64,000 nt of DNA, taken from Gloeobacter kilaueensis JS1. GTDB taxonomy: Bacteria > Cyanobacteriota > Cyanobacteriia > Gloeobacterales > Gloeobacteraceae. The first letter of the stretch is position 1. Each line of letters starts with the position of its first letter. The DNA is taken from assembly GCF_000484535.1 (NCBI RefSeq), contig NC_022600.1, positions 2,728,001 through 2,792,000 on the forward strand, written 5' to 3'. The translations under genes were made by a program, and so were the position numbers. This document shows, piece after piece, positions 1 to 64,000 of the stretch. Under the pieces are notes generated by a model, which was given only the letters and a program-made list of their open reading frames with translations, was not told the origin of the DNA and ran no database searches.

Positions 1-195
1 AAGAATAAGGGCGATCTGTTCCGCCGTCTTGCCCGGCCCCCAGACGACCTCCGGCAAACCCGTGCGCCGGGTACGAGCGTGATCGAGCCTGGCAAAAGCC
101 AGCGTCTCATAGCGCAGCTTCGCCGTTGCCTCAGCGACGGAGAGCCGCCCGGCAGCGACATCTTGCAACAACTCCTGGAGTGGATCGCTCTTCAT
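1..195 (-). CDS. larB: LarB-like protein, N-terminal part (cut by window edge)
   Basis: Sixty-five N-terminal residues read on the minus strand from an ATG at 195 and run off the window. They contain GRLSVAEATAKLRYE, then ARLDHARTRRTGLPEVVWG and GPGKTAEQI, which match the conserved N-terminal region of LarB (lDhHRxxRxGfPEVixGxGKTxeQ). LarB carboxylates and hydrolyses nicotinic acid adenine dinucleotide in synthesis of the nickel-pincer cofactor and resembles PurE (AIR carboxylase) in its C-terminal part, which lies outside the window. An AGGCGAG Shine-Dalgarno-like stretch precedes the ATG. The gene begins only 13 nt beyond the rRNA terminator stem, so it needs its own promoter or readthrough. 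Confidence 0.75.
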   Translation of the reverse strand, partial: MKSDPLQELLQDVAAGRLSVAEATAKLRYETLAFARLDHARTRRTGLPEVVWGPGKTAEQIALIL

Positions 196-207
196 CTCGC
201 CTAAAGC

Positions 208-238
208 AAAAAGCCCCAGCTGCTGAGCTAGAGCTTTT
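208..238 (-). terminator. Intrinsic terminator of the rRNA operon
   Basis: Read on the minus strand, AAAAGCTCTAGCT pairs over 13 positions (two G-U) with AGCTGGGGCTTTT around a 4-nt loop, and the stem runs into a U-rich tail. It lies 16 nt beyond the 3' end of 5S rRNA and just before larB, where the operon should end. Confidence 0.8.
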
Positions 239-253
239 GGTTAAAAATATTTC

Positions 254-369
254 CCTGGCACCGGGCTATTTTCCCAGGAAGCTGCCCTCCAAGTATCTTC
301 GCTGCTGCAGCGTTTAACGTCCGAGTTCGGGATGGATCGGCGTGGGTCCACTGCGCCTGAGCACCAGGA
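254..369 (-). rRNA. rrf: 5S ribosomal RNA
   Basis: The minus strand begins TCCTGGTGCTCAGG and ends ATAGCCCGGTGCCAGG, so the two ends form the terminal 5S helix (CCTGG/CCAGG). The conserved loop CCATCCCGAACTCGGACGTTAAAC lies in the first half, which is diagnostic. It is the last gene of the rRNA operon and precedes an intrinsic terminator. The ends are placed from the terminal helix and may be off by one or two bases. Confidence 0.93.
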
Positions 370-397
370 AAACCTGTGATGTTGCATCAAAAGGCAA

Positions 398-421
398 CAC
401 CTTGAAGACTGCATAGTGACA
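398..421 (-). other. 23S processing stem, 3' arm
   Basis: The minus-strand transcript here reads GTCACTATGCAGTCTTCAAG plus GTG. It is complementary to the segment upstream of 23S (3291-3314) with one or two mismatches. The two arms would close a long helix around 23S rRNA, the usual RNase III substrate. Confidence 0.75.
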
Positions 422-449
422 AAATCAACAACAACCAACCAATGAGTAA

Positions 450-3226
<2,777 letters not shown>

Positions 3227-3290
3227 ACACGCTGCCGGTTACATCAAATTCGTAACCGGCCCATTGGTGGTCTACTTGTTGACTTGTTAC

Positions 3291-3314
3291 GTCACTATGC
3301 AGTTTTCAAGGTGC
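3291..3314 (-). other. 23S processing stem, 5' arm
   Basis: On the plus strand this reads GTCACTATGCAGTTTTCAAG plus GTG. The same sequence with one change is found in reverse complement at 398-421, so in the precursor RNA the two arms pair across 23S. Confidence 0.75.
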
Positions 3315-3383
3315 TGATTTTTTGCAGATCCCCAAGGTAGCATATTGCTCTCGGGAACGCAATTGGAAGCTTTCGCTCCAGAG

Positions 3384-3459
3384 TGGTGGAGACAAGCGGA
3401 CTCGAACCGCTGACCTCCTGCGTGCAAAGCAGGCGCTCTACCAGCTGAGCTATGCCCCC
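3384..3459 (-). tRNA. tRNA-Ala (anticodon TGC)
   Basis: The minus strand folds as a 76-nt tRNA: acceptor GGGGGCA, D-arm AGCTCAGCTGGTAGAGC, anticodon loop TTTGCAC with anticodon TGC, T-arm GGTTCGAGTCC, and an encoded 3' CCA. It sits in the 16S-23S spacer after tRNA-Ile. The neighbouring tRNA-Ile does not encode CCA. Confidence 0.97.
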
Positions 3460-3469
3460 AAACCGGATG

Positions 3470-3543
<74 letters not shown>

Positions 3544-3579
3544 AAAATCTGTAGCCTCGCAGCTACGAAGCCGAACCGC

Positions 3580-3595
3580 GAATAGTTTGAAAGCC
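3580..3595 (-). other. 16S processing stem, 3' arm
   Basis: Plus-strand GAATAGTTTGAAAGCC. Its reverse complement pairs at 15 of 16 positions with the arm upstream of 16S (5260-5275). A further CGAG/TTGT match extends the helix beyond an internal loop. This is consistent with an RNase III stem around 16S. Confidence 0.7.
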
Positions 3596-3679
3596 ACAAA
3601 CTCGTCGACCTAGGATACCGGACATCCTCGACCGCATACACATTCCGAAGTGCGGTTCAGGAGGAGCCGGGGGTCTCCC

Positions 3680-5167
<1,488 letters not shown>

Positions 5168-5259
5168 GGTTTGTTTGAAGTTGGCTCCAGAGCATTGCTC
5201 CGGAACAGTTTGGTCTTTTCCGAAGAATTGACCGAGTTGTTTTACGAGCTTGTTTGCTT

Positions 5260-5275
5260 GGCTTCCAAACTATTC
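5260..5275 (-). other. 16S processing stem, 5' arm
   Basis: Plus-strand GGCTTCCAAACTATTC, complementary at 15 of 16 positions to 3580-3595. It lies in the leader between the promoter and 16S. Confidence 0.7.
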
Positions 5276-5331
5276 AGCTTTTCAAGGTTCGGTGCCGTCC
5301 GGCTCCTTGGGAGCGCGATTCGACAATCACG

Positions 5332-5361
5332 ACTATATCGAGATTTGGCTGGGGTCGTCAA
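5332..5361 (-). promoter_or_regulatory. rRNA operon promoter
   Basis: The minus strand carries TTGACG (5361-5356), an 18-nt spacer and TATAGT (5337-5332). This is a near-consensus sigma-70 promoter and leaves a leader of about 160 nt before 16S. The -35 box lies only 19 bp beyond the thrC stop codon on the same strand. Confidence 0.75.
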
Positions 5362-5379
5362 CCCCCCTGGCCACTTTTT

Positions 5380-6480
5380 TTAAAAGCCCATTGCCCTTGC
5401 CACCGCCGAAACCTCAGGATCTAATCCTGGAGAGACTTCTAGCGTTGAAACCCTTAGCGCACAGTCGGGATCTTTGAGGCCATTGCCGGTGAGGACACAG
5501 ACGACCTGGCTACCGGAGGCCGCCTCGTGGCCGAACTTGAGCAGCCCCGCCACTGCCGCCGCACTCGCCGGTTCACAGAAGATGCCCTCTTCGCGGGCAA
5601 GCAGCTGGTAGGCTGCCAGAATTTCAGGGTCGCTCACCGCCCGGATCGCCCCGCCACTTTGCTGGGCAGCGGCGATAGCGAGGCTGCCGCTTGCCGGGTT
5701 GCCGATGCGGATGGCGGTGGCCACCGTCTCAGGGCGGGCCACCGGCTGGACACTGCCGCCCACCAGAGCCGCTGCACCACTGGCCTCGAAGCCCTGCAGC
5801 CGGGGCCGCTCGCGGATGCGCCCGCGCTCGGCGTACTCGCTGAAGCCCATCCAGTAGGCGGCGATATTGCCCGCGTTGCCGACGGGAATGCACAGCCAGT
5901 GGGGGGCGGTACCGAGTTGATCACAGATCTCGAAGGCAGCGGTTTTTTGCCCCTGCAGCCGGTAAGGGTTGACCGAATTGACCAGGTTGATCGGGTAGCG
6001 CTCAGCCACCGCCCGCACGATCGCAAGGGCCTGATCGAAGTTGCCGCGAATGGCGATCACCTCAGCTCCGTAGATCACTGCCTGGGCGAGCTTGCCCAGG
6101 GCCACGTAGCCTTCGGGGATGAGCACAAAGGCGCGCAGACCGGCGCGGGCGGCGTAGGCGGCGGCGGCAGCGGATGTATTGCCTGTACTGGCGCAGAGGA
6201 CTGCCTCGGCGCGCGCTTCTTTGGCCTTAGACACCGCCATCGTCATCCCGCGATCTTTGAAGCTGCCGGTCGGGTTGAGCCCGTCGAATTTTGCCCATAC
6301 CCGGATACCGCGTCCGAGCCGCTCGCCCACCGCCGCAAGTTCAATGAGGGGAGTGTTGCCCTCCCGCAGGGTGACAATCGGTGTCCTGTCACTGACCGGT
6401 AAAAACTCGCGATAATGCTCGATCAAACCGGGCCAGTGCGCTCCGCTCAAAAGGGATGCATTCATAGTGGGGTCGGGCAA
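5380..6480 (-). CDS. thrC: Threonine synthase
   Basis: A 366-residue PLP enzyme that converts O-phosphohomoserine to threonine and phosphate. LREGNTPLI near residue 40 and [11 protein letters not shown] near residue 70, which supplies the PLP-binding lysine, are diagnostic. ASTGNTSAA and [13 protein letters not shown] form the phosphate-binding turns, and [11 protein letters not shown] lies near the C-terminus. Length and motifs fit the short bacterial class. The start at 6480 adds a few residues before MNASLLSG, so the ATG five codons in (6465) is an equally good start. It lies directly upstream of the rRNA promoter with no clear terminator between, so readthrough into rrs is possible. Confidence 0.93.
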
Positions 6481-6538
6481 AAAAGAACGCCCTCATTCTC
6501 ACCAATTCGTCTGCTAAAGGCCAGTAGGCCAGTGGTTT

Positions 6539-7468
6539 TCATTCGCCCAGGGCACTTTGAGCGTTGCGGCGCAGCCCGCTTGCCCTGACGCGCCGGATCG
6601 CACTGCCGGTACTCAGGCGATCAAACTCGTCGTCGCTCATCTGCTGCGCCCTTTGAAGATCGAGGCGCTGCCACGGCTCGCGGGGCGCAAAATCTGCCAC
6701 ATCGCTGTAGTGTCCCCAGCGCTCGGCCCGCTGGTTGTAGGGGCAGCAGCTCTGGCAGAGATCGCAGCCGACCACCCAGTTGTGCTGCTGACTGGAAATC
6801 GTCGCCGGTAGCCGTTCGGCGCGGTTCTCGATCGTGTGGTAGGCAAGGCAGGCGCGCGCATCGACTTGAGCGGGGCGCACGATGGCGGCAGTCGGGCAGG
6901 CAGCAAGACAGCGGGTGCAACTGCCGCAGTAGTTGGCGTGGGCTCCGTCCGGTTCTAACTCGACTGTGGTGAGTACTTCGCCCAGAAAAACCCACGAGCC
7001 GTATTCGAGGGTAATAAGACAGGCGTTCTTGCCAATCCAGCCCAATCCGGCAGCCTGGGCCCAGGCTTTTTCTTGAATTGGACCGGTATCGACGTAGGCA
7101 ATCGCCCGGTGGCCAGGGGCGCTCGCCTCGATCCAGCGGGCCAGGGCTTTGAGGGGGCGGCCCAGAACCTTGTGATAGTCTCGCCCGAGGGCGTAGCGGG
7201 CAATGCGGGCTTGATCGGGGCAGGGGTCCTCCTGCGGGACGCTGTAGTTGAGAGCGACACAGATCACCGACTGCACACCGGGCAGCACCTGCTGGATGTC
7301 CTGGCGGCGCGGATCGTGCATCCACTGCATGTCGGCGGCGTAGCCTTGAGCGAGCCATTCGCGCAGCCAATCGGGATCGGCTGTGAGGGCGTCGGCGTGA
7401 GCGATCCCGACTTTGTGAAATCCGAGTTGCTGTGCCTGCGCTTTGATTTGTCCGGCTGTCGGTGCCAT
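6539..7468 (-). CDS. queG: Epoxyqueuosine reductase
   Basis: This 309-residue protein should carry out the last step of queuosine synthesis in tRNA, reducing epoxyqueuosine with a cobalamin cofactor and two [4Fe-4S] clusters. The cluster motifs are visible as CGSCTRCLAACP near residue 185 and CDLCQSCCPYNQ near residue 240. The central GWIGKNACLI and the GRDYHKV segment match QueG. Residues after the second cluster are ordinary for the short cyanobacterial form without HEAT repeats. Its 5' end is close to the divergent dut gene (start-to-start gap 32 bp), so both promoters must lie within a very short space or inside the coding regions. Confidence 0.93.
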   Translation of the reverse strand: MAPTAGQIKAQAQQLGFHKVGIAHADALTADPDWLREWLAQGYAADMQWMHDPRRQDIQQVLPGVQSVICVALNYSVPQEDPCPDQARIARYALGRDYHKVLGRPLKALARWIEASAPGHRAIAYVDTGPIQEKAWAQAAGLGWIGKNACLITLEYGSWVFLGEVLTTVELEPDGAHANYCGSCTRCLAACPTAAIVRPAQVDARACLAYHTIENRAERLPATISSQQHNWVVGCDLCQSCCPYNQRAERWGHYSDVADFAPREPWQRLDLQRAQQMSDDEFDRLSTGSAIRRVRASGLRRNAQSALGE

Positions 7469-7500
7469 CTTTTAGATCGATCGCCGTCGATTCTTCTTTT

Positions 7501-7944
7501 ATGAATGCTGTCCGCGTCGCCGTCCAGCGGCTGCCCCACTGCTATCAACTGCCCACCTATGCCCATACGGGCGACGCCGGCCTGGATCTGTATGCGGCCA
7601 ATACCAGGACACTCACGATCGCCGCTGCGACGTTTGAGCGGATTCCGACAGGAATTGCTCTGGGTTTACCCGCCGGATACATGGCCTTTGTGCAGCCCCG
7701 TTCCGGCCTCGCGATGCGGCACGGTATCAGCGTTCTCAACACTCCCGGCTTGATCGACAGTGGCTACAGGGGTGAGATCGTCGTCCTGCTCATCAACCAC
7801 AGCCAGCAGGCTTTTACCGTCGAGCGCGGCCATCGCATCGCCCAACTCGTCGTCCTGCCGGTACCGACGGTTCACCTGCTGGAAGTCGAAGCGCTCGATG
7901 GAACCGAGCGCCAGGATGGTGGCTTTGGCAGCAGCGGCGTGTGA
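7501..7944 (+). CDS. dut: dUTP diphosphatase (dUTPase)
   Basis: A 147-residue trimeric dUTPase that hydrolyses dUTP to dUMP and so keeps uracil out of DNA and supplies dTMP synthesis. All five family motifs are present in order: DAGLDLYA (about 24-31), PRSGLA, the uracil-binding GLIDSGYRGEI, RIAQLVVLP, and the C-terminal GFGSSG that closes over the phosphates. I chose the ATG at 7501, because an earlier in-frame start would overlap queG and adds residues not seen in the family. The gene is divergent from queG. Confidence 0.95.
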   Translation: MNAVRVAVQRLPHCYQLPTYAHTGDAGLDLYAANTRTLTIAAATFERIPTGIALGLPAGYMAFVQPRSGLAMRHGISVLNTPGLIDSGYRGEIVVLLINHSQQAFTVERGHRIAQLVVLPVPTVHLLEVEALDGTERQDGGFGSSGV

Positions 7945-8030
7945 GCTTTTGTAAAAGAGCTAAACCCGAATCTCTGGTCGGGACTACACCTGAGGCAAGG
8001 GTTTTAATCCCGTGACCAAGGGAGGCTGTC

Positions 8031-8252
8031 ATGGGCACACTGCTGGTTAAGCGATCGAATATTGGACTGGGCAGGTACATCGAATGCCCGCGCTGCGGGA
8101 CATTGAGCTGGTGGCTGCGGATGGACGGCACTCTGCACGGTGAGTGCCCGCACTGTGCGCGGCGGGTCCTGGGCAGCCACCATCTGCAGCGGGGACTGTG
8201 GGAAACCTATCTGATTGTAGACAATAGCTTTCTGTGCCCGCGCGGCTGCTGA
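8031..8252 (+). CDS. Small zinc-ribbon protein, unknown function
   Basis: A 73-residue protein with CPRC (about 19-22) and CPHC (about 39-42), spaced as a four-cysteine zinc ribbon, and a further Cys pair at the end (CPRGC). It starts with ATG after an AAGGGAGG Shine-Dalgarno stretch, which supports translation. It has no membrane segment. It lies 125 bp upstream of mreB on the same strand, but no functional link is evident. I do not recognise a named family; the fold is inferred from cysteine spacing alone. Confidence 0.65.
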   Translation: MGTLLVKRSNIGLGRYIECPRCGTLSWWLRMDGTLHGECPHCARRVLGSHHLQRGLWETYLIVDNSFLCPRGC

Positions 8253-8377
8253 GTTTACCGATGCGCCGTCGCCTGCTATCCTCTATGTGCCCTTGCCCAC
8301 AACCGGTGGATTTGATTTGAGCAAAATCGACCAGTTGATGCAGGATATAGAGGCGATCAGCAGAGGTGCAGGAGTCT

Positions 8378-9406
8378 ATGGGATTGTTCAACCGCATTCG
8401 GCGCGACATCGGCATCGATCTGGGCACAGCCAATACGTGCGTCTACATTGCCGGGCAGGGAGTCGTACTCTCAGAACCCTCGGTCGTCGCCTTTGACCGC
8501 GACAGCAAGAAACTGCTGGCGGTGGGCGAAGAGGCGCGGCAGATGCTTGGCCGCACCCCCGGCAACATCACCGCCTCAAGACCGTTGCGCGACGGGGTGA
8601 TCGCCGATTTTGACGCTACCGAGTTGATGCTGCAGCACTTTATCCGGCGGGTGATGGGCCGTTCGCTGCTCGCACCGCGCATGGTCATCGGCATCCCGAG
8701 CGGTGTCACCGGTGTCGAGCGCCGGGCCGTTATGGAAGCAGCCGTCCAGGCGGGAGCCAAGGAAGTCTTTCTGGTCGAAGAGCCGATCGCCGCTGCCATC
8801 GGAGCGGGCTTACCGATCTCAGAGCCGGTGGGCAGCATGATCGTCGATATCGGCGGCGGCACGACCGAGGTCGCGATCATCTCACTGCAGGGCAGCGTCG
8901 TCTCCGAATCGGTGCGGGTGGCGGGTGACGAGATGAACGAGTCGATCGGCCAGTATCTTAAGAAACTGCACAATCTGGTCATCGGTGAGCGGACTTCCGA
9001 GCAGATCAAGATGCAGATAGGTTCTGCCTTTCCCCATAAAGACGACGAAGAAAAGATGGAGGTGCGGGGGCTGCACATGCTCTCCGGCCTGCCGCGCACG
9101 ATCACCATCCATGCGGCGGAGGTGCGCGAGAGCATGAGCGAACCCCTCTCGGCGATCGTCGAGGCGGTCAAGCGCACCCTTGAGCAGGCTCCTCCGGAAC
9201 TGGCCGCCGACATCTACGATCGCGGCATCGTGCTGGCGGGCGGTGGGGCTTTACTTAAGGGCCTGGATGGCCTTATCAGCCACGAGACGGGCATCGCCGT
9301 CCACGTCGCCGAAGAACCCCTCAACTGCGTCGTGCTCGGTACCGGCAAGATCCTTGAGACCGAGACCCTTAACCGCGTCTTCAGCGGCACGTTCTCTGGC
9401 AGTTAG
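8378..9406 (+). CDS. mreB: Rod-shape-determining protein MreB
   Basis: A 342-residue bacterial actin that polymerises under the membrane and directs elongation-mode wall synthesis. Actin-fold signatures appear in order: GIDLGTANTCVYI (phosphate 1), VAFDRDSKKLLAVGEEA, VDIGGGTTEVAIISL (phosphate 2) and the adenosine motif IVLAGGGALLKGLD near residue 285. The ATG at 8378 follows GCAGGAG; an ATG four codons upstream is less well placed. mreC and mreD do not follow. Instead the next gene is convergent and overlaps the stop codon by 4 bp, so mreB is solitary here. Confidence 0.96.
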   Translation: MGLFNRIRRDIGIDLGTANTCVYIAGQGVVLSEPSVVAFDRDSKKLLAVGEEARQMLGRTPGNITASRPLRDGVIADFDATELMLQHFIRRVMGRSLLAPRMVIGIPSGVTGVERRAVMEAAVQAGAKEVFLVEEPIAAAIGAGLPISEPVGSMIVDIGGGTTEVAIISLQGSVVSESVRVAGDEMNESIGQYLKKLHNLVIGERTSEQIKMQIGSAFPHKDDEEKMEVRGLHMLSGLPRTITIHAAEVRESMSEPLSAIVEAVKRTLEQAPPELAADIYDRGIVLAGGGALLKGLDGLISHETGIAVHVAEEPLNCVVLGTGKILETETLNRVFSGTFSGS

Positions 9407-10281
9407 CGGGTCATCCGCCGACAGAAGACAAAGACGAACAGGGCGATGGTAAAAGAACCGACGAGCGCTTCGCTTGCAGCGAAGACCTGGGCCCATCCCT
9501 GCGGGTGAATATCGCCGTAGCCGGTCGTACTGAAGGTGATCACGCTAAAGTAGAGAGCCTGGGCCAGGTCGCGGTGAATGTCACCCGCCGAGCCGACGAG
9601 GGTCAAATTGGTGTAGGCGAGGGCAAAGCCCAGAATGATCAAAAGTGCGCTCACCACCGTGCGCTCGGGCCGCTCGCCGTAGCCGCAACTGAGCCACAGC
9701 ACCGTCAGTGCCAGCCATTCCCAGCCGCGTGCCTGGCGGCGCTGCATCTCCATCTCGCGCTCGTAGCAGAAGCCACTATATTTGTTCATTCCGTGGGTTC
9801 TGTAACTTTCTTTGAGGATGCGGTAGACGTACTCGGCTTTTGGCCATTGCTGCTTCTGCTCGTAGGCGCAGGGCAGCTCCAGTTCATCTAGATCCGGTAG
9901 GCGAATTGGTAAAGCAATCGCATTGTAAAAAAGCAGGCCGCGCAGACCCTTTGCTCCTCGAAAATCGACGTCCTGGAGCACGGCGTTCTCGAAGTCGGCG
10001 TCATTGAGCAGACAATCGTGCAAAGTGACCCTGTTGAACACTGCCCCTCTCAGGTCGGCCCCGCTCAGGTCCGCTCCTTCGATGCGCTTGTTAGATACGA
10101 CGAGCCCGCGCAGATCCACCCGGCGTAGAAAAAGCCCGCTCAGAGGGGACACGTTGGGCTGCTGCAGACTGGCAAGACAGTCTGCGAGGCGCACGTTCGT
10201 CTTGCCCTCCTCCGGCACGAGTAGATAGCAAGAAGTGCTCCCTCCAGCACCGCGCAAAGGACAATCGTCGCAACTGCCCAT
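9403..10281 (-). CDS. Pentapeptide-repeat potassium channel protein
   Basis: A 292-residue fusion. An N-terminal cysteine cluster (CDDC near residue 4) precedes pentapeptide repeats at about 55-115, with A(D/N)LxG-type units such as GADLSGADLRGAVF. A linker follows, then a two-TM ion-channel module with hydrophobic segments near 185-235 and 270-290. Residues 253-257, TGYGD, form a K+ selectivity filter (preceded by ST), so potassium conduction is the likely role. The pentapeptide beta-helix would sit in the cytosol as a sensor or scaffold. The gene converges on mreB and overlaps it by 4 bp. The ion specificity follows from family knowledge; the input sensed is unknown. Confidence 0.85.
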   Translation of the reverse strand: MGSCDDCPLRGAGGSTSCYLLVPEEGKTNVRLADCLASLQQPNVSPLSGLFLRRVDLRGLVVSNKRIEGADLSGADLRGAVFNRVTLHDCLLNDADFENAVLQDVDFRGAKGLRGLLFYNAIALPIRLPDLDELELPCAYEQKQQWPKAEYVYRILKESYRTHGMNKYSGFCYEREMEMQRRQARGWEWLALTVLWLSCGYGERPERTVVSALLIILGFALAYTNLTLVGSAGDIHRDLAQALYFSVITFSTTGYGDIHPQGWAQVFAASEALVGSFTIALFVFVFCRRMTR

Positions 10282-10363
10282 CTTCCTGTCCCGCCACTCC
10301 CATTACCCTACCACCGCACCGCGACTGGCCCAGCCGGAAGCCAGAATGCTCAACAGCAACAAT

Positions 10364-10378
10364 TGAGAATCGTTATCG
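10364..10378. promoter_or_regulatory. Possible Fur/Zur-type box
   Basis: TGAGAATCGTTATCG matches the palindromic 7-1-7 consensus TGATAATCATTATCA at 12 of 15 positions. It lies 44 bp before the amidase start codon, and a TACAAT -10-like hexamer follows closely. It is suggestive only, since the match is imperfect. Confidence 0.35.
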
Positions 10379-10421
10379 CGATACAATCAGCCCCAGGGCA
10401 AACGGCGACGTGAGGGGTGCG

Positions 10422-11468
10422 ATGAAAAACTGGTTCGGTTCTCAAGGCAATTACTGGTCTCTGGGCGCTGCGATATTCGCTCTCTGGCTCTGGGCACTGC
10501 CGGTGGGGGCAGAGGAGCCGATGCCGATGCCGACGCCGATTCCAACTGTAGAAGCGCCCCAGCCGGCACCTGAACCCCAGGCAGAGCCGCAGCCTGTGAG
10601 TGCCGTGCTTTCTGTCGAGGCGGTAAGTAGCGGCTTCATCTTTACCTTCGATCGACCGCCCCAACTGGCGACCGGCTGGGACAATCCGAATCTTTTTCGC
10701 CTGGCCTTTGTCGCTACCAGGCTTGCCCCGGATCTAGCAGCGCCCGTCCTGGATGACGGAGCACCGGCCAGGCTGCAACTGCAGCAGAGCGACGAGCGCA
10801 CGGTGGTTGCCCTGGTGCAGGTTGCGCCGCAGATGCGCATCGGCGATCCCCAGCCCCTCGCCGATCCCCGGCACATCCTGCTGCCTGTCTATCCCAAAGC
10901 CCAGCCCGATCCAGCCGCCAACCAGCAGACCGGCACCGTGCGCATCGTGCTCGATGCCGGACACGGCGGCTACGATCCAGGAGCCCAACGCGGCGGCGTG
11001 GACGAAAAAGATCTGACCCTCAGCCTGATACAGCGCCTCGACACCCATCTGCGCCGCCTCAACTATCAAACCACCCTCACCCGCTCAGACGACACGTTCA
11101 TTCCGCTGGCCGGTCGGGTCAGCATCACCAACGACAGTCAGGCCCAGCTTTTTGTGAGCATCCACATCAACTGCTCCGACGGCAGCAGTGCCCCCTACGG
11201 CATCGAAACCTACTACACTACCCCCCAGAGCGCCCGCCTCGCCTACACCCTGCACCGCCACCTGATCGCCCGCACCGGCAAGCCCGATCGGCGCGTACAC
11301 GTGCGCAGCCTCTACGTCACCCACCGCAACAGCGTCCCGGCGGTGCTGCTCGAAGTCGGCTTTATCTCCAACCCCGCCGAGCGCGCCCAGCTACGCGATC
11401 CGGCTTATCAGGAACGGCTTGTCGAGGCGATTACTAGCGGGCTGCAGGAGTACCTGGGCCAACCCTGA
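10422..11468 (+). CDS. N-acetylmuramoyl-L-alanine amidase (Amidase_3) with AMIN-like N-terminus
   Basis: A 348-residue exported enzyme that cleaves the amide bond between MurNAc and the stem peptide and is needed for septal peptidoglycan splitting. A signal segment (about 12-32, ending near PVGAEE) is followed by a proline-rich stretch. An AMIN-like beta domain covers about 60-150. The catalytic domain covers 170-348 with zinc and catalytic motifs LDAGHGGYDPGA, SIHINCS and LLEVGFISN. The ATG at 10422 puts the signal peptide near the N-terminus; a GTG four codons earlier is also possible. It belongs to the AmiC family, which localises to septa through AMIN. A possible Fur/Zur box lies upstream. 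Confidence 0.9.
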   Translation: MKNWFGSQGNYWSLGAAIFALWLWALPVGAEEPMPMPTPIPTVEAPQPAPEPQAEPQPVSAVLSVEAVSSGFIFTFDRPPQLATGWDNPNLFRLAFVATRLAPDLAAPVLDDGAPARLQLQQSDERTVVALVQVAPQMRIGDPQPLADPRHILLPVYPKAQPDPAANQQTGTVRIVLDAGHGGYDPGAQRGGVDEKDLTLSLIQRLDTHLRRLNYQTTLTRSDDTFIPLAGRVSITNDSQAQLFVSIHINCSDGSSAPYGIETYYTTPQSARLAYTLHRHLIARTGKPDRRVHVRSLYVTHRNSVPAVLLEVGFISNPAERAQLRDPAYQERLVEAITSGLQEYLGQP

Positions 11469-11603
11469 TCGAAGAACAATTTCCGACGATAGACGTCCAG
11501 GATCTTGTTCTGGCGAGCGTTTTTCATCAACAATTTACACACCGGATATTTCCTGTCCAAAAAGCACTGCTATAGTTAGGAAACTGATGTTCCCTTCTTG
11601 CCC

Positions 11604-11807
11604 ATGAATACGGACGTGCTCCTTTTTGATGCCGAGGTGCAGGTACGCTTCGGCCCGGTGTGCCATCGCTTTCCGCGCACGGCACTGGGAGTGATGCGCG
11701 CTGTCGAGTACGTCATGACTTTTGGGAAACCGATCACATTCTGGTCCGATGCCCGGCAACTGGCGGGCATCTCGGCGTTTCTGGCCGAGGCGGAGGTCTT
11801 TTCTTGA
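11604..11807 (+). CDS. Small conserved-looking protein, unknown function
   Basis: A 67-residue soluble protein starting at an ATG (MNTDVLLFDAEVQVRFG). A TTG two codons upstream is an alternative. It ends inside the start of the next gene: the last codons and TGA overlap a TTG start by 4 bp (TTGA), a typical sign of translational coupling. I see no motif that names a family. The mixed charged and hydrophobic composition and the coupled partner argue that it is real. Confidence 0.5.
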   Translation: MNTDVLLFDAEVQVRFGPVCHRFPRTALGVMRAVEYVMTFGKPITFWSDARQLAGISAFLAEAEVFS

Positions 11808-11989
11808 AACATCAGCGGTCGTTCAACCAGCAGGAGCGCGTAGAAGTCCTCTTCGGCCACTGGCGAGGACAGACCGGCACCGTGCAAAAGGCGCTGGGCA
11901 GCCAGGAATGGTTGGTGCAACTCGCCCGCCAGGACGAACATGGCCGCGTCCTGCTCGCCTTGAACGCGGATCAATTTCGCAGGCTCTAG
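11804..11989 (+). CDS. Small KOW-like protein
   Basis: A 61-residue protein beginning at TTG 11804, coupled to the preceding gene by a TTGA overlap. Residues 10-26 (QERVEVLFGHWRGQTGT) look like a KOW motif, as in L24 and NusG, in which a beta-turn glycine contacts RNA. That suggests an RNA-binding or SH3-like fold. The pair may act together; the partner has no recognisable domain. Function is inferred only from this short motif. Confidence 0.5.
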   Translation: MKHQRSFNQQERVEVLFGHWRGQTGTVQKALGSQEWLVQLARQDEHGRVLLALNADQFRRL

Positions 11990-12177
11990 GGCAAGGTTCG
12001 TACTTGGGCGGACACGCCCCTGATAGCAAAGCTACCCGACAACAGCACCTGGGCGAACAGCCGGGCTTGCCGGGGGCGGATCAAGGTGACGCTATATGAC
12101 GCGCTGCAGAGGTGATCGCCCTAGCCTCCGATAATGGAGCAAGGGCGGCACGTTTGCCCGCGCTGAAAAAGTCGGTT
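11990..12177 (+). other. Intergenic region with hairpins before sdaA
   Basis: These 188 bp have no gene I can support. They contain several GC-rich stems (GGGCGGACACGCCC, and CCGGGCTTGCCGG) and a nested hairpin at 12118-12146 (GCCCT...CTCC-GATAAT-GGAG...AGGGC) just before sdaA. A structured leader or a small RNA is possible, but no known RNA signature is visible. Confidence 0.35.
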
Positions 12178-13542
12178 ATGGGTGCCATCACTACCTCCAT
12201 CTTCGATCTGTTCAAAGTCGGGCCAGGACCGTCCAGTTCGCACACGATCGGCCCGATGAAGGCGGCGTTTGATTTTCTCAGTCGCACCAGTGCCCTGGAT
12301 CGCTCGGTGCTGGATCAAGCGGCGGCAATCGATATTTTTTTGTACGGCTCGCTGAGCGCCACCGGCAAAGGCCACGGCACCGACCGGGCGCTGGTGGCGG
12401 GGCTGTTGGGCTGGACGCCGGAAGGGTGCGATCCTGCAGCATTCTCGCAGTTGCTGACACGCCCCGACGACTGCTACACCGTTCGGATTCATGACCGGAC
12501 TTTCGTGATCAGCGCCCAGCACATTCATTTTGTGCGCGGCCAGCACGACTTTCCTTTCAGCAACACGCTCATCGTTCGCCTCACAGGTGTGGAAGGGACG
12601 CTCTACGAAGAGGAGTATTACTCGGTAGGCGGCGGATTCATCCAGCGCAAGGGCGAAGATGCCGTTATAAGTAGCCGGGAGCCGCCCTACCCCTACGGAA
12701 CGATGGGCGAATTGAAGGAGCATCTAGCCCGCCACCAACTGGGCCTCGCCGAACTCATCGTCCGCAACGAGATCGCCCTTACCGGCCAATCCCGCGCCCA
12801 GATCGATCGCCGCATCGACGCCATCTTTGGCTTTATGCACCGGGCCGTCGAGCGCGGCCTTACAACCGAGGGCACGCTGCCCGGTTTCATTCACCTGCAG
12901 CGCAAGGCTCCCGGCCTGTTGCGGGCCGCCCGTACCCTCCCGGAGGGCTCCGACAGCTTCCTGGTCTTGCTAAACGCTTACTGCCTGGCAGCCTCCGAAG
13001 AAAATGCCGCCGGTCACATCGTCGTCACCGCTCCCACCTCGGGAGCCTCCGGTGTCATTCCCGGCGTCAGCTATCTGCTCAAAAAACACTGCCGCTACAG
13101 CGACGAAAAACTGCGCGTGGGGCTCCTCGCCGCCGCTGCCGTCGGCTTTCTGGTCAAGCACAACGCCAGCATCTCCGGCGCAGAGATGGGTTGCATGGGC
13201 GAGATCGGCACCGCCTCGGCGATGGCGGCAGCGATGCTCACCCACGCCGCCGGACTCCCCGTCGAGGCGGTGGAGGCCGCCGCTGAGATCGCCATCGAGC
13301 ACCACCTGGGCATGACCTGCGACCCGATCGGCGGCTACGTGCAGATTCCGTGCATCGAGCGCAACGCCATGGGGGCGGTCAAAGCCTACAACGCCTATCT
13401 GCTCGCCGCCGGTAACACCCAGCAGCAAAAGATCTCGCTGGACCGGGTGATCGCGGTGATGCGCGCCACCGGCTACGACATGTCCAAAAAATATAAAGAA
13501 ACTTCTGAAGCTGGACTGGCCCTCAACAGCACCGAGTGTTAG
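12178..13542 (+). CDS. sdaA: L-serine ammonia-lyase (L-serine dehydratase), single chain
   Basis: A 454-residue iron-sulfur enzyme that deaminates L-serine to pyruvate and ammonia. The beta-type domain comes first (VGPGPSSSHTIGPMKAA at about 14-30) and the alpha-type domain second (APTSGASGVIPG, SGAEMGCMGEIGTASAMAA and MTCDPIGGYVQIPCIERNAM). The three cysteines of the last two motifs are the expected ligands of the oxygen-sensitive [4Fe-4S] cluster. Fusion of both domains is the usual form in Gram-negative bacteria. I chose ATG 12178, as it gives the standard N-terminus (MGAITTSIFDLFK); the frame is open about 22 codons further upstream. Confidence 0.94.
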   Translation: MGAITTSIFDLFKVGPGPSSSHTIGPMKAAFDFLSRTSALDRSVLDQAAAIDIFLYGSLSATGKGHGTDRALVAGLLGWTPEGCDPAAFSQLLTRPDDCYTVRIHDRTFVISAQHIHFVRGQHDFPFSNTLIVRLTGVEGTLYEEEYYSVGGGFIQRKGEDAVISSREPPYPYGTMGELKEHLARHQLGLAELIVRNEIALTGQSRAQIDRRIDAIFGFMHRAVERGLTTEGTLPGFIHLQRKAPGLLRAARTLPEGSDSFLVLLNAYCLAASEENAAGHIVVTAPTSGASGVIPGVSYLLKKHCRYSDEKLRVGLLAAAAVGFLVKHNASISGAEMGCMGEIGTASAMAAAMLTHAAGLPVEAVEAAAEIAIEHHLGMTCDPIGGYVQIPCIERNAMGAVKAYNAYLLAAGNTQQQKISLDRVIAVMRATGYDMSKKYKETSEAGLALNSTEC

Positions 13543-13574
13543 GCTGCACAGAGCCTGTTTACCGCGATAAATTC

Positions 13575-14423
13575 ATGAGTGCAGTTCCCGATATCGCCCT
13601 CAACGACGGTAGAACGATTCCGCAGCTGGGCTTTGGCGTCTTTCAGATTGCCCCGGCGGACACCGCCCAGGCGGTGGGTAGAGCGCTGGAAATCGGCTAC
13701 CGGCACATCGATACAGCCCAGATGTATCGCAACGAGCAGGGCGTGGGCGAAGCGGTCAAAGCCTCCGGCCTCGATCGGGACGACATCTTTATCACCAGCA
13801 AGCTCAGCAACAAGTTTCATCGTCCGGACGATGCCCGGCGGGCCTTCGACGCGACCCTTGCTGCTCTGGGCTTCGACTATGTGGACCTGTTTCTCATTCA
13901 CTGGCCCCTGCCCACGCTCTACGACGGCGATTACGTCTCGACCTGGAAAGCGCTCGAAGAATTTCACCGCGACGGTCGTGCCCGCTCGATCGGCGTGTCG
14001 AACTTTCAGATCGATCACCTGGAGCGGCTGATCGCTGAGACCGAGATCGTACCGGCAGTGAACCAGATCGAGGTCCACCCCTACTTCACCAACGACGCGC
14101 TGCGCCACTACGGTCAGGCCCATCACATTGTCACCGAGGCGTGGTCGCCCATCGCCCAGGGCAAAGTGCTGGGCGACCCGACCATCGGCCAGATCGCCCA
14201 AAAAGTAGGCAAAACTCCAGCCCAGGTCGTTTTGCGCTGGCACATCCAGCGCGGCGACATTGTCTTTCCCAAGTCGGCCACACCGGCGCGGATGCAGGAG
14301 AACTTCGATCTGTTTGACTTTGAACTCGTACCGGCAGACATCGCTGCTATCACTGCCCTCGACCAGGGCGAGCCGGGGCGCACCGGCCCGAACCCTGACA
14401 AATTTGCCTGGGTTCCCGCCTGA
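13575..14423 (+). CDS. Aldo/keto reductase
   Basis: A 282-residue NADPH-dependent reductase of the AKR superfamily (2,5-diketo-gluconate reductase-like, AKR5 group). It folds as a TIM barrel. Signatures are GYRHIDTAQMYRNEQGVGEA, with the catalytic Asp and Tyr, ITSKLSNKFH (the catalytic Lys), DLFLIHWPLP (the catalytic His), GVSNF, and the cofactor-loop segment FPKSATPARMQENFDLFDF near the C-terminus. It starts at ATG 13575, 32 bp after sdaA on the same strand, so the two may share a transcript. The natural carbonyl substrate cannot be told from the sequence. Confidence 0.92.
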   Translation: MSAVPDIALNDGRTIPQLGFGVFQIAPADTAQAVGRALEIGYRHIDTAQMYRNEQGVGEAVKASGLDRDDIFITSKLSNKFHRPDDARRAFDATLAALGFDYVDLFLIHWPLPTLYDGDYVSTWKALEEFHRDGRARSIGVSNFQIDHLERLIAETEIVPAVNQIEVHPYFTNDALRHYGQAHHIVTEAWSPIAQGKVLGDPTIGQIAQKVGKTPAQVVLRWHIQRGDIVFPKSATPARMQENFDLFDFELVPADIAAITALDQGEPGRTGPNPDKFAWVPA

Positions 14424-14440
14424 GCACGAGGCTTTGGAGC

Positions 14441-16327
14441 TTACTTGGGCGGAGGCACAAGGGGCTTGAGAATGGCGCTTACCAGATCGGCGCTGCCTTT
14501 CTGGCGTTCAAGGTGAGGATATTTTTCGCCTTCTTTATAGTCGAGGCGGTAGGTGCGGTAGTACTCCTTGTTGGTCACGAGCAGTTCCAGGGGGGCACTG
14601 GCGGTCCTGGTCTGGGCCACCGCCTCGCGCAGCCGCTCCGGCGACCAGGCCCGACCGTTTACAGCGAGGAGCTTCATATCGGGCGCAATTCCGGCATTTG
14701 CTGCCGCCTTGCCCGGCACGACATCGATGATCGTGCCCTCCTTGTTATCGACCAGCAGACCGATCGAGTAGGCGAGGTTGGTGAATTTGCCCTCCGTCTC
14801 ACTTGCCTTAAATAGTTCGGAGCGCTCGGGGGTGTAGACCAGTTTCCAGCCGCCGTTCTCGATGCCGCCCAGCGGAGCGCCCTCGGCGGTCGATTGCAGC
14901 CGGGTGCGCAGAAACTGTGCCCAGTCGTAGGGAACGACGGCGTTGAGGGTGGCGACCACCTCCTCGAAGGTGTAGGTCTTGAGTGCCGGTGCGCCGCCCG
15001 GCCCGCCGTGGAAGCGGCGGCAAAAGTCGTTGAGCGAGAGCTTGCCGCCACTTTTGGTGCGAATCAGCGTGTCCGCCTCCAGCCAGATCAAAAGCCCCTC
15101 CGGGTAGTAGTCCTGGCTGCGGCGCAGGGTAGTCCAGGCGCGGGAGGTGTTGTCGCGCAGGGGCGCGGCGTCGGCGGTGTCCTGCAGGGGCCGCCAGCTC
15201 CGGCCAGGGCGGTTGTCCATCGCGGCGGCGGTGAGTGCCAGCCCGTCGCGGGATTCGTCGGGACCGAGCAGGCCGCTGCGACCGGTGAGCACCCAGCCCA
15301 GGTACTGGGTCAGCCCCTCGTAGACCCAGAGCAGATCGTCCTTCATCGGCACCAGATAGTCCGGCGTCGCCAGATCCGCCGGGCGGCGGTACTTGCCGTT
15401 CCAGGAGTGGGTGTACTCGTGGGGCAGTAGGCCGGCGTTTGCCTTAAAAATGGTGTCGTCTGAGAAGGTCTGCTCGTCGGTGCCGTTTTCGCTCGACTCG
15501 TGGTGCTCAAGCCCCCGGCCATCGATCGCATCGCTCAGCGTCCAGAGAAAGTGATAGTCGCGGTAGTGGCGCGCCCCGTAGAGGGCGTAGGCTTCGCTCA
15601 CCAGCTGCTTATACTGCTCGATGCGCCTGGGTTTGATCGCAAGCGCCTCGGCGCTGTCGGCCACCAGGTCGATCTGGTGGGTGGGATTGACTCCGGCGGG
15701 ACTCAGTTCGACTTTGCGGTAGTACTGGCCGCTCACCAGCGGCGAATCGATGAGGGTGGTGAGGGTGGCGGGTAAAAAATCGATCGTTCCGTTGGCCTCC
15801 TTCGCCACCGGTAGAGCCGTGCCGTAGCGCCAGCCGGACGGCAGCTTCAGACTCGCCGTATAAGTGAGGCTGTCGCTCGGGTTGCCGTCCGGATAGAGGA
15901 CCAGGGTATTCCAGTCGATCACCGCCAGTTTGTCGGTGGTGGCGGTGCCGTTGCGACCGGCAAGAAAGTCGAAGTTGACCTCCAGTTGCTCGACACCCGC
16001 AGGCACGGTGAGATGAAAAGCGTGCATCTCGACGAGATCCCGCCGCCAGGGAATCGTCTGGCCTCCGGCCTTCAGTTTGAGATTGACGAGATTGCGAATC
16101 GGCCCCGTGGCAGCGTGGTTGCCCGGAATCCACTTTGGATAGACCAGGGTGGTCTCCCCCGGCGTAACCGGTATCGTCAGGTGGGCGTGGAAGACCTGAC
16201 GGGCCGCCTCCGTGGCATCGACTTCGAGGATAATCGGGCGACTGGAGGGCTGAGCAAAGCCGGCAGGGGCCATTGCCAGGCCGGCCAGAATCGAAGATAG
16301 GATCGATAGTGCAATTTGCCTTGACAT
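14441..16327 (-). CDS. M61 family glycyl aminopeptidase-like protease with PDZ domain
   Basis: A 628-residue exported metallopeptidase. A signal peptide covers about 1-25 (cleavage near GFAQPSS). An N-terminal beta domain runs to about 240. The catalytic domain has HEYTHSWN near residue 303, the HExxH-like zinc site of family M61, and the downstream Glu probably in VYEGLTQYLG. A PDZ domain at about 505-590 (GLLVDNKEGTIIDVVPGKAA) follows, as in Sphingomonas glycyl aminopeptidase. It would trim peptides with N-terminal Gly or Ala in the periplasm. It converges on the aldo/keto reductase gene. Specificity is by family only. Confidence 0.9.
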   Translation of the reverse strand: MSRQIALSILSSILAGLAMAPAGFAQPSSRPIILEVDATEAARQVFHAHLTIPVTPGETTLVYPKWIPGNHAATGPIRNLVNLKLKAGGQTIPWRRDLVEMHAFHLTVPAGVEQLEVNFDFLAGRNGTATTDKLAVIDWNTLVLYPDGNPSDSLTYTASLKLPSGWRYGTALPVAKEANGTIDFLPATLTTLIDSPLVSGQYYRKVELSPAGVNPTHQIDLVADSAEALAIKPRRIEQYKQLVSEAYALYGARHYRDYHFLWTLSDAIDGRGLEHHESSENGTDEQTFSDDTIFKANAGLLPHEYTHSWNGKYRRPADLATPDYLVPMKDDLLWVYEGLTQYLGWVLTGRSGLLGPDESRDGLALTAAAMDNRPGRSWRPLQDTADAAPLRDNTSRAWTTLRRSQDYYPEGLLIWLEADTLIRTKSGGKLSLNDFCRRFHGGPGGAPALKTYTFEEVVATLNAVVPYDWAQFLRTRLQSTAEGAPLGGIENGGWKLVYTPERSELFKASETEGKFTNLAYSIGLLVDNKEGTIIDVVPGKAAANAGIAPDMKLLAVNGRAWSPERLREAVAQTRTASAPLELLVTNKEYYRTYRLDYKEGEKYPHLERQKGSADLVSAILKPLVPPPK

Positions 16328-16423
16328 AAATTGGGTAGTAGATACAGTAGGTGCGCCGTTTCGAGCCCGACGGTGGGGTTATCGTACCATCCAGGCGGGC
16401 GCGCTCACTATCGGGAACGACCG

Positions 16424-17971
16424 ATGCTATACTGCGCCAACGTCCGAAGGAGAGAGCCTACGCAGCACGTTACCCACGGAGCCGTGGCCGCCGGTCATCC
16501 GCAGACAGCTGCCGCCGGGATCGAGATTCTGCGCCAGGGGGGCAACGCCTTCGACGCTGCGATCGCAGCGCTGCTTGCTGCCTGTGTGGCCGAGGCAACC
16601 CTCACTTCCCTGGGAGGTGCCGGCTTTTTGCTCGCCCACACTGCAACTGGTGAGAGCGTTCTGTTCGATTTTTTCTCCCAGACGCCGGGTGAACGGCGCT
16701 CGGAGCGGGAAGTCCACTTTTATCCGGTCGCCGTCGATTTTGGCGACGCCGTGCAGGAATTTCACATCGGTCCTGGCTCGATGGCTGTCCCTGGCACCGT
16801 GGCGGGCGTGTTCCATATCCATGGCCGCCTGGGCCGTCTGCCGATGGCAAAAGTTGCGGCCCCGGCGATCGAACTGGCCCGGCGCGGGCTGGAGATCGAT
16901 CCGTTTCAAAGCTTCTGCCGGGGCATTCTGGAGCCAATCTTGCTCGCCACACCGGGCGCACGCGCCCTGTTTGTCCCGCAGGGCCACTTGCAAAAACCGG
17001 GGGAACCCTGGGCTGCTCCTGAGCTGGCCGATACGCTCGATTGGCTGGTGGCTGAGGGACCGGATGTCTTTTATCGCGGCGAGATCGCCCATCGCCTCGT
17101 CGCCGATAGCGAGCGGCTGGGGGGCCATCTGACGGCAAAGGACTTACGGACCTACCGCGTCATCGAGCGCGAACCGCTGCGCTGGCCCTATCGGGACCGC
17201 TCGCTGTTGACCAATCCGGCTCCGAGTGCGGGCGGCACGCTTATCTGCTTTGCGCTGCAACTGTTGTCCCACTTCGATATCGGCACCCTGCGCTTCGGCA
17301 CAGCGGCCCATCTTGAGCTACTCACCGAAGTGATGCGCCTCACCGACGAAGCTCGCCGCGCCGACTTCAAACGCCAGGACAACACCTTTCTCTCGCCTGT
17401 GGTTCTCGACAGGTACGGCTCTCGCCTGCGCCGGCATTGGGGAAGCACGACCCATATCAGCGTCCTCGACGCCGAGGGCAACGCAGCGAGCGTCACCAGC
17501 ACCAACGGCGAGGGTTCCGCCTACGTCATACCCGGCACGGGGATCATGATCAACAACATGCTGGGCGAAGAAGATCTCCATCCCGAAGGCTTCGATCAGT
17601 GGCCCGTGGGCAGGCGCATCGCCTCAATGATGGCCCCCTCGATTGTCCTGCGCGACGGAGAGCCTGAGATCGTGCTTGGCTCCGGCGGTTCCAAACGCAT
17701 CCGCACCGCCCTTTTGCAGGTGCTCGCCAACTTGATCGATTTCCAGATGCCCCTTGCCCAGGCGATTGCCAGCCCCCGCATCCACTGGGAAAACCACATC
17801 CTGCACCTGGAGCCAGACCTCCAGCCCCCGCTCCATCTCGAAGACAGCTCAGCCGTCCTCTGGCGGGAGCAAAATTTTTATTTTGGCGGCGTTCACACCG
17901 TCCGCCGCACGGGGCAGGGATTGGAAGCGGAGGGTGACCATCGGCGCAGCGGCACAGCTCTACTTCTGTAG
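16424..17971 (+). CDS. ggt: Gamma-glutamyltransferase family protein
   Basis: A 515-residue Ntn-hydrolase precursor. Near the N-terminus are AAGHPQTAAAGIEILRQGGNA and LTSLGGAGFLL. The autocleavage and nucleophile site is STTHISVLDAEGNAASVT near residue 345, where the central Thr becomes the N-terminus of the small subunit. NNMLGEEDLHP and GSGGSKRIRTALLQVL complete the active-site loops. It transfers or hydrolyses gamma-glutamyl groups, for example of glutathione. I see no signal peptide from the start at 16424, so a cytosolic location or an alternative N-terminus is possible. It is divergent from the M61 peptidase and 18 bp upstream of the YrdC gene. Confidence 0.88.
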   Translation: MLYCANVRRREPTQHVTHGAVAAGHPQTAAAGIEILRQGGNAFDAAIAALLAACVAEATLTSLGGAGFLLAHTATGESVLFDFFSQTPGERRSEREVHFYPVAVDFGDAVQEFHIGPGSMAVPGTVAGVFHIHGRLGRLPMAKVAAPAIELARRGLEIDPFQSFCRGILEPILLATPGARALFVPQGHLQKPGEPWAAPELADTLDWLVAEGPDVFYRGEIAHRLVADSERLGGHLTAKDLRTYRVIEREPLRWPYRDRSLLTNPAPSAGGTLICFALQLLSHFDIGTLRFGTAAHLELLTEVMRLTDEARRADFKRQDNTFLSPVVLDRYGSRLRRHWGSTTHISVLDAEGNAASVTSTNGEGSAYVIPGTGIMINNMLGEEDLHPEGFDQWPVGRRIASMMAPSIVLRDGEPEIVLGSGGSKRIRTALLQVLANLIDFQMPLAQAIASPRIHWENHILHLEPDLQPPLHLEDSSAVLWREQNFYFGGVHTVRRTGQGLEAEGDHRRSGTALLL

Positions 17972-17989
17972 CAGGAAAAATTCTAAAAG

Positions 17990-18586
17990 ATGTCTGTTCT
18001 ATTCATCTCCGAAACAGCATTTCTGGCCCATCTCAGAGCGGGCGGGGTGGGTGTTCTTCCCACCGACACCGTGCCCGGCCTGGTCTGTCTGCCGCAGTAC
18101 GCCGATGGGATCTACGCGCTTAAGGGCCGCGACGAGAACAAACCTCTGATCCTGCTCGGCGCGGAGACCGCCGATCTCAAACCCTTTACCAACGGCTGGC
18201 TGCCGGAGTGGGCGGCGCTGACAGCGCGGGGCTGGCCCGGCCCCCTCACCCTGGCGCTGCCCGCCAGCGACCGAGTGCTGCCCCAACTGCACCGCAATCA
18301 ACAGACGATCGGCCTGCGCGTACCGGCCCACGCCGCAACCCGTGCCCTGCTTGCCCTGAGCGGTCCTCTCGCTTCGACGAGCGCCAATCGCTCCGGTGAA
18401 CCGGCCCTGCTGGAGCCAGAGGCGATCCGGGCCACCTTTGCCCACATCCCCTTGCTTGTCGGAGATTACTCCAGCAGTGGCATCGCATCTACGGTCGTGC
18501 GCTGGCAAATAGATGGCTGGCAGGTGCTGCGCCAGGGAAATTTCTGGCTTGAAGCCGACGGCGCTAGGGGTGCTGACGAGAGATGA
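17990..18586 (+). CDS. YrdC/Sua5-domain protein (threonylcarbamoyl-AMP synthase-like)
   Basis: A 198-residue YrdC-fold protein. GVGVLPTDTVPGLVCLP (about 18-34), KGRDENKPLILLG (about 45-57), IGLRVPAH and GPLASTSANRSGEPA are the family signature. These bind ATP, bicarbonate and threonine when making the t6A tRNA precursor. It is short and has no Sua5 C-terminal domain, so it is either TsaC or a paralogue such as YciO; the KGR motif and SANRSG favour TsaC. It ends over the start of an opposed small gene. The 18-bp spacing from ggt suggests co-transcription. Confidence 0.85.
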   Translation: MSVLFISETAFLAHLRAGGVGVLPTDTVPGLVCLPQYADGIYALKGRDENKPLILLGAETADLKPFTNGWLPEWAALTARGWPGPLTLALPASDRVLPQLHRNQQTIGLRVPAHAATRALLALSGPLASTSANRSGEPALLEPEAIRATFAHIPLLVGDYSSSGIASTVVRWQIDGWQVLRQGNFWLEADGARGADER

Positions 18587-18764
18587 ACTTTTCGTACTCC
18601 GCCTGGCTCTGGTAAAGCAGGTTGTGACAGAGATTGTTTGTGTCGAGAGCGTTGGGGAGTAGCTTGCGAGCCTGCAGAGCCATGTGTAGCTGCAGATGGG
18701 CTACATAACCGCCAATTTCGCCGGTGGGCTCGCTCAACGCATCTGGATGCAAGGGTGTACTCAA
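18564..18764 (-). CDS. Small hypothetical protein
   Basis: A 66-residue protein on the minus strand beginning at TTG 18764, which an AGGAGAATCCT ribosome-binding stretch precedes at good spacing. The sequence (EIGGYVAHLQLHMALQARKL, then NLLYQSQAEYEKFISRQH) is helical and rich in Gln and His, with no membrane segment or known motif. Its 3' end overlaps the convergent YrdC gene by 23 bp. The strong ribosome-binding site is the main reason to keep it. Confidence 0.5.
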   Translation of the reverse strand: MSTPLHPDALSEPTGEIGGYVAHLQLHMALQARKLLPNALDTNNLCHNLLYQSQAEYEKFISRQHP

Positions 18765-18898
18765 AGGATTCTCCTAACTCCGACGGCCAACTGCATGTGT
18801 GCCCAAGTTACCATGCACTGTTAAAGAGGATAAGGGAGCGTAACACTCCTTAACGACTCGATCTTAGCCTCACACTTGAACTGGCATTTCGCACCGCT

Positions 18899-20953
18899 AT
18901 GGCCCCTGCCTGGAACTTCAGAAGCGCTTTTATCAGCCTTGAACCCGAGGTCCGCGCCCGGCTGGGCGAATACGCAGCCGGGGTGCTGGCCGCTCGCGGT
19001 ATCCGTGATCCCCATGCTATCACCGCCTTTTTGAAACCCCAACCCTGCCCACCGCTGGATACGATCAACTGGCCGCAGCTTGACGCGGCCACCGAAAGAA
19101 TCGTCACTGCAATCGCCGAGAACAAAAAACTACTTTTGACCTGTGACCGGCGCTTTGAGAGCCTGGTTGCAGCAGCACTGCTGCTCGATGCTCTGACTGC
19201 CGCCGGCGCGGACAGTCACTTTGTCCGCGACCCTCAACAGTTCGTAAACCAGGAACACATTGCTTCTCAAAGTGGGCCGACAGCCCTGGAGATCCGTATC
19301 GGGGGCGTTGCAGACACGATCTCTGGCGCGATCGTCCTGGAGGCGTGCCTCGGCCCGCTGGCGGATGCGGACGCCAATCTATTGCTCAATCCGCTGCAAC
19401 TGGAAGCATCTGTGCTCTGGCGGCACCTGCCGGAGGTGGGTCTGGCCTGGCTGCTCGCCGCCTCCGTGCTCACCCGCCTCGGTCGCTCCCAGGCGATAGC
19501 GAGCCAGTGGGTGGATCTGGTGCTGGCCGGTTGTGTCGCTGGGCTGGCCTCGCTTGAACACTGCCGGAATTTCGTGCTGGCCGGGCTGGCCCAGCCGGGC
19601 AGCGTGCGCCGTTCACCGCTGGATAATCTAATCGAGCGCTATCGGGGACAGCTTTTTAAGATCGCTTTTCCACTGGACGCTTTGAGCTATCTGGACGATC
19701 CGGCTGAGGCGGTGCAGTGGCTTTTAGGAGAGCCGTCGGTGGCCTGCTGCGAAGCCTTTGAGCGCCACCGGCTGGAGCACCAGCGGCAGATCGAAGCGGT
19801 TCTTCAGCAGGCGACGGCCCTCATCGAGCAGTTGGATCCGGCAGGGCGGCGCGAGCTGGTGCTCAGCCATCCCCGCTGGCCTTACCCGGTACTGCGGCTG
19901 GCGGCGGCGCGCCTCGCCGGCCGTTACCGCTGCCCGGTGGTGCTCATCACCTGTCCGGAGGAGTCGTCCCTTGCCTGCGGTTACGGCTACGCCCAGGACG
20001 TCGATCTGATCGCTGTCTTTGAAACCCTTGCTCCCTTGCTGGTGAGGGCGGGGGGCCAACCGGGGAGTGTGCGCTTCAGCTGCAAGAAAGAACACCTGGC
20101 GAGCCTGTGCCGGGCGCTGACACAGCAGTTGCAGCGCTGCACCGCTCCTGATCGCGATCACAACAGCGCTGCGATCGTGCTCGATGCGGAGACGATTCTT
20201 GATCTGCCGGCAGAACTCGATCGCCTCTTTCGCGAGGTCGAGCGACTAGCGCCCTTTGGTCCAGGCCAGCCCCGGCCCCTGGTCGCGCTGCGCAACTTTC
20301 GGCCCCAGTGGAGCCTGTCGCGCGACGGTCGCCACCTCGACTGCAAACTGGGAGCGCGCACGCTGAGGTGGCCTGACGGCGGCGATCAGCGCCATCGCTG
20401 GCAGCAGGAGCACCTGGTCGATCTCGTCTTTGAGCTGGAACCGTGGGAGGCGACGCTCTGGTGGGGCTGGATTCATCACCTGCAACCAGCTGAGCAGCGC
20501 ACCACAATCGAGGAGGAGACAAGCAGCCGCCGGTCGGTGCAGATCGAGGACTTTCGCCGCCTGGAGGCCAGCTTCTCGGAGTCGCTGCCTGCTCTGGTGC
20601 TGCGCCGCTGGCCCTGCTCAGCTGCGGAACTGGCGTCCCAACTGCAGCAAAGCCCCTGGCCAACGGTCGTTCTAGCCGGTCGCAGCGACGACTGGTCTCG
20701 ATCGCGCGGCTGGATTGTCGAGCTGTCCCGCCGCTGGCAGGCGGGGATGCGCGATCGCGAGGCACTCGAACTGGCAGGATTGCCGGGGCCGCTGTTGGAG
20801 CGGATTCTCGATTGGGCCGCCGCCGGTGGCGATCTCGTTCAGGGGGCGACCGCCATCTTGCAGGAGGCACGCGCCTTTCAGCACTGGCTGGACACTGCCC
20901 CAGCCGCTGAGATTGGCAGCCTGTGCGACCGACTTTTAAGCGGCGATGATTGA
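18899..20953 (+). CDS. RecJ-like protein with lost DHH catalytic motifs
   Basis: A 684-residue protein whose order of motifs follows RecJ: a helical N-terminus, then LLLTCDRRFESLVAAALLLD at about 78-97 where RecJ has the aspartate-rich DYDVDG motif, and IVLEACLGP at about 145 where RecJ has the DHH motif. LLLNPLQ, EVGLAWLL, DLVLAGCVAGLASLEHCRNFVLAGL, DALSYLDDPAEAVQWLL, RHRLEHQRQIEAVLQQA and RLAGRYRCPVVLIT match later RecJ blocks. The metal-binding acids are therefore largely missing, so a 5'-3' ssDNA exonuclease activity is unlikely. The next gene, a helicase relative with weak motifs, overlaps it by 8 bp, suggesting a stable pair. A structural or DNA-binding role is my inference; standard RecJ should be elsewhere in the genome. 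Confidence 0.75.
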   Translation: MAPAWNFRSAFISLEPEVRARLGEYAAGVLAARGIRDPHAITAFLKPQPCPPLDTINWPQLDAATERIVTAIAENKKLLLTCDRRFESLVAAALLLDALTAAGADSHFVRDPQQFVNQEHIASQSGPTALEIRIGGVADTISGAIVLEACLGPLADADANLLLNPLQLEASVLWRHLPEVGLAWLLAASVLTRLGRSQAIASQWVDLVLAGCVAGLASLEHCRNFVLAGLAQPGSVRRSPLDNLIERYRGQLFKIAFPLDALSYLDDPAEAVQWLLGEPSVACCEAFERHRLEHQRQIEAVLQQATALIEQLDPAGRRELVLSHPRWPYPVLRLAAARLAGRYRCPVVLITCPEESSLACGYGYAQDVDLIAVFETLAPLLVRAGGQPGSVRFSCKKEHLASLCRALTQQLQRCTAPDRDHNSAAIVLDAETILDLPAELDRLFREVERLAPFGPGQPRPLVALRNFRPQWSLSRDGRHLDCKLGARTLRWPDGGDQRHRWQQEHLVDLVFELEPWEATLWWGWIHHLQPAEQRTTIEEETSSRRSVQIEDFRRLEASFSESLPALVLRRWPCSAAELASQLQQSPWPTVVLAGRSDDWSRSRGWIVELSRRWQAGMRDREALELAGLPGPLLERILDWAAAGGDLVQGATAILQEARAFQHWLDTAPAAEIGSLCDRLLSGDD

Positions 20954-22910
20954 ATCGGTGATTGGCTGGCCCCGAGGGGGACTTACCGCCGCCTGTCTGG
21001 CACACTACCGGCAGCTTCTGGCAGCAGGCGTTCTTGCGGATCGGATCGTCTGGATCGCTCCTAACCAGACCCAGGCCGCCCAGACCATCGTCCAACTCGA
21101 AGCGCAGCTGGAAGGACTCGCCGGGCCATTGCGCGTCGAGACGTTTTATAGCTTTGCCAACCGGATGCTGGCTGAGTTCTGGGGCGAAGTTCTGGAGCAG
21201 GAGCCAGAATTGCCGGCGAGCTTCGAGCCGCCCATCCTCGATCAGGCCCAGATGCGCTACTGTGTCGAGCGCGCCTGCAGCCTCTGCCCGGATCACGGAG
21301 CCCTCTTCGAGGCGTGCGGCCTCAGCGACGAACGCCTCTGGGATCAAATAGCGAGCGCCGCCTGGGTGGCGAGCACTGCCGGGATTGCCATCGAGGCGAT
21401 CGGTAACCGCCTGCGCAGTGCCTGGCCCGATGGGGAGGACGAGCAGCGTCTGGCGCGACTTGCTGCCATCAGCTGCTGCGGGCGGCGCACCCGGCAGGTT
21501 GTCCTGGGAGCGGGTGCCCTCGACGCTGGTCTGGTCGTCGAACTGTTTGGCCGGGTGATCAACGATCTGGAGGCGTTCTGGCAGGATTTTGATCACCTGA
21601 TTATCGATCGCATCGAGGACAGCAGCGCCGTCGCCCTGGAATTTTATCGGCGCTCCGACGAGCGCCAGAAAGCACTGTTTGTCGCCTATACCGTCGGTAG
21701 CGGCGTCGGACTCTATACGGCCCTCCCCCGCAGTGCCGCCCAGTTTGTGGCCCGGCGGAGCCATTTTCGCTATCTACCGGCACCAGCGGACGCCAAGCAG
21801 CAGGCGATGCGCCGGCTGGCAGACCGCATCGCCCGCCAGATCGACCCGCAGTTTAAAAACCCGCTACCGGTGCAGGAACTGGCCTCTGCGGCCCTGCCGG
21901 TGCTTATCGAGGCACAGACTACTGTCGAAGCAGCGGAGGCGATGGCCGGGACCATCCAGCAACTGCTCAAACAGAACGTGCCCCCCGACCGCCTGGCGAT
22001 CGTTGCACCGCTTACGGACATGGGGCTGGTGAGCGTTCTTGAAGCGGCCCTGGATGTGCCTGTACAGGTGCCGCGCAGCCACACTGCTCTGGTCCGCCAC
22101 CCGCTGGTGCGGGCTCTGCTCAGTGCCCTCGAACTGGCTCACCCGGAGTGGGGGCTTTTTCCGAGCTTTGGTGAAGCCCGCCTGATGCTCGGTCTGCTCC
22201 TCGGCCTCGATCCGGTGCGCGCCGAGTTGCTGGCTGCCGACGGCCTCGACCCGGTGGGCCGCTGTTTGCGGGGGCGCGATGCGGTGCGCTATCCCGAGCG
22301 CATCGGCTTTGCTGCGCTCGATCGCTATCAAAACCTTGTAGACTGGCTCGACCTCTACCAGCAGGGCTCAGCTCTGCCGCCGGACCATCTCTGGAGCACA
22401 TTCGCTTCCGATTTACTGTCTGAGGTGCTCACAGAACCCGCCGACTGGCAGCTCCTTCAAGAACTGATCGCCATCGTCCGCCGCTTCCGCCGGACATTCT
22501 GCCAGATTCAGCCGCGTGTCCTCCTCCACCTGCTGCGCTCAGGCCAGGTGACCCGGCCCAGCCAGCGCCTTGCCCCCGGCAGGCTCGTGCTCTCCACCCC
22601 GCTCACCTTCATCAACCAGGGTCTGGCCGCCGATTACCAGTTCTGGTTCGACATCACCTCCGAGCGCTGGTCGCGCTCAAGCTGGCGCGGGCTCTACAAC
22701 CACCGCGTCCTCACCCCAGAGTGGGACGGCACACCCTACGGAGCTGCACACGACCGCGAGGACCGGGCCTTTCGCCTCTCGCGCACCCTGTTCAGCCTCT
22801 GCTGCCGCACCAGCGCAGGGCTGTATCTGGTGCGCTCCAGCCTCGGGGCGCGCGGCGAAGCGAATACCGGCCTGCTCGATCAGCAGATCCTTACAGCAGC
22901 CCGCCCGTAG
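20946..22910 (+). CDS. UvrD/RecB-like helicase relative with degenerate ATPase motifs
   Basis: A 654-residue protein whose start ATG overlaps the end of the RecJ-like gene by 8 bp. The N-terminus (GWPRGGLTAACLAHYRQLL at 7-25) sits where superfamily 1 helicases have the Walker A loop GxxGxGKT, but the lysine is replaced. RIVWIAPNQTQA, ETFYSFANRML and FDHLIIDRIEDSS match motifs Ia, Ic and II in layout, although motif II has lost the DExx glutamate. DRLAIVAP and VPRSHTALVRHPLVRALLSALEL resemble the C-terminal helicase half. It is likely an inactive, AddB-like scaffold rather than a motor. No nuclease motif was seen. The family assignment rests on motif order. Confidence 0.65.
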   Translation: MIESVIGWPRGGLTAACLAHYRQLLAAGVLADRIVWIAPNQTQAAQTIVQLEAQLEGLAGPLRVETFYSFANRMLAEFWGEVLEQEPELPASFEPPILDQAQMRYCVERACSLCPDHGALFEACGLSDERLWDQIASAAWVASTAGIAIEAIGNRLRSAWPDGEDEQRLARLAAISCCGRRTRQVVLGAGALDAGLVVELFGRVINDLEAFWQDFDHLIIDRIEDSSAVALEFYRRSDERQKALFVAYTVGSGVGLYTALPRSAAQFVARRSHFRYLPAPADAKQQAMRRLADRIARQIDPQFKNPLPVQELASAALPVLIEAQTTVEAAEAMAGTIQQLLKQNVPPDRLAIVAPLTDMGLVSVLEAALDVPVQVPRSHTALVRHPLVRALLSALELAHPEWGLFPSFGEARLMLGLLLGLDPVRAELLAADGLDPVGRCLRGRDAVRYPERIGFAALDRYQNLVDWLDLYQQGSALPPDHLWSTFASDLLSEVLTEPADWQLLQELIAIVRRFRRTFCQIQPRVLLHLLRSGQVTRPSQRLAPGRLVLSTPLTFINQGLAADYQFWFDITSERWSRSSWRGLYNHRVLTPEWDGTPYGAAHDREDRAFRLSRTLFSLCCRTSAGLYLVRSSLGARGEANTGLLDQQILTAARP

Positions 22911-22913
22911 CGA

Positions 22914-23315
22914 TCAAGGCGTACTGTTGGCCGCCGGAGGGCTCGGGGCGGTTGTACTGGCGCAGTAGTCGGTCTGGGCCACCGCCAATAGTGCTGCCTT
23001 TGTCGCCGCCGCCGCGTTGCGGTCAGCAAACCCCGCCTGCACAGCCCCGGCAGAAACCTTCTCGACGATCTGCTGGTCGCTGTTGCCCCGGCTTTTGAGC
23101 CGACAGACGATCCGCCCCAGACTCAAAAGCTGCCTGTCGCGATCCGCCGCCGGTCCTGTCGGAACCTTTTGTTTTTTGAGCAACTGTTCGATGGTCTTAA
23201 GATAGCGAACCTGGGCGGCTGCTGTATCCGCATCGGCTGTTCCTTCCTGGGCACAGACCGGCAGCGAAGCGAATAGAGCAGCAGCAACGAGCAGAGGGAG
23301 CAGCAAATTTTTCAT
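22914..23315 (-). CDS. Secreted small protein, DUF732-like
   Basis: A 133-residue exported protein with a clear signal peptide (MKNLLLPLLVAAALFASLPVCAQEG, cleavage near Ala 22). The mature helical domain (FADRNAAAATKAALLAVAQTDYC near the end, with RIVCRLKSRG in the middle) has a conserved-looking Cys pair that may form a disulfide. The layout resembles DUF732 proteins (short secreted proteins ending A.xxYC), but that is only a likeness. I chose the ATG at 23315 because it places the signal peptide at the N-terminus; the open frame extends 12 codons further. It converges on the helicase-like gene. Confidence 0.6.
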   Translation of the reverse strand: MKNLLLPLLVAAALFASLPVCAQEGTADADTAAAQVRYLKTIEQLLKKQKVPTGPAADRDRQLLSLGRIVCRLKSRGNSDQQIVEKVSAGAVQAGFADRNAAAATKAALLAVAQTDYCASTTAPSPPAANSTP

Positions 23316-23542
23316 GGGGCCATTGGTCGGTTTCTTACCCTTATATGGCATACTTCCTGTTCTGCGCTACCTGGCATACTCCCAGCGAGCCTTTAAGCCG
23401 AAGTTGTCCACCCATCAGGAAGCTGGCCTACTTCTTCCAGTAAAAAGTCGCCATATACCCATATATGAGCGCTATCGTAGAGAGCGGAAATGCCAGATTT
23501 TCGAGCACCAACTTTATTCCAGGGTTGAAGATCGGAGTCTAA

Positions 23543-23559
23543 CCCTGATCTGTCAAACT
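23543..23559 (+). repeat. Left terminal inverted repeat of the IS701-family element
   Basis: CCCTGATCTGTCAAACT, next to target repeat CTAA at 23539-23542. Confidence 0.9.
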
Positions 23560-23605
23560 GGGTACAATGATCGCTGCAAGCCTCTTGCTGGAGGGATTTG
23601 CGGTC

Positions 23606-24907
23606 ATGACCACTCCAAGGAAACCTAATAGCACTGTCCCTTTCGTAGATCAATACTGTTCCACTTACCAACACCTGTTTGCAGACGTCCGAACTTTTGA
23701 ATGCTTCAAAAGCTTGCAACTCGGGTTAGTTTCCGAGGTCAAACGCAAAACTCTGCCCGCGATAGCCAGAGCAGTGGGCGCAGACGCTCAGGCTTTTCAT
23801 CACTTTTTGGTCCACTCTCCCTGGTCGGTTGAATGCTTTAGAGAACAACGAATTGCACTGACCAAGCAAGCACTGAACGGACGCTCTATCACCGTTTGCA
23901 TTGACGAAACTGGCGACAAGAAAAAGGGAAAGAAGACCGACTATGTCTCCCGACAATACATCGGCAATGTCGGCAAAATAGATAACGGCATTGTTTCCGT
24001 TCATGCCTTCGGTTTGCTGGGGAATATCACCTTTCCATTGCTATTCAGGGTTTTCAAACCCGAGTGCCGTCTTGCTAAAAACGAACAGCACAAGAGTAAA
24101 CCCAAAATCGCTGCTGATTTGATTGATGAGTTATGTGAGCAGGGGTTCAATATTGGTCTGGTAGTAGCGGACAGCCACTATGGAGAAAGTAGCGATTTTA
24201 TCAACACTTTGTGGAAACACCGACTGCACTATGTCGTTGCTATCCGCTCCAATCACGGGGTGTGGATGCTCAAGGGTTGGGTTGTTCGTCGCAATCGCTG
24301 GAAAAGCTTCGAGCGTCAATTCAGTAATGGCAAGACAGAAACACGCTACATCCGCGAGATTATTTTTGGCAAACGCAAGGCAACGCGATACTACGAGATC
24401 ACGACGGATATCGAGAAACAGCCCGAGGAAAGTACCTGGTATATCATGACCAATCTGCCTGGAAAAATTGAAAAGACGGTAGGCAATTTGTTTGGAGATA
24501 GAACCTGGGTCGAGTACGGTTTTCGTCAGGTGAAAGCGGAACTAGGCTGGACGGACTACAAGTTGACAGCTTACCGAGGCATCGAGAAGTGGTGGGAGAT
24601 GGTGTGCAGTGCCTACTTAATGGTGAGTATGCAAACAACGACGATGGGAGAAGAATCAGAGGAAGAGGTTCCTGACAAAGCAAGCGAGAGTCAGCGTTAT
24701 CCTGCAATGTACACCACCCATAAGTGGTGGGATGAAAAACAAGGATGGAAGGCGATTTTGAACAACATGCGACTGATGATTCAGCCATTCGTTTGCTTGA
24801 GTTTATTATTGCCGTGGCTAGAGGTGACCCAGTTGAATGACCTTGGAAAAGTACTCCAGAATCTAATAGACAAAGTCAATGGTTTTGCAGTCTTCCTCCG
24901 ACTTTGA
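23606..24907 (+). CDS. IS701-family transposase
   Basis: A 433-residue DDE transposase. The catalytic acids are probably the Asp of CIDETGDKKKGKKTDY (about 95), the Asp of LVVADSHYGESSDF (about 190) and the Glu of WVEYGFRQVKAELGW (about 305), in the order and context of IS701 enzymes. The C-terminal region IEKWWEMVCSAYLMVS matches the family's usual hydrophobic end. Start at ATG 23606 follows GCTGGAGGGA at good spacing; an upstream ATG (23567) would add 13 residues. The gene lacks stops or frameshifts, so the enzyme is probably active. The stop codon falls inside the right inverted repeat. Confidence 0.93.
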   Translation: MTTPRKPNSTVPFVDQYCSTYQHLFADVRTFECFKSLQLGLVSEVKRKTLPAIARAVGADAQAFHHFLVHSPWSVECFREQRIALTKQALNGRSITVCIDETGDKKKGKKTDYVSRQYIGNVGKIDNGIVSVHAFGLLGNITFPLLFRVFKPECRLAKNEQHKSKPKIAADLIDELCEQGFNIGLVVADSHYGESSDFINTLWKHRLHYVVAIRSNHGVWMLKGWVVRRNRWKSFERQFSNGKTETRYIREIIFGKRKATRYYEITTDIEKQPEESTWYIMTNLPGKIEKTVGNLFGDRTWVEYGFRQVKAELGWTDYKLTAYRGIEKWWEMVCSAYLMVSMQTTTMGEESEEEVPDKASESQRYPAMYTTHKWWDEKQGWKAILNNMRLMIQPFVCLSLLLPWLEVTQLNDLGKVLQNLIDKVNGFAVFLRL

Positions 24908-24917
24908 CAGATTAGGG
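24901..24917 (-). repeat. Right terminal inverted repeat of the IS701-family element
   Basis: ACTTTGACAGATTAGGG, next to target repeat CTAA at 24918-24921. It overlaps the transposase stop codon. Confidence 0.9.
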
Positions 24918-25436
24918 CTAATTCACAAAACCCAAACCAGGAGTGCCCCTCTCGCCTTAACTCCTCGGATTTCACGAGCACAGCTGCTAGAATAGCCAGA
25001 TCATAAGGTTTGAGAGAAAGATCCATTGCGCCAATTGTTATCTGACGCTCCAGCATTGGTTCTGAGAGCGGAAAGATATTGAGAGCAGAGTTCCGTGTTA
25101 AGTAAGCTAGCCGCTCTGAAACTTTCTTCAATTCGTTCTCAACGAGCATATCAAATTGCTCGAATATCCGAAACGCCGCATCCGAATCCGCCCTACTAAT
25201 TCGGCGCTCATCCCTTGCCCATTTGACAAATTTGCGGAAGTCCTCCGAACGGGAGCGTGGAGCGAAGCGTCGTGGTATCGTTTCACGTGCCTCCGCCAGG
25301 CATATTGCAGGAATACATAATATAAACTCACCGGTAGTAGCACGGGAGAGGAGCTGAACAGCTTCTGGGCTCTGCAGATGGGCAGGGGCAACAACATCGA
25401 CCACCCAATTGGTTTCAACAAAGACTGCCCGAGGTT

Positions 25437-25952
25437 TCACCTCCCGGATCTACTCCATCTAGGACCAGCAGATCTGATGTCGCCTAGCCGAAGCAAATTA
25501 ATAATTGATTCACTGAAAAGCTTTCTCAGATCATGGGGCAGATTTTCTACATTGGAGGAAAGTTTTAATTCTTCGAGCCAGCGCTGAACACGCACTTCAA
25601 ACTCGTATTCCCCTTTCCATCGTTCATCCACAGGCGGCAGCAAAGAATCTGGCAGTTTTGCCTCACCAACAATATCAACAGACTCACCATTTGACTTTTC
25701 TAAAGAGTCGCGAAGAAGAATAATCCGTTGGCCAAACACAATGAGTCCAATTGAGCAACCGATAGAAGCCATAAGGTGTTTGAATTGATCGATAGCATTC
25801 TGATTGTGCAGGTCACTGTCGCTGAGCTTTACCTCAACAACTATTAGATACTCCCCGTCTGGGCTGACTACGATAATATCTGGCCGGGCTGTTTTCATGA
25901 TCGTGTTGTAGTTTTGTCTGATAACGTTGAGGACAATCTGGTACCGGAGCAT
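25437..25952 (-). CDS. PD-(D/E)XK-like nuclease protein paired with PIN gene
   Basis: A 171-residue protein. RPDIIVVSPDGEYLIVVEVKL (about 24-44) gives the PD...ExK pattern of restriction-endonuclease-fold enzymes: a leading Pro-Asp, then a beta hairpin and Glu-x-Lys. The rest is mixed and ends with a helical tail. The stop TGA overlaps the PIN gene's GTG by 4 bp, so translation is probably coupled. Two nuclease folds in one unit suggest a toxin-antitoxin-like or defence module, but which partner is toxic cannot be told. The ATG at 25952 is the first ATG after an in-frame stop about 17 codons upstream. Composition is slightly AT-richer than its neighbours. Confidence 0.65.
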   Translation of the reverse strand: MLRYQIVLNVIRQNYNTIMKTARPDIIVVSPDGEYLIVVEVKLSDSDLHNQNAIDQFKHLMASIGCSIGLIVFGQRIILLRDSLEKSNGESVDIVGEAKLPDSLLPPVDERWKGEYEFEVRVQRWLEELKLSSNVENLPHDLRKLFSESIINLLRLGDIRSAGPRWSRSGR

Positions 25953-26035
25953 CTGGAACAGAGGTGTCCAACTTTCTTCAAGAATAGCAAAAATCAGAAG
26001 TCATCCTACAGACTGTTTTTTGGATGAAAATATGC

Positions 26036-27022
26036 TCAATCGCACAGCAAAATGAGTTTTCCGTAGCGCTCGCCCGACTCGGCGTAGCGGTGGGCATCGG
26101 CGGCCTCAGCCAAAGGAAAGGTCCGATCGACAGTTACCGTCAGTTTGCCGGCGGCGATCCAGTCGGCCAGTTGTTCAAAAATGGCGTAGCGCTTTGCCGG
26201 AGCGAGCTGGCCCGCGTTGACGCCAAGAAGAAACTGCTCGCGGGAAAGAAAAGCCACAGCATCGACGCTGAAACTGTTACCGCGCACGATGCCGATCGAC
26301 AACAGGCGGCCCCGACTGGCCAGGCAGTTGAGGCCCTGCTGAATCGAATCGCCCCCAACGGCGTCGAGGACGAGTTCGACCCCCTGCCCACCGCTCCAGG
26401 CCAGAATTTCTTTGGTCACATCCTGGGTGTGGTAATCGACGCACACCTGTGCTCCCTGGGAAACAGCGCGGGCGCACTTGGCCGCACCGCCGCTGGTGGC
26501 GGCCACCCGCGCTCCTGAACTGACGGCGATCTCCAGGACCGCTCCGGCGACCCCGCCGCCTGCTCCCGGAATCAAAAGCGTCTGCTCCGGCTGCAGTTGG
26601 GCGCGTTCGATGAGGGCGTACCAGGCAGTCAGGTAGGTCATTCCCAGGCAGGCGGCGATCGTGAGATCAAGACCGGCGGGCACAGCAAAGACTTCCGTCT
26701 CCGAGAGGCAGACGTGGGTAGAATAGCCCCCAGGACCGCCGTTACCCAGAGTTGTCCCGAGTACCACCACCGGTGTGCCGATTGCCAGATCGGTGCGGGA
26801 ACCGCCGCCGTAGGCTTCGACGTGGCCGCTGCATTCCATGCCGGGGATGCGTGGCAGGGGCACATCCGCAAAGTCGCCCCGGCGCGAGAGAATATCGTAG
26901 TGGTTGATCGAGGCGGCGTGAACGCGCACCAGCACCTCCCCAGAGGCGGGCACCGGGGTCGGCAGATCTTCGAGCACGAGTACTTCCGGTCCACCGAAGC
27001 GTGCCTGTCGAATCGCCTGCAT
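26036..27022 (-). CDS. Zinc-independent quinone oxidoreductase (MDR family)
   Basis: A 328-residue NADPH:quinone reductase-like enzyme. The N-terminal GroES-like half (ILSRRGDFADVPLPRIPGMECSGHVEA) lacks the structural-zinc cysteines of alcohol dehydrogenases. The Rossmann half has LLIPGAGGGVAGAVLEIAV near 145-165, an A-G-G-G-V-A-G-type dinucleotide loop, and EILAWSGGQGVELVLDAVGGDSIQQ. Such enzymes reduce quinones or 2-alkenals. The start at 27022 gives the usual MQAIRQARFGGPE; an upstream ATG adds 13 unlikely residues. It is divergent from lipB, with 87 bp between the start codons. Confidence 0.9.
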   Translation of the reverse strand: MQAIRQARFGGPEVLVLEDLPTPVPASGEVLVRVHAASINHYDILSRRGDFADVPLPRIPGMECSGHVEAYGGGSRTDLAIGTPVVVLGTTLGNGGPGGYSTHVCLSETEVFAVPAGLDLTIAACLGMTYLTAWYALIERAQLQPEQTLLIPGAGGGVAGAVLEIAVSSGARVAATSGGAAKCARAVSQGAQVCVDYHTQDVTKEILAWSGGQGVELVLDAVGGDSIQQGLNCLASRGRLLSIGIVRGNSFSVDAVAFLSREQFLLGVNAGQLAPAKRYAIFEQLADWIAAGKLTVTVDRTFPLAEAADAHRYAESGERYGKLILLCD

Positions 27023-27109
27023 CTTTCTTCCTTCCGCCCTACTGCCGATGGACTTTTTCACTGTGCGCCGCTGCCAGTCAAGGGTCCAGTCTAGATAGAA
27101 CAGATAACC

Positions 27110-27814
27110 ATGGAACTTTGCCCCAACAATTCGATCAAGAAGATCTCTGCGCAGCGAGACAAAAGCGAATGCGTTCTATTGCAGCTGGGCAGAGTCGATT
27201 ATCAGACAGCTCTCACCTGGCAAAAGCAGCTACTGGCGGGCCGTAGCGCGGAGCGCGAGCAGCTCGATGTACTGATGTTGCTGGAGCATCCACCGGTCTA
27301 TACCTACCACCGGCCCGCCGACTGCGATCAGATCCTGCAGGATCTGGGGGGGGTGCCGCTCTATCAAGTCGAGCGCGGCGGCCAGATCACCTACCACGGC
27401 CCTGGCCAGCTGGTGGGCTATCCGATATTGGATCTGAGGCAGCACCGCCAGGATCTGCACTGGTACCTGCGCCAGCTCGAACAGGTGCTCATCGATGCGC
27501 TCGTCCACTTTGGGGTGCCGGCCAAAAGACAGGCAGGCTATACCGGCGTCTGGGCGGGCGAATATAAACTGGCAGCCATCGGTGTCAAAGTCTCGCGCTG
27601 GGTGACGATGCAGGGCTTTGCCCTCAACGTCGATCCGGACTTGAGTGCATTCGAGCGGATTGTGCCCTGCGGGCTCACCCGGCCCGTCGGCTCGCTGGCG
27701 CAGTTTTGTCCAGGAATCGGCGTCGAGGAGGTACTGCCGGTGGTGGCAGCCTGCTTCGGGCGCGTCTTCGATCGCGAGATGATTGCCGGTGGCAGGCAAC
27801 TGCTACTCAGTTGA
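27110..27814 (+). CDS. lipB: Octanoyltransferase LipB
   Basis: A 234-residue enzyme that transfers octanoate from acyl-carrier protein to the lipoyl domains of dehydrogenase complexes. Family motifs are LLEHPPVYTYHR (about 55-66), ERGGQITYHGPGQLVGYPIL (about 88-107), which carries the active-site lysine-neighbour region, and GVWAGEYKLAAIGVKVSRWVTMQGFALNV, including the catalytic Lys of KLAAIG. The Cys of FERIVPCGL near residue 187 is the acyl-thioester nucleophile. The start at 27110 gives a somewhat long N-terminus. The gene ends 8 bp inside the next, convergent gene. Confidence 0.94.
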   Translation: MELCPNNSIKKISAQRDKSECVLLQLGRVDYQTALTWQKQLLAGRSAEREQLDVLMLLEHPPVYTYHRPADCDQILQDLGGVPLYQVERGGQITYHGPGQLVGYPILDLRQHRQDLHWYLRQLEQVLIDALVHFGVPAKRQAGYTGVWAGEYKLAAIGVKVSRWVTMQGFALNVDPDLSAFERIVPCGLTRPVGSLAQFCPGIGVEEVLPVVAACFGRVFDREMIAGGRQLLLS

Positions 27815-28430
27815 CCTGGGCAGCGCGACCGTTGAAGAGGGCATCGACTTCGAGCACCCGCGCCGTCCGCGCATCGATGACGACTGTCTTGCAGTCGAGG
27901 GCAACGGCGTAGGCAAGAACTGGCTGTTCGCTGCGGGCATAGACGATGAGCTTGGTCTGGGCCTCCCCTTCCTCGGCGCGGAGGGTGGAGCGGGCGACGC
28001 GCTCAGCTTCCTCGCGGGCAATGGCAGGATGGGTATCCACCCGTACATTTGGCTTGAGTTCGCTGGTGAGCGCCTGGAGCCGACCGTTGCTCACGCTCAC
28101 CGTCAAAGAAGAACCGAACACCTCCAGCCCTTCGTAGGTCTGCTGGAACTGGTAGAAGGCGATCCCATCGCCGAAGGTCAACTTGGTGAAGCGCAGTCCG
28201 GCGAGCACCCTGGGATCGGAGAACAGGGCGCGGTATTTTTCGATCGTGGTCTTGATCATCTCTGGCCCCTGGGCTGGGCCGAGATCGCCCGAGATGCGCC
28301 GCAACTCGCCGCTGATATCGTCGAAGCGGACCTGGATCATCGCAAGGGCCGGTCGGGGAACGGCACAAAATCCGATAAGCGTCAACAATGCCCCTGCTGC
28401 AAAGCTCCGCCAAGATCTGCCTGTCCGCAT
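27807..28430 (-). CDS. Exported FTP/PepSY-like protein without protease
   Basis: A 207-residue exported protein. A signal peptide covers about 1-30 (ends PRPALA). FYQFQQTYEGLEVFGSSLTV matches the FTP (thermolysin propeptide) domain and EAERVARSTL...LDCKTVVIDARTARVLEVDALFN resembles PepSY, the second propeptide domain. No zinc metalloprotease follows in this frame or the next, so this is a stand-alone propeptide, which may act as an inhibitor or chaperone in trans. That role is inference. It converges on lipB and overlaps it by 8 bp. Length and layout suggest a whole protein, not a truncated protease. Confidence 0.7.
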   Translation of the reverse strand: MRTGRSWRSFAAGALLTLIGFCAVPRPALAMIQVRFDDISGELRRISGDLGPAQGPEMIKTTIEKYRALFSDPRVLAGLRFTKLTFGDGIAFYQFQQTYEGLEVFGSSLTVSVSNGRLQALTSELKPNVRVDTHPAIAREEAERVARSTLRAEEGEAQTKLIVYARSEQPVLAYAVALDCKTVVIDARTARVLEVDALFNGRAAQVN

Positions 28431-28601
28431 TGCTCCGCCACTCCTGCCGATGTTTTGCCTGAGATTTCTTTATACTAAAATACCCTGCCTGGCCCGCAAA
28501 TAGCGCAATCCGTATGCTCTCCTTCTTATACATTGATCCAGGATCAAGAATCGGCGAAAATGGTAACAAGAAGTTAACGATTGCAGCGAGTTTGAAACGG
28601 C

Positions 28602-30290
28602 GTGGCTAGTTCCGGTTTTCTAGATCTTCGAAATTTGCGCCGCTACGACCCCCAGGCTATCGATGCCTACTACCGTCGGCATCTGTTCATTGCCATCGGG
28701 CGCGCCATCTCCGTACTGCTGGCCTTTGCCGGTTTTGGCCTGCAACTGTGGTGGGATGGAGTGCGGGGGTGTGTCGAACGCAACCGCCTCAGGCGGGCGG
28801 CCCAACTGCGCCAGCTCCTGACCGACCTTGGCCCCGGCAGCATCAAGATTGGCCAGGCCCTCTCGACGCGGCCCGACCTGCTGCCCAAGGACTACATGGA
28901 GGAGTTGACGCGGCTGCAGGACCAGTTGCCGCCCTTCGACAACACCGTTGCCTTCGAGTGCATCCGCCGTGAACTGGGCCGACCGGCGCAGGAAGTTTTT
29001 GAGCGCATCGACCCGACGCCGGTTGCAGCCGCTTCTTTGGGCCAGGTCTACCGTGCCCAACTGCGCACCGGCGAACGGGTAGCCGTCAAGGTCCAGCGGC
29101 CCCACCTCGTCGAGAAGCTATCGCTCGATCTGGCGCTGCTGCGCTGGTTCTGTGCCCACTTTGCGGGTCTTTTGCCGCTCAACCTCGGCCACGACCTGGC
29201 AAGTATCGTCGATGAATTCGGCTCCAAGCTCTTCGAGGAGATCGACTACGAGAACGAGGCGACCAACGCCGAGCGCTTCGCCCGCTACTTCGAGAACGAT
29301 CCGAACGTCTACATTCCGTGCATCTACCGCGAGTACAGCAGCCGCAAGGTGCTCACCATCGAGTGGATCGATGGCATCAAGCTCACCGACACCACCGCAA
29401 TCAAAGCGGCGGGCCTCGACATCGATTCACTCATCCGTATCGGGGTCGAGTCGGGCCTCAGGCAACTGCTCGAGTACGGCTTCTTCCACGCTGACCCCCA
29501 CCCTGGCAATCTCTTTGCTCTGCGCGACGGGCGGATGGCCTACATCGACTTTGGCATGATGGACCAGTTGTCGGAGGAGACGAAGGAGACCCTCGTCGAT
29601 GCGCTGGTGCATCTGATCAACCGCGAGTACGTCGCCCTGTCCGGGGACTTCGTGCGCCTCGGGTTTCTCGCCCCCGGCACCGACCTTGAGCCGATCGTGC
29701 CTGCGATCGAGGAGGTGACAGGCGACATCATGGGCCAGAAGGTGGTCGATTTTAACTTCAAGACGATCACCGACCGCTTTTCAGATCTGGTCTACGAGTT
29801 TCCGTTTCGGGTGCCCGCCCAGTTTGCCCTGATTATCCGCTCGCTGATTACGCAAGAAGGCATCGCCCTCTCCCTCTCGCCCAACTTCAAAATCGTCGAG
29901 GTGGCCTACCCCTACGTCGCCCGCCGCCTTTTAACGGGTGAATCGCCCCGATTGCGCCAGCGCCTCTTAGAAGTGCTCTTCAAAGGGGGCCGCTTTCAGT
30001 GGCACCGGCTTGAAAATCTCCTGCAAATCGCCGGTACCGGCGGCAACTTCGATCTGTTGCCCGCTGCCCGCCTTGGCCTCGAATCGCTCCTTTCAGCCGA
30101 CGGCGCTTACCTGCGCGAACGGCTGATCCTGGCTGTCACCGAAGACGATCGCCTCCATACCAGAGAGATCGGTCGGCTCTGGAATCTGGTCCGTCCCGCC
30201 ATCCAACCGCGCAAGATAGTTGATACGGCTCTATCCAGCCTGCGCGAACGACTGGCCGCCGGTTCCACCCGCCCGGCCCTGCAGGATTGA
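28602..30290 (+). CDS. UbiB/ABC1-family atypical kinase
   Basis: A 562-residue membrane-anchored kinase-like protein of the ABC1/UbiB family, which supports quinone synthesis or handling. The KxGQ signature reads GSIKIGQALSTRPDLLP (about 85-101). An Ala-rich nucleotide loop AAASLGQVYRAQLRTGERVAVKVQRP (about 145-170), the ATP-site Glu EIDYENEA and the catalytic FHADPHPGN, with IDFGMMDQL as the metal-binding Asp, are all present. Start is GTG 28602. Cyanobacteria carry several ABC1K paralogues, so the quinone target (plastoquinone, tocopherol or another) is undecided. Confidence 0.9.
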   Translation: MASSGFLDLRNLRRYDPQAIDAYYRRHLFIAIGRAISVLLAFAGFGLQLWWDGVRGCVERNRLRRAAQLRQLLTDLGPGSIKIGQALSTRPDLLPKDYMEELTRLQDQLPPFDNTVAFECIRRELGRPAQEVFERIDPTPVAAASLGQVYRAQLRTGERVAVKVQRPHLVEKLSLDLALLRWFCAHFAGLLPLNLGHDLASIVDEFGSKLFEEIDYENEATNAERFARYFENDPNVYIPCIYREYSSRKVLTIEWIDGIKLTDTTAIKAAGLDIDSLIRIGVESGLRQLLEYGFFHADPHPGNLFALRDGRMAYIDFGMMDQLSEETKETLVDALVHLINREYVALSGDFVRLGFLAPGTDLEPIVPAIEEVTGDIMGQKVVDFNFKTITDRFSDLVYEFPFRVPAQFALIIRSLITQEGIALSLSPNFKIVEVAYPYVARRLLTGESPRLRQRLLEVLFKGGRFQWHRLENLLQIAGTGGNFDLLPAARLGLESLLSADGAYLRERLILAVTEDDRLHTREIGRLWNLVRPAIQPRKIVDTALSSLRERLAAGSTRPALQD

Positions 30291-30499
30291 ACGCAGGATT
30301 CACCTGAGCCGTTTTGCCGGTTCTGTGCGCTATTTCGACAGGAAGCCAACAGCTTTCTACTTGACCCCCCGATTGGCCAGAGGGCGGCAGAGCGCTGCCC
30401 TCTTATTTATGCTCGAAAGCGGGCGGGCGGGACTTCTATAATTGTTTTGACGCTTGGTTTTCGCTGCCTGAGACTGAGCTTCTGTGAGGAGGCAAGATA

Positions 30500-31135
30500 A
30501 TGCAGGGTTTGCTGGCGTATGCGGTCGGAACCTTTCTGGCTCTGTTGCCGATTGCCAATCCGATCGGAGCGGTGCCTGTTTTTTATAGTCTGACCGGCGG
30601 CGACCCTCCGGATTATCGGCTGCAGCAGGCGCGGATGACAGCGATCAACGTGCTCTGGGTGCTGGCGCTCTTTTTGATCGCAGGCAAGGTGATCTTGTCG
30701 TTCTTTGGCATCTCCCTGGCCGTCCTTCGGGTAGCGGGCGGCCTTTTGGTGGGCCACACCGCCTGGGAGATGGTGACGGCTCGACCGCGACTGACGGTCC
30801 CCGAAAACGAAGAAGCGGCAGATAAAGACGACATTTCTTTTACACCGATGGCGGTACCGATGCTGAGCGGGCCGGGGGCAATCGGAGTTGTGATTGGCCT
30901 GGCAGCAAAGGCGACGGGCGTCTTTGACTACATTGGCTGCCTGGTGGGCATCGTGCTCCTCAGCGCCGTCACCTATCTCAGCCTCGTCGTGGGCGAACCG
31001 CTCATCAAGGCCCTGGGCAAAACCGGCGTCGGTGCCCTCAACCGCGTGCTCGGCTTTTTAATTCTGGCTATCGCTGTCCAATTTGTCGCCGATGGCACCC
31101 TGCAATTCGTCCACGAATCAGGGCTTATCAAGTAG
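30500..31135 (+). CDS. MarC-family integral membrane protein
   Basis: A 211-residue inner-membrane protein with about six hydrophobic segments. The family pattern ANPIGAVPVFYSLTG near residue 20 and FTPMAVPMLSGPGAIG near 112-127 are typical of MarC. Family members were once thought to export antibiotics, but the true role is not clear. It follows a strong GAGGAGG-like ribosome-binding site. Upstream 209 bp (30291-30499) contain a TATAAT at 30435 but no convincing -35, so the promoter is uncertain. The gene converges on the pilus-like operon. Confidence 0.85.
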   Translation: MQGLLAYAVGTFLALLPIANPIGAVPVFYSLTGGDPPDYRLQQARMTAINVLWVLALFLIAGKVILSFFGISLAVLRVAGGLLVGHTAWEMVTARPRLTVPENEEAADKDDISFTPMAVPMLSGPGAIGVVIGLAAKATGVFDYIGCLVGIVLLSAVTYLSLVVGEPLIKALGKTGVGALNRVLGFLILAIAVQFVADGTLQFVHESGLIK

Positions 31136-31161
31136 AGCGAGCGTCCACTGGGGGCAGATTT

Positions 31162-31671
31162 TCAAAGCCGCATCTTGGCCAGGTTGGCGACAAACCTGTC
31201 CATCGTGGAGTTGAGCGGATAGGCGCTGTCCCAGCCGGGACTGCACTCACCTAGAATCGTCGTCACCCGCCGGTAGTGGTCGGGGTAGCGGGCCTGGTCG
31301 CACACGGCGGACCAGGGCGCTTTGACCACTGGCCAGAACATCGGTTTTCCCTCATTCAAAAGACTCGGTACCGAGATGATCGTCGGATCGCCGGGGCTGT
31401 CGTAACCGGCGCACAGCGGATCGAGGTTGGCGTTGTTCCAGCAGTTGGTCGTGCCCGGCTGGTTGGCTGTCGCGATCTGCGAGCGCCACTGGCTCATGGT
31501 CTCGACGCCCTGGGTGGTCGCTTCGACGTTGGCATCGCGGGTGACGCCGACGGTGGTGGTGGCGACCACCCCTCCCAGAACGGCGAGGGCGGCGAGCACG
31601 ATCACCATCTCAAAGAGGGTAAAGCCGCGAGTGTTGCGGCGCTGGAGCTGAAAATATCGGGTACGCATCAT
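31162..31671 (-). CDS. Pseudopilin/prepilin 2 of type IV pilus-like system
   Basis: A 169-residue prepilin. The class III-like N-terminus RRNTRGFTLFEMVIVLAALAV has the cleavage site Gly-Phe after a short basic leader, with Glu5 of the mature protein (FTLFE), followed by a hydrophobic helix. The Cys-containing globular part has a C-terminal Cys pair candidate. Cleavage and methylation would need a prepilin peptidase encoded elsewhere. The ATG overlaps the stop of the PilO-like gene by 4 bp. The product could be a major pilin or a minor subunit. It is last in the operon. Confidence 0.85.
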   Translation of the reverse strand: MMRTRYFQLQRRNTRGFTLFEMVIVLAALAVLGGVVATTTVGVTRDANVEATTQGVETMSQWRSQIATANQPGTTNCWNNANLDPLCAGYDSPGDPTIISVPSLLNEGKPMFWPVVKAPWSAVCDQARYPDHYRRVTTILGECSPGWDSAYPLNSTMDRFVANLAKMRL

Positions 31672-32261
31672 CTTGAAAGTTCCCTGGAAGTGCGAGTCAA
31701 AAAAGTCAGCTCGACCCGCAGTTGCACGGCACTGTCGTTGCCCTGGGGACTGGTCAGCTCGTAGGAGCGCAGGGCCACACTGCCCCGGCTGCGCTCGTGC
31801 AGGTTGTCCAGGCCAGTAAGAAAGCTCCAGATTGCCGTTTCACTGCCACTGGTGCTCAAGGTGCAGAGCAGATCGGCGGCGCTGCGGCGCTCGCGGCGGA
31901 ACTGGGCCTGTACGGTGAGGCCGTAGCGGCCAGCAAGGCGGGTGAGTAGCTGCAGCGCCTGCACCTGGCTGGTCAGCCGCAGTCCTTCTAGCTGGACAAG
32001 TTGCCCCTGCACCTGCACCAGTCGCGAGCGGAGCGCCTCAGCACTCAGACCCGCGTCCTCGGCAAGGGTGGTTTCTTGCTCGGTGGCTGTCTGGACCTGC
32101 TGGCGGAAGTAGCTGCTGAGCAAAACGGCGAACAGACCGCTTACCAGCAGCAACCAGCCCACCCAGCGGTACAGGGCCGGTCGCCTGCCGGTGCTAGCCC
32201 TTGCGCTCGCTTTGAAGTCGGCTGCCAAGGTCGATTTCGATGGGGATAGAGACCTGATCAC
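31668..32261 (-). CDS. PilO-like inner membrane protein
   Basis: A 197-residue protein with a basic N-terminus, one hydrophobic segment at about 32-52 (VGWLLLVSGLFAVLLSSYF) and a periplasmic coiled coil plus ferredoxin-like C-terminus. This bitopic layout is that of PilO/GspM, which pairs with PilN in the alignment subcomplex of type IV pili. The gene overlaps the preceding PilN-like gene by 68 bp in another frame. An overlap that long is unusual, and the real start may be further downstream. No sequence motif by itself proves PilO; the call rests on layout and context. Confidence 0.6.
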   Translation of the reverse strand: MIRSLSPSKSTLAADFKASARASTGRRPALYRWVGWLLLVSGLFAVLLSSYFRQQVQTATEQETTLAEDAGLSAEALRSRLVQVQGQLVQLEGLRLTSQVQALQLLTRLAGRYGLTVQAQFRRERRSAADLLCTLSTSGSETAIWSFLTGLDNLHERSRGSVALRSYELTSPQGNDSAVQLRVELTFLTRTSRELSR

Positions 32262-33231
32262 GGGTGCTCACTCCAAAATTGAGGTCGCCCAATTTGCCCA
32301 GCCGCTCAAAGCGGGCGAGCGACTGCAGCACGGCGAGGGGGCTGCCGGAGAGGGTCAGGCTGAGCTTGCTGCGGTCGGCAAGTTTGAGCTGCTGGATACG
32401 GGTACCTTCGCCCAGATTGCGGCGCAATAGACCGGCAAGAAGCCCACTCGGGATGTGCTTTGCGCCCGCTCTCGCAAATTCCTGGCTCTGCTGGGCATAG
32501 CGGGCCTTGACCGAGCGCAGTTCGTCCTTGATGGGCAGCAACTCTGCCTGCAGTAGCCCTGGCCCGTAGCGATCGAGGGCGATCTGGATCTGCCACCACT
32601 GGGTGGCACTCCAGCCCCACAGCCCGACGCCGACGAGCGAGAGCAAGACAGTGAGCTGCCGGGCGGTGAGGGCCACCAGGGGCAGGGCGAGCTTGCGGTG
32701 GGTGCCCAGCTCTAAGAGCGAGGCGAGGGCACCGGGATTGGCTGCCAGAGGAATCGCCAGCGAGGCGAGTTTGGCGTCGCCGCTCGCCGGAAGGGGCCGG
32801 TTGCCCAGGTAGTAGACCGGTTCGCTGTCGTCGGTCGTCAGCAACTCCACCGCCCGCGCCAGGCTGCCGGCACTGCGAGAGGCGAGGGCGTTCTGGCGCT
32901 CGAGGCCGTCGTCGCCGATGCGGGCAACCTCGATATAGGTCTGTGCAGTCGTGGACAGATCGACGATCGTGACGAAGGGCGGCAATCTGCGGGTCTTGCG
33001 CACCACCGCCCGCATGGCGGCGAGCATCAGCGGGTAGGCAAACTCCGCTCCCCGTGCGCGGGGCCTGGCCGCCTGCCACTGGACGTTGACAGGGCCGACT
33101 GCATCCTTGCGCCAGGAACCGCCCTGATCGAGCGCTTCGGTTTCGGGCATCTCCCACTGGGAGGTGGCCAGGTAACAGGCACCTCCCAGCTGGAAGCCAG
33201 TCACTTCATCTTCTAAGACAAGCAGTGCCAT
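32194..33231 (-). CDS. PilN/GspL-like inner membrane protein
   Basis: A 345-residue protein with a cytosolic N-terminal half (about 1-195), a transmembrane helix at about 200-220 (LTVLLSLVGVGLWGWSAT) and a periplasmic C-terminal domain that ends with a ferredoxin-like pattern. This is the layout of GspL or of a PilM-PilN fusion. The N-terminal part does not show clear actin-fold ATP-binding motifs. It lies between the first pilin and the PilO-like gene. The assignment is by position and architecture. Confidence 0.55.
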   Translation of the reverse strand: MALLVLEDEVTGFQLGGACYLATSQWEMPETEALDQGGSWRKDAVGPVNVQWQAARPRARGAEFAYPLMLAAMRAVVRKTRRLPPFVTIVDLSTTAQTYIEVARIGDDGLERQNALASRSAGSLARAVELLTTDDSEPVYYLGNRPLPASGDAKLASLAIPLAANPGALASLLELGTHRKLALPLVALTARQLTVLLSLVGVGLWGWSATQWWQIQIALDRYGPGLLQAELLPIKDELRSVKARYAQQSQEFARAGAKHIPSGLLAGLLRRNLGEGTRIQQLKLADRSKLSLTLSGSPLAVLQSLARFERLGKLGDLNFGVSTRDQVSIPIEIDLGSRLQSERKG

Positions 33232-33236
33232 CGGTC

Positions 33237-33740
33237 TTACGGAGCGATATAGAAGGGCGAGGCTGTCCCACCAGTGTTGGCCGGGGTCGGATACTGCCCT
33301 TCACCAAAACCAGCCGTCGGTAGATTGGCGGGGCACTGTCCATCCGGCGATGACAGACCGAGGGCAGCGGAGACACGGTTTTTGAGATTGCCGGGAACGT
33401 TGGCGTTGGCGCACAGAGCAGCCAGGGACACCTGGAGGTTTTGAGGTCGGAAGTTATCGCCGAGAATCTTCTTGAGATCCTGTACCTGCTGGTCTTCTGG
33501 CTTCTGGATGGTATTGAAGTTGTCAAAGTCGGTCTGCACACCCTTGGCAAGCACAGTGTCTCCCCAGAGGCGCATCTTCTCAAGCACCGAGACGCTCGCC
33601 TCCGCCTTTGAGTCACTGCTGAGATTCGAGAGAGTAAAAAACGAGGCGAGGGCCAGAAAGATCAACACGATCATGGCGATGGTCAGCTCGATTACTGTTA
33701 CACCGCGTCGATTGCGCCTGCGAACTTTTAGCTGCAGCAT
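33237..33740 (-). CDS. Prepilin 1 of type IV pilus-like system
   Basis: A 167-residue prepilin. RRNRRGVTVIELTIAMIVLIF has Gly-Val at the cleavage site, mature VTVIE with Glu5, and a long hydrophobic helix. The globular domain has two Cys (LCANANV and GQCPAN), a likely disulfide loop, and a C-terminus rich in Pro and Gly. It follows the GspF/PilR-like gene by 21 bp. A prepilin peptidase is not encoded nearby. Confidence 0.87.
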   Translation of the reverse strand: MLQLKVRRRNRRGVTVIELTIAMIVLIFLALASFFTLSNLSSDSKAEASVSVLEKMRLWGDTVLAKGVQTDFDNFNTIQKPEDQQVQDLKKILGDNFRPQNLQVSLAALCANANVPGNLKNRVSAALGLSSPDGQCPANLPTAGFGEGQYPTPANTGGTASPFYIAP

Positions 33741-33761
33741 GGCGATTTCCTCACAAAGAAT

Positions 33762-34856
33762 TTATTGCAGTTTGGGCAGCACGACGGAGAACTGGACGAT
33801 GAACGCTTCGAGGAAGATGACCGTCGCCGCGATCGGCAGGTAACCGAGTGCCTCAAAGAACAGGGCCGTGCTGCCTGCTCCTTTGAGGGTCTGGTCGGCC
33901 AGGGCTTCTCGACGGGCTTCGATGGCTCCCAGGCGCGCCTGGGGGTCCATCGTTTCGAGAGTGGTCAAAAAGGCGCGCATCTCGGGACGAATGCGCTGGT
34001 GGGACAGGCCGCGCCGGAGAAAGGAACGGACGCTGTTACCTTCGATCTGCATGTGACGGCCAATGCCGGCGAGGGCGGTGCCCAGAAAGGGACCGGCGAC
34101 GTTGGCGGCCCGCTCCAGGCTTTCACCGAAGAGGGTGCCCGAGCGCAACAGCACCTGCAGTGCGCCCAAAAAGCTCAACCAGCGCAGGTCGATCAGCACC
34201 TGCAAGGCAGAAATCCGGGCGGAGGCGTTCTCAAAAAATGCGAGGACGCGGGGCTGCTTGAACCCCCAGAGGCTGCCCACCAGCAGACCGGCGATGAGCA
34301 GTACCCATAGCCAGGGCCAGTCGTGGATAAAGCGGATGACGTTCGCCTGCAGGGCGAAGACCGGGTAGTGGGAGGCGTCCTTGCCTTCGATTTCTTTGAG
34401 CAGGGCACCCAGTTGGGTGGCACTCACCCCGACCAGCACGCCCTGAGAAAATAAAAAGATATACAGAATGCGCTTGAGGGGTCCGAAGACTTTGCTCTTG
34501 AGATCGACCTCGACCCGCAGAGATTTTTCGAGCACCGGCACGATGCCGTCGAGCTGACCGCGCAACTCCGCCTCGCGCACGCAACTGGTGAGCACTGCCG
34601 GGAAGCGCTTTGGAAAGCTCTGCATCGCCCGTGAGACAAAGACCTCCGAGCCCTCGCGGGCGTAGCGGAACATCAGCTGTGAGACCTCCAGCCAGGCGGG
34701 GTCGTTGCGGGCCTGGCCAATCTCGACCAGCACCCGGCAGCGGTCGATCGGTTTACCGAGGGAGGCGTTCCAGAGGTACTGCTGCAGGAGATCGAGGGTT
34801 TTGCGCTGGTTCCAGAACTTCAGCTCGAAGCGGCGCAGGGCGGGTTGGAGGGTCAT
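33762..34856 (-). CDS. PilC/GspF/PilR-type inner-membrane platform protein
   Basis: A 364-residue platform protein with three hydrophobic segments, near 150-170, 190-215 and 330-355, framing two cytosolic helical domains, as in PilC/GspF. LRSGTLFGESLERAANVAGPFLGTALAGI and AVLTSCVREAELRGQLDGIVPVLEKSL give the paired GxL-type domains. The ATG at 34856 overlaps the ATPase stop (ATGA), so the two proteins are coupled. This start removes about 115 residues of spurious upstream frame. In related systems it links ATPase to pilin assembly. It most resembles the short type IVb (PilR-like) group. Confidence 0.85.
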   Translation of the reverse strand: MTLQPALRRFELKFWNQRKTLDLLQQYLWNASLGKPIDRCRVLVEIGQARNDPAWLEVSQLMFRYAREGSEVFVSRAMQSFPKRFPAVLTSCVREAELRGQLDGIVPVLEKSLRVEVDLKSKVFGPLKRILYIFLFSQGVLVGVSATQLGALLKEIEGKDASHYPVFALQANVIRFIHDWPWLWVLLIAGLLVGSLWGFKQPRVLAFFENASARISALQVLIDLRWLSFLGALQVLLRSGTLFGESLERAANVAGPFLGTALAGIGRHMQIEGNSVRSFLRRGLSHQRIRPEMRAFLTTLETMDPQARLGAIEARREALADQTLKGAGSTALFFEALGYLPIAATVIFLEAFIVQFSVVLPKLQ

Positions 34857-36709
34857 GGTTCGACCTCCATCGTGTTTGAAGCGAGTAGACGCATCGCCTG
34901 GCGGTCCTCCTGCAGGTGGGGAGCGACTTTTTCCCAGCTCACCAGGCCACCGTGGCGGCGATCGGCGTCGAGCATCCAGGCGGCGGTGCGCCGATAGGTC
35001 TGCTGGTGCAGTTGCTCGGCGATGGCCAGTAGCTCGAAGACGGTGACGTTGGGCCGCAAAAAGTGCTCCGCCATCGCCGGGACGTAGAGCGCTTCGGTGA
35101 GGGGCACGCGGTCGGCGGTGTAGCCCTGCAGTGGTCCTTCGTTGCGGCAGGTGCCGCGCCCACAACCGGGGCCGGGACGCCGCCAGCAGCGAAACTGCCA
35201 CTGCAGTGCCTCGCGGATGTTGGCGGGGACCGCTTCGACAATGGAGCAGTGGGGACAGAGCCGGGGCAGAAGCCGCTGGCAGAAGACGTAGCCCATCGTC
35301 GAGACGAACGAGGCGATCTCAGTCTGGTTGTTGCCGGAAGCTTCGCCCCGCAGCAGGTTGCGCAGCCGCTCGGTAAAGCGCACCGCCCGGTTGGTGTGCA
35401 GGGTGGTGAGCACCAGTTTGCCGTTGGCAAAACTCAAGATCCGCTGGGCGGTAGCCCGGTCGTTGATTTCGCCAAAGATGATGTCGCCGGGGTCGTTGCG
35501 GGTGGCAAAGCGCGACCAGCCGGACCAGTCGTTTTGCTCGGTGACTTCGTACTGAAAAAGTCCTTCCACCAGCCGCTCGATCGGACACTCAAAGCTGTGG
35601 ACGTGGTGGCCGCGCCGGGCGCGCAGCAGGCCGACGTTCTGGAGAAGCATCGACTTGCCGGAATTCATCGAGCCTGTCACCATGCTGATCGCCGTCTCCA
35701 GATCGAGCAGACACAGTTGTTCGGTATCGACGATCTGTTCCATCTCAGCGAGGAGCGCCTCGGGCGCTTCTTCGCCTGTGGGCCACTGGCCCGTGATGGA
35801 GCGGTAGATGCGCGGATGCAAGTTCATCCGCTCGAGGGGGATAAAGCCGACCTGGCTGATGATCCGCAGGCCAATCTCCCAATCGCCGCCGTCGCCGGGA
35901 CCGAGGGGAGCCATCGCCAGCCGCATCGTCTGCATCTGGCCGTTGCGGTCGATCAAGGTGACGTTGCCGTACTGGATGCAGCGCTGAGAAATTTCGCAGT
36001 CCGCCGCCGAGGCGAGGCGGGCAAACATCTGGCGGCCCCGGCCCTCGTTCTCGACGCTGCCCCAGTTCAATTCGCCGATCTCATCGCTAATCAAGACGCG
36101 CTCTTCGCCGATGTGGGCGGCGACGTAGGCGCACTGGCCGCCCCTGGTAAAAAGCCGCACGTCGGAGGCTTCGTAGGCCAGAAGCACTTCGTAGAGCTGG
36201 ATGATCGCACTGTCAGCCGGAGACTCGCCCCAGCGCACGATCTTGTCGTGGGACTTGACGGAGGTGGCAGAGAGCGACGACTGGCTGCCGGCAGCGATCT
36301 GGCGGCGCAGGAGGTTAAAGAGTTCGAGTTTTTCGGGCACGAGGACCGGCAGCGCCTGCAGTTCTTCCTGCTCGGCCACCGTCAGCGGACTGACGGTCAA
36401 TACCGAGCGTCGGGCACGGTGGCAGATGACCAGATGGCCGAGGCTGGCCCAGTTCTTTTCGACCTGCTGCACCTCGACCTCTGCTAGATCTGCGCTATGG
36501 AGCACCCCATCGACGGAGAAGAACACCCCGGCGCAGTGCTCCCAGAAGGTTTGCTCGTCGCTCACCTTCTGGCAGGCCATCGCAAAGAAGCGGATGCCGC
36601 TGGTGCGGTAGAGTCCTTCGAGGACGCTTTGCTCGGCGGCGTTGGCGCTCACCTGGCGAATAAAGCGATTCACCCGGTCCTGGCTTTTAGAAAGCAGAGG
36701 GCTCTTCAT
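34853..36709 (-). CDS. PilB/GspE-type secretion ATPase, type IVb-like
   Basis: A 618-residue traffic ATPase. Walker A is GSMNSGKS (346-353); GDIIFGEIND (408-417) is the Walker B region, with an Asn where many family members have Arg; LTTLHTN (434-440) is the His box. C-terminal cysteines (C485, C488, C516, C521) suggest a zinc site as in PilB/GspE, followed by PLTEALYVP. The N-terminal 300 residues form a divergent regulatory domain. It is closest in style to IncI1 PilQ and other type IVb extension ATPases. No PilT-like retraction ATPase is in the window. Confidence 0.88.
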   Translation of the reverse strand: MKSPLLSKSQDRVNRFIRQVSANAAEQSVLEGLYRTSGIRFFAMACQKVSDEQTFWEHCAGVFFSVDGVLHSADLAEVEVQQVEKNWASLGHLVICHRARRSVLTVSPLTVAEQEELQALPVLVPEKLELFNLLRRQIAAGSQSSLSATSVKSHDKIVRWGESPADSAIIQLYEVLLAYEASDVRLFTRGGQCAYVAAHIGEERVLISDEIGELNWGSVENEGRGRQMFARLASAADCEISQRCIQYGNVTLIDRNGQMQTMRLAMAPLGPGDGGDWEIGLRIISQVGFIPLERMNLHPRIYRSITGQWPTGEEAPEALLAEMEQIVDTEQLCLLDLETAISMVTGSMNSGKSMLLQNVGLLRARRGHHVHSFECPIERLVEGLFQYEVTEQNDWSGWSRFATRNDPGDIIFGEINDRATAQRILSFANGKLVLTTLHTNRAVRFTERLRNLLRGEASGNNQTEIASFVSTMGYVFCQRLLPRLCPHCSIVEAVPANIREALQWQFRCWRRPGPGCGRGTCRNEGPLQGYTADRVPLTEALYVPAMAEHFLRPNVTVFELLAIAEQLHQQTYRRTAAWMLDADRRHGGLVSWEKVAPHLQEDRQAMRLLASNTMEVEP

Positions 36710-36716
36710 GATGGCG

Positions 36717-38219
36717 TCAGTTTAAGGGTGTGACCCCGGTCTGGGGCCGGGGGGTCAAAACGGGCTGGGGCACTGACTGGGAAAGATTTTCCGGCGCTTG
36801 CTGCGGGAAATTGTTGGGGGCGGAGCGCGGTGTCGGGTACTCCGGCGGCAGGTTGCGCGGACTTTCGGCGGCTGGGGCTTCCGCTTCGAGCAGTTCTGCC
36901 CCGGCAAGGGGCTGCTCCTGGATCACCGGCTCGATCATGATGAGCAGGCGCTGGTTTTTGACGATGTGGTTGGTGCCCCGAAAGAGGGCTCCGAGCAGGG
37001 GAATATCGCTCAACAGCGGCACGCGATATTCGATATCCGCCTCGTCGTGGCGGGTGGCACCGCCCAACAGCGCGACGCCGCCGCTGTCGAGCCGCAGGTT
37101 GGGAATATCTATCGAGTTAGTGTTGATCACCAGGTCCTGCCCCGAGCCCTGGGGATCGGAAAAATCGCCGCGCACGGTCACGGCCACCTGCTTTTTGGAG
37201 GGCAGCACGACCGGGGTGAGGTTGAGGGTGGTGCGGGCGTTGATCGCCTGGGTGGAATTGATGAGCGCTCCGTTGGAGATGATCGCCTGGGGCACCCGGA
37301 ACTGGACATTCTGGCTGATCGTGGCGGTCTCGCCGTCGGTGACGACGAGCTGTTGATCGATGAGCGTCTGCAGGGCGTTGATCTGCTGCAACAGCTGCAG
37401 CTGCAGGACGATGTTGGCAAAGCTAAAAGTAAAAGCCGAGCGGTTCGGGAGCACGCCGTAGTTGCCGAGAGGACCACTGATTGCGCCGGTAGTGGGCGTG
37501 GTGCCCGACTCGCTCGTCGCACCCCCGAGGCCCGAGTAGACCGGGTAGGGGCTGCCCCGCAGGGCACCGCCGGTGCCGAGGTCGAGGCCGAAACGGCCCA
37601 GGGCAATCGGCCTGCCGTAGGCGTCGTAGGAACCGGAGGTGAGGCCGGTGCCGAGACTTAGCCCCCGCTCCTGGGCGAGACTGTCGTTGACCAGAAGCAC
37701 CCGCAGGCGGAGCACGACCTGGGCCGGGGCACTCAACTTGTCTGAGACGTAGATGACGTTGCGGTTAGCGCGGGAGCGAAAGGCGCGAAAACCGATGATC
37801 TCCATGATTTCTTTGAGCTGGGCAAAGGGGTCCGCGCCCTGGAAGTTGTTGTAGCTGAGGCTGAACTGGCTCGGTAACGGCACGTCGAGGCGGCGGTTGC
37901 CGGCACTGGTGCTGGCGAGGCCAGGAGTGGTCGAGCTGGTGTTGAGCACCGTGTTGTTGCCCGAGACGTAGGTGCCGTCCTGCCCAGACTGGCTGCCGTC
38001 GAGGGAGGTAGCTCCAGGAGCACCGGCTGTACGACCAGCCCCGCGCTCGATGAAGATGACGGTCAGCCCCGATTGGGCGGCCAGATCCTGGATAAAATCC
38101 TTGGCGGAGACGCCCCGCTGGGCGGAGAGGTTAAAGGTATTGGGCTGGGCTGTAGCCGGTAAGCAGGCAGGCAGAGCCAGCATCGCCCCGACAAGCAACG
38201 CGCAGGTGGTCTTCTTCAT
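36717..38219 (-). CDS. Secretin, outer-membrane ring protein
   Basis: A 500-residue outer-membrane secretin. A signal peptide covers about 1-25 (ends ACLPATAQP). N-domains carry FQGADPFAQLKEIMEIIGFRAF (about 140) and the Ser/Gly/Thr-rich insert near 80-130. The secretin core at about 290-450 ends with the diagnostic VPLLSDIPLLGALFRGT and KNQRLLIMIEPVI. A Pro-rich tail follows. I chose ATG 38219, which puts the signal peptide first; the frame extends 24 codons upstream and would overlap the previous gene. It forms the outer channel through which the pilus or substrate leaves. Confidence 0.9.
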   Translation of the reverse strand: MKKTTCALLVGAMLALPACLPATAQPNTFNLSAQRGVSAKDFIQDLAAQSGLTVIFIERGAGRTAGAPGATSLDGSQSGQDGTYVSGNNTVLNTSSTTPGLASTSAGNRRLDVPLPSQFSLSYNNFQGADPFAQLKEIMEIIGFRAFRSRANRNVIYVSDKLSAPAQVVLRLRVLLVNDSLAQERGLSLGTGLTSGSYDAYGRPIALGRFGLDLGTGGALRGSPYPVYSGLGGATSESGTTPTTGAISGPLGNYGVLPNRSAFTFSFANIVLQLQLLQQINALQTLIDQQLVVTDGETATISQNVQFRVPQAIISNGALINSTQAINARTTLNLTPVVLPSKKQVAVTVRGDFSDPQGSGQDLVINTNSIDIPNLRLDSGGVALLGGATRHDEADIEYRVPLLSDIPLLGALFRGTNHIVKNQRLLIMIEPVIQEQPLAGAELLEAEAPAAESPRNLPPEYPTPRSAPNNFPQQAPENLSQSVPQPVLTPRPQTGVTPLN

Positions 38220-38229
38220 TTGTCTGGAC

Positions 38230-39093
38230 TCAATAAAGGGGCGTGACGGGTTCGGACGGTGGACGGGAAGCGGGGGCGCTCTGGGCAACATCGGCGCGCG
38301 TATCGGCGGCAGGCGGCGTACCGGCGACCATAGTCAGCTCCAGCGGGGAGCCGTCCGAGCGCCGCAGCCGGACACTGTAGCGGCCCGGCAGGGCCATCGC
38401 CGAGAGCACCGTGATTCCCTGGGGACTGGTCTGGCCCGGCATCAACTGCAGCCGCTCACCGCCGACATCGAGCAGCACCACCTGCTCGTTGCCGCCGACT
38501 AGAGCAATTTTGGCGGGGGCAGTCCCGATCTGGCCTGCCGGTACGGCAGCAGCAGGAATGGGAGGGGGCGGCAGGGCGCGCGGTGGGGGGGCGAGCGGCG
38601 GCAAGGGCGGCAGGCGCTTGAGAACAGGCGGGAGATTCTGGGTAAATTTGGCCGCCGCCGGTACGGGTGGGGGTGGCAGAGTCAGGATCGCTTTGGGCTT
38701 ATCGTCTTGAGCGAGGAGCTGATCGAAGCTGCTCTGCATCTCGCCGCCCTTGCGGACCGCTTCGCTCTGGACAGTGGCGGCTGTGCGGCGCAACTGCTGA
38801 TCGAGCGACTGGCGCTGGCGGGCCACCCACCAGTCGTTGGCGAGGGTATAGCCGCCAGCTGTCAAAAACAGCAACCCGGCAACGACGAAGATCGCCGGAC
38901 GCTGCCAGCGGGGGGTGCGCACCTGCTCGGTGTCCTCCCACTCCGGATCGGGCACCAGAGCCTCTTCGCCTGACCCGCTCGGGTCAGATTCGCCTAAAAG
39001 CGCCTCGATACTTTCGGCTGCCGCCGCTGGCTCAGGTACCGCCGGACGCTCGCGCTCAAAATGTTTTTTCCATTGCTCAAGTAAAAAGACCAT
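38230..39093 (-). CDS. PilP/GspC-like inner membrane protein
   Basis: A 287-residue bitopic protein. One TM helix lies at about 72-92 (PAIFVVAGLLFLTAGGYTLA), followed by a Pro-rich linker (150-190) and a C-terminal beta domain (AKIALVGGNEQVVLLDVGGERLQL, then MALPGRYSVRLRRSDGSPLEL). This follows the layout of PilP/GspC, which joins the inner-membrane platform to the secretin. The acidic N-terminus (about 20-60) is cytosolic. It sits directly before the secretin gene. A similar Pro-rich protein, 40869-41651, is divergent from this operon; the two may be partners or paralogues. Confidence 0.65.
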   Translation of the reverse strand: MVFLLEQWKKHFERERPAVPEPAAAAESIEALLGESDPSGSGEEALVPDPEWEDTEQVRTPRWQRPAIFVVAGLLFLTAGGYTLANDWWVARQRQSLDQQLRRTAATVQSEAVRKGGEMQSSFDQLLAQDDKPKAILTLPPPPVPAAAKFTQNLPPVLKRLPPLPPLAPPPRALPPPPIPAAAVPAGQIGTAPAKIALVGGNEQVVLLDVGGERLQLMPGQTSPQGITVLSAMALPGRYSVRLRRSDGSPLELTMVAGTPPAADTRADVAQSAPASRPPSEPVTPLY

Positions 39094-39100
39094 CGAATGC

Positions 39101-39718
39101 CTACCCCGCTATCTGAGGTGTTTTGCGAAACAAAGTTTGCTGTGGCCGCCCGTGTAGCTCCAGGCACAGAAGCGCCTCCGGATAATCGAGCGTCACCTCC
39201 CCCCAGAGCGAATCGGGCTCGCGGGGACGGTAGCGCGCCGATAGCGGCAATGGCTCGATACCCAACTGCTGCAGATAGCTGGAGCGGTACGGACCATAAC
39301 CCAGACCGAAGGTGCGCCGCTGCTGCTGCAGTCGGGCCAGGCAGCGCTGAACCCGGAGGATAATCTCTGGATCGAAGCCGGGATGCACCAGCGTCAACAG
39401 CCGAATGTCCGGCTCTCCGGGAATGGCACTCTGGTTGCTGATGAGCGCCAGTTCTTCGGAGCGGACGATGAGCAGGTCGCCCCGCTCCAGCCAGCCGGTG
39501 CGCCAGCGCTGAAAGACCTGCATCAGCAAAGTCTCGCCGCTGTAGCTGCGTACACCCACTACCCGTGCTCCGACCACTACATCCTGCAGATGAATGGCGG
39601 GTCGTTCCGGGTAAAAGCGGACCTCCGGCGCGGACCAGTCGTCCGTCCGCGCCGCCTCGACGAGGTACCAGCCCTTGTCTGCGCAGATGACCAACCGTCC
39701 GATGCGCTCTGCGAACAT
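39101..39718 (-). CDS. Unknown protein of the pilus-like operon
   Basis: A 205-residue soluble protein without signal peptide or membrane segment. It has beta-rich sequence (RLVICADKGWYLVEAAR, VVVGARVVGVRSYSGETLLMQVFQRW) and a Tyr/Arg-rich C-terminal half. I do not recognise the family. It sits between two pilus-like genes with 7 and 10 bp spacing, so it is likely part of the machine, perhaps a cytosolic regulator such as a PilM-like adapter. The latter is conjecture. Confidence 0.55.
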   Translation of the reverse strand: MFAERIGRLVICADKGWYLVEAARTDDWSAPEVRFYPERPAIHLQDVVVGARVVGVRSYSGETLLMQVFQRWRTGWLERGDLLIVRSEELALISNQSAIPGEPDIRLLTLVHPGFDPEIILRVQRCLARLQQQRRTFGLGYGPYRSSYLQQLGIEPLPLSARYRPREPDSLWGEVTLDYPEALLCLELHGRPQQTLFRKTPQIAG

Positions 39719-39728
39719 GGATCCAATC

Positions 39729-40688
39729 TCACATCGAAAGTTGAGCGTCGAACCAGGACGCCTGCCGCGCCGCCTCTGCCAGCAAAGCAGGCGTCACCCC
39801 GGCATCGGCCAGGGAGCTGAGGAGTACCTCCTCAAAATCGGGTGCTGTCGGATCGAGGCTGCCATTGTGGCTCAAAAAGTGCTGCAGTTTAGGAAATTGT
39901 CCGAGCCGCTGCCGGTGGCGCAAAACAGCTATAAACTGCTGACCCATGCCAGTCGAGGCTTGCCGGGCTGAGAGTGTGCTTCCGACCGGCTGCAGAGCTG
40001 GCCGCAATGGCAGCATCGCTGGTTCCTCGATCGCTATCTCTGGCGGCTGTGGGGGATTGATCGCTGTCGCATCGCGCCAGCCGCCACTGGCCCGTGGTTG
40101 GGCAATCGGTTCACTGAGCGGCTTTTGGGCTGCGCGCAGCTGAAGCCCTGGGGCAGGCTCTACTGCTGACTGGGAAGCCCGCTGCAGGCGCGCCACCTGT
40201 ACCGGTTTGTCGGTGCGCACTGCCACCGGCACCAGCTCGACCGCTTTTTCTGTGAGCTTTGGCGGCAGTTGCTGCTGCTTAGCGCTATCGGCGAGCATCG
40301 TCGGCTCCGGAGCCTTAGGAAGTGTCTGTGGGGTGGACGGCGCGGGGATGTTGCGAGTAGCGGCAGCGACGGACTGGTATTCGCTGCGCAACTGGGCCAG
40401 CTCGCTTCTGAGCCGCTCGATAATTGCCTGCTGCTCTTGGTCGCGGCGGCTAAACAGCTCGATGAGCCGCGCCTCACTCATCAAAAGTTCATCGCGCCGC
40501 ACCGCCTGCTCCGGCCCAAAAAAGCTGCTGGCCGGGTTGGTCTTGAGAATGCCGTGCTTTTCGAGCACTTCGAGCCAACGCGCCTGGGACGGATTGAGAT
40601 CTTTGAAGCGCGAGGGGGTAGCAGGAGGTGGCGTCTGAATACTGGCCACCTGGGGCGGCGGCGGTGGCAGCGGAAAAATCGGGGCCAT
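39729..40688 (-). CDS. Unknown Pro/Ala-rich protein, first gene of pilus-like operon
   Basis: A 319-residue protein with a Pro-rich N-terminus (MAPIFPLPPPPPQ), then LNPSQARWLEVLEKHGILKT and FFGPEQAVRRDELLMSEARL, which resembles one S-layer-homology unit. A probable coiled coil follows (about 80-115), then a low-complexity region and a helical C-terminus. No signal peptide is apparent, so a cell-surface role is doubtful despite the SLH-like pattern. It is the most promoter-proximal gene of the minus-strand operon. Function unknown. Confidence 0.5.
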   Translation of the reverse strand: MAPIFPLPPPPPQVASIQTPPPATPSRFKDLNPSQARWLEVLEKHGILKTNPASSFFGPEQAVRRDELLMSEARLIELFSRRDQEQQAIIERLRSELAQLRSEYQSVAAATRNIPAPSTPQTLPKAPEPTMLADSAKQQQLPPKLTEKAVELVPVAVRTDKPVQVARLQRASQSAVEPAPGLQLRAAQKPLSEPIAQPRASGGWRDATAINPPQPPEIAIEEPAMLPLRPALQPVGSTLSARQASTGMGQQFIAVLRHRQRLGQFPKLQHFLSHNGSLDPTAPDFEEVLLSSLADAGVTPALLAEAARQASWFDAQLSM

Positions 40689-40868
40689 AAAACCTCCTGT
40701 AAAATCACCCTACATGGTTGCAATGCAGGGATTGTGACAAAATTCCCAGCTGTGGTCAAGTGCCTGGTCAAAATTTTTACCACAAAATAGCGCCAGTCGC
40801 TCTGGGAGCCCATTCTCCGGCGGCGATCAAAATTTTGGTATGGTAGTGTCGAACCTCCCGTCTCGATC
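40689..40868. promoter_or_regulatory. Divergent control region between the two pilus-like units
   Basis: These 180 bp separate the two divergent start codons. The 10-bp sequence TCAAAATTTT occurs twice, at 40768-40777 and 40827-40836, both near AT-rich tracts in an otherwise GC-rich region; it contains the palindrome AAAATTTT. A regulator could bind both copies. A Shine-Dalgarno-like AGGAGG (reverse CCTCCT) precedes the minus-strand start. Core promoters are not clear. Confidence 0.4.
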
Positions 40869-41651
40869 ATGTATCCCTGGGAAAAGCCAGCCGACGCCGC
40901 CCCCCAGACAGCGGGGCCAGAGAACCTCGGCGATATAGGACAAACGTACCCCTGGGCGGCGGCTCCTGCCGAGCGGCCAGGGGCGCTTGCGGCTCCCGAG
41001 GAGGGAGGGATGCCGCTGCTCAGTCCGGACGAAGAGCGACTGGTTGCCCAGATCACCGCCGATGTACCACTGACCCTCGGTCAACCGGCTCTCATCCGCT
41101 ACAGTGCCTCCGAAAAGCCTGTGCGCTGGTTGCCGCTCGCGGGTGTGCTGGCAGCGACGGTGCTGTTCGGCGCGCTCATCATTCTCTGGTTGCGCCCAGC
41201 CGAGCCGCCTGTCGTCGTCGATCCAACAGCCCGACCGTCCGCCCGTCCCGCTAGTGTTGCCCCGGCCAAACCAGCCAGGCCGGCAAAACCGGTGGCTTCC
41301 CTCATCCAGCCGTCGCCGGCCAGGCCCTTCGTCGAAAAGACCCTCAAAGACGGTGGCCGGACCAATCCGTTCTACACGGCAATCCCCGCTCCCAAACCGC
41401 CACCGCCCCTCAAGCCGGTCAAACAGCCGCCCCCGCCGCCCCCGCCCCCGCCGGTGCTCAGCCTCGACAGTCTGGCTGTGTCCGGCAGTAGCCGTGCCGC
41501 CCTGATTCGCGTCACCAGCAGCCAGAGCGAACCGAGTGTTTTTGAGGTGAGCGTGGGGGATGGGGTCGCAGGCTGGACGGTCCGTTCGATTACGACCAAT
41601 CAGGTGGTTCTGGTCAAAGGCAAGCTGACCAGGGTTCTGCTCGCCCAATGA
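40869..41651 (+). CDS. PilP/GspC-like bitopic protein
   Basis: A 260-residue protein with a cytosolic N-terminus, one TM helix at about 85-105 (LAGVLAATVLFGALIILWL), a Pro/Ala-rich linker with poly-Pro (about 175-200), and a small beta domain at the end (VSVGDGVAGWTVRSITTNQV, VLVKGKLTRVLL). That end matches the homology region of GspC/PilP, which contacts the secretin N0 domain. It is divergent from the main operon and overlaps the following gene by 4 bp. Similarity is by pattern only. Confidence 0.6.
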   Translation: MYPWEKPADAAPQTAGPENLGDIGQTYPWAAAPAERPGALAAPEEGGMPLLSPDEERLVAQITADVPLTLGQPALIRYSASEKPVRWLPLAGVLAATVLFGALIILWLRPAEPPVVVDPTARPSARPASVAPAKPARPAKPVASLIQPSPARPFVEKTLKDGGRTNPFYTAIPAPKPPPPLKPVKQPPPPPPPPPVLSLDSLAVSGSSRAALIRVTSSQSEPSVFEVSVGDGVAGWTVRSITTNQVVLVKGKLTRVLLAQ

Positions 41652-42265
41652 AGCGGCTGCTGCCGGCGCTGATCTTTTTGGTCTGTGGAGCCACTCGCGC
41701 CTGGGGTGCGCCGCTGACGCAAATTGAATCGCTGGACGGCAACAAAGAAAAAGAAAAAATCATCCGCATCTCCGCCCAGGGACCACTGCCCTTTGAGGTG
41801 CTCGAAAAATCCAGCTCGACGCTGGTGCTATTTTTGCCACGCGCCGAGTTGGGCTACGTCTCGACGCAGCTCTCGCTCTCGCCCTTTGCGGATATCTTTC
41901 TTGAACAGAACCCGGCAGGTGTGCGGGTCCAGTTTCAGAACCTGAAGCTGCGCTTTCGAGTCGCTGCAGGCCAGAAACCCGGCACGATCGATCTCACCCT
42001 GGTTCTACCGCCCGACCCGCCTCCCAACCCGGCAGCCGCTTCTTCGCTAAATAGCAGACAACAACCCACCAGTATCCAGCAGCGGGGGTTGGGTGGGACA
42101 CCGTCAAATACCAATCCGACCGTTGGTTCACCGGACAATGCCTCGGTGGTGACCCCCGACATTGCCTCAAAACCGGGCAGCGTCTCAGACGACGCAGAAG
42201 AAGACCCCGACCCCCCCGGACCGGGCGTCAAGCCGGTGCCGCCTCGGCCCACTCCACCACCTTGA
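41648..42265 (+). CDS. Exported AMIN-like protein
   Basis: A 205-residue exported protein with a signal peptide (about 1-22, ends ATRAWGAP) and a beta-rich domain at about 28-125: IIRISAQGPLPFEVLEKSSS and LRFRVAAGQKPGTIDLTLVLP. The pattern resembles AMIN/secretin-N-type domains that bind peptidoglycan. The C-terminal third is Pro/Ser-rich and likely unstructured. It is coupled to the preceding PilP/GspC-like gene by ATGA. It may anchor the secretin in the wall, which is inference. Confidence 0.6.
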   Translation: MKRLLPALIFLVCGATRAWGAPLTQIESLDGNKEKEKIIRISAQGPLPFEVLEKSSSTLVLFLPRAELGYVSTQLSLSPFADIFLEQNPAGVRVQFQNLKLRFRVAAGQKPGTIDLTLVLPPDPPPNPAAASSLNSRQQPTSIQQRGLGGTPSNTNPTVGSPDNASVVTPDIASKPGSVSDDAEEDPDPPGPGVKPVPPRPTPPP

Positions 42266-42330
42266 GCCGTTGATATTTTTTGGTTCTAGAAAGGCGGACA
42301 ATAGTACCGTAACTGCTATCCGTACCGGCA

Positions 42331-43032
42331 ATGACCACGCTGCTTTCAACTGTTAGCTACCCCAGTGGAGACGGACAACCTTTGGCCGAAACCTTCCTGC
42401 ACCTCTACGCCATTCTCACGACTCTGGAAGTTCTCAGGCAGTACCTCGAAGGCACCCAGGCCACCGTGCTCGCCAACCAGTTTCTCTACTATGCTCCCGG
42501 TGTACCTACTTCCCGCGTCGCTCCCGATGTGATGGTCATCTTCGGGGTTGAGCCTGGCGGACGGGACAACTACAAGAGCTGGGAAGAAGGACAGGTACCA
42601 GCCGTCATCTTCGAGATTACCTCTGCCGGCACCCGCAATAGGGACCAGGGCGACAAGCTGCGGCTGTACGAATTTTTGGGTGTGCAGGAGTACTGGCTGT
42701 TCGATCCAAAGGGTGAGTGGATTGCTGAAAAGCTCAGAGGCTACCGGCTGCAAGTGATCGAAGAAGAAGACGGTCCGGTAAGTCGTTACCAGCCCGTCGA
42801 GGAGAACCTCAGCGAGCGGTTGCAGTTGCGGTTGCAGGTAGAAGGCGATTTGATCGGCTTCTATCGGCTGGACAACGGTCAGAAGCTGCTGATTCCTGCG
42901 GAACTGGCGTCCGCACTGCGGGTGACAGCAATCCAGTTAGAACAAGAACGAGAAGCGAGACGAAAAGCAGAACAACGGGCAGCTGAATTGGCCGAACGCC
43001 TCCGGGCTCTTGGGATCGACCCAGACCAGTGA
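42331..43032 (+). CDS. Uma2-family PD-(D/E)XK endonuclease-like protein
   Basis: A 233-residue protein of the DUF820/Uma2 family, very common in cyanobacteria. APDVMVIFG (Asp) at about 64-72, PAVIFEITS (Glu) at about 90-98 and DKLRLYEFLGVQEYWLFDP are the signature, which fits a restriction-endonuclease fold. The C-terminal helix (about 195-230) is strongly charged and coiled-coil-like. It has no signal or membrane segment. It stands alone at the border of the pilus-like island and the accessory segment. Cellular role is unproven for the family. Confidence 0.85.
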   Translation: MTTLLSTVSYPSGDGQPLAETFLHLYAILTTLEVLRQYLEGTQATVLANQFLYYAPGVPTSRVAPDVMVIFGVEPGGRDNYKSWEEGQVPAVIFEITSAGTRNRDQGDKLRLYEFLGVQEYWLFDPKGEWIAEKLRGYRLQVIEEEDGPVSRYQPVEENLSERLQLRLQVEGDLIGFYRLDNGQKLLIPAELASALRVTAIQLEQEREARRKAEQRAAELAERLRALGIDPDQ

Positions 43033-43164
43033 AATTTAGAATGATTCCCGAGTGAGTGACCCTAAAAAACTGAACTTGATTTCCTAGGATTCGCTTCCCA
43101 AGCGGATCTCTCTGTCACGTACTTATTAGGGCGAAGAAGCTACGATGCCAGGATCGACGAAGAT

Positions 43165-43293
43165 TACCGCGCTATTCTGCTGACTAACGTTCAGCAAGGA
43201 GGCCACATCCTGCACCGCCGCACCCTGGTCAATCTGTTGACGGGCATGGGCGACCTGAGCAGCGGATGGCTTTTGCTTCGGCCCAATCTTCAC
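43165..43293 (-). pseudogene. Resolvase 3'-end remnant, direct repeat copy A
   Basis: The minus strand codes for KIGPKQKPSAAQVAHARQ and QIDQGAAVQDVASLLNVSQQ, the DNA-binding end of a serine resolvase. The same 129 bp recur at 44054-44182 with ten mismatches (about 92% identical). The catalytic domain is missing, so it is a remnant. It abuts the 3' end of the ParE-like gene. Confidence 0.8.
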
Positions 43294-43601
43294 TGACGGC
43301 CTTCTAAAAGGCGTCGCATATTTCGCCTGCCGTGCAGAACGGCGATGATTTGCAAGGGCTCGGTCTCCGAGCGGTAAACGATTGCATAGGAGGGATAGCG
43401 CGTCAGCGTCCAAAAGCGCAGCGGCAGCACCGTCAAATCGGGCCGCGTATGGCCGCGCCCTGGGCCTGCCGCAAGAAACGCGCAGGCATCGAAAATCGCC
43501 TGCTCTACGCGGTCGGCGGCCTGGTCGTCATCCTCGGTGATGGCGGACCAGATATCGAAAATATCGGCTTGCGCTAAGGGCGTGAGAACGTAATCGCTCA
43601 T
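43290..43601 (-). CDS. parE: ParE/RelE-superfamily toxin
   Basis: A 103-residue protein with the ParE pattern: LTPLAQADIFDIWSAI near the N-terminus, an internal AGPGRGHTRPDL (about 52-63), and FWTLTRYPSYAIVYR followed by IIAVLHGRRNM. ParE-type toxins poison DNA gyrase; RelE relatives cut mRNA, and the sequence does not separate these. It follows the antitoxin gene with a 4-bp ATGA overlap. The end lies in the resolvase-derived repeat A. Confidence 0.88.
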   Translation of the reverse strand: MSDYVLTPLAQADIFDIWSAITEDDDQAADRVEQAIFDACAFLAAGPGRGHTRPDLTVLPLRFWTLTRYPSYAIVYRSETEPLQIIAVLHGRRNMRRLLEGRQ

Positions 43602-43879
43602 CGCCTGGGCAACCGCCCCTCGCGCCAGTTCGCTTTCATCGTTTGCAGTTCGCGGCGGACTTGGGCGCTGTCGGTCAACTCTCCGTTCTCGGCCTGCCGG
43701 TAGCCTTCCTCGACGTGCGCGGCTAGGGCGCGGCGCTCTGCGTCGGTCCAGCTTTCTTCCGCATCCTGCGCTTCGAGGGCGCGGCGCACCACGTCTTCGG
43801 CATCGGCGTAGCCGCCGCCGGACAGGCGCTTGTTGATAAGTGTCTCAAGGTCGGGCGGAAGGTTCAATTGCATCGCCAA
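43598..43879 (-). CDS. parD: ParD-like antitoxin
   Basis: A 93-residue ribbon-helix-helix antitoxin. MQLNLPPDLETLINKRLSGG matches the N-terminal RHH pattern of ParD, and YADAEDVVRRALEAQDAEE is the second helix. The acidic, unstructured C-terminus would wrap the toxin. It is first in the operon and overlaps the toxin start by 4 bp. The pair is expected to autoregulate by binding its promoter in the adjacent 43880-44050 segment. Confidence 0.87.
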   Translation of the reverse strand: MAMQLNLPPDLETLINKRLSGGGYADAEDVVRRALEAQDAEESWTDAERRALAAHVEEGYRQAENGELTDSAQVRRELQTMKANWREGRLPRR

Positions 43880-44053
43880 TTCTCCATTCTCGCTCTCATT
43901 GCTGTTTTTAGCACGGTGCTCGATTCCTGTTACAGCCTAAAGCATGGCCGGGCCGTTGCCCTGGCAGCTTCTGGCTGTCGATGCTGAAACCGCGTCCTCT
44001 TCAGGAAAACAGCACTCGTTAAGGTAGTAAGGGAGAGTCTTGAGCGTAGCAGT

Positions 44054-44586
44054 GACCGCGCTGTTCTGCTGACTGGCGTTCAGCAAGGCGGCCACATCCT
44101 GCACCGCTGCACCCTGGTCAATCTATTGACGGGCATAGGCGACCTGAGCAGCGGATAGCTTATGCTTCGGCCCAAACTTCACCCCCCGCTTCTTCGCCGC
44201 CTTCACTCCGGCCTGCGTGCGCTCGGAGATTACGCTGCGCTCCAGCTCCGCCAGCACAGCGAGCATGTGCCATGTGGCCCACCCGGTCGGCGTGGTCGTC
44301 TCGATGTGCTCAGTCAGGCTTTGGAACTGCACGCGGCGCTGCTGCAGCTCGTCCAGCATGGTGATCAAGTCGCGCACACTCCGCCCCAGCCGGTTGAGCT
44401 TCCAAACAATCAGCGTATCGCCATGCTCGAGCACTTTAAGGCACCGTTGCAGGGCCGGCGCTTGCTCGTGGCTCCTGATAGTCCATCGTCCTTGTAAACC
44501 TTCTGACAGTCGGCCCGCTCGAGCGCTGTCAGTTGTAGGGCTGGGGTCTGGTCGTCGGTCGAGACGCGGGCATGGCCGTAAATCAT
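44054..44586 (-). pseudogene. Serine recombinase (resolvase) pseudogene with direct repeat copy B
   Basis: From ATG 44586 the frame reads MIYGHARVSTDDQTPALQL, a resolvase N-terminus with the catalytic Ser in RVSTDDQ. A single base is lost near 44455, after GLSGATSKR, so the remaining body (QRCLKVLEHGDTLIVWKLNR, LIVWKLNRLGRSVRDLITML) is in another frame. A TAG also cuts the C-terminal DNA-binding part after VAYARQ. The reading continues in frame after the TAG (IDQGAAVQDVAALLNASQQ) to about 44054. Two lesions mean the enzyme is inactive. Its 3' 129 bp are repeated at 43165-43293. Confidence 0.85.
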
Positions 44587-44760
44587 GCCTGCAGTGTGAG
44601 ACAGACTTATGCAACAGGCTACGCCATGATTTCATAGGCTTCTAGCCACGTTGCATAACTTACCCTTCGTGAGACTACCATGGTATCTACCTAGCCGCGT
44701 CTCAGATTAACAAGTGAAATACAACTATCCTCCGTAAAACTCAGTAGGAGTTTCTAGCCC

Positions 44761-46224
44761 GTGAACGAACAGCAAATTCAACCCATCGTTCTTACAGATG
44801 AAAAGCAAATTCAGCTTATTACTCCAAATGATCTTGCTGTTGAGACCTCTGTTTTTGTTTCATATCTGGAACACTTAAATCTACCAACTGATAACATTAT
44901 TGCTCCCAATAATGAGCGCAAAATCGTAGCTTCTAATCTGCCTGACTTCTTGTTTTCGCTCCCCCAAGAATCAAAGAGAGACGCTCGTTATTTATCGAAG
45001 TTTGTTGGGGCTACGGCAATTGGATTGTTTGATGCTGCCCTAAACTATGTTTGGAATGAAGTTGTCGTAAATTTGAGAAAGAAAGCCTCAATCTATGGAA
45101 TAGATTTATTTTTCGATGCGGCAATTGGCGGCAAAAATAGAGATGAATACAAAGACGAGAATGATCTAGGAGGACTGAAAGACATTGTTCTTCTAAACAC
45201 ATGCCTTAAGCTAGAACTTGTCTCTGGTACAGTCCATCGAAAGCTAGACTATATACTTACAATGCGAAATGAGGTTGCTGCTTCTCATCCAAACGTTGAG
45301 AGTATTGGAGGATTCGAATTACTTGGGTGGTTACAAACTTGTATAACGGAAGTCCTACAAGATCCTCTTTCAGAATCAGCTATTAAAATTAAATTGCTTG
45401 TAGACAATCTTAAATCTATGAGCGATGTCATAGATGATGTGACGCTCGCTCGTGTCGCCGAGCAGCTAAGACATCTTTCTCTACCTCACATTCACAACCT
45501 TCTAGTAACCATTTTCGGTATGTTTGTTTCCCCTAGTTCAGAGCAAGTTTTACGCAGAAATATTTCCAAAATTGCTCCATTTGTCTGGAACCATGCCACC
45601 CCTCAGGTTAAATACAATATCGGTTCAAAAATCGATGGTTATAGGACCAACCTCAACAATGAAAAGCTTGAAAGGGGTGTTGAGTTCTTAACAATCGTTG
45701 GCGGTCACATGTATGAAAGCATACCTGCAAAAACTATTGCATTAGAGCATCTCGCAGATCAGCTCGAAGAAAAACACGAAGGTCGAGATAACTTCTATAA
45801 CGAGCCAGCTGTTATGAAAGAAATTTTGAAATACTGTAAATCTTCAACGGATATCCCTACAGAAGTTCTTCCGAAGTTAGTCAGGATAGTCCTACGTTGT
45901 CGTCTAGGTCGTGGATTGAGTTACCAGAGTGGTGTTAGTCCCGGAGGTCTTCCTTTATATGATCAGTTTCTAAAGCTTCTTGACGACAATGGGGTTGCTT
46001 TTTGTATAGCTGCTCTTTTTTCGCCTGAAATAAGTTCGAAGTTGGAAAATTCAATTTGTCAAAAACATTTAAAGGCTGTTTTAGAAAACCTTCGATCAAT
46101 CGTCATATCGGAGCGATTACGGGATAGCATTGACTTTTTGCTCAAAGATGTCCCAAAAGCATATCTTGCTAAGAATGTCAAGGAATTTCGAGAATTGACA
46201 GCAAATTACATCCAATGGCGTTGA
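44761..46224 (+). CDS. Large HEPN-motif protein, unknown function
   Basis: A 487-residue soluble protein starting at GTG after TAGGAGTTT. Near residues 160-176 the sequence HRKLDYILTMRNEVAASH holds R169-N-E-V-A-A-S-H176, the Rx4-6H active-site motif of HEPN ribonucleases, in a helix as expected. The rest is mainly helical, with a C-terminal part (about 235-487) that could bind a partner. Composition is AT-richer than its flanks. It converges on a second HEPN-motif gene. HEPN proteins often act as toxins or in abortive infection. I know of no named family for the full length. Confidence 0.65.
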   Translation: MNEQQIQPIVLTDEKQIQLITPNDLAVETSVFVSYLEHLNLPTDNIIAPNNERKIVASNLPDFLFSLPQESKRDARYLSKFVGATAIGLFDAALNYVWNEVVVNLRKKASIYGIDLFFDAAIGGKNRDEYKDENDLGGLKDIVLLNTCLKLELVSGTVHRKLDYILTMRNEVAASHPNVESIGGFELLGWLQTCITEVLQDPLSESAIKIKLLVDNLKSMSDVIDDVTLARVAEQLRHLSLPHIHNLLVTIFGMFVSPSSEQVLRRNISKIAPFVWNHATPQVKYNIGSKIDGYRTNLNNEKLERGVEFLTIVGGHMYESIPAKTIALEHLADQLEEKHEGRDNFYNEPAVMKEILKYCKSSTDIPTEVLPKLVRIVLRCRLGRGLSYQSGVSPGGLPLYDQFLKLLDDNGVAFCIAALFSPEISSKLENSICQKHLKAVLENLRSIVISERLRDSIDFLLKDVPKAYLAKNVKEFRELTANYIQWR

Positions 46225-46418
46225 ATATAATGACCATAAAACAATACATCTTTGGAATCTATGATACCAGTTTGCTAAATAGCTGCGCGGCATAAAGCCT
46301 GGAGTAGCCACGGATACCCTGTCAAATTCTCCGTCGTTTCCGCATGCCGATGGTACTAAGCACATAATTTTCTCTGTTTTCTTTTTTCTAGGATTATCTA
46401 ATGGAAAATTCTGCCGTG

Positions 46419-46991
46419 CTACTTGGATTCTAGAATAATTTCTCTATAGTAATAGCCCTCTTCTTTTTCATTTCCAAGCGCGATATCTAGCATCACCTGA
46501 AGAGCCATCATTGAACCAGGGATGATGCTTTCAGAGTCAGAGCCTTTTAAACCAGGATCGATAGCAATTTCAAAGTTAATTATCCACCATTTCTCTATTT
46601 TGGAAAACAGACATACTAGCTTAACAAACTTTGATTCGTCCAAATTGTTTCCAGAATGAATAACATAATTAATGGCTCTATGTACTAACTCATTTCTGTA
46701 TTTCCTTATGCAACGAAAATCCTCAAAGTCTTGATTGTCTATAGCTTCAAATTTTTTAAACCAAAGCATTGAAGCAGTCAACGCATTTTTTTCCTTGTCC
46801 AGCAATAGAACCTCACGTTTGTAGTCTTCCTTCGCTGAAATCGACAACTCTTTTCCGGAGCTAAAAATTTCTTTTGGCATTTCAACAACACGTTCTCTGA
46901 AAAATTCAAAAACTGTAATGAAAAGAGAAAGTGAGATTAGATTCCCTCTTAGCGTTTCGGGATGCAAAAACCTTTCCCAAGATGTAGGCAT
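46419..46991 (-). CDS. Small HEPN-motif protein, unknown function
   Basis: A 190-residue, AT-rich gene on the minus strand. At 92-105 the sequence FRCIRKYRNELVHR contains R99-N-E-L-V-H104, an Rx4H motif inside a helix, as in HEPN nucleases of the MazF-independent and defence-associated groups. TM-like residues near 18-28 (LISLSLFITVFEF) may be only a buried helix. It lies 194 bp from the convergent 487-residue HEPN gene. I see no antitoxin next to it. Function is inferred from the motif. Confidence 0.6.
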   Translation of the reverse strand: MPTSWERFLHPETLRGNLISLSLFITVFEFFRERVVEMPKEIFSSGKELSISAKEDYKREVLLLDKEKNALTASMLWFKKFEAIDNQDFEDFRCIRKYRNELVHRAINYVIHSGNNLDESKFVKLVCLFSKIEKWWIINFEIAIDPGLKGSDSESIIPGSMMALQVMLDIALGNEKEEGYYYREIILESK

Positions 46992-47323
46992 TTCTTGTCA
47001 TCTATTAAGTGTAACCTTTCCTAAAATATATTCCGTTTCCCCAAAGTGCAAGAGGGAAAAGTGAGAGCGCAGGCACGACCGCATGCGCTTTCTGCTCGTT
47101 ATAGACTGTACTTTTCGCAATCTCTTGCTCCCGCTTGCCCCGCAGTTGCTTTCAGCTTATTCTTAGACACTGGATACTCTCGTGAGGTAATTGCGGTCTG
47201 TATCGCTCCGTATTCGTCTGGCGTTGATGGTTTACGCCAGGCAGCGATGGGTATAGCAGGAGTGGACCGAAAATCGTACCGGTCGATGGACAATAGTACC
47301 GGCGATCCGTTGTGGAGGAAGCG
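46992..47323. other. Gene-free stretch between HEPN and SDR genes
   Basis: These 332 bp include mixed AT-rich sequence close to the HEPN gene and GC-richer sequence toward the SDR gene. No tRNA, repeat or terminator can be supported. The end nearest the SDR gene carries GGAGGA before its ATG. Confidence 0.4.
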
Positions 47324-48037
47324 ATGCCGGGAGCAAAGAAGATTGCTGCCATTGTTGGAGCGGGTCCGGGGCTGGGAGCAGCCCTTGCTGGGCGTTTCGG
47401 GCGCGAGGGGTTTGCTCTTGCCTTGATTGCTCGCTCTACCGACACGCTCGCCCGGCTTGAGGAACCACTCGAGCGCTCAGGAGCAACAGTTCTCTCAGTA
47501 GCAGCCGATGCCAGCCAGCCAAAGAGCGTACAGAACGCTTTTGAGCAGATTCATGAAGGACTTGGCCCTCCGAGCGTCCTCATCTACAACGCCGGAGCCT
47601 ACCAGGTAGGCGGAGTACTCGAACTTACAGCCGACCGGTTCGAGCAAGCCTGGAAGGTGAGTTGTTTCGGCGCTTTTCTAGCAGTTCAGCAGGTTTTACC
47701 GGCGATGCTCGAGGCCGGAGGGGGCACGATCTTGTTCACTGGGGCGACGGCCTCGCTGCGCGGTTCGGCCCGCTTTGCGGGTCTCGCCGTCGGTAAATTT
47801 GGCCTGCGGGCTCTAGCCCAATCGCTCGCCCGCGAGTTCGCCCCGCGTCAGATTCACGTCGCCCATATCGTGATCGATGGCGGCATCGATACGCCACAGG
47901 CGCGCGAACGGGCCCAGAACGATGCCCAGAGGCTTGCTCCGGAGGCAATTGCCGAGGTGTACTGGCAACTGCATACCCAGCCATCGAGCGCCTGGACCCA
48001 TGAGCTGGATCTGCGGCCCGCCTCTGAGAAATTTTGA
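47324..48037 (+). CDS. Short-chain dehydrogenase/reductase
   Basis: A 237-residue NAD(P)-dependent SDR. The cofactor motif GAGPGLGAALAGRF is at about 12-25, and NAGAY at about 89. The catalytic Tyr/Lys YxxxK is modified: where Tyr would stand there is GLAVGKFGLRALAQSL, so Val replaces Tyr while Lys is kept, and Ser may be in TGATASLRGS. The enzyme might act on a different substrate or be non-catalytic. It is convergent with rplO and 8 bp from it. Confidence 0.8.
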   Translation: MPGAKKIAAIVGAGPGLGAALAGRFGREGFALALIARSTDTLARLEEPLERSGATVLSVAADASQPKSVQNAFEQIHEGLGPPSVLIYNAGAYQVGGVLELTADRFEQAWKVSCFGAFLAVQQVLPAMLEAGGGTILFTGATASLRGSARFAGLAVGKFGLRALAQSLAREFAPRQIHVAHIVIDGGIDTPQARERAQNDAQRLAPEAIAEVYWQLHTQPSSAWTHELDLRPASEKF

Positions 48038-48045
48038 GAACGACT

Positions 48046-48501
48046 TTACTCGGAGACGGTGCAGGTACCGCCAGCCGCTTCGATCTTTTCGCGGGCGGAG
48101 GCAGTGAAGTAGGCAGCCGTCACGTTAAGGGCAACGCTCAGCTCGCCATCGCCCAGCACGCGCAACGGGCCACTCGTCGCCGTCAGCACCTTTGCTTCTA
48201 CGAGTGAACCCAGATCGACCGTGCTGCCCGCCTCCAGGTCCGTTAGTTGTTTTAAGTTGATAATCGTGTAGGAACTCGGGTTGACCAGCGGGAAACCCTT
48301 GAGCTTGGGCAGCCGCATATAAAGCGGGATCTGGCCGCCCTCGAAGCCGGGGCGCACACCGCCGCCGGAGCGGCACTTCTGGCCGCGCATGCCCCGGCCA
48401 CTCGTCTTACCCTGACCGCCGGAGTGGCCACGACCGACGCGCAACTTGGGACGACGAGCGCCAGCCTGGGGAACGGCGTCATTGAGGCGTAGAGGTTGCA
48501 T
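48046..48501 (-). CDS. rplO: 50S ribosomal protein L15
   Basis: A 151-residue large-subunit protein. The N-terminus [20 protein letters not shown] and the [18 protein letters not shown] segment are diagnostic. It binds 23S rRNA late in assembly. It follows rpsE by 2 bp and is the last gene of this operon. In most cyanobacteria secY, adk and infA follow; here a convergent SDR follows instead, so the operon is cut at this point. Confidence 0.97.
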
Positions 48502-48503
48502 GG

Positions 48504-49157
48504 TTATCTACTCCAGAGATTCGAGACGGGCACATCGCGCTCCTGGGCCACCTCGGAGAGGGTGCGCAGGCGGCTGAGGGCGTCGGCGGCGGCGCGGGCG
48601 TTGTTGAGGGGCGACTTGGAGCCGAGGGACTTGGCCAGAATATTTTTGATCCCCGCTAGCTCAAGTACCGTGCGCACTGCGCCACCGGCGATTACGCCCG
48701 TACCACCGGCGGCAGGCTTGAGGAAGACGTTGGCCGCACCGGAGGTACCGCTCATCGGGTGGGGAATCGAGTTGATCTTGTTGAGCGGAACGCGGATGAG
48801 AGCCTTGCGGGCATCGGAGACGCCCTTTTTGACCGCACCGATCACGTCGTTGGCCTTGCCCACACCGACGCCGACCCGGCCATTGCCGTCGCCGACGACG
48901 ATCACCGCCCGGAAGCTGAGTTTTTTGCCGCCCTTGACGACCTTGGTGACGCGGCGAATCTGGACGACGCGCTCTTGAAATTCGCTTTCGGCCTGTACCC
49001 GCTCGGCGCGCTCGGCGTTGCGACCACCCCGGCCCCGGCGGCCCCGGCGTTCGCCGCCGCTACCACCGTCGCGCTCGCTATCTTCGACGGGTTGTTCGGG
49101 ACTGGGACCGCCCTGGCCGCGCCCCCGTCCTCTGCCTCTTGGTTGCTGTGGTGGCAT
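48504..49157 (-). CDS. rpsE: 30S ribosomal protein S5
   Basis: A 217-residue small-subunit protein. The N-terminal 55 residues are Gly/Arg-rich and poorly conserved. The double-stranded RNA-binding core starts near [20 protein letters not shown], followed by [18 protein letters not shown] and the C-terminal [19 protein letters not shown]. It takes part in decoding fidelity. The long basic N-terminal extension is typical of cyanobacteria. It lies 17 bp after rplR. There is no rpmD (L30) between it and rplO. Confidence 0.97.
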
Positions 49158-49174
49158 TGCGCTCTCCTGAATGC

Positions 49175-49537
49175 TTAAAATTCGAGACCGGCTTCGCGGG
49201 CAGCCTCGGCCACCGCTTTGACCCGTCCATGATAAAGTTTGCCGCCGCGATCGAAGATCACAGAGGTGATCCCCTTCTCTTTGGCCCGCTCGGCCACCAG
49301 CCGACCGACCGCCGAAGCCGCTTCGATGGTTGCGGTACCGTCTTCGCTCGTGCGCAGGACGCTTTCGAGGGTCGAGGCCGCTACCAGCGTGTGCTGGTTG
49401 ACATCGTCGATCACCTGGGCATAGATGTGCCGGTTGGAGCGATAGACGGCCAGACGGGGCTGCTCGCTCGTTCCCGCCAACTTGCGGCGAATTCGCTGAT
49501 GGCGGCGCTGGGTGGCGCTCTTGCGGTCAACTTTCAT
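49175..49537 (-). CDS. rplR: 50S ribosomal protein L18
   Basis: A 120-residue protein that binds 5S r[40 protein letters not shown] and the C-terminal [20 protein letters not shown] are conserved. It sits in the standard spc order after rplF, with 5 bp spacing. Confidence 0.97.
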
Positions 49538-49542
49538 GGTGG

Positions 49543-50118
49543 TTACTTCTTGCCGGACTTACCGGCCTTGAGAGAAACTTTTTCGGCAGCGTAGCGGATA
49601 CCTTTGCCCTTGTACGGTTCCGGGGGCCGGATAGCGCGAATCGAGGCGGCCAGATCGCCCACTGCCTGCTTGTCGATGCCTTTGATCACAAAGTTAAAGC
49701 CCTGCTGGTTGCGGGTACCGGCAATTGCTGCCGCCTTTTGATCGACTTCGACATCGATGCCCGGCGGTAGCTCGACCTCGACCGGGTGGCTAAAACCAGC
49801 GCTGATCGTCAATTTGCGGCCCGTAAGGGCGACGCGGTAGCCGACCCCGGCAATCTGCATCGGCTTAGTAAAGCCGGTGGTGACGCCCGTCACCATGTTG
49901 GCCACCAGGGTGCGGCCTAAGCCATGCTGTTCGCGCGCCCGGCGGCTGTCGCCCCGACGGTTGACCAGGATTTGACCGTTCTCGCGCACGACGGCGAGAG
50001 TCTCGGGGAGAGTGCGCTCCAGCGTTCCCTTTGGGCCTTTGACCGTAACGTGCTGGCCGTCCACGTTCACTTCGACCCTGGGCGGAATTGCAATCGGTTG
50101 TTTGCCAATCCGTGACAT
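49543..50118 (-). CDS. rplF: 50S ribosomal protein L6
   Basis: A 191-residue protein with the start [18 protein letters not shown], typical of L6. The two L6 domains show [12 protein letters not shown] and the signature [26 protein letters not shown] at the end. The chosen start is 20 codons inside the longest open frame and fits the family N-terminus. It lies next to the sarcin-ricin loop. Confidence 0.97.
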
Positions 50119-50128
50119 GGTGCGCTCC

Positions 50129-50527
50129 TTACGAGACGTAGCAGAGAACTTCGCCGCCCACCCCGACGCGGCGGGCATCGCGGTCGGTCATCACGCCCTG
50201 GGAAGTCGAGATAATCGCAATCCCGATCCCCCCCAAAACGCGGGGCAGTTCTTTGCGGTTGGCGTAGACCCTCAGCCCTGGCCGCGAGACGCGCTTGAGG
50301 CGGGTGATGATGGGCCGGCGCTGGCGACCGGCGTACTTGAGGGTGAGCAAGAGCTGGCGATCTTTGCCTTCGCCTTGATCTTGCAGATCGGCGATAAAGC
50401 CTTCGGCCTTGAGCACCTCCGCCACCGAGCGGGTCATGCGCGTCGAGGGCACCGCCACCACGTCGTGCTTGACGAGGCTGGCGTTGCGGATGCGGGTGAG
50501 CATATCAGCAAGGGTATCGTTTACCAC
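50129..50527 (-). CDS. rpsH: 30S ribosomal protein S8
   Basis: A 132-residue protein that binds the central domain of 16S r[21 protein letters not shown] and the C-terminal [26 protein letters not shown] match S8. In E. coli S8 represses the spc operon through its mRNA; a similar control here is only possible. Spacing to rpsN is 12 bp. Confidence 0.97.
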
Positions 50528-50539
50528 GGCTCTGCCCTC

Positions 50540-50746
50540 CTACCAGCTCGCTTTGACGACGCCGGGCAAAAGACCCTGGTGGGCCATCTCCCGAAAACAG
50601 ATGCGGCACAGGCCAAAGTCGCGCAGGTAGCCGCGAGGCCGTCCGCACCGCCAGCAGCGATTGTGCAGCTTGGTAGCGGAGAGCTTGCCCTTTTCGACCA
50701 GTTTCTGGCGCTTCTTTTCGCGCTCAATCATCGATACTTTTGCCAT
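50540..50746 (-). CDS. rpsN: 30S ribosomal protein S14, zinc-binding type
   Basis: A 68-residue S14 of the zinc (C+) type: [20 protein letters not shown] gives the four Cys ligands, and [18 protein letters not shown] is the standard end. About seven residues more than the usual 61-residue form are inserted near 16-28. Most cyanobacteria carry a longer C-minus S14 elsewhere, so a zinc type in the spc position is notable. The ATG lies 1 bp from the rplE stop. Confidence 0.93.
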
Positions 50747-50747
50747 T

Positions 50748-51296
50748 TTATTGTTTCCTGAAGGGCATCCCGAGAGCAGCGAGCAGAGCCCGGCCCTCCT
50801 CGTCGGACTGGGCGGTGGTGCAGATGGTGATATCCATGCCGCGAATCTTGTCGATCGAGTCGTACTCGATCTCGGGGAAGATGAGCTGCTCGCGCAGGCC
50901 GAGGGTATAGTTGCCCCGACCGTCAAAAGCCTTAGGGCTGACGCCGCGAAAGTCGCGGATGCGCGGCAGGGCCACCGAGACAAGTCGGTCGAGAAATTCG
51001 TACATGCGCTGAGAGCGCAGCGTCACGGTCATGCCCACCGGCACCCCGGCTCTGAGCTTGAAGCCTGCGATCGCTTTTTTAGCGCGGGTGATCACGGGCT
51101 TTTGGCCGGTGATCCGGGCAATCTCAGCGAGCGAAGAATCGAGCGCCTTGGCGTTCTGGGCGGCCTCGCCCAGACCACGGTTGACGACGATTTTTGAGAT
51201 CTTGGGCACCTGCATCAAGTTGGAGTAGTTGAACTGCTCCTGCAGGCGGGGAACGACCTCCCGGTTGTACTTCTCCTTTAAGCGGACGGTGGCCAT
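50748..51296 (-). CDS. rplE: 50S ribosomal protein L5
   Basis: A 182-residue protein that contacts 5S rRNA and the P-site t[65 protein letters not shown] and [20 protein letters not shown] are diagnostic. It is in the usual order between rplX and rpsN. Confidence 0.97.
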
Positions 51297-51308
51297 CTTT
51301 TAGCGATC

Positions 51309-51659
51309 CTACTTATCGATGATTTCGCCGGTTTTTTTGAGCACGCGCACTTTGTTACCGGCTTCGGTGATCTGGATGCCGACCCGGCTGGCTTGCTTTT
51401 TCTTTTCGGAGTAAAGCATTACCTTACAACTCGGGATCGGCGCTTCGCGGCGGACAATCTCGCCCGCCTGTTCGCCCTGGGGTTTGACGTGCTTGGTCTG
51501 GACGTTGACGCCCTCGACAACGACCTTGCCCTCGCTCGGGAGCACCGTCGTCACCTTGCCGACTTTGCCCTTGTCTTTGCCCGCGATTACCTGGACGGTG
51601 TCGCCTTTTTTGACGTGGAGCTTGTGGCGCGTCTTGCCGCTGCCGTTGTTGGTCGCCAT
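51309..51659 (-). CDS. rplX: 50S ribosomal protein L24
   Basis: A 116-residue assembly initiator with a KOW motif ([20 protein letters not shown], about 18-37) and the C-terminal [18 protein letters not shown] segment. Its ATG shares one base with the rplN stop. Confidence 0.97.
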
Positions 51660-52060
51660 CAGAGCACCTCCGGAGCGAGGGAAATGATCTTGGTGAAGTT
51701 GCGCTCGCGCAACTCGCGGGCGACAGGCCCAAAGACGCGGGTGCCGCGCGGGTTGCCGTTTTTGTCGATGATCACCGCTGCGTTGTCGTCGAAGCGGATC
51801 GTCATGCCGTTTTCGCGGCGAATCGACTGGCGGGTGCGGACGACGACGGCGCGGACGACCTCGGATTTTTTGACGCCCATGTTGGGGGAGGCTTCTTTGA
51901 CGACGGCGACGATCACATCGCCCACATGGGCGTAGCGGCGGTTACCGCCGCCCTGGGTGAGCCCTTTGGCACCGACGGTCGAACCGAGGACGCGGATACA
52001 CAGAAGCTCTCGCGCTCCGGTATTATCGGCCACGCTCAGCCGGGTCTGTTGCTGAATCAT
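51659..52060 (-). CDS. rplN: 50S ribosomal protein L14
   Basis: A 133-residue subunit-interface protein. [39 protein letters not shown] and the final [20 protein letters not shown] match L14. It is about 10 residues longer than the common 122-123, because of an insert near 30-42 ([16 protein letters not shown]). It overlaps the rpsQ 3' end by 4 bp. Confidence 0.96.
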
Positions 52061-52308
52061 GGGTTGCGGGCCTCATTGAGAATGTCTGTAACCACCCAGC
52101 GCTTGGTCTTGCTGATCGGGGGCGATTCGAGAATGCGCACCCGATCGCCCGTCTTGCAGCGATTTTCTTCGTCGTGGGCTTTGAACTTGCGGGTGCGGAC
52201 GACGATTTTTTTGTACTTGGGATGGGGTACGCGGTTTTCGACGGCGACGACCACCGTCTTTTGCATCGCGTCGCTGACCACCAGTCCGACTTTTTCTTTG
52301 CGCGGCAT
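52057..52308 (-). CDS. rpsQ: 30S ribosomal protein S17
   Basis: An 83-residue OB-fold protein. [20 protein letters not shown] and [20 protein letters not shown] are the family signature. The start is 13 codons inside the longest open frame. It binds 16S helices 7 and 11. Spacing to rpmC is 1 bp. Confidence 0.96.
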
Positions 52309-52309
52309 C

Positions 52310-52522
52310 TTACTTCTCCTGGGTAGCGGCGAGGCGCTGCCCTTCAAGCAGCATCAACTGGGCGAGCTTGTGCTTGGCGTGGCGGACCAGATGGGGTTTC
52401 TCCAGCTGGCGCGTCGCCTTCTGCATCCGCAACTCGAACAGTTCCTTTTTAGTGGTCAGGATCTGCTCGGCAATCTCCTCGGTGCTGAGGTCGCGCAGTT
52501 CTTCAAACTTCGGTAGAGCCAT
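52310..52522 (-). CDS. rpmC: 50S ribosomal protein L29
   Basis: A 70-residue two-helix protein ([20 protein letters not shown], then [20 protein letters not shown]) near the exit tunnel. The ATG at 52522 sits inside the end of rplP (20-bp overlap), which would couple their translation. Confidence 0.95.
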
Positions 52523-52955
52523 CGCTCGGTTCCTCGACGGGTGCAGTTTCGCTCTTGACGATAAAACGGGTCTTGATGGGCAGCTTGGCGGCAGCGAGGC
52601 GCATCGCCTCGCGGGCAATCTCCTCGGCCACGCCATCGATCTCAAAGAGAATGCGGCCAGGCTTGACCACGCAGACCCAGAATTCTGGTGCGCCCTTGCC
52701 GGAGCCCATGCGGGTTTCAGCGGCGCGCTGGGTGACGGGCTTATCTGGGAAGACGCGAATGAAGATCTTGCCACCGCGACGGATATAGCGGGTCATCGCT
52801 CGCCGGGCCGCCTCGATCTGGCGGGAGGTCATCCAGGTCGGCTCCAGCGCCTGCAGCGCAAAGCTGCCGAACTCGATCTCGTTGCCGCGCACAGCGGTGC
52901 CGTTCATCCGACCGCGCTGCTGTTTGCGGAATTTGGTGCGTTTGGGCATCAACAT
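52503..52955 (-). CDS. rplP: 50S ribosomal protein L16
   Basis: A 150-residue protein that lines the A site. [39 protein letters not shown] and the [20 protein letters not shown] segment are diagnostic. The C-terminal 15 residues are longer than in many homologues, and their coding sequence overlaps rpmC by 20 bp. Confidence 0.97.
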
Positions 52956-52973
52956 GGTGCGACTCCCTGGCCT

Positions 52974-53708
52974 CTACTCTTCGGTGCGTTCTTCGTACTG
53001 GATCTTTTTGCGGCGCTGCGGGCGCTGGTCAGGCTTGGGTGCCTGCACCGTCTCCTCGGGGGCGGCAGTGGTGCTGCCGGGCAGGATCTCGCCCCGGAAG
53101 ATCCAGACTTTGACACCCAGGGTGCCGTAGGTCGTCTGGGCGATGCGGTAGGCGTAGTCGATGTCGGCGCGCAGGGTGTGCAGGGGGATGCGGCCCTCGC
53201 GGGTCCACTCGGAGCGGGCAATTTCTGCGCCGTTGAGCCGTCCGGAGACCGCTACTTTGATGCCCTGCACTCCGGCGCGCTGGGCGCGCTGGATCGCCTG
53301 ACGCACGGCCCGCCTGAAGGCGACGCGGCGCTCAAGCTGGCCTGCAATGTATTCGGCTAGAAGCCCCGCCTCGGCATCGACCCGCTGGACATCGGCGACG
53401 TTGATCCGGATCTGGCGGCGGCCCAGCAACTTCTCAAGGCTCGCCCGCAACTCGTCGATGCCGGAGCCGCCCCGGCCCACGACCACCCCCGGTCTGGCGG
53501 TGCGAATGGTGATCTCGACTTGATCGGCCTTGCGCTCGATGTCGATCTCAGCGATGCCGCTGCTGGCAAGTTTTTTTTCGATGTACTTGCGAATTTTGTG
53601 ATCTTCGCTCAGAAGGGCAGGGTATTCGCCCGCCTTGGCGAACCAGCGGGAGCGGTGATCGCGGATGATGCCCAGCCGCAGGCCGACCGGATGTACTTTC
53701 TGTCCCAT
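52974..53708 (-). CDS. rpsC: 30S ribosomal protein S3
   Basis: A 244-residue protein. The start [20 protein letters not shown], the KH domain [20 protein letters not shown] and [20 protein letters not shown] are characteristic. The C-terminal 30 residues are charged and likely flexible. It lies 2 bp from rplV. Confidence 0.98.
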
Positions 53709-53710
53709 GA

Positions 53711-54064
53711 TTACTCCTCGGCCTCGCTGGTGGAACGGACGGCGACGGTGATGTGGCTGGTGCGCTTGCGCACCGGACGGGCGCGGCCACGGTCACCGGC
53801 GCGAAAGCGCTTGAGAACCGGACCGCCATCGGCGAAGGCCGTGCTCACCACCAGATCGCGCCGGTCAAGACTGAAGTTGTGCTCGGCGTTGGCCACTGCC
53901 GACTGCAGCACCTTCTTGATGGGCTCGGTGGCGGCATGGGGCATAAATTCGAGGATGATCAGCGCGTCTTGATAGGAGCGCCCCCGGATCTGATCGAGGA
54001 TGCGGCGCACCTTGAAGGGCGACATGCGAATAAAACGGGCGACCGCTTTGACTTCGTCGGCCAT
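53711..54064 (-). CDS. rplV: 50S ribosomal protein L22
   Basis: A 117-residue protein whose hairpin lines the exit tunnel. [20 protein letters not shown] and [20 protein letters not shown] are diagnostic. It is the first gene of the operon here: the usual upstream genes rplC, rplD, rplW, rplB and rpsS are missing and the neighbour is proA, which ends 200 bp away on the same strand. Confidence 0.96.
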
Positions 54065-54263
54065 AGTTGGATGTACCTGTCTGGTCTGAGGCAAAACGAG
54101 CACTCCGCCACCGGCACAGCGATGCCGGCACACAGAGGTTCGATCGGCAACGAGAAGATCGGCTCAAGGGACTTGGGAAGCTGGACCGCCCAGTATCCGC
54201 GCCGCTACTCGTAAGGCAACAGCTACCCACTATAGGACAATTTTGAACCGACGTCCAGAGCGA
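54065..54263 (-). promoter_or_regulatory. Leader and probable promoter of the rplV operon
   Basis: These 199 bp hold no gene. On the minus strand TATAGT (54234-54229) is a good -10 hexamer, the same as in the rRNA promoter, but the -35 at 17 bp is weak (TGGACG-like). A leader of about 160 nt with GC-rich pairing potential follows (for example GGCATCGCTGTGCCGG near 54110-54130). Confidence 0.45.
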
Positions 54264-55544
54264 TCAAGAGCGGATCTGGCCTGTGCCGCTCACGATGTAC
54301 TTGCTCGTCGTCAGCTCAGATAGCCCAACTGGGCCACGGGCGTGCAGTTTCTGGGTGGAGATGCCAATTTCGGCTCCAAAGCCAAATTCACCGCCGTCGG
54401 TAAAGCGCGTCGAGGCGTTGATGTAGACCGCTGCCGCGTCGATGGCCTGGACAAATCTGTGCGCCTCCTCGTAGTTGGCGGTGACGATCGCCTCGGAGTG
54501 GCGGCTGCCGTAGCGGTTGATCCAGTCGATCGCCTCGCGGGTCGAATCGACGACCCGGACAGCGATGATCTTATCGAGGTACTCTTTGCCCCAATCGTCG
54601 TCGGTGGCGGGCTTGAGCTGGGGGTCGAAGGTGACGGTGCGCGGACAGCCGCGCACCTCGACGCCACTCTCGGCCAGATCCGCCAGGATCGGCTCCAGAT
54701 GCGTCACGACCACATCGCGATGGACCAGAAGTTTCTCAGCGGCGTTGCAGACGGAGGGGCGCTGAACTTTGGCGTTGAGGACGATGCGCCGCGCCATCTC
54801 CAGCGGAGCGCTTGCTGCAAGATAGATATGGCAATTGCCAATGCCCGTCTCAAGTACTGGCACGGTGGCGCTTTTGACGACAAAGTCGATGAGCGACTGG
54901 CCGCCTCTGGGGATGACCAGGGCCAGATACGGGTGCAGGCGAATCAGCACATCGACGACGGCGCGATCGCCGGGCAGTTGCTCGATGCTGTGCTCGGGAA
55001 TGCCGTTTTCGTAGGCGGCCTGCTGGAGCACGAGGCTGATCGCCTGGTTGGAGTGCTCCGCCTCCTTGCCGCCTTTGAGCAGTACGCTGTTGCCCGATTT
55101 GAGGCAGAGGCCCACCGCGTCGCAGGTGACGTTGGGCCGCGCCTCGTAGATGATGCCGATCACCCCGAGCGGCACCCGCACCCGCTTGATCTCCATGCCG
55201 TCCGGGTGCTGCCAACCGCTCACAATCTCGCCTACCGGATCTTTGAGGGCAGCGATCTGTTCTAGAGATTGGGCCATCCCCTCCAGGCGCTGGGGAGTGA
55301 GCTTGAGCCGGTCGAGCAGCGATTCAGAAAGGCCCATCTGGCGGCCCAGTTCGAGATCCGCCGTATTCGCTTCCAAAATTTCGCTCTGGGAAGTGCGCAG
55401 GGCCTTTGCCATCGCCCGCAGCGCCCTGTCCTTGGTCGCTGTCGTCAATTGCCCCAGAAGCTGCGCTGCCCGCTGCGCCCCAAGGGCCGTCGTCTTCAGT
55501 GTGTCGTAGAGAGAAGATTCCACCTGAGTGTACCGAGAGAACAC
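54264..55544 (-). CDS. proA: Gamma-glutamyl phosphate reductase
   Basis: A 426-residue NADPH enzyme that reduces gamma-glutamyl phosphate to glutamate semialdehyde, the second step of proline synthesis. LGVIGIIYEARPNVTCDAVG near 130-149, the Cys nucleophile region KVQRPSVCNAAEKLLVH (about 275-291) and ASTRFTDGGEFGFGAEIGIS near the end are diagnostic. GTG 55544 is the longest start; a GTG seven codons inward (55523) gives the common VESSLYDTL start. proB is not adjacent. Confidence 0.94.
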   Translation of the reverse strand: MFSRYTQVESSLYDTLKTTALGAQRAAQLLGQLTTATKDRALRAMAKALRTSQSEILEANTADLELGRQMGLSESLLDRLKLTPQRLEGMAQSLEQIAALKDPVGEIVSGWQHPDGMEIKRVRVPLGVIGIIYEARPNVTCDAVGLCLKSGNSVLLKGGKEAEHSNQAISLVLQQAAYENGIPEHSIEQLPGDRAVVDVLIRLHPYLALVIPRGGQSLIDFVVKSATVPVLETGIGNCHIYLAASAPLEMARRIVLNAKVQRPSVCNAAEKLLVHRDVVVTHLEPILADLAESGVEVRGCPRTVTFDPQLKPATDDDWGKEYLDKIIAVRVVDSTREAIDWINRYGSRHSEAIVTANYEEAHRFVQAIDAAAVYINASTRFTDGGEFGFGAEIGISTQKLHARGPVGLSELTTSKYIVSGTGQIRS

Positions 55545-55940
55545 TTAGAACCGGTTGCGGCGGGCCAGCCAGAAGACCACCAGGCTCAGCGACAGGACCG
55601 CCGTCAGCAACGCGAGCATTCCAAGACCAGGGCGCGGCTGCAATAAAAGTGGCAGCCAGACTGGCGGAATCAGCGCGAGCGCTACCAGTAAAAACGGAAA
55701 ATAATTGTCCGCGAGCGAACGGTTCTGGTCGCGCCAGCCGCCGCCGGTCCACTGCCAGGCTTTCTTGTAAGGGTAACTGGTCGAAAGCTGTTCGAGCACC
55801 AGGCCGTCTGTGGACAGCCCAAAAATCTGGCTGCAACGGTCACAGCCGAACGCTTCGGTAAGGACGATCGCCTGCAACCGCCCCCTTTTGCAGCGCGGAC
55901 AGGGATACTCCAGCTGGAGATCAATTTTTTCCGGTTTCAC
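55545..55940 (-). CDS. Membrane zinc-ribbon protein, unknown
   Basis: A 131-residue protein with a zinc ribbon (CPRC at about 14-17 and CDRC at about 33-36) and two hydrophobic helices (about 83-105 and 107-124). The N-terminus would be cytosolic. Start is GTG 55940. It lies immediately upstream of proA on the same strand, with the stop at 55545 next to the proA start, so they may be co-transcribed. Such zinc-ribbon/TM proteins are common in cyanobacteria, but I know no function. Confidence 0.6.
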   Translation of the reverse strand: MKPEKIDLQLEYPCPRCKRGRLQAIVLTEAFGCDRCSQIFGLSTDGLVLEQLSTSYPYKKAWQWTGGGWRDQNRSLADNYFPFLLVALALIPPVWLPLLLQPRPGLGMLALLTAVLSLSLVVFWLARRNRF

Positions 55941-56028
55941 GGGCGCAGACCCAGAACCAATGCTCCGAGTACCGCAATCTTAGGCCACCGGTCGGGGGGT
56001 GGCAAGGGCAAGGGAAGGACTGACACTG

Positions 56029-56058
56029 TTGACGAAGGGCCGTCCGGCTAGCTATATT
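56029..56058 (+). promoter_or_regulatory. str operon promoter
   Basis: TTGACG (56029-56034), an 18-bp spacer and TATATT (56053-56058). This is a near-consensus sigma-70 promoter that ends 27 bp before the rpsL ATG. It has the same -35 and the same spacing as the rRNA promoter at 5332-5361. Confidence 0.8.
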
Positions 56059-56085
56059 AATTCTTCGTTGACTTTAACGGAAATC

Positions 56086-56493
56086 ATGCCCACTATTGCC
56101 CAGCTCATTCGCCATGAGCGCGGGATTGCCCAGCGCAAAACCAAGTCGCCGGCGCTCCGGGCCTGCCCTCAGCGTCGCGGTGTCTGCACGCGCGTTTACA
56201 CCACGACCCCCAAAAAGCCCAACTCAGCGCTCAGAAAGGTGGCCCGTGTACGCCTCACCAGCGGCTTTGAGGTGACGGCCTATATTCCGGGCGTCGGTCA
56301 CAACCTGCAGGAGCACTCGGTCGTGATGATTCGCGGCGGTCGCGTCAAAGATTTGCCCGGTGTGCGCTACCACATCATTCGCGGCACCCTCGACACCGCC
56401 GGGGTCAAAAACCGGATGCAGAGTCGCTCCAAGTACGGAGCCAAGCGACCCAAGCCCGGCCAGGCCGCTGCCACCACAGGCAAAAAGCGTTAA
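56086..56493 (+). CDS. rpsL: 30S ribosomal protein S12
   Basis: A 135-residue decoding-site protein. [20 protein letters not shown] and [20 protein letters not shown] carry the usual streptomycin-site residues: Lys at the KKPN position and at RVKDLPG, i.e. the sensitive-type sequence. The ATG at 56086 gives the standard MPTIAQLIR start; the longest frame extends 29 codons upstream. It is first in the str operon, directly under a strong promoter. Confidence 0.97.
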
Positions 56494-56528
56494 TTTTTCA
56501 AGCCCATCGCACCCATCAATAGAGACCT

Positions 56529-56999
56529 ATGTCCCGTCGTACCCGCGCCATCCTGCGTCCTGTCGCCGCCGACCCGCTCTACGCGTCGCGTCTGGTGACG
56601 ATGATGACCAACAAGCTCATGCAAGCCGGCAAAAAGGCAACCGCCGAGCGCATTCTCTATGCTTCCCTCGAGCGCATCAAAGAACGCACCGGGCGCGAGC
56701 CGCTCGATGTTTTCAACCAGGCTGTACTCAACTGCACGCCCCGCATCGAGGTCAAGGCCCGCCGCGTCGGTGGTGCAACCTATCAGGTGCCGATGGAGGT
56801 GCGCCAGGAGCGGGGCACGTCGCTGGCACTGCGCTGGCTGGTCCAGTTCGCCCGCAAGCGCTCAGGTAAGAGCATGGTCGAAAAGCTTTCCAACGAACTG
56901 TTGGATGCCTCAAACGATACCGGCTCCGCTGTCCGCAAGCGCGAAGAAACGCATCGCATGGCGGAGGCCAACAAAGCCTTTGCCCACTACCGCTACTAG
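56529..56999 (+). CDS. rpsG: 30S ribosomal protein S7
   Basis: A 156-residue protein that nucleates the 30S head. [20 protein letters not shown] and [13 protein letters not shown]-like [20 protein letters not shown] are diagnostic. It follows rpsL by 35 bp in the str operon. Confidence 0.97.
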
Positions 57000-57087
57000 A
57001 GCGCTGGCGCTGCGCTGATCGTTAGGACAATTGGGCTAGGATTGTTACAGAACTTTTTAAACTCGCATTCAAGGCGAGGAGGTAACC

Positions 57088-59211
57088 GTGGCACGCAACA
57101 TTCCCCTGGAGCGGGTACGCAACATCGGCATCGCGGCCCACATCGATGCTGGTAAGACTACCACGACCGAGCGGATTTTGTTCTACTCCGGGGTGATTCA
57201 CAAGATCGGTGAGGTGCACGAGGGCAACACCGTCACCGACTGGATGGCCCAGGAGCGCGAGCGGGGCATTACGATCACAGCCGCTGCGATCAGTACGCAG
57301 TGGACGCGCCGCGATCCGGATAACCCGACCCAGCCGTCGCCCGGTGCCCTCGAGCACAAGATCAACATCATCGACACCCCCGGCCACGTGGACTTCACGA
57401 TCGAAGTCGAACGCTCGATGCGGGTGCTCGACGGTGTAATCACCGTGCTCTGCTCGGTCGGTGGCGTGCAGCCGCAGACCGAGACCGTCTGGCGGCAGGC
57501 CAACCGCTACAACGTGCCGCGCTTTATCTTTGTCAACAAGATGGACCGCACCGGTGCCAACTTCTACAAGGTTTACAACCAGGTGCGCGACAGGCTCAGA
57601 GCCAACGCCGTGCCGATCCAGCTACCGATCGGCGCAGAAGATCAATTGCGGGGCATCGTCGATCTGGTGCGCATGAAAGCCTACGTCTACGGCAACGACA
57701 TCGGCACCGACATTCGGGTCGAAGAGATCCCGGCGGACATGGTTGAACTTGCCCAGGAGTATCGTGCCAAGCTCATCGAAGCGGTTTCTGAGACCGACGA
57801 CGCGCTGCTTGAAAAGTATTTCAGCGGCGAGGAGTTGAGCGAGGCTGAGATCAAGGCGGCCCTGCGCAAGGGAACGATCGCCAACACGATCGTGCCGATG
57901 CTCTGCGGTTCCGCTTTCAAAAACAAGGGCGTGCAACTGATGCTCGACGCGGTGATCGACTATCTGCCTGCACCGATCGACATTGCGGCGGTCAAGGGCC
58001 AACTGCCCAACGGCACCGAAGTCGAGCGCCACGCCGACGACAGTGAGCCGCTCTCGGCCCTTGCCTTCAAGATCATGGCCGACCCCTACGGGCGGCTGAC
58101 CTTTGTGCGCGTCTACTCGGGCGTGCTCCAGAAGGGCAGCTACGCCTACAACGCGAGCAAGGGCAAAAAAGAGCGCATCTCGCGGCTCATCGTGCTTAAA
58201 GCCGACGATCGCATCGAGGTGGACGAGTTGCGCGCAGGCGATCTGGGGGCCGTGGTCGGCCTCAAGGACACCTTCACGGGCGACACCCTCTGTCCAGAAG
58301 ATTCGCCGGTGGTGCTCGAATCGCTGTTTATTCCGGAGCCGGTGATCTCGGTGGCGATCGAGCCCAAGACCAAGGCCGACCTCGACAAGCTCTCCAAGGC
58401 GCTGCAGTCGCTCTCCGAAGAAGACCCGACCTTCCGGGTCCACGTCGATCAGGAGACCAACCAGACGATCATCGCCGGTATGGGCGAGTTGCACCTTGAG
58501 ATTCTCGTAGACCGGATGCTGCGCGAATTCAAAGTCGAAGCCAATGTCGGTGCGCCCCAGGTGGCTTATCGCGAGACAATCCGCCGTGCGGTCAACAACG
58601 TCGAGGGTCTCTACAAGCGTCAGACGGGTGGCAAGGGCCAGTTTGGCCATGTCGTGATCAACCTCGAGCCGGGCGAGCCGGGAACGGGCTTCGAGTTCGT
58701 CTCCAAGATTGTCGGCGGTGTGGTGCCCAAGGAGTACATCGGCCCAGCCGAGCAGGGGATGAAGGAGCGCGCCGAATCGGGCGTGATCGCGGGCTATCCG
58801 CTCATCGACTTCAAGGTGACCATGGTTGACGGCTCCTACCACGAAGTCGATTCTTCGGAGATGGCCTTCAAGATCGCCGGTTCGCTGGCGCTTCGAGAGG
58901 CGGCTGTCAAGGCCAACCCGGTCCTGCTAGAACCGATGATGAAGGTGGAGGTAGAGGTGCCCAGCGACTTCCTCGGCGATGTCATGGGCGATCTCAACTC
59001 CCGGCGCGGCCAGATCGAGGCGATGGACACCGAGGCGGGCCTCTCAAAGGTCACAGCCAAGGTACCGCTGGCGGAGATGTTTGGCTATGCGACCGACATT
59101 CGCTCCAAAACGCAGGGTCGTGGCACCTTCTCGATGGAGTTCAGCCATTACGACGAAGTGCCGCGCAATGTCGCCGAGACGATCATCGCAAAGAACAAAG
59201 GGAACGCTTAA
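57088..59211 (+). CDS. fusA: Elongation factor G
   Basis: A 707-residue translocase. GTP-binding motifs are [20 protein letters not shown] (G1), RGITITAAA (G2), DTPGHVDF (G3), NKMDRTGAN (G4) and SAF (G5). Domain IV is seen at [20 protein letters not shown]. Start is GTG 57088 after a strong GAGGAGGT. It is somewhat longer than the E. coli form by a few residues. It follows rpsG by 88 bp. Confidence 0.98.
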
Positions 59212-59229
59212 TTAGAGGAAAGGTAACTC

Positions 59230-60459
59230 ATGGCTCGCGCTAAGTTTGAACGGACCAAACCGCACGTCAACATCGGCACCATCGGTCACGTCGATCACGG
59301 CAAGACGACGTTGACGGCGGCGATCACGATGACGCTGGCCGCCCTCGGCCGCGCCAAGGCCAAAAAGTACGACGAGATCGATCAGGCTCCCGAAGAGAAG
59401 GCTCGCGGTATTACGATCAACACCGCCCACGTCGAGTACGAGACGGAGAACCGTCACTACGCCCACGTGGATTGTCCGGGCCACGCCGACTATGTCAAGA
59501 ACATGATCACCGGGGCGGCCCAGATGGACGGCGCTATCCTCGTGGTCTCTGCCGCCGATGGCCCGATGCCCCAGACCCGCGAGCACATCCTGCTTGCCCG
59601 TCAGGTCGGTGTGCCCAACATCGTCGTCTTCTTAAACAAAAAAGATCAGCTCGACGACCCGGAGCTGTTGGAACTGGTCGAACTGGAAGTGCGCGAATTG
59701 CTCGCCAAGTACGACTTTCCGGGCGACGACATTCCGATCGTGGCAGGCTCGGCCCTGATGGCGCTCAACAAGATGACCTCCGAACCTAAGACCACCCGTG
59801 GCAGCGACGAGTGGGTCGATTGCATCTACTCGCTGATGGATGCGGTCGATTCTTACATCCCGACGCCGGAGCGGGCGGTCGATAAGCCCTTCTTGATGGC
59901 AGTAGAAGACGTCTTCTCGATCACCGGTCGTGGCACCGTCGCCACCGGTCGGATCGAGCGCGGCAAGGTCAAAGTCGGTGAGACGATCGAACTGGTCGGC
60001 ATTCGCGAGACCCGCTCGACTACGGTCACGGGCCTTGAGATGTTCCAGAAGTCGCTCGACGAAGGCATGGCAGGCGACAACGTCGGCGTGCTGTTGCGCG
60101 GTATCAAAAAGGACGATGTCGAGCGCGGCATGGTGCTCGCCAAGCCCGGCTCGATCACCCCGCACACCAAGTTCGAGGGTGAAGTCTACATCCTCAGCAA
60201 AGAAGAAGGTGGCCGTCACACCCCCTTCTTCGCCGGTTACCGCCCGCAGTTCTACGTGCGCACCACCGACGTCACCGGTACCATCGTCACCTTCACCGAC
60301 GACGAGGGCAAATCCGCCGAGATGGTCATGCCGGGCGACCGGATCAAGATGACGGTTGAACTCATCAACCCCATCGCCATCGAGGACGGGATGCGCTTTG
60401 CCATCCGCGAGGGGGGCCGCACCGTGGGTGCAGGCGTCGTCTCCAAGATCCTGAAGTAG
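59230..60459 (+). CDS. tuf: Elongation factor Tu
   Basis: A 409-residue GTPase that delivers aminoacyl-tRNA. [18 protein letters not shown] (G1), [13 protein letters not shown] (G2), [20 protein letters not shown] (G3), and [20 protein letters not shown] (G4) are visible, followed by the tRNA-binding domains. It has the cyanobacterial insert of about ten residues in domain I. It follows fusA by 18 bp. Confidence 0.98.
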
Positions 60460-60472
60460 AGTAGATGCACCC

Positions 60473-60507
60473 GCAAAGGGTGGGGTGGCAACCACCCCAC
60501 CCTTTGC
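60473..60507 (+). other. Perfect 16-bp stem between tuf and rpsJ
   Basis: GCAAAGGGTGGGGTGG (60473-60488), loop CAA, then the exact complement at 60492-60507. It is a strong hairpin but lacks the T-run of an intrinsic terminator. It probably attenuates, stabilises or cleaves the mRNA before rpsJ. Confidence 0.85.
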
Positions 60508-60526
60508 TCTGAGGACAACTTAAGTC

Positions 60527-60841
60527 ATGGCGCTCACCCAACAAAAAATTCGTATCCGCCTGCAGGCTTTCGACCACGGCTTGCTCGACCAGTCCTGCAC
60601 CAAGATCGTCGATACGGCCAACCGCACCAACGCTGCCGCTGTCGGTCCCATCCCCATGCCGACGCGCATCCGCCGCTACTGCGTGCTGCGCTCGCCCCAC
60701 GTCGATAAAGATTCGCGCGAACACTTCGAGACCCGCACCCACCGCCGGATCATCGATATCTACCAGCCTTCCGCCAAGACGATCGACGCGCTGATGCGCC
60801 TCGATCTCCCTGCCGGCGTCGATATCGAAGTCAAACTTTAA
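60527..60841 (+). CDS. rpsJ: 30S ribosomal protein S10
   Basis: A 104-residue protein, also known as Nus[21 protein letters not shown] and the [20 protein letters not shown] segment are diagnostic. In cyanobacteria S10 follows tuf, as here, and heads the str operon's tail rather than the S10 operon. It overlaps the convergent DUF1501 gene by 11 bp. Confidence 0.97.
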
Positions 60842-62054
60842 TCAGTCCAGGCAGTGCATTGGCCGGGGTGTACCCCGGCAGAACTTTTGCAAGCTGGGGG
60901 CGTTCCAGGTGCAGGTGCTGTTGCAACACGGCGGCAACCACCTCGCGAAAATCGGTCGTCACCGCCAGATCGCGCCCCTCAAAAAGCCTGCTTTCTTCTA
61001 AGCCGGGCCACTGACCGTATACTTTTGCACCCCGCACCGCTCCGCCCATCAGCCAGAGCGCATTGCCGTGGCCATGGTCGGTGCCGCCGTTGCCGTTCTC
61101 GCGCACGGTGCGGCCAAATTCTGAAACGACCAAAATAACCGTGCGCTCGTAGAGGGGACCGAGTTTTTGGGCCAGAACCGCCAGACCCTGAGCCAGAGGC
61201 GGCAATTGTTTTTCCAGTTGCCTTGCCTGGTTGACGTGGGTGTCCCAGCCGCCGAGGGCAAGAAAGGCCAGTTGCACGTCCGGGTTGTGTGCCATCAGAC
61301 CGGCGAGCCGACTTGCGTCGCCGACAAAACCGGCGCTGCTGGCTGGCGCACCGTTGTCGGCCATCGCCGTTTCGTCTGGGTTGCCAGTGCTTTCGAGGAG
61401 TTCGCGGCGGGCGGAACGCCCTTCTTGATAGGTGCGGCTGAGCGCATCGCTGCCGCTGTAGAGAGCGTCGAAGGCGCTACCTACCCCCGGTCGGTCGAGG
61501 GGCAGGCGGCGGGTAGCCCTGCGCCCGGTAGCGAGGCTCGCCACCGGCATCCGCCCGGTGAGAATGCGCGGCACCGTCTCGCCAAAATTGACCGCCTGCA
61601 CCGGACTGCCGCTCATCGGTAAAACAGCGAGCAGACGGTTGAGCCAGCCGTCGGGGGTAGTCTTGATGCCCGGTGTGCCGCTTTCGAGGTAATCCTGGGC
61701 GTCGAAGTGGGAGCGGCCTGGATCGGGAGAACCGCAGGCGTGAACGAAAGCAAGACTGCCGGCCTGCCAGAGCGGCACCAGCGGTGCAAGAGCCGGATGC
61801 AGGCCGAAGGAGCCGTCGAGGTCAAGCACGCCCCCGGCCTGGTTCGGACCGGGTAGAGCGAGGCGGGGCCGGGCGCGGTAGTAGGCCGATTCTGCGTGGG
61901 GGACGACGACACTCAGACCATCGACCGCGCCGCGCAAGAAGACGACCACCAGCCGCCGGTCCCGCTGCAAGGACGCTCCCTGGACGCGCACTGCCCAGCC
62001 ACTGCCCAGAAGCAGGGTGCCAAGACCGGCCTGAACGACTTCGCGCCTGCGCAT
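60831..62054 (-). CDS. DUF1501 family exported protein
   Basis: A 407-residue protein with a twin-arginine-like start ([20 protein letters not shown]), thus probably exported by Tat. [52 protein letters not shown] and [20 protein letters not shown] place it in DUF1501, a branch of the alkaline-phosphatase-like sulfatase fold. The role is unknown. It is paired with a DUF1800 gene 14 bp upstream, the common arrangement for these families. Confidence 0.9.
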
Positions 62055-62068
62055 CGTACATTTTCCTC

Positions 62069-63580
62069 TCAGTACGCCATCATCTCGGGGCTGCCCAAAA
62101 GCAAGGCAGAGCGCAGCGGCTCGGGATTTTTAGCGAGCGCTGCGCGGGTTTTTGCTGAAAAGCGTCCGCCCAGCGTCTCGATCAGCGCCTCCGTCGCCGT
62201 CGTCTCGCCTCCGGGCCGGGTGCCTGCAAGCTGGCCATTCGCGAGGCTGGCAGCAAAGCTCAAGCGCCGGGTCATCCCGTCCGGGTTGAGCCAGCTCTCG
62301 CGGGTATTCTTGTAGCCGTCCGGGGTCTGGCAGCCGTAGAGGGGCATCCCCAACTGCTGCAGCGGCGCAAACAGCGCAAGCGGGTTGGCCGGTTCGATGC
62401 CTGTCGCCCGCACCGCCGAGAGGACGTAGCGATAGGGCGTCTTGAATTTGCTCGCGAAGTTGCGGCTGTCCCAAAATTCGGGGCTGTGAAAGAGGGCGTC
62501 GAGCACAGCGCGGATGTCGCCGTCGCTCGCCCTGAAGCGCTCCGCCAGCCGCTCGACGAGTCCTGCCGGAGGATTGTCGGCCACAAAGTACTGGGCCAGC
62601 TGAAAGCTGATGTGGCGGGCTGTGGCCGGGTGACGGGAAAGCAGATCGAGAGCCTGCAATCCCTCGTCCATTCCTGATTCGCGGATCGTCTGGCCCAGCA
62701 AAATTTTGTCTCCCGGTGCGTGGCGGCGCGCATCGAAACAAAAGCCTGTCAGCGGCTGATCGCGGCGCGGGCGGCATAGTCCCCAACCTGTAAAGATGCG
62801 GGCCAGTTCGGTGACATCCTGCTGACTGTAGCCGCCGTCCACCCCGAGGGTATGCAGTTCGAGCAACTCGCGGGCGTAGTTCTCGTTGAGGCCGGTGAAG
62901 CGGCCCCGCGCTCCCGGTGTGGCCGGACCGGTGTTGAGCCAGTTGTCGAGGTAAAAAAGCATCGCCGGGTGGGCAGCGGTGGCGGCGAGCAGATCGCGGA
63001 AGCGGCCCAGCGCGTAGGGGCGGATCGCCTCCTGCTCGTAAGCACCCACCCACAGGCGGGTAAGACCCTTGCCCGCGTAGACGTTGAAGTGGTTGAACCA
63101 GAAGTCGGTCATCACTTCCTGCAACTGCCGGGGACTGGAGAGCGCCTGCATCAGCCTCGCTGTAGCTGCCTGCTCGACCACCAGCCGCAGGTTTTGCCGG
63201 TAGTCCTGCCTTTGCTGTTCGTCGAGCTGGGGGGCCGCTCCTGCCGCCTGGAAGCGCCGATTCGCCCCATTGGGTCTGGGGCCAAAGGCGCGGGCCAGCT
63301 CGACCGGCGCGAGCTTTAGCGTGTCGAGGGCCGCCAGCCGGGCATTCAGTGCCGGGGGCTCCGCTATCTGCTCCGGATGGAGCTGCTGCTGAATGTAGCG
63401 CTCGATGCCCAGACGGGTCGCCTGCTCGATGTCCCCCGGCGCTGGACCGAAGCTCAGGCGGTTCAGCAGATGGACGATCTTGGGATCGGCGGGGGCACTG
63501 GCGGCAAAGGCTGACGGCACCAGTGCCAGACTGACAAGCACAACGGGAGCCCAGCGGCGCAGACCGAGGGGAGCGGCCAT
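62069..63580 (-). CDS. DUF1800 family exported protein
   Basis: A 503-residue exported protein with a signal peptide (about 1-27, ends SAFAASAPADP). HLLNRLSFGPAPGDIEQATR, TDFWFNHFNVYAGKG and NENYARELLELHTLGVDGGY, followed by YSQQDVTELARIFTGWG, are the DUF1800 hallmark. It partners the DUF1501 protein encoded next. No function has been proven for either family that I can cite. Confidence 0.9.
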   Translation of the reverse strand: MAAPLGLRRWAPVVLVSLALVPSAFAASAPADPKIVHLLNRLSFGPAPGDIEQATRLGIERYIQQQLHPEQIAEPPALNARLAALDTLKLAPVELARAFGPRPNGANRRFQAAGAAPQLDEQQRQDYRQNLRLVVEQAATARLMQALSSPRQLQEVMTDFWFNHFNVYAGKGLTRLWVGAYEQEAIRPYALGRFRDLLAATAAHPAMLFYLDNWLNTGPATPGARGRFTGLNENYARELLELHTLGVDGGYSQQDVTELARIFTGWGLCRPRRDQPLTGFCFDARRHAPGDKILLGQTIRESGMDEGLQALDLLSRHPATARHISFQLAQYFVADNPPAGLVERLAERFRASDGDIRAVLDALFHSPEFWDSRNFASKFKTPYRYVLSAVRATGIEPANPLALFAPLQQLGMPLYGCQTPDGYKNTRESWLNPDGMTRRLSFAASLANGQLAGTRPGGETTATEALIETLGGRFSAKTRAALAKNPEPLRSALLLGSPEMMAY

Positions 63581-63584
63581 TTAC

Positions 63585-63902
63585 TTAACGGCGGAAGAAC
63601 GTGCGGCGCGGACCGCTGTAATAAGTCCGGTTCGGGCCGTCGAAGAAAGTACGGCGCGGGCCGTTGTAGTAGGTGCGGTTCGGGCCATTAAAGTAGTTGC
63701 GGCGCGGACCGTTGTAGTAATCGACGTTCGGACCGTTGAAGTAGGTACGGTTCGGGCCGCTGTAGTAGGTGCGGTTTGGACCATCGAAGTAGGTGCGGTT
63801 CGGACCGTTGTAGTAGGTAGCATCGGGCACCTGGGCCTGGGCAGCCGTCGCCCCGACGAGCAGGGCCAGTCCGGCCAGCGCGAGGGAGATTTTGCTTTTC
63901 AT
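63585..63902 (-). CDS. Secreted octapeptide-repeat protein
   Basis: A 105-residue protein: a signal peptide (about 1-23, ends AAQA), then nine 8-residue units of type T-Y-(Y/F)-x-G-P-(N/R)-R from residue 28 onward and a partial tenth, with VDATYYNGPNRTYF as the start. The underlying DNA repeats every 24 bp. Aromatic, Gly-Pro and Arg content is high and acidic residues are few, so it may stick to anionic cell-surface polymers. I recognise no named family. It lies 4 bp from the DUF1800 gene and may be first in the same operon. Confidence 0.75.
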   Translation of the reverse strand: MKSKISLALAGLALLVGATAAQAQVPDATYYNGPNRTYFDGPNRTYYSGPNRTYFNGPNVDYYNGPRRNYFNGPNRTYYNGPRRTFFDGPNRTYYSGPRRTFFRR

Positions 63903-64000
63903 CGCAGTTTATTCGTAACGCTTACTGAACGTTTGGACGCTGCTGTGGTTTGCCCAGGTTCAGTCAGGATATATCTTTGCGCAAAAGCGCAACTGGCCTG
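63903..64000. other. Upstream region of the repeat protein at the window end
   Basis: These 98 bp hold no complete gene. They should contain the promoter of the octapeptide-repeat gene on the minus strand; I see no confident hexamers. Confidence 0.3.

Follow-up and report, generated by a model that had tools for sequence, protein, structure and literature searches.

Why would a cyanobacterium keep, side by side, two intact genes whose products have both lost the residues required for catalysis? This question is raised by two genes on the forward strand of a 64,000-nucleotide window of the Gloeobacter kilaueensis JS1 genome (the whole stretch of DNA analysed, to which the feature positions below refer). 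P0001 (18899..20953) encodes a RecJ-like protein of 684 amino acids, and P0002 (20946..22910) a 654-amino-acid superfamily 1 (SF1) pseudohelicase of what we denote family B. As the initial annotation had it, both reading frames are intact, open over their entire lengths, and joined by an 8-bp overlap (ATGATTGA, 20946..20953) indicative of translational coupling. Three other Gloeobacter species, making four in total, share the adjacency, the 8-bp overlap (kept as ATGNNTGA) and the loss of the motifs, which excludes chance or sequencing error as the source of the apparent decay.

The relationship of P0001 to the RecJ exonucleases is readily recognizable. A profile search yielded a match to TIGR00644 (E=5.8e-32, 110.7 bits, below the curated cut-off of 396.9), the solved RecJ structures 2zxo and 5f54 were retrieved with E values of ~1e-11 to 1e-12, and the single-stranded (ss) DNA-binding OB fold is retained at residues 442-514 (20222..20440; RecJ_OB, PF17768, E=6.9e-6, below the curated Pfam cut-off). 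This OB region also contains the 40-residue stretch of P0001 that is most conserved within the genus (80% identity by sliding window). The related-locus search seeded with P0001 as the sole query found no relatives of this protein and gave results once the query was a cyanobacterial alignment; single-sequence folding of P0001 reached a pLDDT of 38.6. P0001 groups with the RecJ paralogues of genomes G177 and G298.

The alignment with bacterial RecJ proteins showed that the Asp/His two-metal site formed by motifs I-IV of the active enzymes (ligands according to PMC4846377) is absent from P0001. Motif I reads CDRRFES in place of GDYDxDG (residues 82-88, 19142..19162), motif II RIG in place of DNG, motif III LEACLGP in place of TDHHxLP (residues 147-153, 19337..19357) and motif IV VAGLASL in place of VADLAPL (19535..19555), with the metal-ligand Asp replaced by Gly (PMC4846377); the substitutions originally read at the DYDVDG and DHH positions are thus borne out. 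Motif I does retain one Asp and one Glu, around which a metal site might conceivably have been rebuilt so that P0001 would still be a nuclease. We regard this as exceedingly improbable: the motif II Asp, the motif III His and the motif IV Asp have all been replaced, alanine at these residues almost completely inactivates Deinococcus radiodurans RecJ (PMC4846377), and the sequence offers no sign of other acidic residues that rebuild the site. The canonical RecJ of the same genome has intact metal-site motifs, as do all aligned RecJ proteins outside Gloeobacter and G298. Judged by its motifs, P0001 is a nuclease-dead member of the RecJ family.

The identity of P0002 emerges from its predicted structure. 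The protein had no matches to Pfam families and no credible ones to NCBIfam; across family B, Pfam gave a name to a single protein out of 16 (UvrD-helicase, besides one AAA_22 match), NCBIfam and PADLOC named none of those tested, and the curated AddA, AddB, RecB and RecC models gave no match. The AlphaFold2 model of P0002 (pLDDT 75.5, pTM 0.70), however, aligns over residues 1-642 to chains of UvrD/Rep, AdnB, AddB and RecB, and also matches RecC chains. The comparison with AddB (Z ~18.7, rmsd ~6, chain residues 2-681) indicates that an AddB/AdnB-like fold is predicted along the entire length of the protein. Alignment confirmed that the Walker A position is occupied by GWPRGGLT (residues 7-14, 20964..20987), with the Lys lost, and the motif II position by IDRIED (residues 220-225, 21603..21620), so that both the Walker A Lys and the DExx motif II of the active UvrD/PcrA helicases are missing. 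Most relatives have G-x-x-R-S-G-K-T at the Walker A position, and most cyanobacterial ones have ADDVDDYP at that of motif II, where true helicases have DExxD. On the strength of the model, family B has a full-length SF1 helicase fold of the AddB/AdnB/UvrD type, and P0002, by its lost motifs, is probably not an active motor.

If both proteins are inactive, they could simply be incipient pseudogenes under relaxed selection. Consistent with such a reading, the dN/dS values of P0001 and of the partner nuclease described below are somewhat higher than that of the partner helicase, P0001 proteins are only ~50% identical across the genus, and the family B gene of G177 contains one in-frame TAG. Against it, the frames are intact and the overlap is kept in all four species, no frameshifts were found, and NG86 estimates of dN/dS remain well below 1 (0.20-0.32 for P0001 and 0.24-0.27 for P0002) at dS values of up to ~1.4, which points to purifying selection. 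Decay without function is thus very unlikely, and the proposal that selection maintains the two inactive enzymes together holds among these four species. Beyond the genus, the partner RecJ mostly looks active, and in most other cyanobacteria the Walker A motif of the pseudohelicase is retained. The double inactivation is therefore a late event in the Gloeobacter lineage rather than the nature of the family.

What the pair might belong to is suggested by the genes that accompany family B elsewhere. Family B is present in 100 of the 139 sampled genomes of the cyanobacterial class. In four deep-branching genomes (G021, G026, G041 and G044), it forms an operon with a UvrD-like helicase (HEL), a small nuclease of the PD-(D/E)XK family (NUC, a separate ORF of ~270 amino acids) and a RecJ; B, HEL and NUC are linked in G050 and G013, B and HEL in G298 and G007, and B and RecJ are divergent neighbours in G053. 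In f32 genomes, B and HEL are fused into one protein of ~1290 amino acids, with NUC adjoining. Moreover, 101 class genomes hold B or HEL, and 98 of these have both. The assignment of RecJ to this module is based on the four operons, the single divergent arrangement and the pair seen in Gloeobacter, and the operon RecJs belong to a different subfamily from P0001.

In G. kilaueensis, HEL and NUC form an overlapping pair at 1558372-1561288 of the genome, ~1.19 Mb from P0001 and P0002. The motifs of HEL are intact (AVPGSGKT, DESQD, THRAKGLE and LYVAITRA), and its score with the AddA model is 80.5 bits against a cut-off of 707.65. BLAST did not detect NUC in Gloeobacter; the gene was located beside HEL by means of PF12705 and a profile built from the operon NUCs, and no NUC orthologue was found in G298. 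The catalytic H, D and DxK of NUC are lost solely in Gloeobacter (2 of the 25 aligned sequences), the other 23 having H, D and DWK or DYK. Two PDDEXK_1 proteins of G. kilaueensis, L200 and L201, were rejected as NUC orthologues: their motifs are intact, they do not adjoin HEL and they match the operon NUC profile far more weakly. Gloeobacter thus has two dead nucleases, unrelated to each other, as well as a dead ATP site in the pseudohelicase, and a single motor is left. Nuclease activity could come in trans, given that L200, L201 and the canonical RecJ are intact.

The distance between the two gene pairs bears on the initial annotation, which had envisaged a two-protein scaffold or DNA-recognition complex comparable to AddB and CDC45. 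These comparisons proved apt, but the unit appears to be half of a four-part module, with the motor and the second nuclease encoded elsewhere. A free-standing dead scaffold, serving for example the canonical RecJ or SSB and uncoupled from HEL and NUC, would account for the fact that just P0001 and P0002 adjoin in G. kilaueensis and for the dispersal of all four parts in G177; the genes are scattered in most cyanobacteria. Yet the fusion and operons of B and HEL, their near-perfect co-occurrence, the single clade that Gloeobacter and G177 (with G298) form in the B, HEL, RecJ and NUC trees, and the fact that NUC and RecJ lost their active sites in parallel within one lineage make this alternative unlikely. 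We consider it likely that P0001 and P0002 constitute the scaffold or guide half of a four-part machine for DNA-end processing, which in Gloeobacter would be a nuclease-free helicase.

The involvement of the module in anti-phage defense or DNA uptake (competence) rather than repair also has to be considered. HEL is matched by the GajB models of PADLOC, albeit in a generic way that may apply to every UvrD helicase, and deactivation of RecJ reportedly improves transformation of Synechocystis (PMC7690421). B and the Gloeobacter NUC match no PADLOC model, however, and the intact NUC of G041 has a weak Cas4-like match (E=2.7e-4). Furthermore, the module is mostly single-copy and near-universal outside one family, like housekeeping genes, and its distribution is complementary to that of RecC: RecC was found in 35 class genomes, all from exactly one family, and none of these also holds B. 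This exclusivity counts as one evolutionary data point because it may reflect one replacement event in one family. A defense or competence role accordingly seems quite unlikely, and the module is probably a phylum-wide, unannotated helicase-nuclease that replaces RecBCD.

Several features of AddAB, AdnAB and RecBCD recur in the module. Pairing with an active UvrD-class SF1 motor is indicated for B by genetic evidence (operon, fusion and co-occurrence), and P0002 would provide the helicase-fold subunit that is not an active motor; a PD-(D/E)XK domain fused to a helicase subunit, however, is lacking, NUC being separate. Like AddB of Bacillus, an SF1 fold with degenerate motifs that stands beside an active UvrD-class motor without being one itself, P0002 aligns over its whole length, in the predicted model, to the helicase-like part of AddB. 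Unlike AddB, it has no C-terminal nuclease, the nuclease being a separate polypeptide that is dead in Gloeobacter; HEL has no fused nuclease either, and the gene cluster includes a RecJ. Among helicase-nuclease subunits, the best low-rmsd match of the P0002 model is AdnB of mycobacteria (Z ~21-23, 534-576 residues, rmsd 5.0-5.4). In contrast to P0002, AdnB acts as the motor, and each Adn subunit has a nuclease domain.

In RecC, both the helicase and the PD-(D/E)XK domain are dead, the latter serving as a guide for ssDNA (PMC1185551), and B and NUC of Gloeobacter show both losses, but as two separate proteins; B has no sequence-level match to RecC and the two are mutually exclusive in the class. 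By analogy, P0001 resembles CDC45 and the inactivated archaeal RecJ homologues, in which a RecJ fold that has lost its metal ligands stands beside helicase machinery, but its partner motor would be SF1 rather than MCM, and it derives from a bacterial RecJ paralogue through independent inactivation. HIP1, considered as a Chi-like site, was not enriched in the 64-kb window (4 versus 3.3 expected).

The dead helicase domains of AddB and RecC act as Chi scanners (PMC4824097), the dead nuclease domain of RecC forms a hoop for ssDNA (PMC1185551), and inactivated RecJ homologues are structural parts of replication complexes (PMC3307487). We infer that B, HEL, NUC and RecJ form a physical complex. In the ancestral machine, HEL would unwind the DNA from a duplex end, a single strand would be held and scanned by B, as it is by AddB and RecC, and NUC and RecJ would trim. 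The decay of both nucleases and of the ATP site of B, with HEL intact, would have turned the Gloeobacter version into an end-unwinding helicase free of nuclease. Its dead RecJ, in the manner of CDC45, and its dead NUC, akin to the RecC hoop, may guide or protect the separated strands, any trimming being left to other nucleases. More tentatively, and at somewhat less than even chances, most cyanobacteria might possess in these four genes an undescribed AddAB-like system instead of RecBCD, the Gloeobacter version being a four-subunit, nuclease-free helicase whose single SF1 motor would be surrounded by strand guides, namely the dead RecJ and the dead PD-(D/E)XK protein.

The recBCD genes are found mainly in marine Prochlorococcus and Synechococcus and are incomplete in well-studied cyanobacterial models, and recBC is absent from both Gloeobacter strains (PMC5101192). 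As a near-universal, unannotated candidate helicase-nuclease, the B, HEL, NUC and RecJ genes provide a direct gene list for double-strand-end processing in cyanobacteria. Gloeobacter represents a natural experiment in which one module lost two unrelated nuclease active sites yet retained its scaffolds and its motor, and it thereby offers a parallel in bacteria to RecC and CDC45.

The initial annotation described two long, intact reading frames, and these were borne out by the analysis: the RecJ-like protein P0001 (684 aa, 18899-20953) and P0002 (654 aa, 20946-22910), a pseudohelicase of family B, are encoded by genes that share 8 bp (ATGATTGA), and an overlap of this length is common to all four species of the genus. 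The pair is under purifying selection, as had been supposed: Nei-Gojobori dN/dS values within the genus are 0.20-0.32 for P0001 and 0.24-0.27 for P0002, next to 0.22 for the canonical RecJ, 0.12-0.22 for the UvrD-like helicase (HEL) and 0.30-0.46 for the small PDDEXK_1 protein (NUC), with the closer trio of species weighing most because dS is 0.9-1.9, close to saturation, in pairs that include the window's species. A short way downstream of the pair lies a 446-aa transposase-like ORF (23567-24907; IS4-like by eye), beside which two adjoining minus-strand ORFs (24781-25952) appear PIN-like and endonuclease-like by eye. The HIP1 palindrome GCGATCGC, reported as enriched in many cyanobacteria, is not enriched in the window (4 sites versus 3.3 expected).

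P0001 matches RecJ in the TIGR00644 profile (E=5.8e-32, short of the curated cut-off), in RecJ_OB and in solved RecJ structures; a second, canonical and intact RecJ is present in the same genome (4,724,791 bp, single contig), of which the window covers 2728001-2792000. Gloeobacter is used here for the genus to which this genome was assigned. The two metals of D. radiodurans RecJ are bound by Asp79, 81 and 83 (motif I), Asp135 (II), His159 (III) and Asp223 (IV), and alanine substitution of these ligands almost abolishes activity (PMC4846377). At these positions the alignment places CDRRFES, RIG, LEAC and VAGL in P0001, in agreement with the suggested loss of the catalytic residues, with one Asp and one Glu retained in motif I and the remaining ligands absent; the other species of the genus show TADRFES, AVG, IEAR and VAGL. 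Identity among the P0001 copies peaks at 80% in the OB region (residues 441-480) and is low (28-40%) across residues 41-200, the site of the former motifs I-III. The homologs from G177, G298 and Gloeobacter form a single clade, within which the decay is traceable stepwise in the aligned motifs, from the fully intact G177 protein (GDFDCDG, VDCG, TDHH, VADV) through that of G298, which keeps most of motif I and has lost motifs II and III, to Gloeobacter, where nearly all ligands are lost. RecJ is also encoded on a 138-kb contig classed as viral (L283; IMGVR_UViG_3300042309_002578), with 45% identity to the cyanobacterial protein.

For P0002, Pfam gave no match and NCBIfam none that was credible. 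Its AlphaFold2 model, built with 44 relatives (pLDDT 75.5, pTM 0.70), can be superposed across residues 1-642 on UvrD, Rep, PcrA, AdnB, AddB and RecB in structure comparison. UvrD, Rep and PcrA have slightly higher Z scores than the helicase-nuclease subunits, though most of their alignments have an rmsd of 8-12; therefore, the latter are the lowest-rmsd full-length fits (AdnB, Z 20.6-22.9, rmsd 5.0-5.4 over 534-576 residues; AddB, Z about 18.7, rmsd about 6). Relatives of P0002 (E below 1e-140) occur in 100 of the 139 sampled genomes of the cyanobacterial class, most with an intact Walker A (GxxRSGKT) and ADDVDDYP as motif II; the Walker A Lys is absent from B of Gloeobacter, G298 and the operon-bearing G044 and G041. 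The dead helicase domains of AddB and RecC serve as Chi scanners (PMC4824097). The B gene of G177, otherwise full-length and 47% identical, contains one in-frame TAG (L080, about 8022-8024), which may reflect a sequencing error, a recent pseudogene or readthrough. The B gene of G282 adjoins a downstream DnaX-like gene with an apparent intein (L008, 2998-4419 in reverse-complement coordinates).

An intact UvrD-class HEL directly follows B in G298, G050, G044 and G041, with NUC next in the last three and then RecJ in G044 and G041. Profile scans recovered the B-HEL-NUC-RecJ cluster in G021, G026, G041 and G044, B-HEL-NUC in G050 and G013, B-HEL in G298 and G007, and B and RecJ as divergent neighbours in G053. 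The f32 genomes encode B and HEL as a single fusion protein of ~1290 aa with NUC adjoining (L166:5720-9586, L167:5905-9762, L168:3831-7715, L095:2732-6580); genomes with the fusion are small (1.5-2.3 Mb), and the PDDEXK nuclease beside it is short. In the window's genome, HEL (1559156-1561234, minus strand; 65% identical to that of G298) retains AVPGSGKT (Walker A), DESQD, GDPNQS, THRAKGLE and LYVAITRA, and its end is overlapped by the NUC frame; Gloeobacter therefore holds all four parts, as two gene pairs, RecJ-B and HEL-NUC. In the alignment, the NUC catalytic positions read VQLHRL and IVQWDT in this genome and THLNRL and AFIWNT in its congener G296, at sites where 23 other sequences, including that of G177, share a conserved Asp and a DWK or DYK motif; both have likewise lost the upstream His. 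Together with the RecJ ligand losses, two unrelated nuclease folds encoded at separate loci have thus lost their active sites in one lineage, and both frames remain open in Gloeobacter.

Genome counts for B, RecC and HEL were tallied by hand across the class. RecC (PF04257) is present in 35 of the 139 genomes, all from family f20, whose RecBCD content fits the published picture of marine Prochlorococcus and Synechococcus (PMC5101192); none of the 139 carries both B and RecC, and four (G085, G151, G207, G241) carry neither. This exclusivity may reflect a single replacement; G053, outside the class, has both. Of 99 class genomes with strong HEL, 98 also encode B, the exceptions being G207 (HEL without B) and G118 and G131 (B without HEL). 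G177, which belongs to another order, groups with Gloeobacter (and G298 where present) with 100/100 support in the B tree and in clades that we regard as supported in the HEL, RecJ and NUC trees, quick trees computed without bootstrap; HEL of other genomes of the Gloeobacter order forms a separate group. Transfer of the four parts together, or their shared inheritance, would fit a functional unit.

The module is built like AddAB/RecBCD but is not a member by curated models or by domain fusion; we call it a variant on the AddAB/RecBCD plan, of which we found no published description in open-access papers. In such a module, HEL would unwind the duplex end and B would scan or clamp a strand, with the ancestral NUC and RecJ trimming. 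In Gloeobacter, the predicted dead NUC may act by analogy with the RecC hoop, a precedent for such a role (PMC1185551), and the predicted dead RecJ may resemble the inactivated RecJ homologs thought to play a part in replication complexes (PMC3307487). Nuclease activity could be supplied in trans by the canonical RecJ and other PDDEXK_1 proteins.

Follow-up and report, generated by a model that had tools for sequence, protein, structure and literature searches.

In operons of the type II secretion system (T2SS; Gsp/Xcp/Pul/Eps), the gsp genes follow the order C-D-E-F-G-L-M. The cyanobacterial type IVa pilus (T4aP) is encoded by pilB-T-C and pilMNOQ genes, and IncI plasmids carry a type IVb pilus (PilL-PilV). 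Filament-driven protein secretion machines are said to be absent from cyanobacteria, of which Gloeobacter is the earliest-branching lineage. A class of generic type IV filament (TFF) systems, a catch-all, was defined by Denise et al. (2019; PMC6668835); a review (PMC7690835) places the generic systems of that survey in two cyanobacterial species only, both Gloeobacter.

Here, we analysed a 64,000-nucleotide stretch of Gloeobacter kilaueensis JS1 (hereafter the window), in which ten close-packed minus-strand genes (31162-40688) encode an assembly ATPase, a platform protein, a secretin, two prepilins, three membrane connectors and two soluble proteins, and we demonstrate the gene set, conservation and separate ancestry of this strongly divergent machine. 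On balance, we favour the reading that the ten genes encode the whole of a type IV filament machine, passed on vertically, apart from the type IVa pilus and laid out in the manner of a reduced T2SS. The cluster possesses what characterizes a generic type IV filament, i.e., a T2SSE-type ATPase, an inner-membrane platform and a prepilin with a class III signal. It resembles the generic class in having these three in one cluster, together with a secretin, and the Gloeobacter systems of the Denise survey presumably correspond to it; its parts, its range in Gloeobacterales and its T2SS-like layout are not given in the passages considered (PMC6668835). We found no description of the Gloeobacter ten-gene cluster in the literature.

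A conserved gene set in Gloeobacterales

All 12 reading frames, those of the ten cluster genes and of a divergent pair, are present. The ten genes keep their order in each of the six Gloeobacteraceae genomes as far as the contigs reach (that of G005 stops inside the cluster), and orthologues in the five genomes other than that of the window show 35-82% identity. For the five cluster genes tested, dN/dS, where computable, is 0-0.30, and judging from the sequences these genes are under purifying selection. Since the orthologues recur in like order in five other genomes and dN/dS is low, a chance run of frames is excluded, and the compact run proposed in the initial annotation is real. Its outline stood, with two boundaries corrected: the platform gene spans 33762-34856, and the secretin gene most likely starts at 38219 (MKKTTCALLVG...) instead of 38291.

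A divergent, rearranged version of the cluster occurs in one further Gloeobacterales genome, probably of Anthocerotibacter, and the search of other cyanobacteria turned up none. An ATPase-profile search of 386 genomes of the phylum (E <= 1e-35) matched the window's own genome only. The viral contigs searched held no relative of the ATPase, and comparison with PHROGs gave nothing useful.

Separate ancestry of the ATPase, platform and secretin

The assembly ATPase (34853-36709, minus strand; Pfam T2SSE, 3.6e-22), recognized by profile, alignment and trees, carries the Walker A sequence GSMNSGKS, a GEIND motif and a four-cysteine motif. The first two are invariant across five orthologues; NSGK is common to many unrelated PilT-like ATPases. 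The ATPase gene overlaps by 4 bp with that of the GspF/PilC-type platform protein (364 aa; 33762-34856, minus strand), for which Pfam/NCBIfam gave only a weak HofC/PilC match (4e-5) and a search of the PDB with the alignment profile reached PilC (3jc8) at 2.3e-11. The secretin (36717-38219, minus strand; Pfam Secretin, 8.8e-29) has a signal peptide and a short N-terminal part, and its NCBIfam PilQ and GspD scores are about equal.

In the trees of all three proteins, the Gloeobacteraceae copies join that of genome G007, apart from canonical PilB, PilC and PilQ. The PilB clade, Gloeobacter's own PilB included, is supported at 100/95 with the cluster ATPase outside; AU tests did not reject its joining PilB, the second cyanobacterial ATPase or IncI PilQ (p-AU 0.13-0.32; 0.13 as sister to PilB). 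The cluster secretin forms its own clade outside the PilQ clade (100/99), with p-AU of 0.25 for a sister position and of 0.11 for a grouping with GspD, the latter based on few T2SS references. The platform protein stands apart from Gloeobacter's own PilC. On the ATPase and secretin trees, recent duplication of PilB or PilQ was dropped as an origin.

A full, split type IVa pilus set is encoded elsewhere in the genome, with PilT confined to the pilB-T-C locus and PilM to the pilMN-O-Q locus. As the canonical T4aP is complete there, the cluster represents an additional machine, and the two coexist in the genomes tested. The likeness between them lies in homologous ATPase, platform, secretin and prepilins, whereas the cluster differs in the tree positions given above and in having neither PilM nor PilT. 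The initial annotation had proposed a second, specialised filament machine of early-branching cyanobacteria, to be judged by a PilB/GspE tree and abandoned should the ATPase, platform and secretin all fall inside the standard cyanobacterial T4aP clade. The trees bear the proposal out, with the ATPase and secretin outside the cyanobacterial PilB and PilQ clades and the platform apart from Gloeobacter's own PilC, and a separate T4aP is present.

The same annotation had read the GSMNSGKS and GEIND motifs as marks of the IncI1/type IVb group. The motifs are there; their proposed meaning did not hold, since IncI PilQ has GPTGSGKS. The cluster has in common with an IncI1-type IVb pilus a secretin, an ATPase of one superfamily and a short platform (364 aa in the window), which joins IncI PilR weakly (81/66), and kinship of the ATPase to IncI PilQ was not rejected (p-AU 0.32). 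However, the secretin as sister to IncI PilN and Rhodovibrio was weakly rejected (p-AU 0.027) and lies across a 96/98 split from IncI PilN; joined to a wider plasmid/T4b-like set it was not rejected (p 0.11). The cysteine of its signal peptide is not conserved, the signal peptide of the G004 orthologue MHKSVLLLAAAGLVFAFANPLAFA having none, which does not fit the lipoprotein secretin of IncI1-type pili. Moreover, nothing in the cluster matched the IncI-type Pfam families PilO2, PilP, PilM and lytic transglycosylase, and no PilV was recognised. Given the differing Walker motif and the weak rejection of the secretin grouping, the type IVb/IncI1 affiliation is unsupported, and we regard it as highly improbable.

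Prepilins and connectors compared with the type II secretion system

Both prepilins are encoded on the minus strand. Prepilin A (RG|FTLFEMV; 31162-31671) matches N_methyl above the cut-off (3.5e-6), and prepilin D (RRG|VTVIELT; 33237-33740), conserved in five orthologues, just under it (6.8e-4). As regards the type IVb traits of a long prepilin leader and a first residue other than Phe, their leaders are 16 and 13 aa long in the window and 6 to 13 in orthologues, and the first residues are F and V. As the initial annotation had noticed, the cluster encodes neither the retraction ATPase PilT nor a prepilin peptidase. We found both elsewhere in the genome, and each of four genomes has one prepilin peptidase.

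As for the connectors, protein C (345 aa; 32194-33231, minus strand) is a GspL-like protein, modelled with an RNase H/actin-like stretch in the cytoplasm that precedes a single TM helix, as well as a coiled coil and, in the periplasm, a ferredoxin-like domain. The GspL periplasmic domains of XcpY, PulL and EpsL are among its best Foldseek matches, and comparison with PulL, PilO, EpsL and PulM gave Z of 7.8-9.9, PilO fitting nearly as well as GspL (9.6, against 9.9 for PulL). A GspL/GspM/PilO-like fold is thus predicted at low confidence, the mean pLDDT of the model being 47. Protein B (31668-32261, minus strand), with one TM helix, is GspM/PilO-like by alignment and by the T2SSM_b match of its counterpart in the Anthocerotibacter-type locus L041 (E 5e-4, 20.3 bits against a cut-off of 21.7), seen in that counterpart only. 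Protein H (38230-39093, minus strand), an inner-membrane connector of GspC/PilP type by architecture and alignment, has one TM helix, a proline-rich linker and a C-terminal domain. None of these three window proteins matched a Pfam T2SS family, and their PDB profile searches returned chance matches only (beta-lactamases and others).

Two soluble proteins are encoded next to protein H on the same strand. Protein I (205 aa; 39101-39718) is conserved and aligns with L041:5514-6221; its structure model is poor, with a best Z of 5.5, not interpretable, to ASKHA/RNase H-like folds. HHalign of C, B, I and H against small GspL, PilM and PilN sets reached a best probability of 0.6% (column-shuffled controls, <=0.5%). 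Protein J (319 aa; 39729-40688), with orthologues in six Gloeobacteraceae and at L041:6745-7278, has an SLH-like motif below the cut-off (E 0.021 and 0.22), a coiled-coil segment and a C-terminal helical part; by hydropathy it has neither signal peptide nor transmembrane helix.

Read in order, the cluster encodes GspC-like, secretin, ATPase, platform, prepilin, GspL-like and GspM-like proteins, an order that would match the T2SS operon. The D-E-F-G run is firm, and the C, L and M positions are assigned by architecture and fold only; in L041 the gsp order is not kept. Together, the gene order and the predicted fold of connector C point to a T2SS-like layout, to which the predicted GspL-type architecture, the T2SSM_b match below the cut-off in the relative and the missing retraction ATPase add further likeness. 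In contrast to the T2SS, the cluster has two prepilins instead of five, unmatched connectors, two extra proteins and a presumably borrowed prepilin peptidase. With two prepilins only and no family match, it does not qualify as a true T2SS.

Proposed working, alternatives and the divergent pair

In the working we propose, the machine would share with the T4aP the one prepilin peptidase of the genome, which would trim both prepilins. A hexamer of the ATPase, docked by the GspL/GspM-like pair C and B, would rotate the platform and thereby extrude the prepilins into a short periplasmic filament, while the GspC-like protein H would link the base to the secretin. The filament may then drive folded exported proteins through the secretin, or a short pilus may emerge; for I and J we suggest an accessory role at the cytoplasmic face. 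The lack of a retraction ATPase in the set fits such one-way, piston-like work.

It also counts against a second surface pilus of this lineage, a non-retracting type IV pilus serving adhesion instead of secretion, as do the gsp-like gene order, the T2SSM_b match of the connector B counterpart and the failure to recognise an adhesin-like tip protein in the cluster. Yet T2SS and pili have all core parts in common, prepilin A starts with a classical FTLFEMV, and neither the fit of connector C to PilO nor the secretin scores tell the two apart, so that we consider this pilus the less probable reading, though a serious one. Competence machines are built on the same core too, and a review (PMC12288463) states that the predicted DNA-uptake genes are present in the Gloeobacter lineage; a dedicated competence pilus nevertheless seems improbable, since DNA uptake would normally be served by the canonical T4aP with its PilT, and no competence gene was recognised adjoining the cluster. 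Decay into a functionless remnant could be read from G001, where a 12.8-kb element splits the secretin gene, and from the relatives G006 and G008, which are without the machine; but the window genome and G002-G004 carry intact genes, and with the dN/dS values given above such a remnant is hardly credible.

Returning to the separate filament machine, it could, in a more tentative extension, represent a distinct, unclassified type IV filament class specific to Gloeobacterales, providing the root lineage of cyanobacteria with a T2SS-like secretion route absent from the other cyanobacteria searched. In keeping a separate machine beside a full T4aP, the thylakoid-free root lineage offers a defined gene set to test. 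With this machine the type IV filament family gains a deep branch, which could help to resolve the order in which T2SS, T4aP and T4bP arose.

The divergent pair on the plus strand consists of K (40869-41651), a GspC/PilP-like protein, and its partner L (41648-42265), an exported AMIN-like protein. The initial annotation had added both to the machine, which was not borne out: the pair is real, yet it has no link to the ten-gene cluster outside the genus, and we dropped it as a machine part. In G004 and G005, the K-L pair lies at separate loci, and relatives of K accompany another secretin/ATPase set.

A ten-gene machine beside the canonical pilus

We found that, in the window (positions 2,728,001-2,792,000 within one genome of 4,724,791 bp), ten minus-strand genes (31162-40688) follow one another with overlaps of at most 68 bp and gaps of at most 21 bp. 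Their order in reading direction is J (319 aa), I (205 aa), H (287 aa, one TM helix), G (secretin, 500 aa), F (ATPase, 618 aa), E (platform, 364 aa), D (prepilin, 167 aa), C (345 aa, one TM helix), B (197 aa, one TM helix) and A (prepilin, 169 aa). F, G and A were named by Pfam/NCBIfam, D and E weakly so, while B, C, H, I and J received no name from either. The platform profile matched PilC (3jc8) in the PDB (2.3e-11). No retraction ATPase belongs to the gene set.

The canonical pilus is encoded elsewhere: pilB-T-C at 2.287 Mb, and the genome's one prepilin peptidase together with PilM, PilN (Pfam, 3.5e-38 and 1.9e-15), PilO, a PilP-like frame and PilQ at 1.2567-1.2617 Mb. For the initial annotation, a split canonical pil cluster with the same genes would have refuted its second system; a split canonical cluster is present, but the window's genes are distinct from it, so the proposal is not refuted, and the window cluster is a machine additional to the canonical pilus. 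PilM and PilN form a single 588-aa frame (L163:5213-6979, ~1.2572-1.2590 Mb), a GspL-like fusion, and are two separate genes in G001, G003 (both Gloeobacteraceae) and G007, which we take to be Anthocerotibacter panamensis. Judged by position and appearance of the sequence, genomes of Gloeobacter and of the Anthocerotibacter type carry a small PilP-like gene flanked by pilO and pilQ (L163:7662-8231, L148:2044-2535, L145:2025-2498); it has no Pfam PilP match. A review describes the cyanobacterial pilMNOQ cluster as devoid of pilP.

Conservation and ancestry

All ten genes occur in identical order in G002, G003 and G004 (tblastn); the order is kept up to the contig end in G005, and in G001 with the secretin interrupted. 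Identity across Gloeobacteraceae is 76-81% for the ATPase and 35-63% for I and J. The 4,187,797-bp G007 genome holds a divergent version with altered gene order, comprising an ATPase (28-31% identity over ~560 aa), a secretin (31-33%), a platform and genes corresponding to B, C, H, I and J. Two other genomes of the order, G006 and G008, have no copy of the ATPase; in a phylum-wide sample of 386 genomes (1e-35) the window's own genome gave the sole match, and when 84,980 species were scanned with a pattern, full-length matches came from three Gloeobacteraceae records only. Between G001 and G003, ATPase and platform have dN/dS values of 0.06-0.08; across the five genes tested the range is 0-0.30, wherever computable. 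The cluster is a maintained, vertically inherited unit. Chance reading frames were rejected on the grounds of conserved order and low dN/dS.

Gloeobacteraceae and G007 copies unite in the trees of the ATPase (100/98), secretin (100/99) and platform (99/97); the three therefore have a common history. The ATPase, as the initial annotation anticipated, and the secretin fall outside the canonical cyanobacterial clades, namely PilB (100/95), which includes Gloeobacter's own copy, and PilQ (100/99); Gloeobacter's second ATPase lies in a different clade, and the secretin is also apart from that of the third set (100/99). Branches of the ATPase tree are long, and in AU tests a deep placement with PilB (p 0.13), with the second ATPase (0.17) or with IncI PilQ (0.32) was not rejected.

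Within the Anthocerotibacter-type cluster, L041:14298-18455 holds three proteins of 341-453 aa that look alike and begin with signal-peptide-like stretches, as well as several prepilin-like genes, all absent from Gloeobacter; these may be substrates or filament parts.

Type IVb or type II affinity

The Walker motif, initially read as an IncI1/type IVb sign, does not serve as one: IncI PilQ has GPTGSGKS, and NSGK occurs in many PilT-like proteins. The signal peptide of the secretin carries no conserved cysteine, and no cluster protein matched an IncI-type Pfam family. Secretin and IncI PilN lie on opposite sides of a 96/98 split; joining the secretin with IncI PilN and Rhodovibrio was rejected (AU p 0.027), whereas joins with PilQ (0.25), GspD (0.11) and a wider plasmid set (0.11) were not.

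The order H-G-F-E-D-C-B equals that of gsp operons, C-D-E-F-G-L-M, provided that H is GspC-like, C GspL-like and B GspM-like. With a pLDDT of 47, the structure model of C as a whole is poor, but within its last 80 residues most blocks reach 53-71. Among 967 Foldseek matches XcpY ranked first, PulL third and EpsL 29th, with probability 0.99-1.00 but E >0.001; a second structural comparison gave PulL (Z 9.9), PilO (9.6), EpsL (8.7), XcpY (8.2) and PulM (7.8), and residues 79-162 resembled actin-like/RNase H-like folds (Z 5-6). The model thus predicts a fold of the GspL/GspM/PilO kind, the domain layout favouring GspL. The G007 counterpart of B matched T2SSM_b slightly below the cut-off (5e-4), and sequence profiles (PDB searches, profile comparison) gave no confirmation of the GspC-, GspL- and GspM-like readings. 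We propose that the cluster works like a reduced T2SS; membership is not claimed because, in contrast to T2SS, just two prepilins are present. We infer a one-way pseudopilus, which would be driven by the ATPase, work with the secretin and be docked via GspL/M-like and GspC-like connectors.

According to a review (PMC7690835), the survey by Denise et al. detected generic systems in just two species of cyanobacteria, both of them Gloeobacter. The generic model of that survey requires clustered ATPase, platform and prepilin (PMC6668835), all of which are present here; probably the survey included the cluster without assigning it to a class. A review from 2025 continues to name T4aP as the sole such system of cyanobacteria (PMC12288463), and our literature search found no paper describing the cluster.

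The divergent pair and mobile elements

K (40869-41651) and L (41648-42265), on the plus strand, had been counted as machine parts. Their linkage to the cluster is confined to the genus Gloeobacter, with other loci in G004 and G005, and in G006 and G008 a K relative sits between the GspE-like ATPase and the STN/AMIN-like secretin of a third set, located at 3.727 Mb in the window's genome; K and L are most likely parts of that set. The third set is conserved in Gloeobacterales (L043:4954-10829, L159:3970-8728, L160:4648-8976), with no platform gene seen beside it at these loci.

In G001, presumably G. violaceus PCC 7421, a 12.8-kb element (L136:1102-13902, ~4,093,301-4,106,101) interrupts the secretin gene of the ten-gene cluster. 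The element encodes a VapE/DUF3854 protein and, at the left end, a serine recombinase. Its junctions have only AAGC in common, and the same site is uninterrupted in G003; excision might switch the secretin on. In the window, a resolvase gene (44123-44635) has its C-terminal stretch repeated in a broken copy (43126-43413), and a ParE-type toxin (43290-43601) with its likely antitoxin (43598-43879) lies between the two. A G+C-poor island (44761-46991; 0.47 vs ~0.61 around) encodes a 487-aa protein without Pfam match and, on the opposite strand, a 190-aa frame.
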